DNA of 64,000 nucleotides, taken from the NCBI RefSeq assembly GCF_047511655.1, contig NC_133387.1, positions 139,496,853 to 139,560,852 of the forward strand, read 5' to 3'. This document shows, piece by piece, positions 1-64,000 of the stretch (positions are counted from its first letter, which is position 1; each line of letters begins with the position of its first letter). This DNA is from Castor canadensis (lineage: Eukaryota; Chordata; Mammalia; Rodentia; Castoridae). Made by a program: the position numbers and the translations under genes. A model generated the notes under the pieces. The model ran no database searches, was not told where the DNA came from, and worked only from the letters and a program-made list of their open reading frames with translations.

Positions 1-1660
1 GGTGAATGCTTTTTCTGATCTGTTGTTGTATTCAGTTTGCCATTTTCTTACTGAGGACTTTTGCATCAATGTTCATTAAGGAGATTGGCCTATCGTTCTC
101 CTTTTTGGAGGTGTCTTTGTCTGGTTTTGGGATGAGTCTAATACTGGCTTCATAGAATGAGTTAGGCAGTGTTCTTTCCCTTTCTATTTTGTGGAAAAGT
201 TTAAGGAGATTTGGTTTTAGTTCTTCTTTAAAGGTCTAATAGAATTCAGCAGAGAATTCATCAGATCCTGGACTTTTCTTTTTTGGGAGACTCTTTATTG
301 CTGCTTCAACTTCATTTCATGTTATAGATCTGTTTAGGTGGTTAATATCCTCCTGGCTGAATTTTGAATGGTCACAAGTATCTAGAAATTTGTCCATGTC
401 TTCAAGATTTTTCAGTTTATTTGAATATTGGTTCTCAAAGTAGTCTCTGATGATTCCCTGGATTTCTGTGGTGTTTGTTGTTATCTCCCTTTTTGAGTTT
501 CTGATTTTACTGATTTAGGTCTTTTCCTTCCTCATTTTAGTCAGATTTGCCAGGGGTCTGTCAATCTTGTTTATTTTTTCAAAGAACCAGCTTTTTGTTT
601 TATTGATTCTTTGTATGGTTTTTTTAGACTCTATTTCATTAATTCCAGCCCTTATTTTTATTATTTCTCTCCTGCTTGATTTGGGTTTTGCTTGTTCTTG
701 TTTTTCTAGAAGTTTTAGATATAGCATTAGATTATTTATTTGAGAACTTTCTGTCCTTTTAATACATACACTCATTGCTATAAACTTTCCTCTTAGGACT
801 GCTTTTGCTGTGTCCCATAGGTTCTGGTAGGTTGTGTTTGCATTTTCATTAATTTCCAGGAATGTTTTAATTTCCTCTTTTATTTCATCAGTTACCCAAT
901 GATCATTGAGCAATGTGTTGTTCAGCTTCCAATTATTTGCATATTTTCTGCTGTTGTTTTTGTTGTTGAGTTCTAATTTTAATGCATTGTGATCAGATAG
1001 AATGCAGGGGATTATTTCTATTTTCTTATATTTGCTGAGGCTTGCTTTGTGCCCTAAGATATGATCAATTTTGGAGAAAGTTCCATGGGCTGCTGAGAAG
1101 AATGTATATTGTATGGATGTTGGATGAAATATTCTGTAGACATCAACTAGGTCCATTTGATCTATGGTGTAATTTAGTTCTAGAATTTCTTTACTGATTT
1201 TTTGTTTGGATGCCCTATCTATTGGTGATGGTGGTTATTAAAGTCTCCCACTACCACTTTGTTGATGTCTATATGTGCATTTAAGTCCTTTAGAGTGTGT
1301 TTGACGAAATTGGGTGCACTGACATTGGTGCATACAGGTTGATAATTATTATTTCCTTTTGGTGTATTTCTTCTTTTATTTGTATGAAGTGTCCTGCTTT
1401 ATCTCATTTGATCAATGTAAATTTGAAGTCTACTTTGTCTACTCCTGCCTGTTTTTGGAGGCCATTGGCTTGGTAAATCTTCTTCCAGCCTTTCACCTAA
1501 GCCAGTGTTTATTTCTGTCAATGAGCTGGGTCTCCTGTAAACAACAGATTGTTGGATCTTCCTTCTTAATCCAGTTTGCCAAACAGTGTCTTTTAATTGG
1601 GAAGTTGAGTCTGTTGACATTCAATGTTAATATTGATAGGTATGTGGTGATTCCTGCCAT
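1..1660 (-). pseudogene. L1 ORF2 remnant (endonuclease and start of RT)
   Basis: The clearest open part is 515-1156, with the endonuclease C-terminal motifs [22 protein letters not shown] and the catalytic-type SDHN, followed by the spacer before the RT domain ([20 protein letters not shown]). RT sequence continues left to base 1. ORF2 encodes the endonuclease and reverse transcriptase that carry out target-primed reverse transcription. Frameshifts and stops break the frame at about 1160-1400 and below 515, so no full protein can be made. Confidence 0.85.
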
Positions 1661-2700
1661 TTAGTTGTTTTTGTTGTTTAAGGATTTGATTGTGTGCAGC
1701 TGAATCATTGCTACTCTCTGATTCCTTGTCTTTTCTTCTCCTGTGGTTTGATACTGCCCATCTTCTTGTGTTCTTGTGGTTTTGTTTGCTTTCATCTTCT
1801 GACTGCAGAATTCCTTGAATAACCTTTGTAGTGGTGGCTTAGTAGTCATATATTGTTTTTGTTTCTGCTTATTGTGGATGATCTTTATTGCTTCATCTAT
1901 TTTGAATGATAGTTTTGCTGGGTAGAGTATCCAAGGGTTACAGTTATTTTCATTCTGTGCCTGAAATACCTCATTCCATGCCCTTCTTGCTTTTAAGGTT
2001 TCCATTGGGAAATCTGCTGTGATTTTGATGGATTTACACTTATATGTTATTTGTTTTTTCTCTCTTACAGCCTTTAGTATTCTTTCTTTATTCTCTGTGC
2101 TTATTGTTTTAATGATAATATGCCATGGGGAGGTTCTGTTTTGGTCAAGTCTATTTGGTGTCCTGGAGGCTTCCTGTATCTGAATGGGCAAAACTTTCTG
2201 TAGATTTGGAAAATTTTCTGTTATTATTTTATTGAATATATTATGAATATCTTTTGCTTGGACCTCTTCTCCTTCTTTAATGCCCATGATTCTCAGGTTT
2301 GGTCTTTCTGTCTTGTGCTTGTTCTAGTCTGCTGGAGTTGCCTTCCACTGTTTTGTTTTTCTGTTTTAGTATTTTTTCTGAGGTTTTCCATATTTTGGGT
2401 TATTTCCTCTTTAATATTTTTCATTTTCATCTTTAATTCATTTATCTCTCTATTTATAGTGTTCTCTGTTTCACTTTGGTGTTTATTTAGGGCTCCTCTG
2501 AATTCATTTGTCTGTTTCTGTATCTTCTCATATTCTTTTTAATTTTGGTGTCTTGAAATTTCCCAAATGCATCTTGTACATTTTGTTTAACCATGTCTAG
2601 TATCTTTTCCATGAAATTCTGAGTGATTTCTTGCAACATTTCTTCTTTGAGGATGTTTTTGTGGGCATCACTGGGTTCCTCAGTATCATGTAACATTGTT
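1661..2700 (-). pseudogene. L1 ORF1 remnant
   Basis: ORF1 encodes the trimeric RNA-binding chaperone of the L1 particle. The minus frame 1661-2287 contains the RNA-binding part (NIFNKIITENFPNLQK, then QEASRTPNRLDQNRTSPWHI), and 2487-2696 contains the start of the coiled-coil part (EEMLQEITQNFMEKILDMVKQN). The frame is interrupted between these pieces. ORF1 lies immediately 5' of ORF2, as expected. Confidence 0.8.
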
Positions 2701-3178
2701 TTGTTGGGGTCAGGAACTGGGTATCCATTTTCTGCATTTCCCTCTGAATCCTGTTTGTTCTGTCAGTTGACACACAGGCAGATTTGGAGCTGGTGGTGGT
2801 GGCAGTGACGAGAAATGGCTCCAATTTTTCTCAGTGTAATGTGGCTTGGGGTGGCTTTCCATGGGTTAGGGGTTCATGATGTCAAAAGTTTGATTCTGGT
2901 TGATGCTTTATTTCTGCTTGGTGGAAGAAAAAGAAGAGAAGGAAAGAAAAAAAGAAAAGAAAAAGAAAAAGTGGGTTTCAGCTGTTAGGTACAACTAGAG
3001 GCTGATTTGAGAGTAAGTCTTTGAATTTTTTCTTGCACCTAGTGTGATGGGAGTTACTATTTTGGCTAGAAGCAGTCAGAATTATCCAAGTGTGGCTCCA
3101 ATATCTCAGGGAGGTTTTTGGAGTCACGGAACTTAGGCTTTCTGCTTCCGTACCCTAATTGCCATCTTGGATCCTTCT

Positions 3179-3540
3179 TAAGTTTACTTTTTAAACCATT
3201 TTGAGTTGATCTTGGCTGATGGTGTGAAATAAAGGACAATTTCATTCTTCTGCACATGGATATCCAGTTTTCTCCACACCACTTATTGAAAAGACTGTCA
3301 ATTCCCCATTTTATGTTCTTGATACTTTGGTCAAAGTCTGCTGACCAGAAAGGTTTGGGCTTTCTAATCTGTTCCTTTGTTCTATAAGTCCTCTTCTTAT
3401 TGCAGGACCACACTATTTTCATTACAATACCTGTGTGGTATATATTTTAAAAATAGGTTGTGTGCCACTTCCAGCTTCTTTCTTTTGACTCAAGATCACT
3501 TTGGCTATCATTCTATAAGGCACTGGATGAAAAAAATGAG
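3179..3540 (-). mobile_element. Older L1, inverted 5' part
   Basis: Minus-strand ORF2 sequence from the region just after the RT domain. The minus frame 3066-3422 contains KPFWSADFDQSIKNIKWGIDSLFNKWCGENW-type residues typical of this part of ORF2. The next ORF2 segment follows on the opposite strand from about 3541. This opposite order is the pattern left by twin priming during L1 insertion. The exact turning point is uncertain, about 3520-3600. Confidence 0.7.
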
Positions 3541-4785
3541 CACCTTGTTCATTTATTAATCTCTCTACACACTATCAAAACTATCTGAGACAACTTAAAG
3601 ATACACAAGTACAAAAGGTCTTATACAAGAAACTGGCTAATAAAGAAAATGCAAATCAAAACCACATTAGGATTCCACCTCACTCCTGTTACAATAGCTA
3701 CCATAAAGAGCACAAACAATAACAAATGTTGGCAGGATGGGGGGGGGACCCTCATTCACTACTGGTGGAAATGTAAATTAGTACAACCACTATGAAAACC
3801 AGTACAGAGGCTCCTTAAAAAAAACTAAAAATACAACTGCTATATGATCCAGCAATTGCACTCCTACAGATATACCTGAAGGAATATAAATCAGTTTACA
3901 ACAGAGGCACCTGCACACCTATATTTATTGCAGCACTATCCACAATAGCCACACTATGTAAAGAGCCATGATGGCTCACTACTGATGAATGGATTAAGAA
4001 AATGTGGTATTTATATACAATGGAATTTTACTCAGTCACAAAGAAGAATGAAATTTTGTTGTTTGCAGTTAAATGGATGAACTATAGAACACCATCATAA
4101 GTGAAATTAACCAGATTCAGAAGGCCAAAGCTGCATGTTTTCTCTCATATGTGGAATATAGATTTAATACAAGTACAGCAATATTATGAAAAACAGGGGA
4201 GGTCATGTATGAGGGGGGAGGGTAAAAGAAGGACATTAAGAAGGTAAACATGGTTGATGTACTCTATACAAGAATGAATATAGAATTTTGTTAAACCTTT
4301 GAAACCACCATAAGAAGGGGACTAAGGTAGAAAGAAGAAAAATAAAAGATTAACCAATTCAGTTTATAATACATATATACATGGAAATGTTGCAAGGAAA
4401 CTCCCTGTGTAGCTATCTTAAACAAACAAAAATGTCATGTTTTTTCTTTTACAAAATTGGAGAACAGAAAAGTAGAACAGGTCCTGTTCTGGAGTGGGGG
4501 TACCAGTGGGAGGGGGAGGAGGTGATAAAGGGCTGTGGGAGAGTGAATATTATGTAAATACTGTGTACACATGTATGTAAATGAAAAAATGATACTTGTT
4601 GAAACTGTTCCAGGAATAAAGGGGGAGGGGATAAAGGAGAATGGTGGAGGTGTTGAGTTCAAGTATGATATATTGTAAGAACTTTTGTTAATGCCACAAT
4701 GTACCCCCACTTAGAACAACAATAAAATAATTAAATACATGATGAAAAAGAAAGAGAGAAAGAAAGAAAAAAAGAAAGAAAGAAA
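3541..4785 (+). mobile_element. Older L1, 3' part with A-rich tail
   Basis: Plus-strand L1 3' region: ORF2 C-terminal sequence (ATGCAAATCAAAACCACATT at about 3648, then the TCACTCCTGT region), the end of ORF2, a long 3'UTR with G-rich stretches at about 4205 and 4620, and an A/GAAA-rich tail at about 4720-4785. It is more diverged than the young L1s and many stops break the frame. With 3179-3540 it makes one L1 with an inverted 5' part. Confidence 0.8.
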
Positions 4786-5414
4786 GTGGCCAGTGCCCAA
4801 ACTACAATGTCTGAAGAGAGGTTTGATTCTATTGTTTTTGGTTATAAGATTGACTGTGAGTTTGTGGGGACTGGTGCATGTATAATTTACGAACAGGCAA
4901 ATTATAAAGCCAAGTTCTGTCGGTGGGAATACAGGTCAAGTGGGAACTTCTATTGGTGCCACATGAAATTGAAATATTGTGCTTCCAAAGAAACAAACCT
5001 ACTTTTTTGGTACACTTCATGCAATGAGAATAGAACTGAAGTAGACCAACATTTCTAGTTGAGACTCAGGGTAGCGCAATCTTTGGAAAACCAGAGAAAG
5101 TTCTGGTTCATATGAAAGCCTAGTGAAAGAATGACTACAAACAAGACAACTGTATCTGTTCTTGATGTGTGCCTTGGAAGTGCTGCAGGAATAGGGCTCA
5201 CACTCTTTAGGAGCTTCTCTTCCCTCTGGCTATGTCACACTTGTCAGGAGCCCACAGAAGTTGCTTTAACTTGAAAGTATCCTCCCAGTCCATATCCCTG
5301 CCATGGAGAGTCATGGCATCAAAAAATATACCAGAAGAGACTTTAGGGATGATCCCCTGCAGTGGTGTTTATGCTGGGTCCTAATTTAGCCAGAACAGCT
5401 ACAATTTTCATCTG
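4786..5414. other. Single-copy-like DNA, no feature seen
   Basis: No repeat or gene is recognised here. A 90-codon open frame at 4786-5058 begins right after the L1 tail and resembles no family I know. I treat it as a chance frame. Confidence 0.4.
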
Positions 5415-5520
5415 TTTTTTTATATTTGTTTGTTTGTTTTGGTGGTTCTGGTGTTTGAACTCAGGGCCTCTTGGGTCACTCTGCTGGCCTGTTTTCTATA
5501 TTTCACTTGAGACAGGCAAT
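5415..5520 (-). mobile_element. ID-like SINE fragment
   Basis: On the plus strand, GGTGGTTCTGG followed by GTTTGAACTCAGGGCCTC is the reverse complement of the 3' half of the tRNA/ID-like SINE seen elsewhere in the window (GAGGCCCTGAGTTCAAAC then the CCAGTACCACC end). The T-rich stretch at 5415-5438 is its A-tail. The 5' half is diverged or missing. Confidence 0.65.
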
Positions 5521-6024
5521 ATACTTCTGAAGAAATTAGAAACCATGAAAGAGTCAAGCTCTTTGGGTAGAAAGAACTCCAAGAAACCCAATTGCAAAGA
5601 GGTGCTGTGAGGGGCTAAAATCCCAAGCCAGTTAGTGGCAGAATTTAACTATTGTATTGATATTGCATCATCAAACCTACTACCATTTCTCCATCCTATG
5701 CATTGACTGTGCCAATCTTTGATACAGCCATCTGTGTTACCTAACTGTCCCTGTGTGTTAATGCTATTCTCCCAACCAGTTACTACAGACCACAAAAGGC
5801 AGAGTAGAGCTTGTCATGTCACTCTATGTTCCTGAGCCCCAAGCAGTCCAGCTTAGGACTTTGCACTTGCTCAGTATTCAGATCCTTAGTGCTTAAGTGA
5901 TCATAGCTGCCTGTTCCTGCCTGGAGGTAGAGCCAGCTTCTCCTTCTAAGTTTGTCACAGTTTTTACCTCCTGGAGTTCCATAAATAGATAGAACTGTAA
6001 GAAAAGAAGAATGTCCATTAGTCT
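5521..6024. other. Single-copy-like DNA, no feature seen
   Basis: No clear repeat, gene or RNA motif is visible. No open frame here exceeds about 60 codons outside the neighbouring L1. Confidence 0.4.
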
Positions 6025-6277
6025 AATCTTATTTTATTTTTATTTCATTTTTCTCACAATCTTCTTTCTGTCTCTCTAATGCCTGTTCAGCTTACTGTTG
6101 ATTAGTATTCTATCTCTCCCTGTTTATAGCTTTGAAACTTTTTTGTTTGTTTGTTTTGGTTTTTTTGTTTGTTTATTTGTTTTTCCCTATTTCTTTAACT
6201 TCTTTGCTTTCCCTCTCCTCTCACCCTTCCATTCTAAATATCACCATTGTTATTATTACAAGCTAGAAAATACTTAA

Positions 6278-7480
6278 TTGCACAGTACAGGGAAAATAAC
6301 AACACCAAGGGCAATGATGGCAAGACAGAAAAAACAGGGAAACCAGTTTCCCCACAGCAAAAAATTAGTACAAGAACCAGAGGGAAATGAAGAAAACAGA
6401 TACTCAGATCAAGACTCCAACAAAATGAAGATAAACTATGCCAAAGAACCCAATGAAGCCCACAAGAATAATCTAAAAGAAGAAATACTACAGGTAATCA
6501 ATGAGAATTTTAGAGAGATGATACTGGATATGGTCAACCAAAATGTACAGGAGACACTCAAGAAATTCCAAGACAACAAAAATAGAGAATGTGAAAAAGC
6601 ACAAGAAGAAATAAAAGAAACCATAGAGGAACTGTATAAACACCAAAGTGAAACAAAGAACACAATTAATGACGAGATAAATGAACTCAGGATGAAAATA
6701 GATGACAACATTAAAGAGGAAATGACTCAGGATATGGAAAACCTCAGAAAAAAGAATGAAACAGAACTGCAAAACAAAATGGAAGGCCAATCCAGCAGAA
6801 TAGAACAAACATAAGACAGAACCTAAGAACTCGAAGATGAACTGGTAACTAAAGGAAAAACCGAAGAACTTTTAGTTAAACAACTCAAGACCTATGAAAA
6901 GAAAATGCAAGAACTCACCGACTCCATCAAGAGACAAAACCTGAGAATCATGGGCATTGAAGAAGGAGAAGAGGTGCAAAAAGGGAATGCATAATATATT
7001 CAACAAAACAATAACAGAAAATTTCCCAAATCTAGAGAAAGATATTCCTATACAGATGCAAGAGGCCTCCAGAACACCACACAGACCAGACCAAAATAGA
7101 ACTACCCCATGGCATATTATCATTAAAACAACAAATACACAGACCCAAGAAAGAATATTGAAGGCTGTAAGAGAGAGAAAAAAATAACATACAAAGGTAA
7201 ACCCATCAAATCACAGTAGACTTCTCAACAGAAACATTAAAAGCAAAAGAGCTTGGGGAGAGATCTTCGGGGCAATGAATGAAAATAACTTCAACCCTAG
7301 GATACTCTACCTAGCAAAACTATCATTCAAAAACATGAAGCAATAAAACTCTTCCATGATAAGCAGAAACTAAAACAATATGTGACCACAAAGCCACCAC
7401 TACAAAACATTCTTCAAGGGATTCTGCACACAGAAAGTGAAACCCAACATAACCATGAAAGGGCAGGCAACTCCAAACTA
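6278..7480 (+). pseudogene. L1 ORF1 remnant
   Basis: The first 178 codons (6278-6814) are open. They start with MHSTGKITTPRAMMARQKKQ and run into a long charged coiled coil (about residues 55-175). A stop at about 6812 ends this frame. The RNA-binding domain continues in another frame at 6957-7187 (IFNKTITENFPNLEKDIPIQ) and in broken pieces to about 7480. The product would lack its RNA-binding C-terminus, so it is not functional. Confidence 0.85.
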
Positions 7481-7559
7481 CAGGAAAAGAAAAAGCAAGA
7501 AAGCAGACAGTAACCTCAACTTACGTACACACAATCAAACCTTCAAACAACTAAGACAA

Positions 7560-9970
7560 CTAAATGACAGGAATCCCCACATACCTACAGTACTAACACT
7601 TAATGTTAATGGACTTAATTCACCATCAAAAGGCACCATTTGACGAAATGGACTAAAAAGGAAGATCCAACAATTTGTTGCTTACAGGAACCTATCTCAC
7701 CAACAGAAATAAGCATAGGCTTAGGATGAAAGGCTGGATGAAGATTTACCAAGCCGATGGCCCCCGAAAACAGGCAGGAGTAGCAATACTTATCTCTGAC
7801 AAAGTAGACTTCAAACCTACATTGATCAAACAAGATAAAGAAGGACACTCCATACTAATAAAAGGGGAAATAGACCAAAAGGAAATAACAATTGTCAACC
7901 TATATGCACCCAATGTCAACACGCCCAATTTCATCAAACATACGCTAAAGGACTAAAAGCATATACTAACTCCAACACAGTGGTTGTGGGAGACTTTAAC
8001 ACCCCATTATCATCAATAGATAGGTCATCCAAATAAAAAATCAATAAAGAAATCCTAGTTCTAAAATATACCATAGATCAAATGGACCTAGTTGATGTCT
8101 ACAGAACATTTCATCCAACCTCTACACAATATACATTCTTCTCAGCAGCCCATGGAATCTTCTCCAAAATAGATCATATCTTAGGGCACAAAGCAAGCCT
8201 CAGCAAATATAAGAAAACAGAAATTATGCCATGCATTCTGTCTGATCACAATGCAATAAAACTAGAACTCAACAACAAAAGTAAAGACAAAAAACATGCA
8301 AACAGCTGGAAACTGAATAACTCATTGCTTAATGAAAAATGGGTCATTGATGAAATAAAAGAGGAAATAAAAAGTTCCTGGAAGTCAATAAAATGAAAGC
8401 ACAACCTACTGTAACCTATGGGACACAGCAAAGGCAGTCCTGAGAGGAAAGCTTATAGCCATGAGTGCATATATTAAAAAGACTGAAAGATCCCAAATCA
8501 ATGACCTAATGATACATCTCAAACTCTTAGAAAAACAAGAATAAGCAAAACCCAAAACAAATAGAAGGAGAGAATAATAAAAATAAGAGCTGAAATCAAT
8601 GAAATAGAACCAAAAAAACCATACAAAGAATTAATGAAACAAAAAGTTGGTTCTTTGAAAAAATAAACAAGATGGATAAACCCCTAGCAAACCTAACTAA
8701 AATGAGGAGAGAAAAAACTCAAATTAGTAGAATCAGGCATGCAAAAGGGGAAATAACAAAAAACACCATGGAAGTCCAGGAAATCATCAGAGACTACTTC
8801 GAGAACTTATATCAAATAAAAACAGACACGAAGACCAGTGGAACAGAATAGAGGACCCAGATATGAAGCCACACAACTATAACCAACTTGTCTTTGACAA
8901 AGGAGCTAAAAATATATGATGGAGAAATAGCAGCCTCTTCAAGAAAAACTGCTGGGAAAACTGGTTAGCAGTCTGCAAAAAACTGAAACTAGATCCATGT
9001 TTATCACCCTATACTAATATTAACTCAAAATGGATCAAGGATCTTAATATCAGACCACAAACTCTAAAGTTGGTACAGGAAAGAGTAGGAAATACTCTGG
9101 AATTAATAGGTATAGGCAAGAACTTTCTCAGTGAAACTCCAGCAGCACAGAAACTAAGAGATAACATAGTAAATGGGACTTCATAAAATTAAAAAGCTTC
9201 TGCTCAACAAAAGAAATGGTCTCTAAACTGATGAGAACATCCACAGAGTGGGAGAAAATATTTGCCAGCTACACATCAGACAAAGGACTGATAACCAGAA
9301 TATATAGGGAACTCAAAAAACTAAATTCTCCCAAAATTAATGAACCAATAAAGAAATGGGCAAGTGAACTAAACAGAACTTTCTCAAAAGAAGAAATTCA
9401 AATGGCCAAAAAACACATGAAAAAATGCTCACCATCTCTAGCAATAAAGGAAATGCAAATTAAAACCACACTAAGATTCCACCTCACCCCTGTTAGAACA
9501 GCCATCATTAGCAACACCACTAACAACAGGTGTTGGTGAGGATGTGGGGAAAAAGGAACCCTCTTACACTGCTGCTGGGAATGTAAACTAGTACAACCAC
9601 TCTGGAAAAAAATTTGGAGGCTACTTAAAAGCTAAACATTGATCTACCATATGATCCAGCAATACCACTGTTGGGGATATACCCAAAAGAATGTGACTCA
9701 GGTTACTCCAGAGGCACCTGCATACCCATGTTTATTGCAACACTATTCACAATAGCCATGTTATGGAAACAGCCAAGATGCCCCACCACTGATGAATGGA
9801 TCAAGAAAATGTGGTATCTATACACAATGGAATTTTATGTAGCTATGAAGAAGAATGAAATGTTATCATTCACTGGTAAATGGATGGAATTGGAGAGCAT
9901 CATTCTGAGTGAAGTCAGCCTGGCCCAAAAGATCAAAAATCGTATGTTCTCCCTCATATGTGGACATTAG
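7560..9970 (+). pseudogene. L1 ORF2 remnant lacking RT core
   Basis: Endonuclease pieces: LNVNGLNSPSK near 7600, an EN stretch at 7675-7956, and [16 protein letters not shown] with SDHN at 8082-8396. The C-terminal pieces 9216-9539 and 9671-9970 end with the usual FSLICGH stop. The RT core with its catalytic aspartates is absent because of the deletion at about 8820, and several frameshifts occur. It cannot encode a working protein. Confidence 0.85.
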
Positions 9971-10341
9971 ATCAAGCGCAAACACAACAAGGGGATTGGA
10001 CTTTGATCACATGATAAAGTGAGAGCACACAAGGGAGATATGAGGATAGGTAAGACACCTAAAAAACTAGATAGCATTTGTTGCCCTCAACACAGATAAA
10101 CTAAAGCAGATACTTTAAAGCAACTGAGGCCAATAGGAGAAGGGGACCAGGAACTAGAGAAAAGGTTAGATCAAAAAGTATTAACTTAGAAGGTAACACA
10201 CATGCACAGGGAATCAATGCTAGTGAACTCCTTTTATAGCTATCCTTATCTCAACTAGCAAAAACCCTTGTTTCTTCCTATTATTTCTCATACTCTCGTC
10301 AACAATATTAGAGATAAGGGCAAAATAGTTTCTGCCGGTAG

Positions 10342-10410
10342 CAATGGGGTAAGGGGGGAGCGAGAAGGGATGGGGAGGTAAGGGAGGGGGTGGGGGAAAG
10401 GGGGGAAATG
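10342..10410 (+). repeat. G-rich polypurine tract of L1 3'UTR
   Basis: Runs of 4-6 G separated by short spacers sit just before the L1 tail. Four or more G-runs within about 60 bases could fold as a G-quadruplex. The same tract is present in the other young L1 3' ends here. Confidence 0.8.
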
Positions 10411-10470
10411 ACCCAAGGATTTATGCACATATGAATAAAATTAAAATTAAAAAATAAATAAATAAAAAAT

Positions 10471-11302
10471 AAAATAAAATTCTAAGGAAGGAATTTTACT
10501 CAAAAAAAAAAAAAAAAGAACATGGGCCTCCTGGGTCATTTTAAAATGTTGTTACAAGGATATCACAAAACTAATAATATCTATAAAGATTAATTCATGT
10601 TGATGAAATAGAGGCTCAAAAATAATTTACTCATGGTTACCTCATGGCAGACCAAGTTTCTAATAAGGAGTATCTAAAGTTCAGACATTAATTACTACCT
10701 AACTTATGTATTTAAAAAACAAATGAAGACTATTGGGAGGTTTAAGGGCAATCAACTTGGAAAGGCAATTAGAGACCTGCTTTTGTTTCATTTGTCTAGC
10801 TAGCTAGAAATAACCTTAGGTATCTCCTTAGCTCTGTGTCTTGTTCATTCCCCCAGTAACTCCACCTGGCTTTTATGAAGATTGATGAAAAAAGCACAAA
10901 GCATTACAAGCAGTATATACCTATAAATGCTTATCAAACTGAAATAAAAATTAGCAGTCTTAAGTAGAAGAGGTTGACCAGTTGAATCTCTTCCTCCTTC
11001 TGCCACGTTTGCTCTAGAATGCTGTAATCATTTGTGTGATTAGAGGAAGGAAGAGGATGGCAAAAAGGGAAAATGAATACCCCAATACATCGTTTTCCTT
11101 CTTCATGTGTGCTGACTGCCAAAGGAACATATTAGAGAAATTCTAAGCACACACTTTTAGGGTAAGATTTCTGTTTTAGAAAACTTGCTCTGATAGTTGA
11201 TTGAAAAGGGTTGGAGAATGGCAAGAGTTCCAAATTAAAAAAAAAAACTACTTTAGAATTCTGGGTGAGAGATAATGGTCATTTGAATCAAGAGGTAAGA
11301 AG
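10471..11302. other. Non-coding DNA with probable MIR trace
   Basis: No gene is seen. Bases about 10590-10680 (GATGAAATAGAGGCTCAAAA and what follows) resemble the reverse complement of the MIR SINE core, with low certainty. The rest appears single-copy. Confidence 0.4.
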
Positions 11303-11510
11303 GTGCCAGGCACAGTAGTGGATGTCTAAGTCTCAGCTACATGGGAGGCAGAGGCAGGAGGATCATAAGTTCAAAGCCACACTGGGAAAAAGATAGTAAG
11401 ACCCTGTCTCAAAAATCAAATCAAAACAAAACAAAAGGCTCAAGTGATTGAACACTTGCCTATCATGAGTGAGGCTCTGGGTCCAATCCTCAGAACTGCA
11501 AAAAGAAAAA
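11303..11510 (+). mobile_element. Composite SINE: B1-like unit plus ID-like unit
   Basis: The first part has 7SL/B1 hallmarks: GCCAGGCACAGTAGTGGATG, GGGAGGCAGAGGCAGGAGGA and the GACCCTGTCTC end, then an A-rich linker at 11411-11435. The second part (about 11436-11506) is tRNA/ID-like: GGCTCAAGTGATTGAACACTT and a GGCTCTGGGTCCAATCC box, ending in A-rich DNA. Joined B1 and ID units are known in rodents. The copy is moderately diverged. Confidence 0.85.
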
Positions 11511-11864
11511 ATGGTGAAAAGAGAATGGAGAGGAATGAGAGGCTCTATAGATATTTAGGATACAGAACCTATAGGACTTGTGGTCATTTGTGTGTGAATG
11601 GTAAGGTAAATAAGCCTGAAATCTAAAATAATCCTAAAGATATAGAAATAAAAATTAGCATAATTTCTAATAGAAGATAAGAATATCCATCATTTTCATT
11701 CTCTCCCACTCACATGGATTACAGCCTCCACCCAAGTCAGGGCAGCAAGAGGGATTTATCAGAAGACATGGTAGCAGGTAGGGTGAATTTCAGTATATCC
11801 AAGGTTTGGTCCCAGGTTGCCATTGCTCCCACCATCAGTGAACCCTGGGACTAATGGTATTGCC
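11511..11864. other. Non-coding DNA, no feature seen
   Basis: No repeat family or gene is recognised. Confidence 0.4.
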
Positions 11865-11990
11865 ACGTGGAACTTGTTATAATTTGTTTCATCCCACCTA
11901 CTGAATTAGAAAGTAGAGCTGGGACCCAGGAATGTGTATTTTAACAAGCCTTCCTAGTGATTTCCTTTCAGAATGAAATTTGAGAATTTC
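11865..11990 (+). mobile_element. MER5-like hAT DNA transposon relic
   Basis: CCTACTGAATTAGAAAGT, GGGACCCAGGAATGTGTATT and TTAACAAGCCTTCCTAGTGA followed by AAATTTGAGAATTTCTC match the order of motifs I know from MER5A-type non-autonomous hAT elements. No transposase is present, as expected for this family. Confidence 0.7.
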
Positions 11991-14404
11991 TCAGGACAAA
12001 TCATTTCAGTTCTGAAAATGGACTCATTCATAAAACTCATTCATAAAATTGGGCAGCTGGGCAAAGGATTGTATTACCAAGGGGGCCTCTGAAATGGGCC
12101 AGAACTCAAGCTGACATGCAATTGGCTAGACATGTAAGAACTCAACAAGGAAAAGGCTCACTTTTCTTCACCACCTGAAGATGCCAAGCAAAACCTTCCG
12201 AATACTCAGAGAAAGAAGATCACTCTGACTCATGTTCTGTTGGGCTTTGGGTCTCAATCAAAATAAAATATTTTCCAGAGGAAAGAAAAAATGGAGGAAA
12301 GAGGGAGGAAGGTGGGGATCATAGCATTTAGTGTTGTCCTCGGGAATGCCAGGTCCTTATTCCTCATCTTGCATTTTCAGTTGCCATCCCACAGCTTGTT
12401 CAAAGACCTGTACCAGAATCCTCTGGTGTTTTAGAATGATGGGGCAGGACTGTAGATAGAAGAGAGTATTCATAAGGACCCAAAATTGTGCCCCTCGTAC
12501 CTTATGAAAAGATAAGGATTTCGGCAAGACCTGTGGAGACAGTAATATTTTCTTGATCACAAGCCGCGGATGAAGCCTAATGTACATCATATGGAGGGAG
12601 CCTCAGCATGAGTTCCGGCATGCAATTCCACCTCTGAGTTGCAGCTACTTCATGTTCAAAGTAAAAGACTTAAGCTAAATAGTATATCCAATATTTTAAT
12701 TTTTATCTTTCTTTCATGGCCCAGAATTTCTGGTCCTACAGATGATAGTTTTGGTGATGAGGGAGAGAGTACTACGCACCTGAATCTATTATTTGAGGGA
12801 AAAGTCTTTGGGATTTTCAGAATTGCTTTGATCTTAAAGCAAGGCAAAACTAGTCAAATTCATACTATCCTGAAGGATTCTGTGAACACTTTTATCTGTG
12901 CACATCTGGCAGTACCATTTGGGAGTGGTGGTGGTAAGCTTCCATTGACAGAGAGATTTGAAGTAAACACATGAAGGGGGTTTCTCCAGCCTTAGAAATA
13001 GTTCTGGAGGAAAGTTTTGCAGTCTTTGAGGCACAAAGCAAAGGCCATCTTCTTGCAGGAGCACCTAGTGCCATCATTCATTAACACTTTTCCTTTATCT
13101 TCAGATTACACCATTACATACATTGGATTCTTATAGGTTTTTTTATATAATGACAGCCTAGAAATTTCATAACTTAATTTACCTTCAGCACAAAACTAGT
13201 TCCTTAACTTTTAGTGTTTTTCCTACATTCTTCTTTTTTTCCATTTGAGCAAAACATTTTGAGCCAGACTCAAAGGCAAACAGAATGTGAGTCAGAAGCA
13301 TCATGTTTTCTAGAATTTTTAGAGGGTTTCACTTGGCAACTTCAGGTGCAGTAGAAAGGTGAACCTTTCCTTCACTGTGTTCTCAAATATCCAGCCAATT
13401 GTACTTCAACTTAAGCCCTGAATAAGATCGGATGTTTTGTCTACTTTCCAAAGGTTTTGTGAATGGATGCAGTTTTCAGAATCAAACATAACAACAACAA
13501 CAACAAAAAACTCACACAAAACTTTCTGAAACAAACTGTTTTGTTGATTTCAAATAACTATGGTACAATTTTATTGCAACTTGAACCAAAGTGTTGATTC
13601 TTGAACTGAAATGCACTTCCTTGTTTATTCCCTTACACAAATGCTTGCGTAATTTTGCCTTGCCCATAATCCTTCCTTGCAATTTTATAGTATCTGAAAG
13701 CAATTTCCAGATTTATTTTGAAAGTCAAATGATTCCTCCTAACAGTTCTATGAAGTGTATTGGGAGGAAGGTTGAATTGTTTTTCAAACAAAAAGTAAAA
13801 GCAAAGAAGGGTAGGGTGAAGTATGAAGACAACACGATGAATCATTGTTCATACTAGATTAGAATTTAGTTCATTCATTCAGTAACTATTAAGAAATATT
13901 TCCATAGAATCAAATTCTTCATATACTAGAAAATACTTACTGTGTTTTTTCCTTATACTACATGTGCCTTTTGAAAGAATAACTTTATGTTTTTTGATTC
14001 TTCCCAAAATACATCTGAAATGTATATAATCACACCATCAAGAGTGAACCTTCTACTACTCTACATCCAAAGGCAAAGAAGAAGGTAGAACTAAGGAAAG
14101 CAGAAAAGCTAATAGGAACCCAAAAATGACAAGTTAGAATGATTTTTACCCTTCAGCTGTTATAAACCAAAATGAAAGGTTTCCCAAAACAGCCCTAACA
14201 TTTTTCCTTGCCTTCTCTTAAGCAATGACTCTTACATAAGACTTTCTGTGTAATCTCTTGTTATATGACTCCTGATTCAGAAAATCCTTGGCATTAGAGA
14301 CTGGGTAACTACACAAGCTCAAAACCTTATTATAACTGAAATATCTATTTTATAGACAGTATAGGAAATAACTATTTAAAGCAAGAGGATAAAAGAATGT
14401 AAGG
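11991..14404. other. Single-copy-like DNA, no gene seen
   Basis: Small open frames (up to 111 codons at 12639-12974) occur on both strands and overlap each other. None has a recognisable domain. A short (AAC)n run lies at about 13485-13508. Confidence 0.45.
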
Positions 14405-15053
14405 TTTGCGTTTCCTCTATGGCCAGGGATGGTAAGCATTTTTTCATGTGTTTTTTTTTAGCCATTTGGACTTCCTCCTTTGAAAAAGTTCCATTTAGTT
14501 TTAGTTGCCCATTTCTTCATTGGGTCATTGATTTTGGGGGAGTTTAGTTTTTGAGCTCTCTGTGTATTCTGTCTTTTGTCTGATGTATACCTAGCAAAAT
14601 TTTTTTACCATTCTGTGGGCAGTCTCTTCAATTTAGAGACCATTTCTTTTGTTGTACAGAAACTTTTTAATTTCATGTAGTTCCATTTGTCCATCCTTTC
14701 TCTTAGTTGCTGAGCTGCTTGAGTTCTACTGAGGAAGTCCTTCCCTCTACTTATTGCTTCCAGTGTATTCCATGCTCTTTCCTGTACTAACTTCATGGTT
14801 TCAGGTGTGTTATTAAGGTCCTTAATCCACTTTGAGTTGATACTAGCACAGGGTGACAGGCATGAATCTAGTTTCAGTTTTCTGCAGGCAGATAACCACT
14901 TTCCCCAGCAACATTTGTTGAAGAGGCTGTCTTTTCTCCATCATATGTCTCTGGCACCTTTGTCAAAAATAAGGTGGGCGTAGCTGTGTGGATTCATATT
15001 TGGATCCTCTGTTCTGTTCCACTGGTCTTCATGTCTGTTTTTGTGCCAGTACC
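14405..15053 (-). mobile_element. L1 ORF2 C-terminal fragment without 3' end
   Basis: Minus-strand ORF2 sequence between the region after the RT and the C-terminus. The minus frame 14605-14796 reads LVQERAWNTLEAISRGKDFL and later [20 protein letters not shown]. Both the upstream ORF2 part and the 3'UTR with tail are missing, so this is an internal piece. It was either cut by later deletions or inserted incomplete. I see no TSD. Confidence 0.85.
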
Positions 15054-15199
15054 AGGGCAGAACAGGTTCTGCCCAGGGTGTATTGAAGGGGAGTGGGTCC
15101 TAAATAATATATACACATATAAGTAAATGCAGAAACAATAAAATAAAAAAAAATAATTTAAAAACCTATTACAATATGCTATTAAAAAACAGAAGATTG

Positions 15200-15292
15200 T
15201 TAGAGCCAGGTCAGGGGATGTAGTTCAGGAATAGAGTGTTTGCCTAGCATGCACATAGTCCTGGGAATGATCCCAAAACTGTAGAAAAAAAA
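15200..15292 (+). mobile_element. ID-like SINE
   Basis: GGGGATGTAGTTCAGGAATA, then GAGTGTTTGCCTAGCATGC and CCTGGGAATGATCCCAAAAC, reproduces the A-box and B-box layout of rodent ID (tRNA-derived) SINEs. A 10-base A-run follows at about 15283. Confidence 0.85.
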
Positions 15293-17727
15293 AAGTAGGA
15301 GACTCTAGAGATCATCTGCTTTAGGCATTGGGTTTCATCCCATATGGTTTAATGTAGGTTTTATTACTTAAGTGCAGTAAGGACAACAGATCAGGAGATG
15401 ATGTCCATTGAAAAGATAATTTGTTGTATGCAAAGATACCAGGAAAGGGGGCATGAAATGCCACAGGGACCACTTGGAGTAGTAGTGTTGGGGTCAGTCT
15501 GGAGGCATGGGGAGAAGGGAGAGCTGGGGGCAAGAGCCTTTATTGTAGTTTCTGTGAGAAGGAACAGGCAAGGAAGGTAAGCAGGTTTAAAATTGACTGA
15601 ATTGAATAATATCAGCAGATCCTAGGTGCTATCTCTAATTGTCTCATAGCTGGCTCTGGGGTAATTAGCACAGGTAGTTAGGTACTCAGAGTATGAGAGT
15701 GCTGATTAAGGAGGTCTTGGGGTCTGGGCTCTTGATTGTTGATTTGCATTTGATTTGATGGGTTTAGTCGCCATTGTGCTCCTGGCAATCTGTTTACTAT
15801 CTCTAGGAATTGACTAACTCTGGAAGTGTCAGTCTCTCAAGAGTCAGCAAGTCTGCCATTTCTGCATTTCCAAGATTGGGTAAAATATCCCCAGGGCTCT
15901 AACAGAAGGTTTCCCTTGGCTTATCTGGATGTGCATGGCACAAACTACAAGGCTTATTGTTTCTTCCTCTTGAATTCTTAAACAAAACTGTGAGTTCAAA
16001 GGAAATTGCTCAAGTCCTGGTAATTCACACAGTAGGGAACAAACTATTTAGACACATGACTGACCTTAACTGCCTCCACAGTGCAACTGCTGGATGTTAA
16101 AAAGCCCACACAGACAGCAGGCTAGAAGCAAAGGCAAATCTATGAAGCAGATATAATTTTCCTTTAATGTGCTTACATTTCCCTTATAGAAACTCCCACC
16201 CTCTTTATGCCTACTTTCTAGAACCTCTGTACACACATTCTCCCAACTAAATGTCTATGTCCTCATAATTTAGGACTTTACTTCATCTTGTACCTCACCT
16301 CTTACTCACAAAACTTACTCAAATTATAAGCTAGAACACTATGGTGGAGTTGTGTGTGTAGGCTACAAATGTTACATTGTCTGGAGTGAACACAGCTTTC
16401 TCACAACAATCGATTATGTGACATTTGGCTGTAATTAGCTGGACAACCCATTGGAGAAAAGGAAAAGATTCACTTTAGAGAGATGGCAAGGGAATAGGAA
16501 CAGGAAGGCACCAAACTCTATGTTAAGTATCCACAGCCACCTGGAGAAGGTTCCAGGGATAAGGGATATGGTGGCTTGCAAAAATCTTGCAAAATAAGAA
16601 AGTGTTAGCAAATGTTGCTTGTTCTGCTTAAGAATAGTTAAGACTTTATGACAACTTTTCCCTAAGAAAACATGTGTAGGCAATACTAGTGAGCAGCACA
16701 CACCCAGGAGAGTTGAACAGATGATGTACTTTGCACAATGAAAGTACCAAATGCCAAAGATCGTTCTTACACCATAATATTCAACATCAGCAGTTAGGAA
16801 TGCTCCAGTGTGTTGTTCGCCTGATTGAAAAAACAGCATCCTGTTTGTTATAAGTATTTTAAGGGGGTGAAAATGATGGCTTTTGTCATTTTATCTCATT
16901 TTTGTAGGATATTTGATTCTGTTTGAGACTGGCTTATGAATTTTGACTTGTTCTAATTTATAAATGACCTTTGGATGAATCTGCAATGATTCCTGGAATT
17001 TATACCACAGAGATTCCCTTTCTGTTCTCTTTGCTTATTTACTGAACATATCACACATAAATGTGATTGGAAGTCAGACAGACCTTTAAATTATTTTCAA
17101 AAAGAGGCTTATGTTGGAAAATATTTTGAGTTGCATCCATCTTGTGTGTTTCTTTTATCTAATTTAAGCATTCTTTCGCAATTTAGCCATCCCGATAAAT
17201 TATTATTCAAAAGTATTCAAGCTTATTGTGCTCTCTCCAGAGTGTTGGTGGTAATGCAACAAACACTCATTGCAACGTTGTCTTTCACGCCAATGTTTGG
17301 TAACCCAACCACACTATTTAATGAAATGCTTCATATGAAAGGTCAGCCCTGAGATACCAGGAATGTTGGTTTCTTGGATCTGGTAGAGAAATTCTGCATC
17401 CTTTTTTAAATTTCCCTGTGGAATTTTTCAAAGATACAAAGTGAAAAGAAGAAATGCTTCCAGAAGCTATGGATGTCTGTCCCCTTGTTGATCTGACTAA
17501 CTATTGTGGGCAGGATGCAAATGGGAAAGTGATATGCCTGTCGGAACATCAGCAGATGTCTTCCTGGCAAGCATCATGTATATTGCACTAACAACACATG
17601 GAAATCATTTTCCACAGAGGCAGGGCACCAAGATTGGCACTAGAACATTTCCATACCAGTTTACTATTAAAGAATTTCTCTTCTAAATACCATTACTATT
17701 ACACCAGTTCCTTGCTTTAAAATATCC
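15293..17727. other. Single-copy-like DNA, no gene seen
   Basis: No repeat or gene is recognised. The longest open frame (minus 16435-16839, 134 codons) has no motif that I can place and is treated as chance. Confidence 0.45.
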
Positions 17728-18131
17728 CATGGTGTGATAGGCAGAATAGAAGATGTCCATGTTCTAATCCCTGCAATGATTTGAAAGTATCCCTCAAAAG
17801 TTAATGGAAGCTTAATACTGAAATTCTTATGCTAATGGTATTTGGAGGTAGAACCTTTGGGAAGGAGTTAGGTTGAATAAGATTATGAGGATGAGGCCCT
17901 CCTCATGACATTAGTGGCTTTTTAAGAAGAAGAGACCTGCCTGAGCTAGCATACTTGTTTTCTTGCTATGTGATGCCCTCCACCATACAGCCAGATCAGG
18001 TGCCAGGCAGATCCTGGTGTTATGCCTGTGGACCTTCCAGCCTCCAGAGCCATGATCCAAGCAGACTTGGATTATTTATAAACTACCCAGTCTCATGTAT
18101 TTTGTTATAGCAAAAGAAAATAGATTAAGAC
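17728..18131 (+). mobile_element. ERVL-MaLR solo LTR (MST/MLT1-like)
   Basis: The right end has the MaLR signature: CCTCCAGAGCCATGATCC, then TTATAAACTACCCAGTCTCA, TGTATTTTGTTATAGCA and AGATTAAGACA. Upstream are the GGAGGTAGAACCTTTGGGAA and GATGAGGCCCTCCTCATGA segments common to these LTRs. No internal viral sequence is present, so it is a solo LTR. The left boundary is approximate. Confidence 0.8.
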
Positions 18132-19640
18132 ATCCCCAGAATCTATGCCTTAGGATAAATATTCCCCTTTCTTCTGGACACCTGGTACATTTAATCATTC
18201 TTGCTGTTACACTGTTTTATAGTCAGACCCAGAGAGATTTCAAGGTTGATTTGTTTATTAAATTTGAGTCATTATGACATAAGTTTCCAAGCATCCCTTA
18301 AGCAAAGGAGGGGTTCTGCCAGATATCTGTTTAAGACAGGTGTCCTACTTTGAGAAAAATATTTTCCCTTGCAAAAAGTTTTGTGATCAAAGGAGTCATT
18401 TTCTCAAATCCCAAATGTTTTGCTCCCAGGATAAGTGTCTTTCTTTGAGATATCTTTGCACTGTTCCTAGAGTATACTTATTATTTATGGAAGCAGGCAA
18501 GGTCAGAGGGAGAAAAATGCTTTATTTTAACTATACATTGTAGCTTAGTGAGGGAATATGAAGCTTAAAGCAAAGAATGTAATGTATATGTGCTTTTAAT
18601 CAAACTATTCATTAATTCAGTGTTTCTCTATAAATTCCTGGCTCCCGCTTCCCATACCTCATTTTCCCTGTTCTATCCTGCCTCATAATGAATCATTTAT
18701 TTCTGTTACATTAAATTCTACCTACTTCCCTTGCACTTTGAATGGTGTTTTATCCATGCATGATTTTGTAGAATACATGATTGGTCATTCAGAAAATATC
18801 ACTTTATTAACTGATGTAAATCTTACAAGTGTTAATGCAATTTTATTATGTGATATTAAAAGAATTCATTCTTATTAAAATCACCACCAATCTTATCAGA
18901 AAAATACTTATGTACCGAGAAGCTGTCAAAATCATAGTGGCAGAAATAAGGTTTCAAAAGCTCTAATTTTCTCTTGAAAACTAATTTGATTACTGTCAAC
19001 AGATATGGTCAGTTGCTTTTCTTGATATGACAGAGCCACTTCTTTCTTTTCTTAAAAGAGTTGACAAGTACATCTGAACACCACAACTGATCCAATTTTC
19101 AGTCATTATTTCATGAAAAAAAAAGTGGCTAGTTCAATTTCCAACTGAAACGTCAGTGAGAAAAGTCATTGACATCTAGTGTCTTTGCCCTTGAACTAAT
19201 AGCCAGACACAGGTTTTCCCAAACGTGAGCATCAGTTTCTAAGGATTGTTCAACGTTCATTTGATTCAAGCAATTACATCCTCAGTCACATGCCAGCTCC
19301 AAGAGAAGTGCATGATGTTCCACTGGAGAACCTTGCTTGGCACAGCAAATAGAAGGGAGGCAGAGCTAAAAGCAAAACTCACACTGAACTTGCAGCTTTT
19401 TCTACCATCTGTCCTCTAAAGAGATGGAGATTAGGAAGTGAGAAACAGCAAAGAAGGAAAGAGAAATGTTCCTGTAAGCCACTTTAACCTCTCAGTGCTT
19501 AAAACCGAGATGTCATGAGAGACAAAGAGAGGATGAGATCTGGAACAGACTTATGGTAGAACAAATGGGATGAAAGCTGTGGGCTTCCCAAGTTCATTTC
19601 CCATCTTTCCCAGTCTGTTCCTTTAAAAAAATAGTTTTAT
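18132..19640. other. Single-copy-like DNA, no gene seen
   Basis: AT-rich sequence without a recognisable repeat, gene or long open frame. Confidence 0.45.
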
Positions 19641-19728
19641 TCTATTTTCAAATGACCATACATTAATAATGTAAGGGGGTTCCATTGTGGTAATTCCATG
19701 CATACAGTGTACTTAAGAACACTTGGCC
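19641..19728 (-). mobile_element. Possible ancient L1 3' end fragment
   Basis: AAGGGGGTTCCATTGTGGTA and TTCCATGCATACAGTGTACTT resemble the reverse complement of old L1 3'UTR ends. It is short and diverged, so the family is uncertain. Confidence 0.35.
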
Positions 19729-19729
19729 C

Positions 19730-20065
19730 CAGGGCTAGAGGAGTGACTCAAGTGGTAGAGTGCCTGCCTAGCAAGCATGAGAACCTGAGTTTAAAACCTT
19801 AGTGCTGCCTTAGTCAGGGAGGGAAATGTGGGGGGTGGGGAGGGTATGGGGGGGAAGCTGGTGTCTCATGTGCATAAGCCTAGCCACTCAGGAAGGCCAG
19901 CCTGGACAAATAGTTCTGCGAGACCCTATCTTGAAACAAACCTTCACAAAAAAGGACTGGTGGAGTGGCTCAAGGTGTAGGCCCATAGTTCAAGCCCAGT
20001 ACCACAAAGAAAACAAAAATGAAAACAAAAACAACCTTATTGCCAAAAAATAAATAAATAAATAA
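19730..20065 (+). mobile_element. Dimeric ID-like SINE
   Basis: The first unit reads GGCTAGAGGAGTGACTCAAG, then GTGCCTGCCTAGCAAGCATG. A central segment ends GAGACCCTATCTTGAAA. A second partial unit follows (GGACTGGTGGAGTGGCTCAA ... CCCAGTACCAC) with an A-rich (TAAA)n tail at 20040-20066. This is a multi-unit version of the SINE at 25732. Confidence 0.8.
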
Positions 20066-20931
20066 AATCACACACACCTGACCCCAATCAGAGACATATC
20101 ATCATCAGAAAACCACCAATATACAACATAAACCAGAGAGAGGGAAGAGATTGGGGAAAGAGAAAAGGGAAGGACAGTGAGATAAACAAAAGAAGAATAA
20201 AGAGATTTACTGAAGATAAATAACCCAAAAAAGCTACAGTTTCAAAGAAATTTAAAACTTAAAAAGATTCAGTAAGAGATTATAAAACAATGAAAAATGA
20301 CAAATCGATAGAGTAAGTTAGAAAAGAAAAATACTGCACAGGAAAAAATCATAGTGAAATAAAAATAGAGTAAGTATAATTTAAAGTGAAGCCTAGAATA
20401 TAGAAAACAGTCCATAGGACAATATATAGACAAATCAAAAAAAGAACTAAGGTATTTTAAAGTGATAAGGAAGACAATGCAATGCAAAACAATCAGAAAA
20501 CCTTGTGATTCTAAAGAACAGGGATAAAATACTTTAAAAAATACAACTTTTCTGAAATAAAGATTTGACTCTGTAGGAAGAAAAACGTCATGCCCAATGT
20601 AAAAAAAAGAAACTAATACCAGAAGTTGCTATGACACATCCTGGTGAAGCTAATGAACTTTAAGGGTAAAATAATAATAATAATAATAATAGGACATGCC
20701 AGAAGAAAAAAAGAAGAGTGATCCAAAAGGGGGAAAATTAGATTTTCCTCAAAATCGTGTATAGCATCTCTTGATGCCTGGAAGTAGTGAAACAGCTTCT
20801 ACAAAATTTAAGTATGTCCAAAGAACGTTATGCCAAAGTAAATTGTGTTTCAAATGTAAAAGCAACAGGCAGTCTCAAGCATGAAAAATATCTAGTGTCT
20901 ACAGTTTCTATAATTAGTTCTTGGTGGAGGC
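20066..20931. other. AT-rich non-coding DNA
   Basis: No gene is seen. An (AAT)n microsatellite lies at about 20668-20692. The rest is A-rich on the plus strand with no recognised family. Confidence 0.45.
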
Positions 20932-20947
20932 AGACACACAACTTCTT
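20932..20947. repeat. Left TSD of L1 at 20948-21595
   Basis: AGACACACAACTTCTT is repeated exactly at 21596-21611, on both sides of the L1. A 16 bp direct repeat is a normal size for an L1 insertion. Confidence 0.9.
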
Positions 20948-21595
20948 ATTTATTTATATATTTATTTATTTATTATTCATATGTGCATACAATGCTTGGG
21001 TCATTTCTCCCCCCTGCCCCACCCCCTCCCTTACCACCCACTCTGCCCCCTCCCTCTCCCCCCCACCCCCTCGATACACGGCAGAAACTATTCTGCCCTT
21101 ATCTCTAATTTTGTTGTAGAGAGAGTATAAGCAATAATAGGAAGGAACAAGGGTTTTTGCTGGTTGAGATAAGGATAGCTATACAGGGAGTTGGCTCACA
21201 TTAATTTCCTGTGCGTGTGTGTTACCTTCTAGGTTAATTCTTCTTGATCTAACCTTTTCTCTAGTTCCTGGTCCCCTTCTCCTATTGGCCTCAGTTGCTT
21301 TTAAGGTATCTGCTTTAGTTTCTCTGCGTTGAGGGCAACAAATGCTAACTAACTTTTTAGGTGTCTTTCCTATCCTCATATCTCCCTTGTGTGCTCTCGC
21401 TTTTATCTTGTGATCAAAATTCAATCACCTTGTTGTGTTTGCCCTTGATCTAATGTCTGCATATGAGGGAGAATATATGATTTTTGGTCTTTTGGGCCAG
21501 GCTAACCTCACTCAGAATGATGTTCTCCAATTCCATCCATTTACCAGCAAATGATAACATTTCATTCTTCTTCATGGCTGCATAAAATTCCATTG
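20948..21595 (-). mobile_element. Young 5'-truncated L1 with 16 bp TSD
   Basis: Minus-strand L1 3' end: (ATTT)n at 20948-20980 is the tail, the C-rich stretch at about 21007-21072 is the 3'UTR polypurine tract, and the ORF2 C-terminus (minus frame 21450-21683, ending FSLICRH) is cut at about 21595. Exact flanking repeats show it is one insertion event. It lies about 325 bases upstream of the TSKU pseudogene start. Confidence 0.95.
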
Positions 21596-21611
21596 AGACA
21601 CACAACTTCTT
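21596..21611. repeat. Right TSD of L1 at 20948-21595
   Basis: Identical to the 16 bases at 20932-20947. Confidence 0.9.
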
Positions 21612-21920
21612 GAACATTAAATCAAGACAGCCAAGATACAAGTCCAAATTTAAAAGTTGAATAAAAATAATGTTTAAAAACATTAAATCAATGAAATATA
21701 AATAAATAAAAATATAAATACAATGTTTAAAAACCTACTATGGTATAAAGTAAATAGTTTTAAATATAGGATGAAGACTAAACAACAGGGGAGGTTGAAT
21801 ACTTCTCACTCCACAACAGCTCATCTGGGGAAGGAAAGATGGAAATCCCACAAAAGAACCTCCACACCAGAGCAGAGACCAGCAGGACATGGGCTGGACC
21901 AGCCACAGTCAGCCCTGACC

Positions 21921-22837
21921 ATGCTGTATCCCCCTCTGCTGCCACTGTTACTACTTCCAGCTGTGAGTGGAGCCCAGACAACCCGGCCATGCTTCCCCAG
22001 GTGTCAGTGCAAGGTGGAGACATTCGGTCTCTTCTGCAGCTTCAGTCTGCCTCAAGTGGATTGCAGTGGCCTGGGCCCCCACATTGTGCCCTTGCCCATC
22101 CCTCTGGACACGTGCGTCTGGACCTGTCCTCTAACAGTGAATGAGTTGGTGTTGGCAGGGCTGGACTATACTACACTGGCTGGCCTGGAGCTCAGCTATG
22201 ACTTGCTCACCAGCATCTCCCCCACCACCTTCTCCAGCCTTCACTACCTGGAGTCCCTCAACCTCAGCCACAATGATCTGACAGCCCTGCCAGTTGAGCG
22301 CTCCCCTTAAGTGACATGAACCTTAGCCACAATCGGCTTGGGGAGGCCTCAATATCTGCCTTCACTACACACAGCCACGGCCGGGCACTGCACGTGGACC
22401 TCTCCAATAACCTCATTCACCTCCTGGTCCCCTACCCCGCACAGGCTGGCCTGCCTGCGCCCTGCATTCAGAACCTGAACCTGGCCTGGAACCAATCCGT
22501 GCTGTGCCCAATCTCCAAGACCTACCCCTGTGCTACCTGAGCCTGGCAGCCTCTGGCTGCCATTGGCCCAGGTGCCTTCACAGGGGTGGCAGGCCTTACA
22601 CACCTGTCACTAGCCAATCTTCAGTCTCCCCCAGCTGGCGCCCCATGGCTTCTGAGCACTAGGAGGCCTGCAGGTCCTGGACCTGTAAGGCAACCCAAGC
22701 TCAAGTGGGCAGGAGCTGAGGAGTTCTCAAGCCTGAGCTCGCTGGAGGAGCTGAACCTGTCGGGCACCAGCCTGGTACCTCTACCCGAGATGTTGCTCCG
22801 GTACCTCCCAGGGCTACAGAGAGTCAGTGTGGGCAAA
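21921..22837 (+). pseudogene. TSKU: TSKU (Tsukushi) pseudogene, 3'-truncated
   Basis: Tsukushi is a secreted small leucine-rich-repeat protein that acts outside the cell on BMP, Wnt and related signals. From the ATG at 21921 the frame gives a leucine-rich signal peptide ending AVSGAQTTRPCFPRCQC, the N-terminal cysteine cap, then leucine-rich repeats (LESLNLSHNDLTALP, HVDLSNNLIHLLVP, LTHLSLANLQ, LEELNLSGTSLVPLP). It needs at least four frame changes (near 22110-22135, 22300-22315, about 22495 and about 22650) and has in-frame stops at 22308 and 22538. Similarity ends at VSVG near 22837, about 30 codons short of the normal end. The real TSKU coding region lies in one exon, so lack of introns does not prove a retrocopy. 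No A-tail or TSD was found. Identification is by memory of the family. Confidence 0.9.
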
Positions 22838-24110
22838 GCTGAGTCTCATTTAGTTCTTGAAGTCTGCATCTACTTATATTTTCTTCAAAGAAGGACAGTT
22901 TGTCTAATTGCTTTCCAGTGGATCCATCAGCTAATCTATTGACCACTAGTGTCTGGAGGCAATAGAAAAGCAAGTCACCACTATTAGACTGAAGGGTGGG
23001 GTGGAGAGTTTCTAGTAAGTCACCTGTGAGGGGAAAGGTGTCTGTCTGGGCCTAACATGACTGCCCTACATTCACCCCTAACCACCACCACATCTCCAAA
23101 GTTATGAACCAAAAAGAAATTCTGAGGAATGGAGGTATGGTTGAGCCTTCCACAGAAGGACCAAATTGAAGGCAAATCCATGATGTGTAGGATTGTAATA
23201 TTTTCTTTGTCTAAGAAGGGATATATGTTGATTAAGAAATGTTTCATTTTCTCTTTGTCATTACAGGGTTACACAAGAGCTGTCAGCAAAAATGCTTGAA
23301 AAAAATTTCTTCCTGATTTTGTTTATGGTTTTACAAAGACGAATCATATTGACTAGGATAACTTTACCATTGGTGGTCATTTTTTCCTATTTAGCAATGT
23401 TATAATTGGATACATGAGAATGATTCATATGACCATGCTTATATGACAACTAAAGCAGAAAAATAGTACATGAGTCCATGTGGTATAACTTGGCTAGAGA
23501 AATGTATAAATATAAATATAAAATTACAATAGAGGATGAAATTTCCAGTGAGCAAACAATTCTGTGTAACATGTTCAAGGCCAAGAATGCTGTACTCTGC
23601 CATATAGAACTCAGAGGAAGCACAAGTAGATGGACATGAGCGTTTGGAAAGATCTCACTTCAGAAGGATAACAGAGCAGAAGAAATGATATTGGCACCAA
23701 GCAAACTTGACTCTAAAGTCTGGCACTGCCTTTTTTTTTGAGTTTGGACGAATCAGTCACTTGGGAGATTTACTAAAATGGTAATTCTCCCACTTATAAA
23801 AACAAAAACAATGATGACATTGACAACGTCACTTACCATACAGTTACTACAAAAACTGGTGGAATAACAAATGCAGGACACATTCTCAGTAAATGGTAGT
23901 TAGATATGACCAATTAGATCAAAGTACATTTAGATGAGTGTATTCAAATATCACAATGAAACTTTTGTATAATTTAAGTTAATTTAAAAAAGAATAAAAA
24001 GCAACATGAACTCCTTAGATCTAGAAAATAGTTCTGGAAGTGTTTTTAACTACTTGGAGAAGACAATTATTTCCCTTTCACTTCAGATTGCAGAGGTTGC
24101 TAACCAGGCA
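22838..24110. other. Single-copy-like DNA after the pseudogene
   Basis: No gene is seen. Bases 23700-23900 may hold a worn MIR, but I cannot separate this from chance. Confidence 0.4.
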
Positions 24111-24111
24111 G

Positions 24112-24240
24112 GAGTCAAGTTCTAACCATAGACCCCGTGTCAGCATGCTCAGTGGCCTTAGACAAGCCATTTAAGCTCCTCTCACCTTACTTTTCTCAGT
24201 CGTCTAAGGGGAGCACTACCTACTATTGTTAAAAACCACA
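24112..24240 (+). mobile_element. MIR SINE
   Basis: GTGGCCTTAGACAAGCCATT, TTAAGCTCCTCTCACCTTAC, TTTTCTCAGTCGTCTAAG and GGGGAGCACTACCTAC follow the MIR core in order (the tRNA-derived part, then the conserved core). Strongly diverged, as expected for an element that predates the placental radiation. Confidence 0.7.
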
Positions 24241-24484
24241 AGAACCATAGATGGTATACGAACTCAGAAAAATTTGATACCCCAGACCCAAGTGTGGGAC
24301 CGGGAGAGATGCCAATAAGTAGGTTTTGATTTCTGTGTTTTCTCTTCATTTTATATTGCTATTTTTTCTCTTACACAAGGAACTAAGAAGCTGTCACAGT
24401 GGGCTGGGGGTGGCATTTTCATGTTTCTGTACCTCCCTTTAGGTTCCTTTGAATGGAGTATACTTCTTCCTTTACTGCATTAAA

Positions 24485-24705
24485 AGTCCTACATATGCAC
24501 CAAGACTCAGCTTAAATATCACTGCTCTGTGATTCCTTCTCCAGCTGTCCCTTGTTTGTGTTTTCACAGTGCAGTGTCTCTTTTGTAGTTCTTAACCATG
24601 TTGTTTGGTGGTTATTTCTTATAGCCCTCTATCTCTTACTAGCACATAGCAACTAGAATATAAGTTCCTTGTAGCTGAGATATTTCCTATCACCATCATT
24701 CAACA
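24485..24705 (+). mobile_element. L2 LINE 3' region
   Basis: CAGCTTAAATATCACTGCTC, TGATTCCTTCTCCAGCTGTC and AACTAGAATATAAGTTCCTT match the order of L2 3' end motifs (CTCAAATGTCACC, CCTTCCCTGACC, ACTAGAATGTAAGCTCC). Old and without coding capacity. Confidence 0.7.
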
Positions 24706-24864
24706 GAATGGATTATAGAAACTCAAAAAATATCTGGGGGAGAGAGGAAAGCTAGAAGTGGAGAGGAAATGACTGGTTACTGAATATTTAATAATTGCCA
24801 TGCATGCACCAAACCTTTCTCGTGAATTATCTCATTTATTGTGTTACTCAATACTTTCATGTGT

Positions 24865-25640
24865 TTATTCATTTAACAAATATTTATTAAGCCCTATACT
24901 ATGTGACAGGTACTTTTCTAGATGTTAAGGATACAGCTATTTTCATATGCTTAATTTCAAATGACAATAAATAAAAAATTAGCAAGTAAATATATAGCTA
25001 TGATAATTGGTGATATATTTTATAAAGAAAAATAAAACTAGATAAGAAAATAAAGTGTCATGGGAGTTGGAATAGTGTTCTGTCTTATAGAAAAGACCAA
25101 GGGAGCACTTAATGATAAGGTAATTTTCAAGGCAATAATAAAGTAAGTTGATAGACTATAGATATACAGGGGATTGTTCTTGGAAGAAGGCTAGGCAGTG
25201 CAAAGACTCTGAGGCAGGAGCATGTGTGGCATGTTTGAGAACCAACACAGAGGACAGTGTGTATGGAAAGGGGTGATCAATATGTTGAATGATATATGAG
25301 GTTAAGGAAACACTAGAAAAGAAACATGCCATGTAAACTCTGATAGGAAGGCCATGGGAACATCTGGTAATTTTATTTCAATGAGAATGGAAAGCATTGG
25401 AGAATTTTGACCAGAAAACCAATGTCTTTGGATGCATTTTGGGAGAGACTACGATGGAGCAAAGTGGTGAGAGACGGCCAGTCACTCCTTAATTTCAATA
25501 GCAAAGGAGAAAGATAATGGCAGAGTTGGTGGAGAATTCAACCAGGAGGCCAGATACGGATACAATTTAAGATAGAGCCAGCAGAATTGCTGACAGATTG
25601 AAAATGTGAAGTGAAATTTTTTTAAAGGCTGTAGGTTTGA
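24865..25640 (-). mobile_element. Ancient mammalian repeat, L2-like at its left end
   Basis: TTATTCATTTAACAAATATT and TTAAGCCCTATACTATGTGA are the reverse complement of the L2 3' end. The following segments (AGTGCAAAGACTCTGAGGCAG, then GAAAGCATTGGAGAATTTTGA) belong to a widely dispersed old mammalian repeat whose family I cannot name with certainty. Confidence 0.55.
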
Positions 25641-25715
25641 GAATGGAAACAACAGGAGATGTTACTTCTTAAAACATAGAAGATTATAGACTAGAGTAAG
25701 TTTGGTAGGAAAATG

Positions 25716-25731
25716 AAGAGTTTGGTTTTGA
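25716..25731. repeat. Left TSD of SINE at 25732-25823
   Basis: AAGAGTTTGGTTTTGA is repeated exactly at 25824-25839, after the SINE A-tail. Confidence 0.9.
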
Positions 25732-25823
25732 GAGCCTGGCGGAGTGACTCAAGCAGCAAGAGCACCTGCCTAGCAAGCATGAGACCCTGAGTTCAAACCC
25801 CAGTACCACCAAAAAAAAAAAAA
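25732..25823 (+). mobile_element. Young ID-like SINE with TSD
   Basis: A well-preserved monomer: GAGCCTGGCGGAGTGACTCA, GAGCACCTGCCTAGCAAGC, ATGAGACCCTGAGTTCAAAC and CCCAGTACCACC, then about 15 A. The internal GTTCAAACCCC is a Pol III B-box. The perfect 16 bp TSD shows recent L1-assisted insertion. This copy is the best reference in the window for the family. Confidence 0.95.
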
Positions 25824-25839
25824 AAGAGTTTGGTTTTGA
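25824..25839. repeat. Right TSD of SINE at 25732-25823
   Basis: Identical to 25716-25731. Confidence 0.9.
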
Positions 25840-26059
25840 TATATTAAGTTTGAGATATCTGTTATATATCCAATAAAGTTGTTGAGTAAGCAATTTGAAT
25901 AAGAATTTAGAATTCAAGATAAAGGTTAGCTCTCTCTAGGATATAAGTATGGCCAGCTAAGAGAAAAAGGTCTGTGAATCCTGAGCACTTCAATGGTGAG
26001 AAGTTGGGAGGTAAAAAGAATTCAGCAAATGAGGCTGGAAAAGACTAGCCACAGAGGCA

Positions 26060-26067
26060 GAGAGACA

Positions 26068-26125
<58 letters not shown>
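26060..26125. repeat. (GA)n microsatellite
   Basis: About 65 bases of GA repeats with few interruptions near the left end. Confidence 0.95.
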
Positions 26126-26130
<5 letters not shown>

Positions 26131-26239
26131 CCCAAAAGTAGGTAGAGAAAGTGGCTCAAGAAAGCAGAAATGGTCAAAGGGTCAAATAGAGCTTGAAATT
26201 CATTTGATAGGTTTATTGTTGCCATTGGATTTGGTCATT

Positions 26240-26350
26240 TTAGCAGTCATCTTTATCTCTCTTTAACAGACGATCAAACTGAGGTTCAAAGACACTAAGC
26301 AACTTACCCAAGTTCAGACAGCTAGAAAAAGGGGTTGTGACAAAGCACAG
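26240..26350 (-). mobile_element. MIR SINE
   Basis: AACAGACGATCAAACTGAGG, AAGCAACTTACCCAAGTTCA and GACAGCTAG are the reverse complement of the MIR core (CTGTGTGACC ... CTCAGTTTCCTCATCTG). Confidence 0.75.
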
Positions 26351-27396
26351 ATCTGTGCATTTTCTTTTTTGGGACAAAAGCCAGACACTTTTTCCTCCTT
26401 TGGCCATAAGGTACCGTTGGACCCTCCATAAAGCACCAAGCCACAGGGACAATTAGGGGATGAAATATAACCTACTCTCTGCTTTCCTGTCTCCCCAAAT
26501 ATTTGCTGAACCAAGTACCCTGAGGAAGGGAGGATAACTTGGCGAAGGGGTGTCTTTTCTCACAAAGTGAGGAGCGAACTTGGGTGGTGAAAGCTAGAGT
26601 AGCAAGAACTTGGGCAGGTTGAAAGAAAAAATTAATAAAATAAATCTGAGCATTGGTTGTATATCAATATTGGACGTGAATATTTAAAACTGTACAGATG
26701 CCTAGACATTCCTTTAGACCTGTTAAGTCAGACTCTCCAAGAATGACCACCTGTGTACCCTAACACTTATAGGTAGAGTGTACATTCCAATATCCAAAGA
26801 CCTTAATATCTTACTATACTTCACAGTATAGTACTACAAAAGTCTCTCTGAATTTGAGTAGGCTATTCCAACCCAGGCATTACAAAGAGCAGTGAATAGT
26901 TTGGAATGACTTTCTCACTGTATTCTGGATATCCTCACTCCTGTGCTTTTTGATAGATGCAGGGACTTAATTTGGTGTCTCTATCTAGCCATCTGTCATG
27001 GTCAGCAAAGAAATTTCTTTTCTTTGGGTCCTCTTTTTCTTTTTCTTCCCAAGGCCCTTCAGTTTATGTATTTCACTTTGCCTCCTATCCAAATATCATT
27101 AATTTCCTCTGGTGTGGGCTCTGGATATGGTATGAGGAAGGGAAATAGATAATAAGCTTTGAAGAACCATGTATTCTCTAGTCTAGCTTCAGGATGGTTA
27201 TTAAAAAGGCTGTGAGACCTTCTAGACTGCCAAAATTAACCTCTGCAAGACTGGCTCCCATACATTATTTTGCTAAAAGGGTGCCTGTCTCCTTCTGCCC
27301 TCCAATCTCCAGCATGTGCCAAACTTCAGAAAGGTGTGGCATGGTGAAGGCTGCAGGATGATGCAATGAAAAGGAAAAAAACTTGAAACACTGTAT
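26351..27396. other. Single-copy-like DNA, no gene seen
   Basis: Nothing recognisable. Short overlapping frames at 26943-27152 are chance frames. Confidence 0.45.
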
Positions 27397-27411
27397 TGGG
27401 TAATTGTAATT
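27397..27411. repeat. Left TSD of composite L1
   Basis: TGGGTAATTGTAATT is repeated exactly at 36374-36388, nearly 9 kb away, directly outside the two ends of the composite L1. On the minus strand the cut lies between TT and AATT, compatible with the L1 endonuclease preference. Confidence 0.9.
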
Positions 27412-27484
27412 TTTTTAAATTTTATTTATTTATTTATTTATTTATTTATTATTCATATGTGCATACAATGCTTGGGTCATTTCT

Positions 27485-27548
27485 CCCCCCTGCCCCAACC
27501 CCCTCCCTTACCACACACCCCACCCCCTCCCTCTCCCCCCCACCTCCT
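27485..27548 (-). repeat. G-rich polypurine tract of L1 3'UTR
   Basis: C-runs on the plus strand, G-runs on the L1 strand, just before the L1 tail, matching the tract at 10342-10410. Confidence 0.8.
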
Positions 27549-27924
27549 CATATGTGGCAGAAACTATTTTGCCCTTATCTCTAATTCTGTTCAAGAGAGT
27601 GTATAAGCAATAATAGGAAGGAACAAGGGTTTTTGCTAGTTGAGATAAGGATAGCTATACAGGGAGTTGACGCACATTAATTTCCTGTGCATATGTGTTA
27701 CCTTCTAGGTTAATTCTTCTTGATCTAACCTTTTCTCTAGTTCCTGGTCCCCTTCTCCTATTGGCCTCAGTTGCTTTTAAGGTATCTGCTTCATTTCTCT
27801 GCACTGAGGGCAACAAATGCTAGCTAAATTTTTAGGTGTCTTAACCATCTTCATATCTCTCTTGTGGGCTCTCACTTTTATCATGTGCTCATAGTCCAAT
27901 CCCCTTGTTGTGTTTGCCCTTGAT

Positions 27925-30900
27925 CTAATGTCCACATATGAGGGAGAACATACAATTTTTGGTCTTTTGGGCCAGGCTAACCTCACTCAGAATGATGTTC
28001 TCCAATTCCATCCATTTACCAGCGAATGATAACATTTCGTTCTTCTTCATGGCTGCATAAAATTCCATTGTGTATAGATACCACATTCTCTTAATCCATT
28101 CGTCAGTGGTGGGGCATCTTGGCTGTTTCCATAACTTGGCTATTGTGAATAGTGCCGCAATAAACATGGATGTGCAGGTGCCTCTGGAGTAACAGTCTTT
28201 TGGGTATATCCCCAAGAGTGGTATTGCTGGATCAAATGGTAGATTGATGTCTAGCTTTTTAAGTAGCCTCCAATTTTTTTTCCAGAGTGGTTGTACTAGT
28301 CTACATTCCCACCAACAGTGTAAGAGGGTTCCTTTTTCCCCCGCATCCTTGCCAACACCTGTTGGTGGTGGTGTTGCTGATGATGGCTATTCTAACAGGG
28401 GTGAGGTGGAATCTTAGTGTGGTTTTAATTTGCATTTCCTTTACTGCTAGAGATGGTGACCATTTTTTCATGTGTTTTTTGGTCATTTGAATTTCTTCTT
28501 CTGAGAAAGTTCTGTTTAGTTCCCTTGACCATTTCTTTATTGGCTCATTAGTTTTGGGAGAATTTAGTTTCTTAAGTTCCCTATACATTCTGGTTATCAG
28601 TCCTTTGTCTGATGTATAGTTGGCAAATATTTTCTCCCACTCTGTGGGTGTTCTCTTCAGTTTAGAGACCATTTCTTTTGATGAACAGAAGCTTTTTAGT
28701 TTTATGAGGTCCCATTTATCTATGCTATCTCTTAGTTGCTGTGCTGCTGGGGCTTCGTTGAGAAAGTTCTTACCTATACCTACTAACTCCAGAGTATTTC
28801 CTACTCTTTCCTGTATCAACTTTAGAGTTTGGGGTCTGATATTAAGATCCTTGATCCATTTTGAGTTAATCTTGGTATAGGGTGATATACATGGATCTAG
28901 TTTCAGTTTTTTGCAGACTGCTAACCAGTTTTCCCAGCAGTTTTTGTTGAAGAGGCTGCTATTTCTCCATCATATATTTTTAGCTTCTTTGTCAAAGACA
29001 AGTTGGTTATAGTTGCATGGCTTCATATCTGGGTCCCTATTCTGTTCCGCTGGTCTTCATGTATGTTTTTGTGCCAGTACCATGCTGTTTTTATTGTTAT
29101 TGCTTTGTAATATAGTTTGAAGTCAGGTATTGTGATACCATTTGCATTGTTCTTTTGACTGAGTATTACTTTGGCTATTCGTGGCCTCTTGTGTTTCCAT
29201 ATAAATTTAATGGTAGATTTTTCAATCTCTTTAATGAATGTCATTTGAATTTTGATGGGAATTGCATTAAACATGTAGATTACTTTTGGGAGTATCGACA
29301 TTTTTACTATGTTGATTCTACCAATCCATGAGCATGGGAGAGCTCTCCACTTTCTATAGTCTTCCTCAATCTCTTTCTTCAGAAGTGTATCCTTTTCCTT
29401 GTAGAGGTCTTTCACATCTTTTGTTAGGTTTACACCTTGGTTTTTTATTTGTTTTTGAGGCTATTGTAAATGGAATTGTTTTCATACATTCTTTTTCAGT
29501 TTGCTCATTGTTAGTGTATAGAAATGCTAATGATTTTCCTATGTTGATTTTATATCCTGCTACCTTGCTATAGCTATTGGTGATGTCTAGAAGCTTCTGA
29601 GTAGAGGTTTTTGGGTCTTTAATGTATAGGATCCTCTTGTCTGCAAATAGGGATATTTTGACAGTTTTTTACCTATTTGTATTCCTTTTATTCCTTCTTC
29701 TTTCCTAATTGCTCTGGCTAGGAATTCCAGTACTATGTTGAATAGGAGTGGAGACAGTGGGCATCCTTGTCTGGTTCCTGATTTTAGAGGGAATGGTTTC
29801 AGTTTTTCTCTGTTTTTCTGTAGGTTTGTCATATATAGCTTTTATAATGTTGAGTACTTTCCTTCTATTCCTAGTTTTCTTAGAGCTTTTATCATGAAAT
29901 AGTGTTGGATCTTATCAAAGGCTTTTTCTGCATCTATTGAGATGATAAAGTGGTTTTTGTCTTTGCTTCTGTTAATGTGGTTTATTACGTTTATTGATTT
30001 TCGTATGTTGAACCATCCCTGCATCCCTGGGATGAAGCCTACTTGGTCGTGGTGAATATTCTTTTTGATGTGTTGTTGAATTTGGTTTGCCATTATTTTG
30101 TTGAGGATATTTGTGTCAATTTCATTAAGGAGATTGGCCTATAGTTCTCCTTTTTGGAGGTGTCTTTGCCTAGTTTTGGGATAAGTGTAATACTGGCTTC
30201 ATAAAATGTGTTTGGCAGTTTTCCTTCCCTTTCTATTTTGTGGAACAGTTTAAGGAAGGTTGGTATCAGTTCTTCTTTAAAGGTCTGATAGAATTCAGCA
30301 GAGAATCCATCACGTCCTGGACTTCACTTGCTGCTTCAATTTCATTTTGTGTATTAGTTCTATTCATGTGATTAATTTCCTCTTGGTTCAGTTTTGGATG
30401 GTCATATGTATCTAGAAATCTGTCCATTTCTTTAAGATTTTCAAATTTTTTTGAATATAGGTTCTCAAAGTAGTCTCTGATGATTTCCTGGACTTTCATG
30501 GTGTTTGTTGTTATCTCCCCTTTTGCATTACTGATTCTACTAATTTGGGTTTTTTCTCTCCTCATTTTAGTCAGGTTTGCCAGTGGTCTATCGATCTTGT
30601 TTATTTTTTCAAAGAACCAACTTTTTGTTTCATTAATTCTTTGTATGGTTTTTTTGGTTTCTATTTCATTGATTTCAGCTCTTATTTTTATTATTTCTCT
30701 CCTTCTATTTGTTTTGGGATTTGCTTGTTCTTGTTTTTCTAGGAGTTTGAGATGTATCATTAGGTTACTGATTTGGGATCTTTCAGTCTTTTTAATATAT
30801 GCACTCATGGCTATAAACTTTCCTCTCAGGACTGCCTTAGCTGTGTCCCATAGGTGCCAGTAGGTTGTGTTTTCATTTTCATCGACTTCCAGAAACTTTT

Positions 30901-31720
30901 TAATTTCCTCTTTTATTGCATCGATGATCCATTCTTCATTAAGTAATGAGTTATTTAGTTTCCAGCTGTTTGCATGTTCTTTGACTTTACTTTTGTTGTT
31001 GAGTTCTACATTTACTGCATTGTGATCAAGTAGTATGCACAGTATAATTTCTATTTTCTTATATTTGCTGAGACTTGCTTTGTGCCCTAGGATATGATCT
31101 ATTTTGGAGAAGGTTCCATGGGCTGCTGAGAAGAATGTATATTGTGTAGAAGTTGGATGAAATGTTCTGTAGACATCAATTAGGTCCATTTGATCTATTG
31201 CATATTTTAGATCTTGGATTTCTTTATTGATTTATTGTTTGGATGACCTATCTATTGATGATAATGGGGTGTTAATGTCTCCCACAACCACTGTGTTGGC
31301 ATTTATATATGCTTTTAGGTCTTTCAGGGTATGTTTGATGAAATTGGGTGCATTGACACTGGGTGCATACAGGTTGATAATTATTATTTCCTTTTGGTCT
31401 ATTTCCCCTTTTATTAGTATGGAATGTCCTTCTTTATCTTGTTTGATCAATGTAGGTTTGAAGTCTACTTTGTCAGAGATAAGTATTGCTACTCTTGCCT
31501 GCTTTCGAGGGCCATTGGCTTGGTAAATCTTCTTCCAGCCTTTCATCTTTAGCCTATGCTTATTTCTGTCAGTGAGATGGGTCTCCTGTAAGCAACAAAT
31601 TGTTGGATCTTCCTTTTTAATCCATTTCGTCAAGCAGTGCCTTTTGATGGGTGAATGAAGTCCGTTAACATTAAGCGTTAGATTCCTGTCATTTAGTTGT
31701 CTTAGTTGTTTGAAGGTTTG
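27925..31720 (-). pseudogene. L1 ORF2 remnant of composite L1
   Basis: Nearly full ORF2 in pieces. Endonuclease: TLNVNGLHSPIK, then CCLQETHLTDRNKHRLKM with the catalytic-type glutamate in QETH, then VVGDINTPLSSIDRSS (31232-31819). Next come SDHN-equivalent and spacer sequence (30266-31189), RT pieces (29842-30093 with [12 protein letters not shown]; 29587-29832 with [18 protein letters not shown]) and the C-terminus ending FSLICGH (27925-28215). At least seven frame breaks occur, and a short gap at about 30330 removes bases near the conserved PGPDGF segment. Confidence 0.88.
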
Positions 31721-31739
31721 ATTGTGTGTACCTAAGTTG

Positions 31740-32890
31740 AGGTTACTCTCTACTGTCTTGCTTTTTCTTTTCCTGTGGTTTGGTGCTGCCTGTCTTTTCA
31801 TGGTTAAGTCGGGTTTCACTTTCTGTGTGCAGAATCCTTTGAAGAATCCTTTGTAGTGGTGGCTTTGTGGTCACATATTGTTTTAGTTTCTGCTTATCAT
31901 GATAGTTTTGCTGGGTAGAGTATCCTGGGGTTGAAGTTATTTTCATTCGGTGCCTCGAAGATCTCACCCCATGCTCTTCTTGCTTTTAATGTTTCTGTTG
32001 AGAAGTCTGCTGTGATTTTGATGGGTTTACCTTTGTATGTTACTTGTTTTTTCTCTCTTACAGCCTTCAATATTCTTTCCTTAGTTTCTGAACTTGTTGT
32101 TTTAATGATGATATGTTGTGGGGGTAGTTCTTTTGATCTGGTCTGTTTGGTGTCCTGGAGGCCTCTTGCATCTGTATGGGAATATCTTTTTTAGATTTTT
32201 GAAATTTTCCATTATTATTTTGTTAACTGTTTACGCATTCCCTTCGCTTTCACCTCTTCTCCTTCTTTGATGCCCATGATTCTCAAGTTTGGTCTTTTGA
32301 TGGAGTCGGTGAGTTCTTGCTTTTTCTTTTCACTGGTCTTGAGTTGTTTAATTAATAGTTCTTTGGTTTTTCTTTTAATTACAATTTCATCTTCAAGTTC
32401 TGAGATTCTGTCTTCTGTTTGTTCTATTCTGCTGGATTGGTCTTCCATTTTGTTTTGTAGTTCTGTTTCGTTCTTTTTTCTGAGGTTTTCCATATCCTAG
32501 CTGGTTTCCTCTTTAATGTTGTCTATTTTTGTCCTGAGTTCATTTATCTCTTTATTAATTGTGTTCTCTGTTTCACTTTGGTGTTTATACAGTGCTTCTA
32601 TGGTTTCCTTTATTTCTTCTTTTGCTTTTTCAAAGTCTCTATTTTTGTTGTCTTGGAATTTCTTGAGTGTCTTTTGTACATTTTGGTTGACCCTATCCAG
32701 TGTCATCTCTGTAAAATTCTCATTGAGTACCTGTAATATGTCTTCTTTTAAATTATTCTTATGGGCTTCATTGGGTCCTTTGGCATAGTTTATCTTCATT
32801 ATGTTGGCATCTGGATCTGAGTACCTGTTTTCTTCATTCCCTCTGGTTCCTTTACTAATTTTTTGCTTTGGGGAAACTGGTTTCCCTGTT
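31740..32890 (-). pseudogene. L1 ORF1 remnant of composite L1
   Basis: Coiled-coil part at 32497-32799 (NNLKEDILQVLNENFTEMTL) and 32215-32493 (MENLRKKNETELQNKMEDQS, then KRPNLRIMGIKEGEEVKAK). The RNA-binding part follows in broken frames to about 31743. Frameshifts near 32495 and 32215 prevent a full product. Confidence 0.85.
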
Positions 32891-34618
32891 TTTTCTGTCT
32901 TCCCATAATTGTCTTTGGTGTTGTTACTGTCCCTGTACTGTGTGCAATTAAGTATTTTCTAGCTTGTAATAATAACAATGGTAATATTTAGAATGGAAGG
33001 GTGAGCTGAGATGGAAAGCAAGAAGTTAAAGAAATGGGAAAAACAAATACACAGACTGGAGGGAGAAAACAGAACAAGGTATCAGACAAGAAGGTTTCAA
33101 AGTATAAACAGGGAGCTTTAGTGTACTAATTGGACAGTAAGCTGAACAGACATTAGAGAGACAGAGAGAGGATTGAAAATCAAAAATAAAAAAGAAAGAT
33201 AAGAATAAAAATAAAAAATAAGTAAATGAAAGTAAAATCTATATATAAAAATGTATTAAAATAAAATGAAAAAATAGAAAATTTAAAAAAACCAAAAAAC
33301 CAAAAATCCTCCAAGTTCAAATGCAATGAAGTTTCAGTCTTAATAATTTGGGTGTCCAAATAGAAAATTTTAAAAAACCAAAAAACCTCCAAGTTTAAAT
33401 GCAATGAAGTTTCAGTCTTAATAATTTGGGTGTCCATCTCAGTCTCCAATCCTGGAGATAGTGCCTCAGATGTTGTTCTGTAGTTGTCTTATCAAAGGGG
33501 GGATGCATAAAGTAGAACAAAACTACACACACACACGCACAAAAAAAAAACCCCCACCAAGTGTCCCAAGTTCAAATGCAATACAGTTTCAGTAAGTTTT
33601 TCAGCTTGCAGGTGTAATTCAGTTGTTCTCTCATCAAAGGTAGGGAGACAAAGAAAAGAAAAAGAGTCTGGAGACAGTTCTGAGAATGGTATCTGCAACT
33701 GTGGTTTGCCTGCCTGCTGCTGTCAGCCTGCTGTTGCTGGAGGCATTGTTTATGCAGATCTCAGAGGTGAGCTTAGCACTCACCTGGCCCTGCAGGCTTT
33801 GTTTGTTCAGATTTCTCCTGTGCGTGAGCCTCTGCTACAAACTTTCCCCTTTCCAAGCACTGGAAAAGGTGACATTGCACCCGCATTCTCAGGCCAGTGT
33901 ATTTATTTACAGTTCATGTAGGAGGTGGGTCTTCCCCTCCTCCTGTGCAGTTCTCCTCCCACCTCCGCTTTCACAAGCTTTCCTGCTCCTGATTACTGGG
34001 CGGTGCTGCTGCTCCTGCCAGCCGCCATGTTTGTTTACAGCTCACGTGGGAAGTGGGTCTTCCCTCCTCTCCTGTGGAGTTTTCCTCCCTCTGCCACTCT
34101 CACAAGGTTTCCCGCTCCTGGTTGATGGGCACACGCCCCCGCTCCTGCCAGAGGCTCTCCGGCCAGACTGGCTTGTTTATTTACAGTCCCAGGAAGGATT
34201 CCCTTCCCCCAATCTTTGGCACTCAAGGTGCCCCACCTTCTTTCCTGGGTGTCTTTATCATTCTTATTGCTTATTACTCAGTTTCTCTTTTTTTCCCCAG
34301 GTGGAGGTTGGTCTGTCCAGGGGGCTATGCTGCTTTGGCCCAGGCTTGCCTGTGGGAGTACCATGGTACCACAAAGCTCACCTGGTCCGCATCTTCCCAA
34401 GCCGTCTGGGCGCTGGCCACTGGTGGCCCGGAGGCTCTCTTGATTTCTCCTTTTAATGTGAAGTGGAGATTCTCTGCGCTGGCTGGAGGTGTGGAGGGGT
34501 CAAAGTTATGCCTCTTCTCAGTGATTATGCCTGCAAAGTGTGTCTCCAGCGTCTCTCCAAGATTTCCCTATAGGAGGCTTGCTTTCTACTTCCTCCCTCT
34601 AGCCGCCATCTTGGAATC
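32891..34618 (-). promoter_or_regulatory. L1 5'UTR (inner L1 of the composite)
   Basis: A complete 5'UTR of about 1.7 kb starting with CCAAGATGGCGGC, which contains a YY1-type core (CAAGATGGC) as in primate L1 promoters. It still carries the intron-like segment 33630-34381 (donor ACCAG|GTGAGC, acceptor GATGAG|AGAAC), the about 130 bp repeat units at about 33900-34190, and an 86 bp direct duplication (33272-33436). Promoter function is inferred from L1 biology. Confidence 0.8.
33272..33436. repeat. 86 bp tandem duplication in L1 5'UTR
   Basis: The block AAATAGAAAATTT ... AATTTGGGTGTCC at 33272-33357 is repeated from 33358 to 33436 with a small deletion. The L1 at 58829 has a single copy of the matching segment (about 60025-60075). 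Confidence 0.85.
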
Positions 34619-35848
34619 CTCTCAAGTTTGGTCTTTTGATGGAGTTGGTGAGTTCTTGCATTTTCTTTTCACAGGTCTTGAGTTGTTTAATTAATATTTC
34701 TTTGGTTTTTCCTTTAATTGCCATTTCATCTTTGAGTTCTGAGTTTCTGTCTTCTGTTTGTTCTATTCTGCTGGATTGGCCTTCCATTTTGTTTTGCAAT
34801 TCTGTTTCATTCTTTTTTCTGAGGTTTTCCATATCCTGGGTCGTTTTCTCTTTAATGTTGTCTATTTTTGTCCTGAGTTCATTTATCTCTTTATTAATTG
34901 TGTTCTCTGTTTCACTTTGGTATTTATACAGTGCTTCTATGGGTTCCTTTATTCCTCTTTTGCTTTTTCAAATTCTCTATTTTTGTTGTCTTGGAATTTC
35001 TTGAGTGTCTCCTGTATATTTTGGTTGACCCTATCCAGTATCATCGCTCTAAAATTCTCATTGAGTACCTGTAGTATGTCTTCTTTTAGATTATTCTTAT
35101 GGGCTTCATTGGGTTCTTTGGCATAGTTTGTCTTCATTTTGTTGGAGTCTGAATCTGAGTATCTGTTTTCTTCATTTCCCTCTGGTTCCTGTACTAAATT
35201 TTGCTGTGGGGAAACTGGTTTCCCTGTTTTTTCTGTCTTCCCATCATTGCCTTTGGTGTTGTTATTGTCCCTGTACTGTGTGTAATTAGGTATTTTCTGG
35301 CTTATAATAATAGCACTAGTGATATTTAGAATGGTAGGGTGGGAGGAGAAGGAAAGCAAAGAAGTTAATGGAAAAGGGAAAAACAAATAAAGAAGTAGAA
35401 AAAAAAACAGAACAAAGAAACAAACACAAAAATATTCAAAGATTAAAAACAGGGAGAGACAGTGTACTAATCAACCGTAAGCTGAAAAGGCATTAGAAAG
35501 ACAGAGAGAGGATTGAAAATAAAAAATAAAAAGAATAAAAGTACGAATAATAATAAAAAATAAGTAAATGAAAAAAATATATATATAAAAATAAAATAAA
35601 AAATGAATAATTAAAAAAAATCTCCAAGTTCAAATGCAATAAAGTTTCAGTCTTAATAATTTTGGTGTTCATCCCTCAGCATCCAATCCTGAAGATGGTG
35701 CCTCAGTTGTTGTTCTGTAGTCTCATCAAAGGGGAAAAATAAACTAGAACAAAACCACACAAAGCAAAAGAAAAAAAAACAACCAAGTTCAAATGCAATA
35801 CAGTTTCAGTAAGTTTTTCAGCATGCAGGTGTAGTTCAGTTGTTTTCT
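34619..35848 (-). mobile_element. Upstream L1 segment: 5'UTR and first part of ORF1
   Basis: A second, partial L1 of the same family lies 5' of the complete one. ORF1 coiled-coil sequence is open at 34599-34832 (ENLRKKNETELQNKMEGQSS) and 34949-35386 (NNLKEDILQVLNENFRAMI). It stops in ORF1 at KRPNL, where the 5' end of the inner L1 starts. At that junction the ORF1 strand reads AAAAGACCAAACTTGAG and then runs into the L1 start. A TSD beginning AAAA would look exactly like this if the inner L1 once inserted into ORF1 of the outer L1 at the source locus. Confidence 0.8.
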
Positions 35849-35952
35849 CTTGTCCACATCTTCCCAAGCCATCTGGGCGCTGGCGTCTGGCGGTGGCCTG
35901 GAGGCCCTCCTGGTTTCTCCATTCAATGTGAAGTGGAGCTGCTCTGTGCAGG
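35849..35952 (-). mobile_element. L1 5'UTR exon joined by splicing on both sides
   Basis: This 104-base segment matches 58971-59076 of the plus-strand L1 and 34382-34482 of the inner L1. Its upstream edge lies just after the ACCTCCAG acceptor of the L1 5'UTR, and its downstream edge just before the GTGAGC donor. In the other two copies the flanking L1 sequence is still present at both edges. Both edges therefore look like splice junctions. Confidence 0.85.
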
Positions 35953-36373
35953 CTGCTTTAATTTCTTTTTCCTCCTTGCATCTCTTCAGATTTTCTACTC
36001 TTGATTAATCAGTGTGGAGATTCTCAACACCTGCAGCACACATGGGTTGGAAGTTCTGCAGAACTACAAACAAAGACAGGAGGGCTCTTTAAATAAATGC
36101 AATGAACTTCCCAGGGTGATCTAAGGTGCCTCTTTATCATGACATTGGAGGGCTCTCCATCTAACTGCTGGTCTTGCTCATGTGTCCTGAAGCAAAGCTC
36201 TCCTTCCACTTGACACTGAGGGCTTCCAATAGTTTCCAGTCAGGAGAGAAGCAGGATAAAAAAGGATCCAGGCATTCTGCAATAATCCAGGAAGTTCAAT
36301 ATGACACTAAATAAAAATTCTGCCGCCTCGCCACCTTGCGGAGCCTGGGCTGCCGGCGTGCAGCGCTACTCCC
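35953..36373 (-). other. Transduced non-L1 exon sequence (host 5' exons?)
   Basis: About 421 nt inside the TSD but unlike any L1 5'UTR. On the minus strand the first 53 bases (36373-36321) contain six CpGs and are GC-rich, like a CpG-island first exon; the rest is ordinary composition. It ends AAATTAAAGCAG at the join to L1. CAG also occurs near 36320 and 36278, so two or more source exons are possible. A 61-codon frame (36024-36209) has no known motif. I cannot name the source gene. It may be a 5'UTR or a long non-coding RNA. Confidence 0.75.
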
Positions 36374-36388
36374 TGGGTAATTGTAATT
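36374..36388. repeat. Right TSD of composite L1
   Basis: Identical to 27397-27411. Confidence 0.9.
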
Positions 36389-37949
36389 AATACCAACTTA
36401 TATAGTCTAGCTACTCCATTCTCCCTCCCAGCCCCAGGAAGATAAGGAACTAGAAGCCCAAGAGAGAGCAAGTGAATTAGGGCAAGGCCATGAAGCTAGT
36501 GGCAAATCAATGATTAGACATCAGGAGACCCAATTCTCAGTCAGGAATAAGGGACACATAATTCATGTGATGACTAGCCTTGTGCAGTAGGAATATCATG
36601 TCATAGTCACCCAGCATACTGAAAACAACACAGGTCCTAGTTGTACTGTGGAGTGTGGGGTGGGGCCTAAGAATCACAAAACATTTCTAATGTGCAGCCA
36701 GGTTCAGGGGACCTAGATATAAAGCAAGCAACCAACTGTAGTCAATCCTGGAAGCCAAGAAGCCCCCAGCTGATTTTTTTTTCATAAGAAGTCATTGTAA
36801 GCTGAAAGTGAAATGAATGCAAAGCAAGATTGAATGAATGCAAACCGAGAGATATGAAGGAACAATTTGCAGGGTCTAGGTATGTGAAGAGAATACCATA
36901 TTTGACTCAAACTTCTCTAACTCAGTCTCATTTTAAAGCCCAGCTGAGAACTTCAGGTTCCACAGGCTTAGCTGCCTGGGAAGCATCAAGTAAAGCTGGA
37001 AGACGGAAAGGGGGGTGACTCTGAAGGACATGGAACCTTTGACTTCTTGTGTCTCTGGCATGCATCTAACTTGGGCTGGCAGGCACCATAAGTCATTAGC
37101 ATGGGTCGAATTTCCTGCAGTCATAGTGAGCTCAGCCCTGGACTCTTCTCCAGGTCCTAGGAGACCAGTATCACAACGAGCACTAAGGATCTTGGAAGAC
37201 TTCAGTGAAAGAACAGATCAAGTGGGAATGTACTGGGCTTCTGGCTCCTGATTTGGAAGTATCTAAGATTGAAAACTCCTCAACCCAGCATCTTTGCCTT
37301 GTTTTTCATTTTGCAGCTGCTTTTTCTATTAAGTTCCAAAAAGCAAGAAAGGACTTAATGTAGCCAATAATGTAAATACACCCTGTTAGGATCCCAAGGA
37401 ATACATCATTTTCCTTTCTTTTGAATAAATTATTAGGTTTCCTCAGCTCCTTATTCTATGTAAGGCCCAAAAGCTCCCTTTCTGTGCTGGGTTAGCTGAG
37501 GCTTGAAACTTACACATGCCAGTGGGACACTGAGCCTTGATTTTGGATTATAGTGAAGGGAAGCTAACAAGCAAAATAAGAAGGATAGCCTGTCCTAGGA
37601 TGTTACCCAGCAGTGGCACCATATCAGCTGGATATGCCACAGTCACTGGCCAAAGCACTCTTAGGCAGCCTTAGCAGGTGGAATTTTCTCCCAGAGCTAT
37701 CTGGAGTGAATTAGGAACAACAGTACAGCTACCTGTGGACTTTTCTTGGTGCCATAGTGAGCCAGCTCTGGCTTTTCTAAATATGAATGATTGCCCTGCC
37801 CCCCCCCCAATCCCTTTGTCTATCTGGAAGGTAAGAACCAGTGCTGCAGAGATAGGCATAAGCATTCTCTACACAGTCTGAATAGGTCTTAAGAAAGCTG
37901 CCCTCACCAGTAATATCCCCCCTCTCTCCCTGGACATTATTCTCCTTAA
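36389..37949. other. Single-copy-like DNA, no gene seen
   Basis: No repeat or gene is recognised. A C-homopolymer run lies at about 37799-37809. Confidence 0.45.
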
Positions 37950-38066
37950 GTTTTTTTTATTTGAAATGTGGTCTTACTCTGTACTTCAGGTTGGCCTGAA
38001 CTGTTGATCCTCCTGCCTCAGCTTTCCAAATGGGGGAATTATAGCTGTGCACCAACACACCTGGCC
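37950..38066 (-). mobile_element. B1-like (7SL-derived) SINE
   Basis: TGTGGTCTTACTCTGTACTT, GGTTGGCCTGAACTGTTGAT, CCTCCTGCCTCAGCTTTCCA and TGCACCAACACACCTGGCC are the reverse complement of a B1/Alu-type monomer. The T-run at its left is the tail. Confidence 0.85.
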
Positions 38067-38177
38067 CTCCCCCTAAATTTTATATCTTCTTTCAAAATTC
38101 ATTCACTCCAGGAAGATTTAGCTCTTCATTCAATCATAATTTAGTATAATTTTTATTGGGCTATGCTCAACCTATTA

Positions 38178-38243
38178 GGGGAGAGGGGAGGAGAGGAGAG
38201 AAGGGTGGGGAAGAGGGGAGAGGAGAGAGAAAGAAAGAGAGAC
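38178..38243. repeat. Purine-rich low-complexity tract (GGGGA/GA)
   Basis: About 65 bases almost free of pyrimidines on the plus strand. Confidence 0.9.
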
Positions 38244-38309
38244 TGTGATTCCACAGTCTGAAGAGCCTGGAAAGCCAGAGACAGCACTAGGTATGTATTG
38301 GAACTGTTC

Positions 38310-38460
38310 ATATGCATACCTCAGAATCACTTGGGGGAATTTTAAGAAATAAAAATGCCATGACTCCTCTCAGACTACTGTGGCTCAATGAACCCAGGTG
38401 CCAACCAAATTTGAGGAATGTCACCCTCAGGTGCCCTACATCTACCTCACAATTTTACCC
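38310..38460 (+). mobile_element. Possible MER5-like hAT relic
   Basis: CATACCTCAGAATCACTTGG, then GGGGAATTTTAAGAAATAAA, resembles the MER5A segment around CAGAATCACCTGG. The rest is too worn to be sure. Confidence 0.45.
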
Positions 38461-41437
38461 AGGTTCAGTCATCAGAATGGCTTTTCATTACAAAACCTTT
38501 CACTTGGAGGGTTAACCTAATCTACCTCATTGGTCTTCTAAGCCAACAGTAGAAAACAACAGGAAAAGCAGATTAAAATAAGAAAGACCTTCCAAGTATG
38601 AGGTAAGTGAGGTAATCCTAGGTTAGTACCTCAAGGGAGAGTCAGGTATCTTGGAGTGGCTTAGTTTCCAGTGGCTGAGACCCGACTTTTCTTGACCCCT
38701 GTAGTCCTTTAAGCTTGGAATTCTTTCAGCCTGTGAAAATACACAAACAAATATCCAAGGAAGGACAAATTGCAACCTGGTGTCTTCCAGTAAGACATGC
38801 TTATGAAAGCCAATAAATGATGGAAGCTCCTTGTGTCTCGTTAGTGGCAGGGTGTGGCTGGTGTCCTAGGGAGTGGACCAATCAGTCAAAAATCCAGCTC
38901 TATAGTGTCCTAAAGACAATACAACCATACTGAATGCCTCTGAGAGTTAGGAATGGGGGTGGGCAGGGGCAGGAAAGGGGGAATTGATAAGAGATACCTC
39001 TTTGTTATTCCCCAAATACCATGATGGTACTTAATGTTTTTACTGAGTTGAATCTGCTTGCTAACTGAAGAGATTCAAATCTGAAACCATTTTAGCATGT
39101 AGCTTGTATCAGACTATAATTAGTCCAATATTTGAACCAGTTTGGATTTTCATTTAATGAGTTCCTTGTCCAGTTCCAAATGACTGTGGAATCATTTCCA
39201 AACTTGAATTGATTCAGACTGTGACTGTTTCTGAATGACTGTGGGTTTGGTAGATGCTTCACGTTGTCCTGTGGATTGATGTGGGAGGGCCAGAACAGGA
39301 GCAACAACCGATCCTTACACATCCAGTGCATAGCAGTTGACTGGCTCTGAGGCTGGACAATGCATTGCCCCTAGGCCAGCAAGTTTAGGGTTGGAATTGG
39401 TTCCTAAAATGAGAGCTGCCTCTGCATGTGACTCAGTAAAAGGAGAAAGTGAGGCTTTCTCCTCCTTTTCATCTGTAAGGAGGAAAGCAAGTCCGAGCCT
39501 GGAGTTGTGTTTGGATGAGAGAGACTCACAAAAAAAGCTGAGTTCTATGTTTGGAAGGGCTCAGGAAGGTGCAGTACCATAGGCTGGTGGTAATCTGTGC
39601 TATTCAAACAGTTTAATCAACAACTTTGACCCTGTGTAAAACAGACTGTCTTCTACAGCAATAACAAATTCTCAGTGGCTATAAAAGCAACCTTAGAGGA
39701 AGTACATGGTTATTTAAGATCCTAAGACTATAAACAACTTGTATATCACCAGACATTTAGCTATAACTTTAGTTGAAGAACAGTTTGCCATCAGAAGATG
39801 ATGACCTGTTCCCATTTCCCATTTTGTGACTAAGGTATAAACCATTTAATAGTTTAAGAAGCCATTAAAATGTAGAAAGAAAAGTTGCCTTCTTTATTTT
39901 CTATAAGCGATTTCAAAGTGAGTTGTGTAGACTACTTGACCAAGAGAAGTAAATTGGTATTATGGGTGCTTTATACATCTATATTTTTCTAGAATAGCTG
40001 GAAAGAGTTAGGACACATACTTGATGGGATTCTAACTAAAAGTATAGGATTGTGATCAAATAATCTCATCTTTCATCAGAACTGTGACTTTGGGTGGAGG
40101 TCAAAGGGAACCAATAACATATAACACCAATTTTTAATTTAAATTTTGTTCAGTTTGTTTCCAGTAAAAAAGCAAGACACAAGTATACAGATTTAATGGA
40201 TCTGTTTAGGAAAAGCTTCTGCTAGTGAGTATCTTATTTTGTTTAATTGAATTCTATAGACTCTTGCACTAACTGAAAAATTCTAGGAATACTGGTCACA
40301 TTAAATTACAAACTCCTAATATATTATCTTTAGTTAATAAATTACACATGCACCAAGGAGAAAGCTATTGGGATTTGCTTATATTCTTTAGACGAAAGGC
40401 TCCAAGTATGATAGGTTTTATTATGCTTTTAAATGCATTGTGGATGTCTTCACAAAAACTGAAGGGCAATTTTTGGTACTTTATATTAATGCCCTTGAAA
40501 TACACTGATCTAAATCTCAGATGTCAAGGAGGTCTTACCCACTAGTTAGATATGGCTTTAAAAGGCATAAGTAGAGAGAGGAGAGAGAAAGAAAGACAAA
40601 CAGACAAATTGTGAATCACTGTATTCAAATTCATTCTGAGGACCTTAGAGAAACTATGCACTTAGTAGTATCCAACTGAACAGATTTCTATACTTGTGGT
40701 AGCACCTGGGGCTTTGGAATTTCTTCTTATTACTAAAATCTGAGAAATACTTGACATTTACTAAATCTGGCTGGTACTACTTAACAATTAAGAACCACAA
40801 TGGATAAATGCATTGCTTTTTCAAAAGTCTCTTATCTTTCAACCACTATCCATGCCAACAAGCTTGTTTGGTGAAAAACTGAACCTCGAATACCTACCAA
40901 TCATATAAAATGCAGAAAATCTTAAGTTGAAATTGTATAATAACATCAGAGAAAGCATATAGACAGAAATGTCCCATATTGTAAAGAATGGTGTTGAGCC
41001 CAATTTCTCTAAGCCTCAGTGTCAACATTAGAAAATACATGTTATTCCTCCCTAAGGATACTAGACTTGATAGTGTAGCACTTTTAAAAAGATGATTATT
41101 TAAGGATAGTATGAGGAATCTCTATGACCCAATACTATTTTATGCTTCATTTACTTAGCACTGTTTGGGCTACATATAAATTTAAGATATGAAGGCAATC
41201 ATTTATTAATAGATTTTTGTCCAGTTCTTATAGTCTTATCTCTTTGGCTGGAATCAAAATAAATCCTTAGAGAAACAGAACAGAGATTACAGTATCTCCT
41301 TTCTAAAGTACTTATGCACTAAGTATCACAAATAAATTCCAAGCAATCAGGAATACACACTTATTTGAAATGAATCCCAGTGATGACTTTTGAAACAAAA
41401 CCAAGAATAGTTTTCTCAGCAAGGAGTTAACTAGCTT
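38461..41437. other. Single-copy-like DNA, no gene seen
   Basis: No gene or clear repeat. Bases 39095-39250 contain loosely repeated motifs (AATGACTGTGG at 39179 and 39231) of unknown origin. Confidence 0.45.
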
Positions 41438-43203
41438 TTTTTTTTAATTTTTAAAAATTTCTTTTATTAATATGTGCATACAATGTTTGGGTCATTTCTC
41501 CCCCCTTCCCCCCTCACCCTACCTTTCCCCCCACTCCTTCTTCTCCCCCCAGCCCCTCGCTACCAGGCAGAAACTATTTTGCACTTATCTCTAATTTTGT
41601 TGAAGAAAGAGCATAAGAAATGATAGGAAGGACCAAGGATTTTTGCTAGTTGAGATAAGGATAGCTATACAGGGAGTTTACTCGCATTGCTTTCCTGTAC
41701 ATATGTGTTACATTCTGTATTAATTCTTCTCGAACTAACCTTTTCTCTAATTCCTGGTCCCCTTCTCCTATTGGCCTCTGTTGCTTTAAAGTTTCTGCAT
41801 TAGTTCCTTTGCATTGAGGACATCAAACGCTATCTTGTTTTTTCGGGGTTTCTTGCCTATCCTCATACCTCCCTTGTGTGCTCTTGCCTCATATGTGATC
41901 AAAGTCCAATCCCCTTGTGTTTGCCCTTGATCTAAAGTCCCCATATGAGGGAGAACATACAATTTTTCGTCTCCTGGGCCTGGCTAACCTCACTCAGGAT
42001 GATGTTCTCCAGTTCCATCCATTTACCTACAAATGATAAGATTTCATTATTCTTCATGGCTGAGTAATATTCCATTGTGTATAAATACCACATCTTCTTA
42101 ATCTATTCATCAATAGTGGGGTATCTTGGCTGTTTCCATAACTTGGCTAATGTGAATAGTGCTGCAATAAACATGAGTGTGGAGTGCCTTTGGAGTAACC
42201 TGTGTCACATTCCTTTGGGTATATCCACAAGAGTGATATTGCTGGATCATATGGCAGATCTATGTTTAGATTTTTAAGAAGCCTCCAAATTTTTTTTCCA
42301 GAGTAGTTGTACTAGTTTTCATTCCCACAGAAGTGTATAAGGGTTCCTTTTTCCACACATCCTCACCAATACCTGTTGTTGTTGGTGTTGCTAATGATGG
42401 CTATTCTAACAGGGGTGAGGTGGAATCTTAGTGTGGTTTTAATTTGCATTTCCTTTATTGCTAGAGATGGTGAGCATTTTTTCATGTGTTTTTTGGCCAT
42501 TTGAATTTCTTCTTTTGAGAAAGTTCTGTTTAGTTCACTTGCCCATTTCTTTATTGGTTCATTAATTTTGGGAGAATTTAGTTTTTTGAGTTCCCTATAC
42601 ATTCTGGTTATCAGTCCTTTGTCTGATGTGTAGCTGGCAACTATTTTCTCCCACTCTATGGGTGTTCTCTTCAGTTTAGAGACCATTTCTTTTGTTGAGC
42701 AGAAGCTTTTTAGTTTTATGAAGTCCCATTTATCTATGCTATCTCTTAGTTGCTGTGCTGCTGGGGTTCCATGGAGAAAGTCTTCGCCTATACCTTTTAG
42801 CTCCAAAGTACCAACTTTAGAGTTTGTGGTCTGATATTAAGATCATTGATCCATTTTGAGTTAATATTGATATTGGGTGATATACATGGATCTAGTTTCA
42901 GTTTTTTGCAGACTGCTAACCAGTTTTCCCAGCAATTTTTGTTGAAGAGGCTGCTATTTCTCCATCATATATTTTTAGCGCCTTTGTTAAAGACAAGTTG
43001 GTTATAGTTGTGTGGCTTCATATCTGGGTCCTCTATTCTGTTCCACTGGTCTTCATGTCTGTTTTTGTGCCACTACCATGCTGTTTTTATTGTTATTGCT
43101 TTGTAATATAGTTTGAAGTCAGGTATTGTGATACCTCCAGCATTGTTCCTTTGACTGAGTATTGCCTTGGCTATTCATGGCCTCTTGTGTTTCCATATAA
43201 ATA
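41438..43203 (-). mobile_element. 5'-truncated L1
   Basis: Minus-strand L1 3' end: A-rich tail at 41438-41470, C-rich (polypurine on the L1 strand) tract at about 41500-41558, the ORF2 C-terminus, and ORF2 back to the region just after the RT at about 43203. An open part at 42363-42806 reads [20 protein letters not shown] and ends near [16 protein letters not shown]. No clean TSD could be assigned. Confidence 0.9.
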
Positions 43204-43538
43204 AATGAAAATATGAATTTTGTTAACTTGCTAAGTTTGAAAAGAAAGAAAAACTAAGTGTCTACTAGAGATACAGGTAGATAATTTACATGAGCTCTTA
43301 ATGTAACCATGAAGTTACACAGATATTTGTCCATATGGCTCCTGATTATATGAGTGAATTCAATGCAGTAGACTTCTGATACCTTCTTCAATTTCTCTCT
43401 TCAGTGGGTATAGTTCTCATTAAAAATGTCTTTGGTTTCTTTCATTAAATTTATTCCAATGTACTTTATTGTTTTTGAAGCTATTGTAAATAGAATCATT
43501 TCCCTGATTTTTTTCTCAATCTGTTCATTATTGGTATA

Positions 43539-43556
43539 CAGGCCACTGATTTCTTT
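43539..43556. repeat. Left TSD of nested L1
   Basis: CAGGCCACTGATTTCTTT is repeated exactly at 44493-44510. Confidence 0.92.
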
Positions 43557-44492
43557 TTTTTTTTAATTTTTACTGTTTTATTATCCATATGTGCATACAA
43601 TGCTTGGGTCATTTCTCCTCCCTGCCCCCACCCCCTCCCTTATCACCCACTCTGCCCCCTCCCTCTTCCCCCACCCTCTCAATACCCGGCAGAAACTATT
43701 TTGCCCTTATCTCTAATTTTGTTGAAGAGAGAGTATAAGCAATAATAAGAAGGAACAAGGGTTTTTGCTGGTTGAGATAAGGATAGCTATACAGGGAGTC
43801 AACTCACATTAATTTCCTGTGCATGTGTGTTACCTTCTAGGTTTAGTCTTCTTGATCTAACCTTTTCTCTAGTTCCTGGTCCCCTTCTCCTATTGGCCTC
43901 AGTTGCTTTTAAGGTATCTGCTTTAGTTTCTCTGCATTGAGGGCAACAAATGCTAGCTAATTTTTTAGATGTCTTACCTATCCTCACCCCTCCCTTGTGC
44001 ACTCTCGCTTTTATCATGGGCTCAAAGTCCAGTCCACTTATTGTGCTTGCCCTTGATCTAATGTCCGCATATGAGGGAAAACATATGATTTTTGGTCTTT
44101 TGGGCCAGGCTAACCTCACTCAGAATGATGTTCTCCAATTCCATCCATTTACCAGCAAATGATAACATTTCGTTCTTCTTCATGGCTGCATAGAATTCCA
44201 TTGTGTATAGATACCACATTTTCTTAATCCATTCATCAGTAGTGGGGCATCTTGGCTGTTTCCATAACTTGGCTATTGTGAATAGTGTTGCAATAAACAT
44301 GGGTATGCAGGTGCCTCTGGAGTAACCTGTGTCACAATCTTTCCGGTATATCTCCAAGAGTGGTATTGCTGGATCATATGGTAAATCAATGTTTAGATTT
44401 TTAAGTAGCCTCCAAATTTTTTTCCAGAGTGGTTGTACTAGTTTACATTCTCACCAACAGTGTAAGAGGGTTCATTTTCCCTGCATCCTCAC
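43557..44492 (-). mobile_element. Young 5'-truncated L1 nested in older L1
   Basis: 3' end of a young L1: T-rich tail at 43557-43580, C-rich tract at about 43615-43680, and the ORF2 C-terminus at 44058-44357 (MWYLYTMEFYAAMKKNEMLS, ending FSLICGH). The flanking 18 bp repeats and the resumption of older L1 sequence on both sides prove nesting. Confidence 0.95.
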
Positions 44493-44510
44493 CAGGCCAC
44501 TGATTTCTTT
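44493..44510. repeat. Right TSD of nested L1
   Basis: Identical to 43539-43556. Confidence 0.92.
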
Positions 44511-45835
44511 ATGTTAATTTTGTATCCTGCTACTTTGTTCAAAGAGTTTATGATTTCTAATAGTGTTTTGGTAGTGTTTTTAGGGTCTCTTAGGTATAGG
44601 AGTATGTCATCTGAAAATAGGGATAGTTTGACTTCTTCCCTATTTGAGCCCCTTTTATTTCTTGCTCTTGTCTTATTGCTCTGGCTAGAAATTCCAAAAC
44701 TATATTGAATAGGAGTGGAGAAAGTGGACATCCCTGTCTCATTCTTGACTTTAACAGGATTGGTTTCACACTTGTTCCCCATTTAGCATGTTGGAGGCTC
44801 TAGGTTTGGCATATGCAGCCTTTATTATGTTGAGGAACACTCCTTCTATTCCTAGTTTCTTCAGAGCTTTTATCATGAAAGGGTATTGAATTTTGTCAAA
44901 GGCTTTTTCTGCATCTATTGTGAGGATTGTATGGTTTTTGTCCTTGTTTCTGTTTATATGCTATATTATGTTTATTGATTTACATTTGTTGAACCATCCT
45001 TGCATCCCTGGAATGAAACAAACTTGGTCATGGTATATGATCTTTTTGACATGTTTTTGAACTCTGCCAGTATTTTGTTGCAAATCTTTGAGTCTATATT
45101 CATTAAAGATATTGGTCTATAATTCTCTCTTCTGGCTGCATCTTTATTGGGTTTTGGAATGAGTACAATGTTGGCTTCATAGAATGAGTCTGGTAGTGTT
45201 CCTTTCCTTTCTACTTCCTGGAAAAGTTTAAGTAGTATTGGTGTTAGTTCTTCTTTAAAGATTTGGTAAAATTTACCCATGAATCCACTGGGTCCTGGGC
45301 TTTTCTTTGTAAGGAGGCTCTTTATTACTATCAATTTCATTGCTTGTAACAGGACTGTTTAGGTGTTTAATATCTTCTTGGTTCAATTTTGATTAGTAAT
45401 ATGCATTTGGAATTTATCTATTTCATCTAGATTTTCCAGTTTACTTTAATATAAGTTTTCAAATACTCTCTAATGATTCTCTGGATTTCATTAGTATTTG
45501 TGGTTATGTCTCCTTTTTCATCTCTGATTTTATTAATTTGGGTCTTCTCCCTCCTCCATTTTGTCATGTTGGCTAAGGGTTAATCTTTTCAAAGAATCAA
45601 CTTTTTGTTTCATTGACTCTTTGTATAGTTTTTTTTTTTTATCTCAATCTCATTGATCTTGGCCCTGATCTTTATTGTTTCTCTCCATCTGCTGGTTTTG
45701 GGTTTGGTTTGTTCTTGTTTTTCTAGGAACTTAAGGTGCATCATTAGGTTGTTTATTTGAGGAGGTCTCTGTTTTTTCACTGTAGGCATTTATAGCTATA
45801 AACTTTCCCCTTAGCACAGCTTTTTATGGGTTGGT

Positions 45836-47845
45836 AGAATCCACATGAAAATGGCCATACTACCAAAAGCAATCTACATGTTCAACACAATCCTTATCAA
45901 AATTCCAATGACATTCTGCACAGAAATAGAAAAATTAATCTTCAAATACATAGGGAAACACAAACGACTTCAAATATCCAAAGCAATTCTGAGCAAAAAG
46001 TCCAACCCTGGAGGCACCAAATATCCATCTTCAAACTATTCTACAGAGCCATAATAATAAAAACAGCATGATATTGGCACAAAAACAGACGGAAGACCAA
46101 TGGATCCGAATAGAGGATCCAAACATAGGCCCACACATCTATAGCCAACTGATCTTCAACAAAGGAGCCTAAAACACATGATGGCAAAAAAACCCAGCCT
46201 TTTCAAAAAATGTTCCTAGGAAAACTGGATATCCACACGTAGAAGACTGAAACTAGATCTCTATCTTTCACCCTATACCAAAATCAACTCAAAGTGGATC
46301 AAAGACCTTAATTTAAGGCCTGAAACTTTGAAACAACTCCAGGAATTAGTTAGAAATACACTGGAACAGATAGGTATAGGGAACAACTTCCTAAATAGAA
46401 CTCAAAAGGCTCAGTATCTAAAAGAAAGAATAAACAAATGGGACTGCATCAAACTAAAGAGCTTCTGCACAGAAAAGAAACCAGTCACCAGACTCAAGAG
46501 ACAGCCCACAGAATGAGAGAAAATTTTTGCTAGCTACTCATCTGATAAGGGACTAATATGCAGAATCTACAGGGAACTCAAAAAACTCACCTCCCAAAGA
46601 ATCAACACCTTGATGTAGAAATGGGCACATGAATTAAACAGGGAATTCTCAAGGAAGAGGTACAAATGGCCAGTAAATACATGAAGAATTGTTCAACTTC
46701 CCTGGTTTTAAAAGAGATGCAAATCAAAACAACACTTAGATTTCATCTCACCCCAGTTAGAATGGCCATAATCAAGGGTAATAACAACAACAAATGCTGG
46801 CAAGGATGCAGCGAAACAAGAACCTTTACACACTTTTGGTGGGAATCCAAATTAGAACAACTATTATGGAAAGCAGTATGGAGATTCCTCAAAAAGCTAA
46901 AGATAGACCTGTCATATGATCCAGTGATACCACTTCTGGGCATCTGTCCAAAAGATCATAAGACAGGATATAATAGAGACATCTGTATACCAATGTTTAT
47001 CACAGCACTATTCACAATTGCCAAGCTTTGGAAACAACCCAGGTGCCCTACAACTGATGAATGGATCAAGAAAATGTAGTATACATACACAATGGAGTAT
47101 TACTCAGCTATAAGGGATGTGGTTTGAAAGGAAATGGGTGCAATTGGAGGACATAATGTTAAGTGAAGTAAGCCAGGCTTACTTTCTGAGAAACACAAAG
47201 GCCACACGTTTTCTCTCACATGTGGAAGATAGAGTCAAAAGATAAATACATACACAAAGACAAGAATGATCATATACAAACTCGGATGTAAAACATGTTT
47301 ATAACTATGGAACTTGGGGAAAGAGGGAAAGGAAAACAGAATGATAGAACATCAGTAATACTGCATACTGTAAGATGTGAAGGTAGAGGATATAAAGATG
47401 TGTACTGAAAGCTGTTGAAAAGTGGGGGATGGGAGTCTGTGGGGTAAAGGAGAGTAATGGAAGGGTTGAACAGACCAAAGTAAACTACACCCACAGTGGG
47501 CATACATTGAGACATCCCTTTGAACATTAACTTAAATATTAATAATGAAAAATAGGACTGTAAAATTGGTACAGTATATGTGAGGGAATACTAGTGGGAG
47601 GGGGGGGAATGAATGAAAGCAATTAAGGTGACAGTATATGGTAGATAGATTTCATATACCTATATGAAACAGAACTAAGGAACCTCTTGCAATTGCTTTA
47701 AGTGGGAATGGGGAGGGGGCTGAGGGGAAGAGATGATGGGGGCAATGTAACTAATGCACAATATAAGTCTAATTGGATTGCCACTACAAATCTCTCCATA
47801 TATATTTGCTAATATATCCTAATAAAAATTTATAAAAATTACATG
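45836..47845 (+). mobile_element. Older L1, 3' part in normal orientation
   Basis: Starts at ORF2 [20 protein letters not shown] (45845), immediately after the point where the inverted part ends. It runs through the ORF2 C-terminus (46328-46516 and 46666-47079, with IPMFITALFTIAKLWKQPRC) and a long 3'UTR with G-rich runs at about 47600 and 47710, to an A-rich end at about 47845. Stops break the frame. Confidence 0.88.
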
Positions 47846-49159
47846 TAATAGTCTCATTTATGTGATTCTTCAATACCTATTAAAAAGCAAAGTAATTATT
47901 CAACCAAAAGAAAAGAATTCCAAAGCAGTGGTTTTATTTATTTAACAAGATTGAATACAATTTTGGAGGGTGGGAGTTAAACAAAGGAGCTAAGAAAAGG
48001 ATGACAAAGCAAGAACACAGTCTAAGTTGACACAATAAAATAATGAGAATGGAAAGTATTTTCAATAATCCTCATGTTGGGATTTTTAAATGTATGGAAA
48101 GAACTCTCCCATCATGAGAACCTAACTCCAGAATTAGAACATATATCAGTGAGCAAATGCAATCTAATGTATAAATATTTGCTTTATCATAATGTATTTT
48201 AAATATACTCACTGTGTTGAGCATGGCTCTAAAAGCTTGTCTTACAATCTTTCATGAGTTAGCCAAAAAGATTTAATTTGATCTAACTAAGACATAAAGC
48301 TCTATCTAAAGATTTAAGACTTAAGGATCTGATATCTTGCTAAGAGGCATCATTGAAGGGTGCAGTGGTGAGCAAGGAATCTCTAGGAAAGGCAAAAACA
48401 CAGAGTAGTAATCAGGTAAGAGAACAGATAAAAGTACCCAGTGATTGCTGGTCAAGAAAGATTGGGAAGACTTAGACAAGGTGATCATTCAGCCTCAAAA
48501 TTCATTTTGAATTTGCATTTTAAAAACTCCTCAGTGAGTTCAAAAAAGTCACTAATGAGGTGAGGGGCTCAGAGACTCTAAATCCAAGACAAGGCAGCAG
48601 CTAAAATTACATTAAATAGATAAATAATAAGCATAATTATAAACAAAAGACCAGAAGCCATGGTTGAAAGGCCTGGAAAGAAGGCAGGAGTTAGTTGTAT
48701 CACAGGAAATGCAGAATGTGGTACCTTCCATAGCCAAGCAGAAAATCCAGAGCAAATGTGAATCACTCCAAACTGAGAATCCCTTTTATCCCAACTTGCT
48801 TCCTGCTGCAGCAGTTCCTAGACTCAATTAACCCATGGTCTTCATGTTATAGCAGATAAATCATCTCCAAAAATGAATATTTTGACTGAATTGGGGAGGG
48901 AGAGGACATTTCAATGGGCACACATATTTGCATCCATTCATTTGCTCATTCACTAACTCAAAAATGTATTCTGAGGATGTCAGTAAAGGTGATAGAGGTA
49001 GGAAGTCCAAAAATCCTGTCCTCCTCAAAAACAAGGATGATCTAATCAAGAAAAATGGACAAATCCTGATAAGTAAAGTGAGATTTGTGGTAATTTAATT
49101 TGCCCTGTTTCCATTCTCCACTGACCCAGTTTTGTGATAGTTTCAGAAATCAACAGCTC
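47846..49159. other. Single-copy-like DNA, no gene seen
   Basis: No repeat or gene is recognised. Confidence 0.45.
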
Positions 49160-49445
49160 TCTGTAATCCTAGCTACCTGGGAGTTGGAGCTAGGAGAATC
49201 ACAGTTTGAGGCCAATCCAGGCAAAAATTTGGCAAGACCCTATCTCAAAGAAAAAGCCAGATGTGGTGGTTCATATCTGTAATTCCAGTTACATAGGAGA
49301 GAGAGATAGGAAGATCACAGTTAGAGGCTAGCTCTAGGCAAAAACACAAGACCCTGTCTGAAAATAAGTAAGCAAAAAGGGCTGGAGGCATGGTTCAAGT
49401 GGTAGAGTGTTTGCTGTTTGCCACCCAAACAAAACAAAACAAAAA
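49160..49445 (+). mobile_element. Composite SINE: two B1-like units plus ID-like unit
   Basis: The first B1-like unit (TGTAATCCTAGCTACCTGGG ... AAGACCCTATCTCAAAG) is followed by a second (AGATGTGGTGGTTCATATCT ... AAGACCCTGTCTGAAAA) and an ID-like segment (GGGCTGGAGGCATGGTTCAA, then GTGGTAGAGTGTTTGC), ending in A-rich DNA. It is a longer relative of the copy at 11303. Confidence 0.8.
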
Positions 49446-49789
49446 AACCAACAGATTCTAATCATGGTGGAAACTAGCAGTCTGGCAGCCTCTGGGGGAG
49501 ACAGAATGGTAATGGAGCTTCTATAAAGCTACCTTCCCAGAGAAGTATAATTATTTGTACTTAGTGACTCTGTGGAAGCCCTGCTTCAAGGCTGCTTTTA
49601 TTTGACCTATCGAAAACAACCACAGGCAATCATGGCTGGCTGAGGCAGTAGATAGCTTTTGAAACAAACAATGGGCTAGCCAGAGCTTAAAAGGAAAAAA
49701 TTAGAATGAGCTGCGGGAGGGCTTTGAAAAGTTATGACACATTCTTGGAAGCATAGAAAGATAGGGGCACATATAGCTATTTATGATAA
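49446..49789. other. Non-coding DNA, no feature seen
   Basis: Nothing recognisable. Confidence 0.4.
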
Positions 49790-50510
49790 ATTGATTTTAG
49801 AAAAGGGTGCTAAGACAACACATTGGGAAAAGAAGAGTCTTTGCAATAAATTGTGCCAGGACAACCATATATTCATTTGCAGAACATATAGTTGAACCTA
49901 TAGTTCACACCCTATACAAAAGTTAACTGAAAATGAATGAAAGACCTAAATGTAAGAATTAACATTATAAATTTTTAAGGGAAAGACATAGCTGTACAAC
50001 TTTGTAACCTCAGATTAAGCAAGATTTTCTATATGACATCAAAAGCATAAGAAGCAAAAGAAAATACATAACTCAACTTCATAAAACTAAAAACTTGTTT
50101 GCATGAAAAGACATTATCTAGTAAATGAATAGACAATCCACATAATGGGATAATATATTTACAAATCACATAGTTGATAACTGTTGATTATCTACAATAT
50201 ATAAAGGACTCTCCCAACTCAACCATTAAAAGATAAATAACCCAATTTAAGAATTGGAAAATAATAAGCACATGCAAAGATGCTTAACATCATTGCATGA
50301 TAGGAAAATGCATAGCAAGACCATATTAAGATTTCATTTTATATCCAGTGTGATGGCAATCATCATAAAAAAAATCCAGATAATAATGGGTTGGCTAGAA
50401 TTCTGAGAAACAGGAACCCTGTAATTAGGAATGAAAAATGGTGCAGAAACTTTGGAAAACAGTTTGGCAAATCTTCAAAAAGTTAGACATAGAGTTACTA
50501 TCATTTCTCC
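49790..50510 (+). mobile_element. Ancient L1 ORF2 C-terminal fragment
   Basis: Order and content follow the ORF2 region after the RT: CCCTATACAAAAGTTAACTG, AATGAAAGACCTAAATGTA, AATGGGATAATATATTTACA, then GAAACAGGAACCCTGTA and GGAAAACAGTTTGGCAA. Very diverged, no open frame. Confidence 0.75.
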
Positions 50511-51059
50511 TTCTTTGTAAGTGACCAGAAATCAAAGCAGATGGCAGCTACCAAAGGCTAAAATCCTGAAGGAATATTTTGGTTGTCTGTGCTGCTGGGA
50601 ATATAAACACTGGTATTCAGGACACTTGAAATAGAAAACTCCAATGAAATACCTCAGGTTTTCAATAAAGATTCTAAAAGAGCTATACTCAAAATAAGGG
50701 CAGATAAAAACAGACCACCTAGACTAGATCAGTGTGATTTGCTCATGTGATATGCCTGCTTAGAAAAAAGAAGAACCCCTGGCAATGGGCAAAGAGACAC
50801 CTCATTGGTGGTGTTCCTCTTATATCAGTCAGGGGCAAAGTAGATTACAGTACTTTGTTCATCCTAGCTTGATGCCTGGATCAGTGGCCAAAGCTGTTTC
50901 ATGCCTAGGGCACAAAATAAAAAAAAAAGAAAAGAAAAAAGAACAATTAAATCTTCTGTGGAAAATGAAGACATCGTTCAAAGACCCCTTTCAGATATTA
51001 GGCCTAGCCCTCAAACCTTACTAGATACATCATAAAGCAAAAAAATTCCAAGGGACTTA
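50511..51059. other. Unassigned sequence with an A-rich stretch
   Basis: An A-rich run at about 50915-50945 could be the tail of a short retroposed piece starting somewhere after 50700, but I see no TSD or known family. Confidence 0.35.
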
Positions 51060-51488
51060 AAAACAGGAGAGAATAGATAATAGAAACAGACTACACAGAC
51101 AGTGGCTTAGATACTGGGATTATCAAATACACACCTTAAAATAATTATGATTAATATGTTTGACAAAATATGTAAAAAGAGAATGTCATTAAGCTGTTAC
51201 ATGTCAAAAAGAAAGATAAATGTTGGTAAAAAGATAACTAAATTGAGAAATTTAAAGACTAGAACAGCAGAAGAGAGAATTTGTGAACTGAAAAATAGGC
51301 CAGTAGAACATGTCAAGAATAAAGTCTGGACAGGGAAAAACTTTAAACAATACTTTAAGAAAGAGATTACAAAAGATATATGGGACTCTGCAAAAAAAAA
51401 GTCTAATAGAAATATAATTTGAAAAGATAAACTAAAAGAAAGCCATACCTCATAGAGCATAGTGAAACTGCATAAAACCCAGGAAAAC

Positions 51489-51501
51489 AGAAAAATCTTT
51501 T
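51489..51501. repeat. Left TSD of SINE at 51502-51583
   Basis: AGAAAAATCTTTT is repeated exactly at 51584-51596. Confidence 0.85.
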
Positions 51502-51583
51502 TTTTTTCAACACTGGGATTTGAACTCAGGGCCTCATTCTTGCTAAGCAGGTGTTTTACCACTTGAGCCACTCCATCAGCCCG
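51502..51583 (-). mobile_element. ID-like SINE with TSD
   Basis: Reverse complement of the 25732 SINE: ACTGGGATTTGAACTCAGGG, CCTCATTCTTGCTAAGCAGG and ACCACTTGAGCCACTCCAT, with a T-run (tail) at the left. Inserted into the HAL1-like element. Confidence 0.92.
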
Positions 51584-51596
51584 AGAAAAATCTTTT
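51584..51596. repeat. Right TSD of SINE at 51502-51583
   Basis: Identical to 51489-51501. Confidence 0.85.
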
Positions 51597-51880
51597 GAAA
51601 AAAAGCAAAGTACACATTACCTTCAAATAAGTAGCACTGCCAACTGGTTTTTCAATAGAAGCCATGAAACAAGGGAATCACAAATTTGAAGTACCCAATT
51701 TAAAGTATCCCTCAACAATGAAGGCAAAAAATAAGTAGTTTTTCAAACAAAAAGTAATTCCTCTCTACCAGACTTACACTAAGAGAAATTGTAACAGAGA
51801 TTATTTGAGTAGAAGGAAATTATCCCAGAGAGAAGCAAATACAGCAAGATGGAACAATAGATAGAGTAGTGATAATGAAA

Positions 51881-52169
51881 AAATGTAATAAATATTAATT
51901 ACTTAATGTAATAACACTGTGAGTTTCAAAATATATACAAAATTGAAATACATAGTAGAAAAAGCACAAAGAATAAAGAATTAAATGGAGTTAAAATATA
52001 GGCTTTTTAAAATGTCTGGAAAGTGAAGAAAAATATGAATTTAAAGTAAAGAAGTCAAAGATGAATGTTGTAATAATCGGGATACAAAATTAAACAGTAT
52101 TAGAAAGAAATGCAGGGAAAATGCAATATTTTAAAATTCTTTAGTAGGTAGTATTTAGTAGGGAGTTAG
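51881..52169. other. AT-rich non-coding DNA
   Basis: No feature is recognised. It may be the worn 3' end of the HAL1-like element. Confidence 0.35.
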
Positions 52170-52613
52170 GAAACATGGTGGCCCATGGACATTAATGAAA
52201 CAATTTGTGACATGTAGCTGAATCCTGTCGACTACAGCCAATGCAGCCCATGAAGAGTAGATATTCCTAGAGGCTGTGAGGCTGTAAGTTAACTTAGGAC
52301 TAATTAACATATCATTAGCATTGTGGTTAGACAAAATTTCCACCTACCCAGGCTCCATGACAGTTCTGGTCTGATCATCTAAGGCCCAAAACTCTCCCAC
52401 CTCATATGTGGGAGGAGTTAATGACACATAACTCTTTTTCCAGGAAGGACCTCCTTCATAAAACCTCACAATCTTAAGACCATTGGGGAAGCTGCTCGTT
52501 CTCCAGCCTGCCTGCTGTCCCATCTGGAGAGTGTACTTTCACTTTGCTTTGCCTTAATAAACCTGCTCCTATTATGTTTCTTCTGTGTCCATCCTTGAAT
52601 TCTTTTCCTGACA
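52170..52613 (+). mobile_element. Probable endogenous retrovirus solo LTR
   Basis: The right half has an LTR promoter layout: CTTCATAAAACC (TATA-like, about 52455), AGTGTACTTTCACTTTGCTT, CTTAATAAACCTGCTC (poly(A) signal) and CTTGAATTCTTTTCCTGACA as the end of U5. No internal retroviral coding sequence is nearby. The left boundary and family are not certain. Confidence 0.6.
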
Positions 52614-53089
52614 AGACTATCAGGGTTCATTCTCCCCTCTTTTCAAAGCACTGAGTAGTTTGCTGCACTACAGAGAGAGAAAACTCCTATGACTTAACTC
52701 CTATGACTTTCATTGCAGAGTCTCCCCATTTCTACCTAAAGAAAAATTTTTATTCTTAAGTTTTTATCATACATTTACACTATGTGCAAAGAGAAGAATT
52801 TCAGCTAGGCATTGGGAAACAAAATAGTCTATGTTCAGTGGTGTTACCGAAAGTCAGCCTTTAGTTTCTGGAGAAGCAGGCTGAGTAAACTATTGTGACA
52901 GGCAAAAAGACTTGGTCAATTCTTCCACTCTTTTCTCCCTGCTCAATTATCTTGTACAGACTTGTCATCAGGCTAAAGAAAAATGAATACCCTGAATCCA
53001 CTGTTACTGAACAATCCTTCACAAAGTTTAGGATGCCTACTGGTCTCCTCGTGTGGACTGGGTTTTGGACCTTACATGGTACATTTTTC
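52614..53089. other. Single-copy-like DNA, no feature seen
   Basis: Nothing recognisable. Confidence 0.4.
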
Positions 53090-53400
53090 CCTACTTCATT
53101 ACTCTCAGCCTCTTATACTGTTTCCTCTACCTATGACACTCTTTCTTTATTCCTTGCCCAAATGAACTCAAATAGCACCTCCTCCCTGAAGCCCTCACAA
53201 CACATTCTGGCAAAATGAACAACTATCTTGTTTGTGCCTTCCAGCACTTTTTTTTTACATGACTGTTATAGTACCTTTCCCCTGATTCTGATATTTATCT
53301 GTTTAAATTATTGACTTTCCCTTTATGTTACAATCTCTATAAGAGATAGTTTTAAAATAACAATATTGGCATATTCCTTATGTCAGGTTCATAATGTACC
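53090..53400 (+). mobile_element. L2 LINE 3' region
   Basis: TGTTTCCTCTACCTATGACA, ACTCAAATAGCACCTCCTCC, CTGAAGCCCTCACAACACAT and ATTTATCTGTTTAAATTATT follow the L2 3' end in order. Confidence 0.7.
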
Positions 53401-53429
53401 CTCAAAATAAACTTTGATTAGATATTGGT

Positions 53430-53560
53430 GTCATGTCTATTTTATAGATTTTATAGAGAAGTTAGATAACTTACCCCAAATCCATAGCTATTTATGTGAC
53501 AGAACAAAGAATTGAGCCTGTTTGTTGTAGTCCAGAGACTACTTCTTATCAACATTATAT
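53430..53560 (-). mobile_element. MIR SINE
   Basis: TTTATAGATTTTATAGAGAA, GTTAGATAACTTACCCCAAA and AGAATTGAGCCTG follow the reverse complement of MIR. Diverged. Confidence 0.5.
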
Positions 53561-53779
53561 ACCTTACCATTTTTCTCCCAGAGAAAGTCTTCTGGGGCTT
53601 AATAAATACTTGACATTTGAAGGCATTTTTCGTAAGTATATAAGTGACTATATAAAATAGGCAAGTAGAAGTGTTAAATGAAGAGCATTTGTCTCAGACA
53701 AACATATGTCTCCATTGAGTTTATTTGATGCAAAAGTTTAACTTTTTAAGTCACCAAAATCATATAATTGTTAATTACT

Positions 53780-54122
53780 TTTTATTTTTTTATTGTGGTA
53801 GAAGTACATCATGGGATCTACTCTCTTAAAGAATTAAGTATGAACTAGAGTGGTGTCAGCTATGAGCACAATGCTGTTCAGTAGATCTGTTGAACTTTTC
53901 ATCTTGCATGGCTGCCACTCTGTATCCATTGAATACCACTCTCCATTTCCTCCTTCCTGTAGTCCCTAGCAACCATAGGCTCTGTATCTATGAGTTTAAC
54001 TGCTTTAGATTCTTCACTGAAGTGGAATCACGCATTACTCATCCTTCTGTGATAGGCTTTATCACTTAACATTATGTCCTCCAAGTTCATCCATGTTACA
54101 GCATGTGAAAGGATTTGCTTTA

Positions 54123-54123
<1 letters not shown>
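53780..54123 (-). mobile_element. Old L1 3'UTR (start of a 10 kb broken L1)
   Basis: TGGTAGAAGTACATCATGGG, GATCTACTCTCTTAAAGAAT, AGCAACCATAGGCTCTGTAT and CATTATGTCCTCCAAGTTCA are the reverse complement of an L1M-type 3' end. More of this class of old L1 follows on the same strand up to the right edge of the window, broken by several insertions. Confidence 0.75.

Positions 54124-54124
<1 letters not shown>

Positions 54125-54169
<45 letters not shown>
54125..54169. repeat. (CA)n microsatellite
   Basis: About 22 uninterrupted CA units. Confidence 0.97.
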
Positions 54170-54172
<3 letters not shown>

Positions 54173-54174
54173 CT

Positions 54175-54352
54175 GTGATCCTCCTATTTATAACTCCCAT
54201 GTAGATGGAAAGACAGGTGCACGCCATCACACACAGCTTTGCTGGTTGAGAGAGGATCTCACTAACTTTTTGCGTGGGATGGCCTCAATCTTTCCTATCT
54301 TCACCCCTTGAATAGCTGGAAATAAGGACATGAGCCACGGTTCCCAGCCAGT
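54175..54352 (-). mobile_element. B1-like SINE (diverged)
   Basis: GGATGGCCTCAATCTTTCCT, CCTTGAATAGCTGGAAATAA and GACATGAGCCACGGTTCCCA are the reverse complement of a 7SL-type SINE start. It interrupts the old L1. Confidence 0.6.
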
Positions 54353-54379
54353 TTAGGAGTTTTACAGTTTCTAGCATTA

Positions 54380-54540
54380 CATTTGAATCTTTATTTTGGG
54401 TTTATTTTTGTGTACATAATGAAGATAAGAGTCCAATTTCATTCTTTTACTTGTAGATATCCAGTTTTCTCAACATTTTTTGTTACAGATTATTCTTCCC
54501 CATCATGTAGTTTTGGCACCATTATCAAAGCTAATTTGAA
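54380..54540 (-). mobile_element. Old L1 ORF2 piece
   Basis: GAGTCCAATTTCATTCTTTT, TATCCAGTTTTCTCAACATT and GTTTTGGCACCATTATCAAA are antisense ORF2 sequence from just after the RT. The L1 resumes at 55876 beyond the LTR. The ORF2 end expected between here and the 3'UTR piece is missing. Confidence 0.7.
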
Positions 54541-54980
54541 TATTGTAATGGTTAAATGCTAAACATATCAATTTGACTGGGATAAAAAATGTTCAGATAG
54601 TTGGTAAAATGTGCCTTCTAGGTATGTTTTGTGAGGGTGTTTCTAGAATAGAATAACATTTCAAGCCCTAACTAAGTGAAGATCACCCTGACCAGTCACC
54701 CAATCTTTTGAGGCCATGAATAGAGAAAAAGATGGAGGAAGGGGAAATTTTCTCTTTGTGAATTCAAAACATCCATTTTCCCCTGTCCTGGGACATTGGT
54801 ACTCCTGGTTTTTGAGCCTTAGGACTTGGACTTAGAGTTACACCATGCTTGCTTGATTGGTTCTTTGGCCTTTTGGTTTGGATTGAAATGATACCACTGG
54901 CTTTTTAGGTCTCGATCTGACAGAAGGAGTATCATGGGACTTCTCAGTTTCCATAATCCAGTGAGCCAAACCCTTATAAT

Positions 54981-54993
54981 AAATCTCTGTCTG
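54981..54993. repeat. Left TSD of L1 at 54994-55814
   Basis: AAATCTCTGTCTG is repeated exactly at 55815-55827. Confidence 0.88.
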
Positions 54994-55814
54994 ATCGATC
55001 TACCATTTGATCCAGTAATACCACTCTTGGGGATATACCCAAAAGACTGTGACACAGGTTACTCCACAGGCACCTGCACACCCATGTTTATTGCGGCACT
55101 ATTCACAATAGCCAAGTTATGGAAACAGCCAAGATGCCCCACTACTGATGAATGGATTAAGAGAATGTGGTATCTATACACAATGGAATTTTATGCAGCC
55201 ATGAAGAAGAACGAAATGTTATCATTCGCTGGTAAATGGATGGAATTGGAGAACGTCATTCTGAGTGAGGTTAGCCTGGCCCAAAAGACCAAAAATCGTA
55301 TGTTCTCCCTCATATGTGGACATTAGATCAAGGGCAAACACAACAAGGGGATTGGACTATGAGCACATGATAAAAGCAAGAGCACACAAGGGAGGGGTAA
55401 GGATAGGTAAGACACCTAAAAAAATTAGCTAGCATTTGTTGCCCTTAATGCAGAGAAACTAAAGCACATACCTTAAAAGCAACTGAGGCCAATAGGAAAA
55501 GGGGAACAGGTACTAGAGAAAAGGTTAGTTCAAGAAGAATTAACCTAGAAGGTAACACCCATGCACAGGAAATCAATGTGAGTCAATGCCCTGTATCTCT
55601 ATCCTTATCTCAACCAGCAAAAACCCTTGTTCCTTCCTATTATTGCTTATACTCTCTCTACAACAAAATTAGAAATAAGGGCAAAATAGTTTCTGCTGGG
55701 TATTGGGGGGGGAGGGAGGGGGCGGAGTGGGTGGTAAGGGAGGGGGTGGGGGCAGGGGGGAGAAATGAACCAAGCCTTGTATGCACATATGAACAATAAA
55801 AGAAAAAGGAAAAA
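54994..55814 (+). mobile_element. Young 5'-truncated L1 in MLT2 LTR
   Basis: ORF2 C-terminus open to its natural stop (54934-55326, IPLLGIYPKDCDTGYSTGTC ... FSLICGH), then the 3'UTR with the G-rich tract at 55705-55765 and an A-rich tail at about 55790-55817. Clean TSD. One of the best-preserved L1 3' ends here. Confidence 0.95.
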
Positions 55815-55827
55815 AAATCTCTGTCTG
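55815..55827. repeat. Right TSD of L1 at 54994-55814
   Basis: Identical to 54981-54993. Confidence 0.88.
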
Positions 55828-55875
55828 TATGTCTATATATACCCTATTGGTTCTGTTTACTTGGAGAATCTTGAC

Positions 55876-58039
55876 CAGTAAAACCACATAATCCTATTTT
55901 TATTTCTGAACTCTCTATTCTCTTCTACTGGTCTGTATGTCTGTCTTCTTGCCAGTACCATATTGTTTTGATGATACAGCTTTGGAGTATATTTACTATA
56001 TTTTAAAACCAGGAAATGAGGGCTGGTAGAGTGGCTTTTATGGCCTAGCAAGCCTAGCAAGTGTGAGGCCCTGAGTTCAAACTCTAGTACCACCAAAAAC
56101 AAAAACAACAACAAGAAAATGTGGGTCATCAGCTCTGTTCTTCTCGAGGATTGTTGACTGTTTGGAACTCTTTGCATGTCCATGTAAATTTTAGGATTGT
56201 TTTTTTCTATTTCTGTGAAAAATATGTCAATGGAATTTTGGTAGGGATTGAATCTGTAGATTACTTTAGGTAGTACAGATATTCAAACAATATTAAATCT
56301 TCTGATCCACGAGCACTAGATGTCTTCCACTTGTTCAGATCTGATGTCTTTCAGAAGTGTTTTTGAAGTTGTCAATGAAAAGGCCTATTGCCTCTTTGTT
56401 TAAGGGTATTCCTAAATATTATATTCTTTTTGATTCTACTATAAATAAATGGCTTTCTTGATTTCCCTTTAATTGTTCATTGTGTATGGAAATGCAACTA
56501 ATTTTGCAGGCTTGTTTTGAATACTGTGACATTGCTGAGTTCATTTATTAGTTCTAACAAGTTAGTGCTTAGTTTCTCTTTTTATTATTTTGTGAACTAC
56601 TTAGGCTTCCAACATATAAGACCATGTCATTTGTGAACAGACACAACTTTAGTTCTTCTTGTCTACTATGGATAATTGTTATTTCTTCTTATGGTCCATT
56701 TGCAAGCCTAGTACTTCTACTACTATGTTGAATAAAAGTGGTAAGAATGGACATCTTTGTTTCATTCCTTATCTTAGAGAAAAAGCTTTCAGTTTTTCAC
56801 CACAATATAAAACAAGACATGGGCTTTTCATATATGGACTTTTTTAGGTTGAGGAACCTTCTTCTATTACTAGTTTTTGAGTTTTGTTTTTTTTCAAAGA
56901 ATGGATGCTGAATTTTTACAAATGCCTTTTGTGCAACTATTGGAATGACCATGTTATTTTTATCATCCATTTTGTTAGTATGAATTTGATTTGCTAGTAT
57001 TTTTGAGGACTTTTGCATGTATATTCATCAGGTATATCAGACTTGACTTTCTTTGTAGTATCTTTTCCTGGCTTTGGTATAAGGCAATTATGGCTGCATA
57101 AAATGAGTGTGGAAATATTTTCTTCTTTTCAGATTATTTTTCCTCTCTTCAAATTTTTAGATGAGGCATTAATTCTTCTTTAAATTGTTGGGAGAATTTA
57201 CTACTGAACCATCTAGTCTTGGACTTTTCACTGTTGTGAGGTTTTGATTATTGATTTAACTGCTTTACCAGTTAAAGATCTGTTCATATTTGTACTCCTC
57301 AACGCTTCTGTCTTGATAGATCATATATTTCTATGAATTTATCTATTTCTTCTAGGTTATCCAATATGTTAGCATGTAATTTTTCATGGTACTGTTATAA
57401 TTCTTTTAATTTCTGTGGCATCAGTTATAATTTTTCCTCTTTCACTCCTTATATTATTTGAGTCTTTTCTTTTTTTCTTAATTGGTCTAACTAAAAGTAT
57501 GCCAGTTTTGTTTAAAAACTGACTTTTAGTTGCATTGATTTTTTTGTTAAGTTTTTCTAGTCTCTAAATATTTAGCTCTGATAGTAACTGTTTTTGCCCT
57601 TTACTAACATTGGAGCTGGTTTCTTCTTTTTTTCTAGTTTCTCAAGATGTAAAGTTGTTTATTTAAAGGATTTTTCTTCTCAATGTAAGCATTTATCACT
57701 GTGTACTTCTCTATAAGAGCTGCTTTTGCTTCATCTAATAACTTTTGGTTTGTTGTCTTTCCATTTTTGCTTGTCTCAAGATATTTTTTGAAATGTTCCT
57801 TTTGACTTCTTTGACACATTAATTGTTCAAGAATGTATTGTTTAATTTTTACATCTATGAGAATTTTCCAGCATTTTTCTGCACTTGTTTCTAGTTTGAT
57901 TCCATTGTGTTCAGAAGAAACAAGTGGTATGATTTTAATCTTCCCAAATCAGTAAAAACTTGTTTTGTGATCTAACATGTGCTATATCATGAAGAATATT
58001 CTGAATATGATTGAAAAGAATGTGTGTTCTGTTGACTTA
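55876..58039 (-). mobile_element. Old L1 ORF2 (RT region), continued
   Basis: Antisense ORF2: TTTCTGAACTCTCTATTCTC, GGTCTGTATGTCTGTCTTCT, TAGGGATTGAATCTGTAGAT and further RT sequence to about 57850, entering the endonuclease near 58000. Minus frames 56797-57018 and 57634-57819 are short remains. Interrupted by a SINE at 56023. Confidence 0.8.
56023..56118 (+). mobile_element. ID-like SINE
   Basis: GAGGGCTGGTAGAGTGGCTT, GCCTAGCAAGTGTGAGGCCC and TGAGTTCAAACTCTAGTACC, then an A-rich (AAAAAC)n tail. Same family as 25732. Confidence 0.88.
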
Positions 58040-58290
58040 GAATTTAATAACAAAAGACAGGACTATAAAATAGGTACAGTGTGTAGGGGGGAGTGCTTTT
58101 GAGGGAATGAAAGAAGGAGATTAAGATGAGGGAATGTGGTTGATAGACTTCATATACTTATACAAAAGAGAACAATGAAACCTGTTGCAATTGCTTGAAG
58201 TGAGGCAGGGAGGGATTGAGGGAGAGAGATGGTGGGGGTGATCTAACCAAAGTACAGTTTAAACATAGTTGCAATAGCCTGCTGTTGATA
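58040..58290 (+). mobile_element. L1 3'UTR fragment inside old L1
   Basis: GACAGGACTATAAAATAGGT, AGACTTCATATACTTATACA, TGTTGCAATTGCTTGAAGTG and the following G-rich segment match the 3'UTR of the older L1 at 47550-47780, in plus orientation. It is a heavily 5'-truncated copy of that subfamily. Confidence 0.75.
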
Positions 58291-58828
58291 GATGTTCTAT
58301 CCATTATTAAAAATGAGATATTAAAATAATCCACTATTACTGTGTTGCTGTATGTTTTTTCCTTCAGTTCTGTCAATATGTATTTTATATATTTAGGTGT
58401 TCTGACATTGGATATATATAATTTTACATCTTCCTGATGAGTTGACCCTTTTTATCATTATATACTCTTTTAACAGTTTTTTTTAAATGAAGTCAGTTTT
58501 GCTTAATATGAGTATGGCTACCCTTGAACTCTTTAGGTTATCATTTGTATAGAACATCTTCTCTATAATTTGCTTTCAGCCCCTTTGTGTGCTAAAATCT
58601 AAAGTGAGCATCTTAGAGACAATGTATAGTTGGATCCCATTTGTTTACCCATTTAGCCACTCTATAACTTCTTTTGACTGGGGAGTTAAATTTATTTACA
58701 CTTAGATTATTGATGGTAAATGATATACTATTGTCATTTTGTTAATTGTTCTCTGTTGTATAGTTCATTTGTTCCTTTCTTCCTCTCTTGCTGTCTTCTT
58801 TGTATAGGTGAACATCTTAAAGTGATAG
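58291..58828 (-). mobile_element. Old L1 endonuclease region, continued
   Basis: Antisense: TAATCCACTATTACTGTGTT, GATATATATAATTTTACATC, CAATGTATAGTTGGATCCCA and TTAGCCACTCTATAACTTCT belong to the endonuclease N-terminal half and ORF1/ORF2 boundary. The next segment of the same class of L1 resumes at 63395. Confidence 0.75.
58817..58828. repeat. Left TSD of 3'-truncated L1
   Basis: TTAAAGTGATAG is repeated at 63383-63394. The cut TT|AAAG fits L1 endonuclease preference. One or two bases may be shared with the L1 end. Confidence 0.8.
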
Positions 58829-60381
58829 TGAGAGATTTCCAAGATGGCAGCTAGAGGGAGGAAGCAGAAAGCGTGTCTCCTAAAGTGAAATCTTAGAGAG
58901 ACACTGGAGACACACCTTGGAGGCAAGGCTACCTAGAAGAGACAAAACTTTGACTCTTCCACACCTCCAGCCTGTGCAGAGCAACTCCACTTCACATTGA
59001 ATGAAGAAACCAGGAGGGCTCCTGGGCCACCACCAGACGCCTGCGCCCAGATGGCTTGGGAAGATGTGACCACAAGGTGAGCTTAGTGGTACGTGGTACT
59101 CCCACAGACAACCCTGGGCCAGATCAGCATAGCCCCCTGGACAGACCGACCCCCACCCAGGGAAAAAAAGAGAAACTGAGTAATAAGCAATAAGAACAAT
59201 AAAGACACATAACAAAGAAGGTGAGATGCCCTGATCTCTGAAGAGAGGGGGAGGGGAATCCCTCCTGGAACTGTAAATAAACAAGCCAGGCCAGGCTGGA
59301 GAGGGCAGGAGTGGGGGTGCACACACCCAGCAACCAGGAGCGGGAAAGCTTGTGAGAGTGGTGGAGGGAGGAAAACTCCACAGGAGAGGGGGGAAGACCC
59401 ACCTCCCACATGAGCTGTAAACAAACACACCAGCCGGCAGGAGCAGCAGCACACGCCCAGCAATCAGGAGTGGGAAAGCTTGTAAAAGCAGCGGTGGGAG
59501 GAAAACTCCACAGGAGAGGGGGGAAGACCCACTTCCCACATGAGCTGTAAATAAACACGCTGGCCTGAGAAAGCGGGTGCAGTGTCACCTCCCCCAGTGT
59601 GCTTGGAAAGGGGAAAGCTTGTAGCAGAGGCTTGCACACAGGAGAACTCTGAGTAAACAAAGCCTGTGGGGCCAGGTGAGTGCTAAGCTCACCCCAGAGA
59701 TCAGCATAAATAATGCCTCCAGCAACAACAGGCTGACAGCAGCAGGCAGGCAAGTCACAGCTGAAGATAGCCATTCACAGAACTGTCTTCAGACTCTTTT
59801 TTAAATTCTCTCTCCCTACCTTTGATGAGACAACAACCGAACTACACCTGCATGCTGAAAAACTTACTAAAACTGTATTGCATTTGAACTTGGGACACTT
59901 TGTGGGTTTTTTTTTATTGTTCTATGTGGTTTTGTTCTATTTTATGTTACCCCTTTGATGAGACAACTACAGAACAACATCTGAGACACCATCTCCAGGA
60001 TTGGAGGCTGAGGGACGAAGACCAAAATTATTAAGACTGAAACTTCATTGCATTTGAAATTGGAGGGGTTTTTTATATATTTTTTTTTTCTTTCATTTAC
60101 TTATTTTTTATTTTTGTCTTTATTCTTTTTATTTTTTATTTTCAATCCTCTCTATCTCTCTAATGCCTTTTCAGCTTGAGGTTGATTAGTACACAGTCTC
60201 TCCCTGTTTATATCTTTGAAAATTTTTTGTTTGTTTCTTTGTTTTGTTTTTATTTTTTGCTACTTGATTATTTGTTTTTCCCTTTTCATTTAACTTCTTT
60301 GCTTTCCATCTCCTCAAACCTTCCATTCTAAATATCACTAGTGCTATTATTACAGCCAGAAAATACTTAATTGCACACAGT
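58829..60381 (+). promoter_or_regulatory. L1 5'UTR with YY1-type start site and internal intron
   Basis: CAAGATGGC at 58839-58847 is a YY1-type core near +1. A splice acceptor context (GACTCTTCCACACCTCCAG) ends at 58970. Donor CACAAG|GTGAGC has its GT at 59077-59078, and acceptor GATGAG ends at 59829, giving a 753-base intron. Tandem units of about 130 bp lie at about 59330-59590. Promoter and splicing roles are inferred. The splice sites are supported by the spliced copy at 35849-35952. Confidence 0.75.
59330..59600 (+). repeat. About 130 bp tandem units in L1 5'UTR
   Basis: GGGAAAGCTTGT is found at 59342 and 59472, then the same order of GGAGGAAAACTCCACAGGAG, GGGGGGAAGACCCAC and ACATGAGCTGTAAA. 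A diverged third start lies at about 59611. The matching minus-strand copies are at about 33900-34190. Confidence 0.85.
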
Positions 60382-61602
60382 ATGGGGACAATAACAACAC
60401 CAAGGGCAATGATGGGAAGACAGAAAAAGCAGGGAAACCAGTTACCCCAAAGCAAAAAATTAGTACAGGAACCAAAGGGGAATGAAGAAAACAGATACTC
60501 AGATCCAGACTCCAAAAAAATGAAGATAAACTATGCCAAAGAATCCAATGAAACCCACAAGAATAATTTAAAAGAAGACATACTACAAGTACTCAATGAG
60601 AATTTTATAGAGATGATACTGGATAGGGTCAACCAAAATGTACAGAAGACACTCAAGAAATTCCAAAACAACAAAAATAGAGAATTTGAAAAAGAAAAGA
60701 AGAAATAAAGGAAACCATAGAAGCACTGTATAAACACCAAAGTGAAACAAAGAACATGATTAATAAAGAGATAAATGAACTCAGGACAAAAATAGACAAC
60801 ATCAAAGAGGAAACACCCAGGATATGGAAAACCTCAGAAAAAAGAACGAAACAGAATTGCAAAACAAAACAGAAGGACAGTCCAGCAGAATAGAACAAAC
60901 AGAAGACAGAATCTCAGAACTCAAAGATGAAATGATAATTAAAGGCAAAACTGGAGAACTATTAGTCAAACAACTCAAGACCTGTGAAAAGAAAATGCAA
61001 GAACTCACCAACTCCATCAAAAGACCAAACTTGAGAATCATGGGCATCAAAGAAGAGGTGCAAGCAAAGGGAATGTGTAATATATTCAATAAAATAATAA
61101 CAGAAAATTTCCCAAATCTAGAGAAAGATATTCCCATACAGATGCAAGAGGCCTCCAGAACACCAAACAGACCAGATCAAAATAGAACTACCCCATGACA
61201 TATCATCATTAAAACAACAAGTTCAGAAACTAGGGAAAATATTGAAGGCTGTAAGAGAGAAAAAACAAATAACATACAAAGGTAAACCCATCAAAATCAC
61301 AGCAGACTTCTCAACACAAACATTAAAAGCAAGAAGAGTTGTGGGGTGAGATCTTCCGGGCACTAAATGAAAATAACTTCAACCCCAGGATACTCTACCC
61401 AAAAAAACTATCATTCAAAATAGATGGAGCAACAAAAGTCTTCCATGATAAGCAGAAACTAAAACAGTATGTGACCACAAAGCTACCACTACAAAAGATT
61501 CTTCAAGGGATTCTGCACACAGAAAGTGAAACTCAACATAACCATGAAAGGACAGGCATCACCAAACCACAGGAAAAGAAAAAGCAAGGCAGTAGAGAAT
61601 AA
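60382..61602 (+). pseudogene. L1 ORF1 remnant
   Basis: Open pieces: 60382-60708 (MGTITTPRAMMGRQKKQ start, then coiled coil), 60824-61198 (coiled-coil end and the start of the RNA-binding domain, IFNKIITENFPNLEKDIPIQ) and 61339-61602 (C-terminal domain). A frameshift near 60705, a short deletion near 60810 and a stop at 61197 break it. Confidence 0.85.
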
Positions 61603-61652
61603 CCTCAACTTAGGTACACACAATCAAACCTTCAAACAACTAAGACAACTAA

Positions 61653-63383
61653 ATGACAGGAATCACCACATACCTATCAGTACTAATACTTAATGTTAAT
61701 GGACTTAATTCCCCCATCAAAAGACACCACTTGATGAAATGGATTAAAAAGGAGGATTCAACAATTTGTTGCTTACAGGAGACCCATCTCACTGACAGAA
61801 GTAAGCATAGGCTTAGGATGAAAGGCTGGAAGAAGATTTACCAAGTCAATGACCCCTCAAAACAGACAGGAGTAGCAATACTTATCTCTGACAAAGTAGA
61901 CTTCAAACCTACATTGATCAAATGAGATAAAGAAGGACATTCCATACTAATAAAAGGGGAAATTGACCAAAAGGAAATAATAATTATCAACCTATATGCA
62001 CCCAATGTCAACACACCCAGTTTCATCAAACATATCCTGAAGGACCTAAAAGCATATATTAACTCCAACACACTGGTTGTGGGAGACTTTAACACCCCAT
62101 TATCATCAATAGATAGGTCATCCAAACAAAAAAATCAATAAAGAAATTCAATATCTAAAACATACCATAGATCAAATGTACCTACTTGATGTCTACAGAA
62201 CATTTCATCCAACTTCTATACAATATACATTCTTCTCAGCAGCCCATGGAACCTTCTCCAAAATAGATCATATCCTAGGGCACAAAGCAAGCCTCAGCAA
62301 ATATAAGAAAATAGAAATTATACTGTGCATACTATCTGATCACAATGCAATAAATCTAGAACTCAACAACAAAAGTAAAGACAAAAAATGTGCAAACAGC
62401 TAGAAGCTGAATAACTCATTACTTAATGAACAATGGGTCATTGATGAAATAAAAGAGGAAATTAAAAAGTTCCTGGAAGTCAATGAAAATGAAAACACAA
62501 CCTACCAGACCTATGGGACACAGCAAAGGCAGTCCTGAGAGGAAAGTTAATAGCCATGAGTGCATATATTAAAAAGACTGAAAGATCCCAAATCAGTGAC
62601 CTATTGATACATCTCAAACTCCTAGAAAAACAAGAACAAGCAAATCCCAAAACAAATAGGAGAGAAGTAATAAAAATAAGAGCAGAAATCAATGAAATAA
62701 AAACCAAAACAACCATACAAAGAATTAATGAAACAAAAAGTTGGTTCTTTGAAAAAATAAATAAGATTGATAGACCCCTGGCAAACCTGGCTAAAATGAG
62801 GAGAGAAAAAAATCCCAAATTAGTAGAATCAGGAGTGCTAAAGGGGAGATAACAACAAACACCATGAAAGTCCAGGAAATCATCAGAGACTACTTCGAGA
62901 ACCTATATTCAAATAAATTCGAAAATCTTAAAGAAGTACATATGAGCATCCAAAACTGAACCAAGAAGAAATTAATCACCTGAATAGATCTATAACACAA
63001 AATGAAATTGAAGCAGCAATCAAGAGTCTCCCCCCCAAAAAGAAAAGTCCAGGACCTGATGGCTTCTCTGCTGAATTCTATCAGACCTTTAAAGAAGAAC
63101 TGACACCAACCCTCCTTAAACTGTTCCACAAAATAGAAAGGGAAGGAAAACTGCCAAACACATTTTATGAAGCCAGTATTACACTTATCCCAAAACCAGG
63201 CAAAGACATTTCCAAAAAGGAGAACTATAGGCCAATTTCCTTAATGAGCATTGATGCAAAAATCCTCAACAAAATAATGGCAAACCGAATTCAACAACAC
63301 ATCAAAAAGATTATTCACCACGACAAGGTAGGCTTCATCCCAGGAATGCAGGGGTGGTTCAACATACGAAAATCAATAAATGT
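61653..63383 (+). pseudogene. L1 ORF2 remnant, cut in RT
   Basis: Endonuclease: LILNVNGLNSPIKR, then CCLQETHLTDRSKHRLRM (61653-61925, ending in a stop), VVGDFNTPLSSIDRSS in another frame, and [15 protein letters not shown] with SDHN (62176-62403). Spacer at 62556-62852. RT start: [39 protein letters not shown] and [13 protein letters not shown], where it ends. The catalytic aspartate box and the C-terminus are absent. Confidence 0.85.
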
Positions 63384-63394
63384 TAAAGTGATAG
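63383..63394. repeat. Right TSD of 3'-truncated L1
   Basis: Identical to 58817-58828. Confidence 0.8.
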
Positions 63395-64000
63395 CAATTT
63401 ATTTAATGATTTCAACTTAATTTTAATTGTATATGAGTACTCTATCCTTATACACAATTGTTATTACATGCCAGAGTTTATCTTTTTCTATGTATACCAA
63501 TAACATATTTTATTCTTTTGTTTTTTCACCTCTATACTAGAATTAAAAGTGCTTTGTGCACTAACATACAGTGCTCTGTATTTGCCTATATAGTCACCTT
63601 TTCCAGTGAATTTTATACCTTCATATACTTTTGTGTTGTTAGTATCTTTTCAACTTGAAATTTTTCTTATAACATGAGGCTAGCAGTGATGACCTCTTCA
63701 GTTTTTGTATATTGAAGAATGTCTTTATTTCTCTTACATTTCTGAAGCACAGTATTACTGAATACATTATTCCTATTTGGCATTTTTATTGCAGCACTTT
63801 GACTATGTCATTCCATTCCCTTCTGATCTGCAATGTTTCTGCTACAAAATCCAGTTATAGCATGTGGACTTCCTTGGTACATGACAAGTCACTTCCCTTG
63901 CTGCTTTCAAAATTTTATATTTGTCTTTGCCTTTGACAATTTGAGTGTAATGAGTCTCACTATGGATTTGTTTGGTTACATTTTATTTGGGGTCTGTTTA
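63395..64000 (-). mobile_element. Old L1 5' part (ORF1 region), runs off window
   Basis: ATGTCTTTATTTCTCTTACA, GGCATTTTTATTGCAGCACT, CTATGTCATTCCATTCCCTT and TTTCTGCTACAAAATCCAGT, then TCAAAATTTTATATTTGTC, are the reverse complement of old L1 ORF1 C-terminal sequence. It is the continuation of 58291-58828 beyond the young insertion. Confidence 0.8.

What the first reader, a model, noticed from the sequence alone, without database searches (positions are those of the whole stretch)
27397..36388. A 9 kb L1 insertion carrying a spliced host-L1 chimeric 5' end
Seen: one 15 bp TSD (TGGGTAATTGTAATT) bounds 27412-36373. On the minus strand the block is non-L1 sequence, L1 5'UTR exon, spliced L1 5'UTR and partial ORF1, then a complete L1 with A-rich tail. 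Known: L1 5' transductions and host-L1 chimeric transcripts occur but are rare. Inference: a host promoter upstream of a nested L1 pair produced a spliced RNA that ended at the inner L1 poly(A) site, and this RNA was retrotransposed whole.
Basis: partly seen in the sequence, partly recalled or inferred. Interest (0 to 1): 0.88.

Follow-up and report, generated by a model that had tools for sequence, protein, structure and literature searches.

The report
Gene exons carried by double L1
A jumping gene copied itself to a new chromosome together with four spliced exons of a host gene and part of a second jumping gene, all in one insertion: a rare but known kind of event that shows how such elements can pick up pieces of host genes.

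Summary
Window 27412-36373 (minus strand) is one 8,962-bp L1-type insertion with a perfect 15-bp target-site duplication. Its 5' 421 bp are not L1. They are four spliced exons (52, 67, 230 and 70 nt; the last without differences) from contig C5 of the same genome, colinear over 65 kb, with splice sites that fit GT-AG. They lie upstream of PKIG coding exons, so I read them as PKIG 5'UTR exons (name from a recalled peptide plus synteny). Exon 4 joins exactly at a splice acceptor present in 28 of 28 L1 5'UTRs examined. A second, intra-5'UTR splice follows, then cut-off ORF1, then a complete second L1 starting at the family's usual first bases. So a spliced host-L1 RNA was retrotransposed. A lost nested source and a template switch between two L1 RNAs both remain open. 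The kind is known: 17 such chimeras are reported in the human reference (PMC13174262). Four exons plus two L1s in one insertion is a new variant.

The parts
36374..36388 (-). 5' copy of the 15-bp target-site duplication (AATTACAATTACCCA on the minus strand)
   Evidence: the preceding bases TATT/AATT make a plausible L1 endonuclease site (consensus recalled). The last 4 bases (CCCA) also precede the matching place in PKIG exon 1, so the 5' join has 4 nt of microhomology
36320..36373 (-). PKIG exon 1 (GC-rich), matches C5:166940682-166940733
   Evidence: followed by donor GGCAG|gtgagc at the source; 2-nt insertion in this copy
36253..36319 (-). PKIG exon 2 (67 nt), matches C5:166991658-166991724
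   Evidence: acceptor ccctAG, donor |gtgag at the source
36023..36252 (-). PKIG exon 3 (230 nt), matches C5:166992062-166992291
   Evidence: acceptor catag, donor |gtgag; its last base differs between source and copy
35953..36022 (-). PKIG exon 4 (70 nt, no differences), matches C5:167005501-167005570
   Evidence: acceptor ccttag, donor AAGCAG|gtaggt
35849..35952 (-). L1-A 5'UTR exon (104 nt), bounded by acceptor and donor of unspliced relatives
   Evidence: AG directly before it in 28 of 28 relatives; GTGAG 0 or 3 nt after it in 26 of 28 (L007 has ATGAG, L003 is itself spliced)
35245..35848 (-). L1-A 5'UTR downstream of a removed intron of about 600-750 nt
   Evidence: intron present in 26 of 28 relatives (297 nt in one, otherwise 597-752; no match in L003 and L017). 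An AG stands directly before the joined base in only 3 of 26 (L016, L018, L020) and in L1-B; in most of the others the AG lies 2 nt further in, so the acceptor is placed to within 2 nt
34620..35244 (-). L1-A partial ORF1, stops in mid frame at the junction with L1-B
   Evidence: 92-94% identical to the same part of L1-B in the ungapped blocks
34620..34637 (-). possible internal target-site remnant of L1-B in L1-A: CATC/AAAAGACCAAACTTGAGA
   Evidence: 5 of 6 bases of TTAAAA, 18 nt before the join; 12% of positions along the L1-A segment do as well, and 23% have AAAA at such a distance, so weak
27412..34619 (-). L1-B, complete from the usual 5' start to the A-rich tail; 5'UTR 34619-32907 unspliced, ORF1 from 32906, ORF2 with endonuclease part; reading frames now broken
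   Evidence: (Pfam Exo_endo_phos 1.1e-12 for 31232-31819)
27412..27461 (-). 3' (AATAAA)n A-rich tail
27397..27411 (-). 3' copy of the 15-bp target-site duplication

Best explanation
One target-primed reverse transcription event copied a spliced RNA that began at the PKIG promoter. PKIG 5'UTR exon 4 was spliced to the acceptor in the 5'UTR of an L1 (A) in the same orientation. A second intron was removed inside that 5'UTR. The RNA then ran through part of A's ORF1 into a complete L1 (B) that lay inside A, and ended at B's poly(A) site. L1 machinery inserted the copy on contig C2. Shown: one TSD around the whole, the host exons in spliced order, both L1 splice joins, and B's complete 5' end. Inferred: that A held B as a nested insertion; that the pair sat in the PKIG intron after exon 4 (at most 33 kb) on an allele since lost (cis-splicing) rather than being reached by trans-splicing; and that proteins were probably supplied in trans, since B's ORF1 would begin about 3.5 kb from the RNA's 5' end. 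The core (single insertion of a spliced PKIG-L1 RNA) I put at about 0.93; the nested source as the origin of the A-B join at about 0.5.
For: TSD at the outermost ends only. Four exons colinear on C5 with introns of about 51 kb, 0.3 kb and 13 kb that fit GT-AG, ending at a donor, upstream of PKIG coding exons on the same strand. The exon-L1 join falls at an acceptor present in 28 of 28 relatives; the internal join falls at the donor (GTGAG in 26 of 28) and within 2 nt of an acceptor, with the intron still present in 26 of 28. One relative, L003, joins the same donor to another acceptor, an independent spliced insertion. B starts where other copies start: GGATTCC or AGATTCC at that point in 19 of 31 copies compared, the rest diverged or starting a few bases later. 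A TC/AAAA site lies 18 nt upstream in A, as a nested insertion could leave. A and B look like different L1 lineages, most clearly in the 5'UTR. A (end branch 0.029), B (0.038) and the host exons (K2P 0.052 against PKIG, both sides together) have similar ages.
Against: No young sense L1 in the intron after exon 4 in this assembly. In the fetched stretch beyond it (to C5:167090000) the only sense copy that matches well is a 5'-truncated piece at 167081046-167082898, 89%. No other copy of the A-B junction at up to 3 mismatches for a 40-mer or a 35-mer. A 28-mer gave nine further places, all with 3 mismatches; in eight of nine all mismatches lie in the flank part, as chance flanks would give. My estimate is that such searches would find a surviving source about 70-85% of the time. 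A shows no extra decay over B, so B would have to have entered A shortly before the event. The EN-like site is weak (12% by chance).
Confidence: 0.5

Rival explanations
1. Template switch. The reverse transcriptase copied an ordinary L1-B mRNA to its very 5' end, then jumped to a second RNA, a spliced PKIG/L1-A RNA ending in ORF1, and copied that. No nested L1 pair ever existed as DNA.
For: The join is exactly at B's usual 5' start; no nested source recognised in the genome or in the PKIG intron; A and B equally undecayed. B as normal mRNA would keep cis preference. Template switching is a published route to L1 chimeras (PMC13174262).
Against: The acceptor RNA needs a 3' end in mid ORF1 without a poly(A) trace; the join has no untemplated bases and at most 1 nt of homology; the EN-like site at 18 nt would be coincidence.
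Confidence: 0.35
2. Trans-splicing. PKIG pre-mRNA exon 4 was joined to the acceptor of an L1-A(-B) RNA transcribed from a different locus. This concerns only the exon 4-L1 join and overlaps with the other explanations.
For: No young sense L1 in the PKIG intron. The authors of PMC13174262 say that 15 of their 17 gene loci lack an intronic L1 and suggest recombination in trans for them. Exon 4 is followed by a long intron (up to 33 kb).
Against: A lost polymorphic intronic L1 explains the absence as well; one human case (RAP1GDS1) has its intronic source. No nested A-B source was recognised elsewhere either.
Confidence: 0.35
3. Stepwise. A PKIG/L1-A insertion came first, B later jumped into it in place, and recombination between the 3' parts of A and B deleted the rest.
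For: Each step is of a common kind (recalled); TSD and junctions would look alike.
Against: Needs three events. B matches the intron-4 L1 more often than L1-A's 5'UTR relative up to ins 6,400 (where that copy leaves the window), and more often than a third L1 over its whole length; the ratio varies from 1.2:1 to 7:1 but never reverses. A and B are alike in age.
Confidence: 0.08
4. Chance or assembly artefact, or a segmental duplication mistaken for an insertion.
For: None found.
Against: Exact TSD, spliced exons, splice-site joins and an A-rich tail agree.
Confidence: 0.02

Closest known systems
mRNA/LINE-1 chimeric insertions by 5' transduction (Law and Burns 2026, PMC13174262; sections 13 and 14 and part 1 of 15 read, other passages)
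   Same: First exons of a gene, sense, in part of the cases spliced at a donor to a near full-length L1, with one TSD and an A tail; long introns often follow the last exon; intronic source L1 usually absent.
   Different: There 17 cases in the human reference, with two or three exons in the examples I read; here another, unnamed mammal, four exons, an extra intra-L1 splice, and a second complete L1 in the same insertion.
RAP1GDS1-L1PA2 chimeras (same paper, section 14)
   Same: Host promoter and exons spliced ahead of an L1 with a spliced 5'UTR.
   Different: There the acceptor lies 15 bp upstream of the L1, the intronic source survives and two independent offspring exist; here the acceptor is inside the L1, and neither a source nor a sibling was found.
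SpIREs, spliced integrated retrotransposed elements (Larson 2018, PMC5860796; part 1 of the discussion and passages read)
   Same: L1-A carries an intra-5'UTR splice using the L1's own donor and acceptor.
   Different: Here the splice accompanies host exons and a second L1; donor, acceptor and intron (about 600-750 nt) belong to this species' own L1 5'UTR.
SVA_F1 (MAST2) and pt_SVA_D6 (STK40) (PMC6139936; passages only)
   Different: Those expanded to 84 and 94 copies; this one is a single copy as far as searched.

Membership tests
mRNA/L1 5'-transduction chimera | non-L1 sequence and L1 inside one TSD, with A tail | tested here: met
mRNA/L1 5'-transduction chimera | 5' part maps to the first exon(s) of a gene, sense, ending at a splice donor | tested here: met
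   gene name from a recalled human peptide and synteny; that exon 1 is the gene's true first exon is inferred
mRNA/L1 5'-transduction chimera | block arrived at one time (empty site in relatives) | not testable with these tools
   no related mammal genome is held for search (output)
SpIRE | L1 5'UTR lacking an intron bounded by GT and AG in unspliced relatives | tested here: met
   (for L1-A; L1-B is unspliced); acceptor placed to within 2 nt
Nested L1 pair as RNA source | DNA copy of the A-B junction, B with its own TSD inside A | tested here: inconclusive
   not found; unspecific; a lost or diverged source cannot be excluded
Expanding composite family (SVA_F1-like) | several copies with the same host exons | tested here: not met
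   41 matches (40 of 2318 first-look candidates scored); only the block itself and C5 (exons 2 and 3) hold host exon sequence; a search with the host exons alone did not complete, and short pieces could be missed
Processed pseudogene of PKIG | spliced mRNA with the coding exons, to the gene's own end | tested here: not met
   the host part stops at exon 4 and L1 follows; the coding exons lie further down on C5

The most novel reading that the evidence does not exclude
Three-way RNA recombination: a PKIG pre-mRNA spliced, perhaps in trans, to one L1 RNA, and the L1 reverse transcriptase jumping onto that chimera after finishing a second, different L1 mRNA, so that the compound never existed as DNA before this insertion.
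Probability: 0.3. Interest if true: 0.75.

Novelty: new variant of a known kind. Interest (0 to 1): 0.58.

Why it matters
A census of host mRNA/L1 chimeras in the human reference came out in 2026 (PMC13174262), and most of its gene loci lack an intronic source L1, so whether these form by cis-splicing, trans-splicing or template switching is open. This one, in another mammal, carries a second mark, the L1-A/L1-B junction, which a nested DNA source must share and a template switch must not. That makes the question directly testable in other individuals and relatives of this species. It also shows that an L1 5'UTR with an acceptor and a donor around a 104-nt exon can act as a ready-made splice cassette for host transcripts.

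Tried and rejected
Rejected: the 421 nt as normal L1 5'UTR; the TSD as part of a larger duplication; a plain PKIG processed pseudogene (exons stop at 4); L1-A and L1-B as one RNA read twice (their 5'UTRs differ: 83% in the 104-nt exon); a later nested insertion with deletion (no reversal along B). The tree has only seven rows and no inner branch reaches the tool's mark; the pairing of B with the intron-4 L1 has 94/95. In one search B's 5'UTR is only slightly nearer to that L1 than to the window's L1 at 58.8-63.4 kb. The 28 relatives are not all independent: L018/L019, and L025/L026, share upstream flank.

Led nowhere: a 24-mer junction search gave 189 hits, 100 of them listed, which looked like chance L1 flanks. 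Genome searches for the host exons alone and for other copies of the 5'UTR splice join did not complete (20 calls). Searching PKIG with LINE-1 in the held papers gave one listing, by title unrelated. Among the titles listed (some lists capped) I saw none on a host-exon chimera with a nested L1 pair; only open-licence papers are held.
Full report
What is there. On the minus strand, window 36373-27412 is an insertion of 8,962 bp bounded by a perfect 15-bp direct repeat that occurs nowhere else in the window. The flanks otherwise share only chance short matches. The 3' end is an A-rich (AATAAA)n tail. Inside, the first 421 nt are not L1. A 104-nt piece of L1 5'UTR follows, then later L1 5'UTR and ORF1 sequence that breaks off in ORF1, and then a complete L1.

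Host exons. The window's own genome (2.81 Gb, window at C2:139496853-139560852) is held and was searched. The first search (41 matches; 40 of 2318 candidates scored) placed two pieces of the 421 nt on contig C5 besides the block itself; the other 38 matches were L1 5'UTR. With 200 kb of C5 fetched, all 421 nt mapped as four colinear plus-strand pieces: 52 nt at 166940682, 67 nt at 166991658, 230 nt at 166992062 and 70 nt at 167005501 (boundaries). The three introns are about 51 kb, 0.3 kb and 13 kb and fit GT-AG; the last piece ends at AAGCAG|gtaggt. The last base of exon 3 differs from the present gene. Over 419 aligned sites there are 15 transitions and 6 transversions, 6 of the changes CpG-type, plus a 2-nt insertion; K2P 0.052. 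Exon 4 has no differences. A recalled human PKIG peptide finds two coding pieces downstream on the same strand, C5:167038578-167038727 (96%) and 167042649-167042744 (72%). TTPAL- and SERINC3-like frames lie upstream (names recalled). So the block carries what I read as PKIG 5'UTR exons 1-4. The 5' end has 4 nt of microhomology (CCCA) with the target, so exon 1 may be cut short there.

Splice joins in L1. In 28 of 28 L1 relatives the place where the host sequence ends is preceded by AG, mostly as CACACCTCCAG. Directly after the 104-nt exon, 26 of 28 read GTGAG 0 or 3 nt on; L007 has ATGAG, and L003 is joined directly to a later acceptor and is itself a spliced insertion. The intron missing here is present in 26 of 28 relatives, 597-752 nt long and 297 nt in one; L003 and L017 gave no match. 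A point against perfect fit: an AG stands directly before the joined base in only 3 of those 26 (L016, L018, L020) and in L1-B; in most of the others the AG lies 2 nt further in (GATGAG|AAAAC), so the acceptor is placed to within 2 nt and L1-A must have had the variant. A few relatives are duplicates of one another. I read these joins as splice joins, not truncation.

The L1-L1 join. L1-B begins at GGATTCCAAGATGG directly after L1-A's ORF1. Of 31 copies compared, 13 start with the same first base at that point, 6 with AGATTCC, and the rest have diverged or start later, each with its own flank before it. In its 5'UTR A is nearer to the window's L1 at 58.8-63.4 kb than to the other copies compared; B is nearer, though in the 5'UTR only slightly, to an antisense L1 in the PKIG intron. 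B keeps that affinity along its length, from 1.2:1 to 7:1 at informative sites without reversal. In a seven-row tree of an ORF1 part the end branches are 0.029 (A) and 0.038 (B), so A was not a long-dead copy when the RNA was made. An endonuclease-like site, CATC/AAAAGA, lies 18 nt before the join; 12% of positions along the L1-A segment do as well, and 23% have AAAA at such a distance. That is weak support for B having been inserted in A.

Search for the source. Between exon 4 and the coding exons (33 kb) there is no young sense L1, only a full-length antisense L1 (167019025-167026693) and old fragments; no run of N falls in it. Further down, to C5:167090000, the only sense copy that matches well is a 5'-truncated piece at 167081046-167082898, 89%; C5 beyond that was not read. 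The L1-L1 junction was searched genome-wide in four answered calls. A 40-mer and a 35-mer with up to 3 mismatches found only the block. A 28-mer found the block and nine places with 3 mismatches, in eight of which all mismatches lie in the 13 flank bases. A 24-mer gave 189 hits, 100 listed, too many to judge. From the branch lengths I estimate roughly 70-85% power. So the source is absent, lost, diverged, or never existed as DNA.

Mechanism. The core is firm: a spliced RNA from the PKIG promoter, joined to L1, was copied in one target-primed event. How B came to be joined to A is not settled: a nested source since lost (about 0.5), a template switch from B's RNA to a PKIG/L1-A RNA (about 0.35), or later steps in place (about 0.08). 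Whether exon 4 met L1-A in cis or in trans is also open.

Literature. Law and Burns 2026 (PMC13174262; sections 13 and 14 and part 1 of 15 read, passages) report 17 such insertions in hg38, with two- and three-exon examples, most gene loci without an intronic L1, and RAP1GDS1 with one. Larson 2018 (PMC5860796; passages, part 1 of the discussion) defines spliced L1 insertions. SVA_F1 and pt_SVA_D6 (PMC6139936, passages) are expanded counterparts. Nothing that I read describes a host-exon chimera that also holds two L1s; only open-licence papers were searched.

Judgement. A real and well-preserved example of a known kind, with a new combination: four exons, two splice joins in L1, and a second L1. 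Its value is that the L1-L1 junction gives a test between the proposed mechanisms.

Noticed in passing
L003 (C2:124406171-124406274 with 1.5-kb flanks): An independent L1 with a spliced 5'UTR: same donor joined to a different acceptor nearer ORF1, a SpIRE-like insertion in this species.
   Followed up: partly
window 21723-22900 approx.: TSKU-like leucine-rich-repeat sequence in broken frames (Pfam LRR_8), probably a processed pseudogene; name recalled.
   Followed up: partly
window 50774-50917: SNORA48 match (Rfam, 87 bits) followed by an A-rich stretch, probably a retrocopy of the snoRNA.
   Followed up: no
window 25738-25811: Weak tRNA-family match (32.9 bits) not called by ARAGORN; possibly a tRNA-derived SINE.
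   Followed up: no
C5:167019025-167026693 (L037-L038): Full-length antisense L1 in the PKIG intron after exon 4, the nearest relative of L1-B over most of its length among the few copies compared.
   Followed up: partly
window 33629-34619: L1-B's own 5'UTR keeps the same acceptor, donor and intron unspliced, so only the first L1 was spliced.
   Followed up: yes
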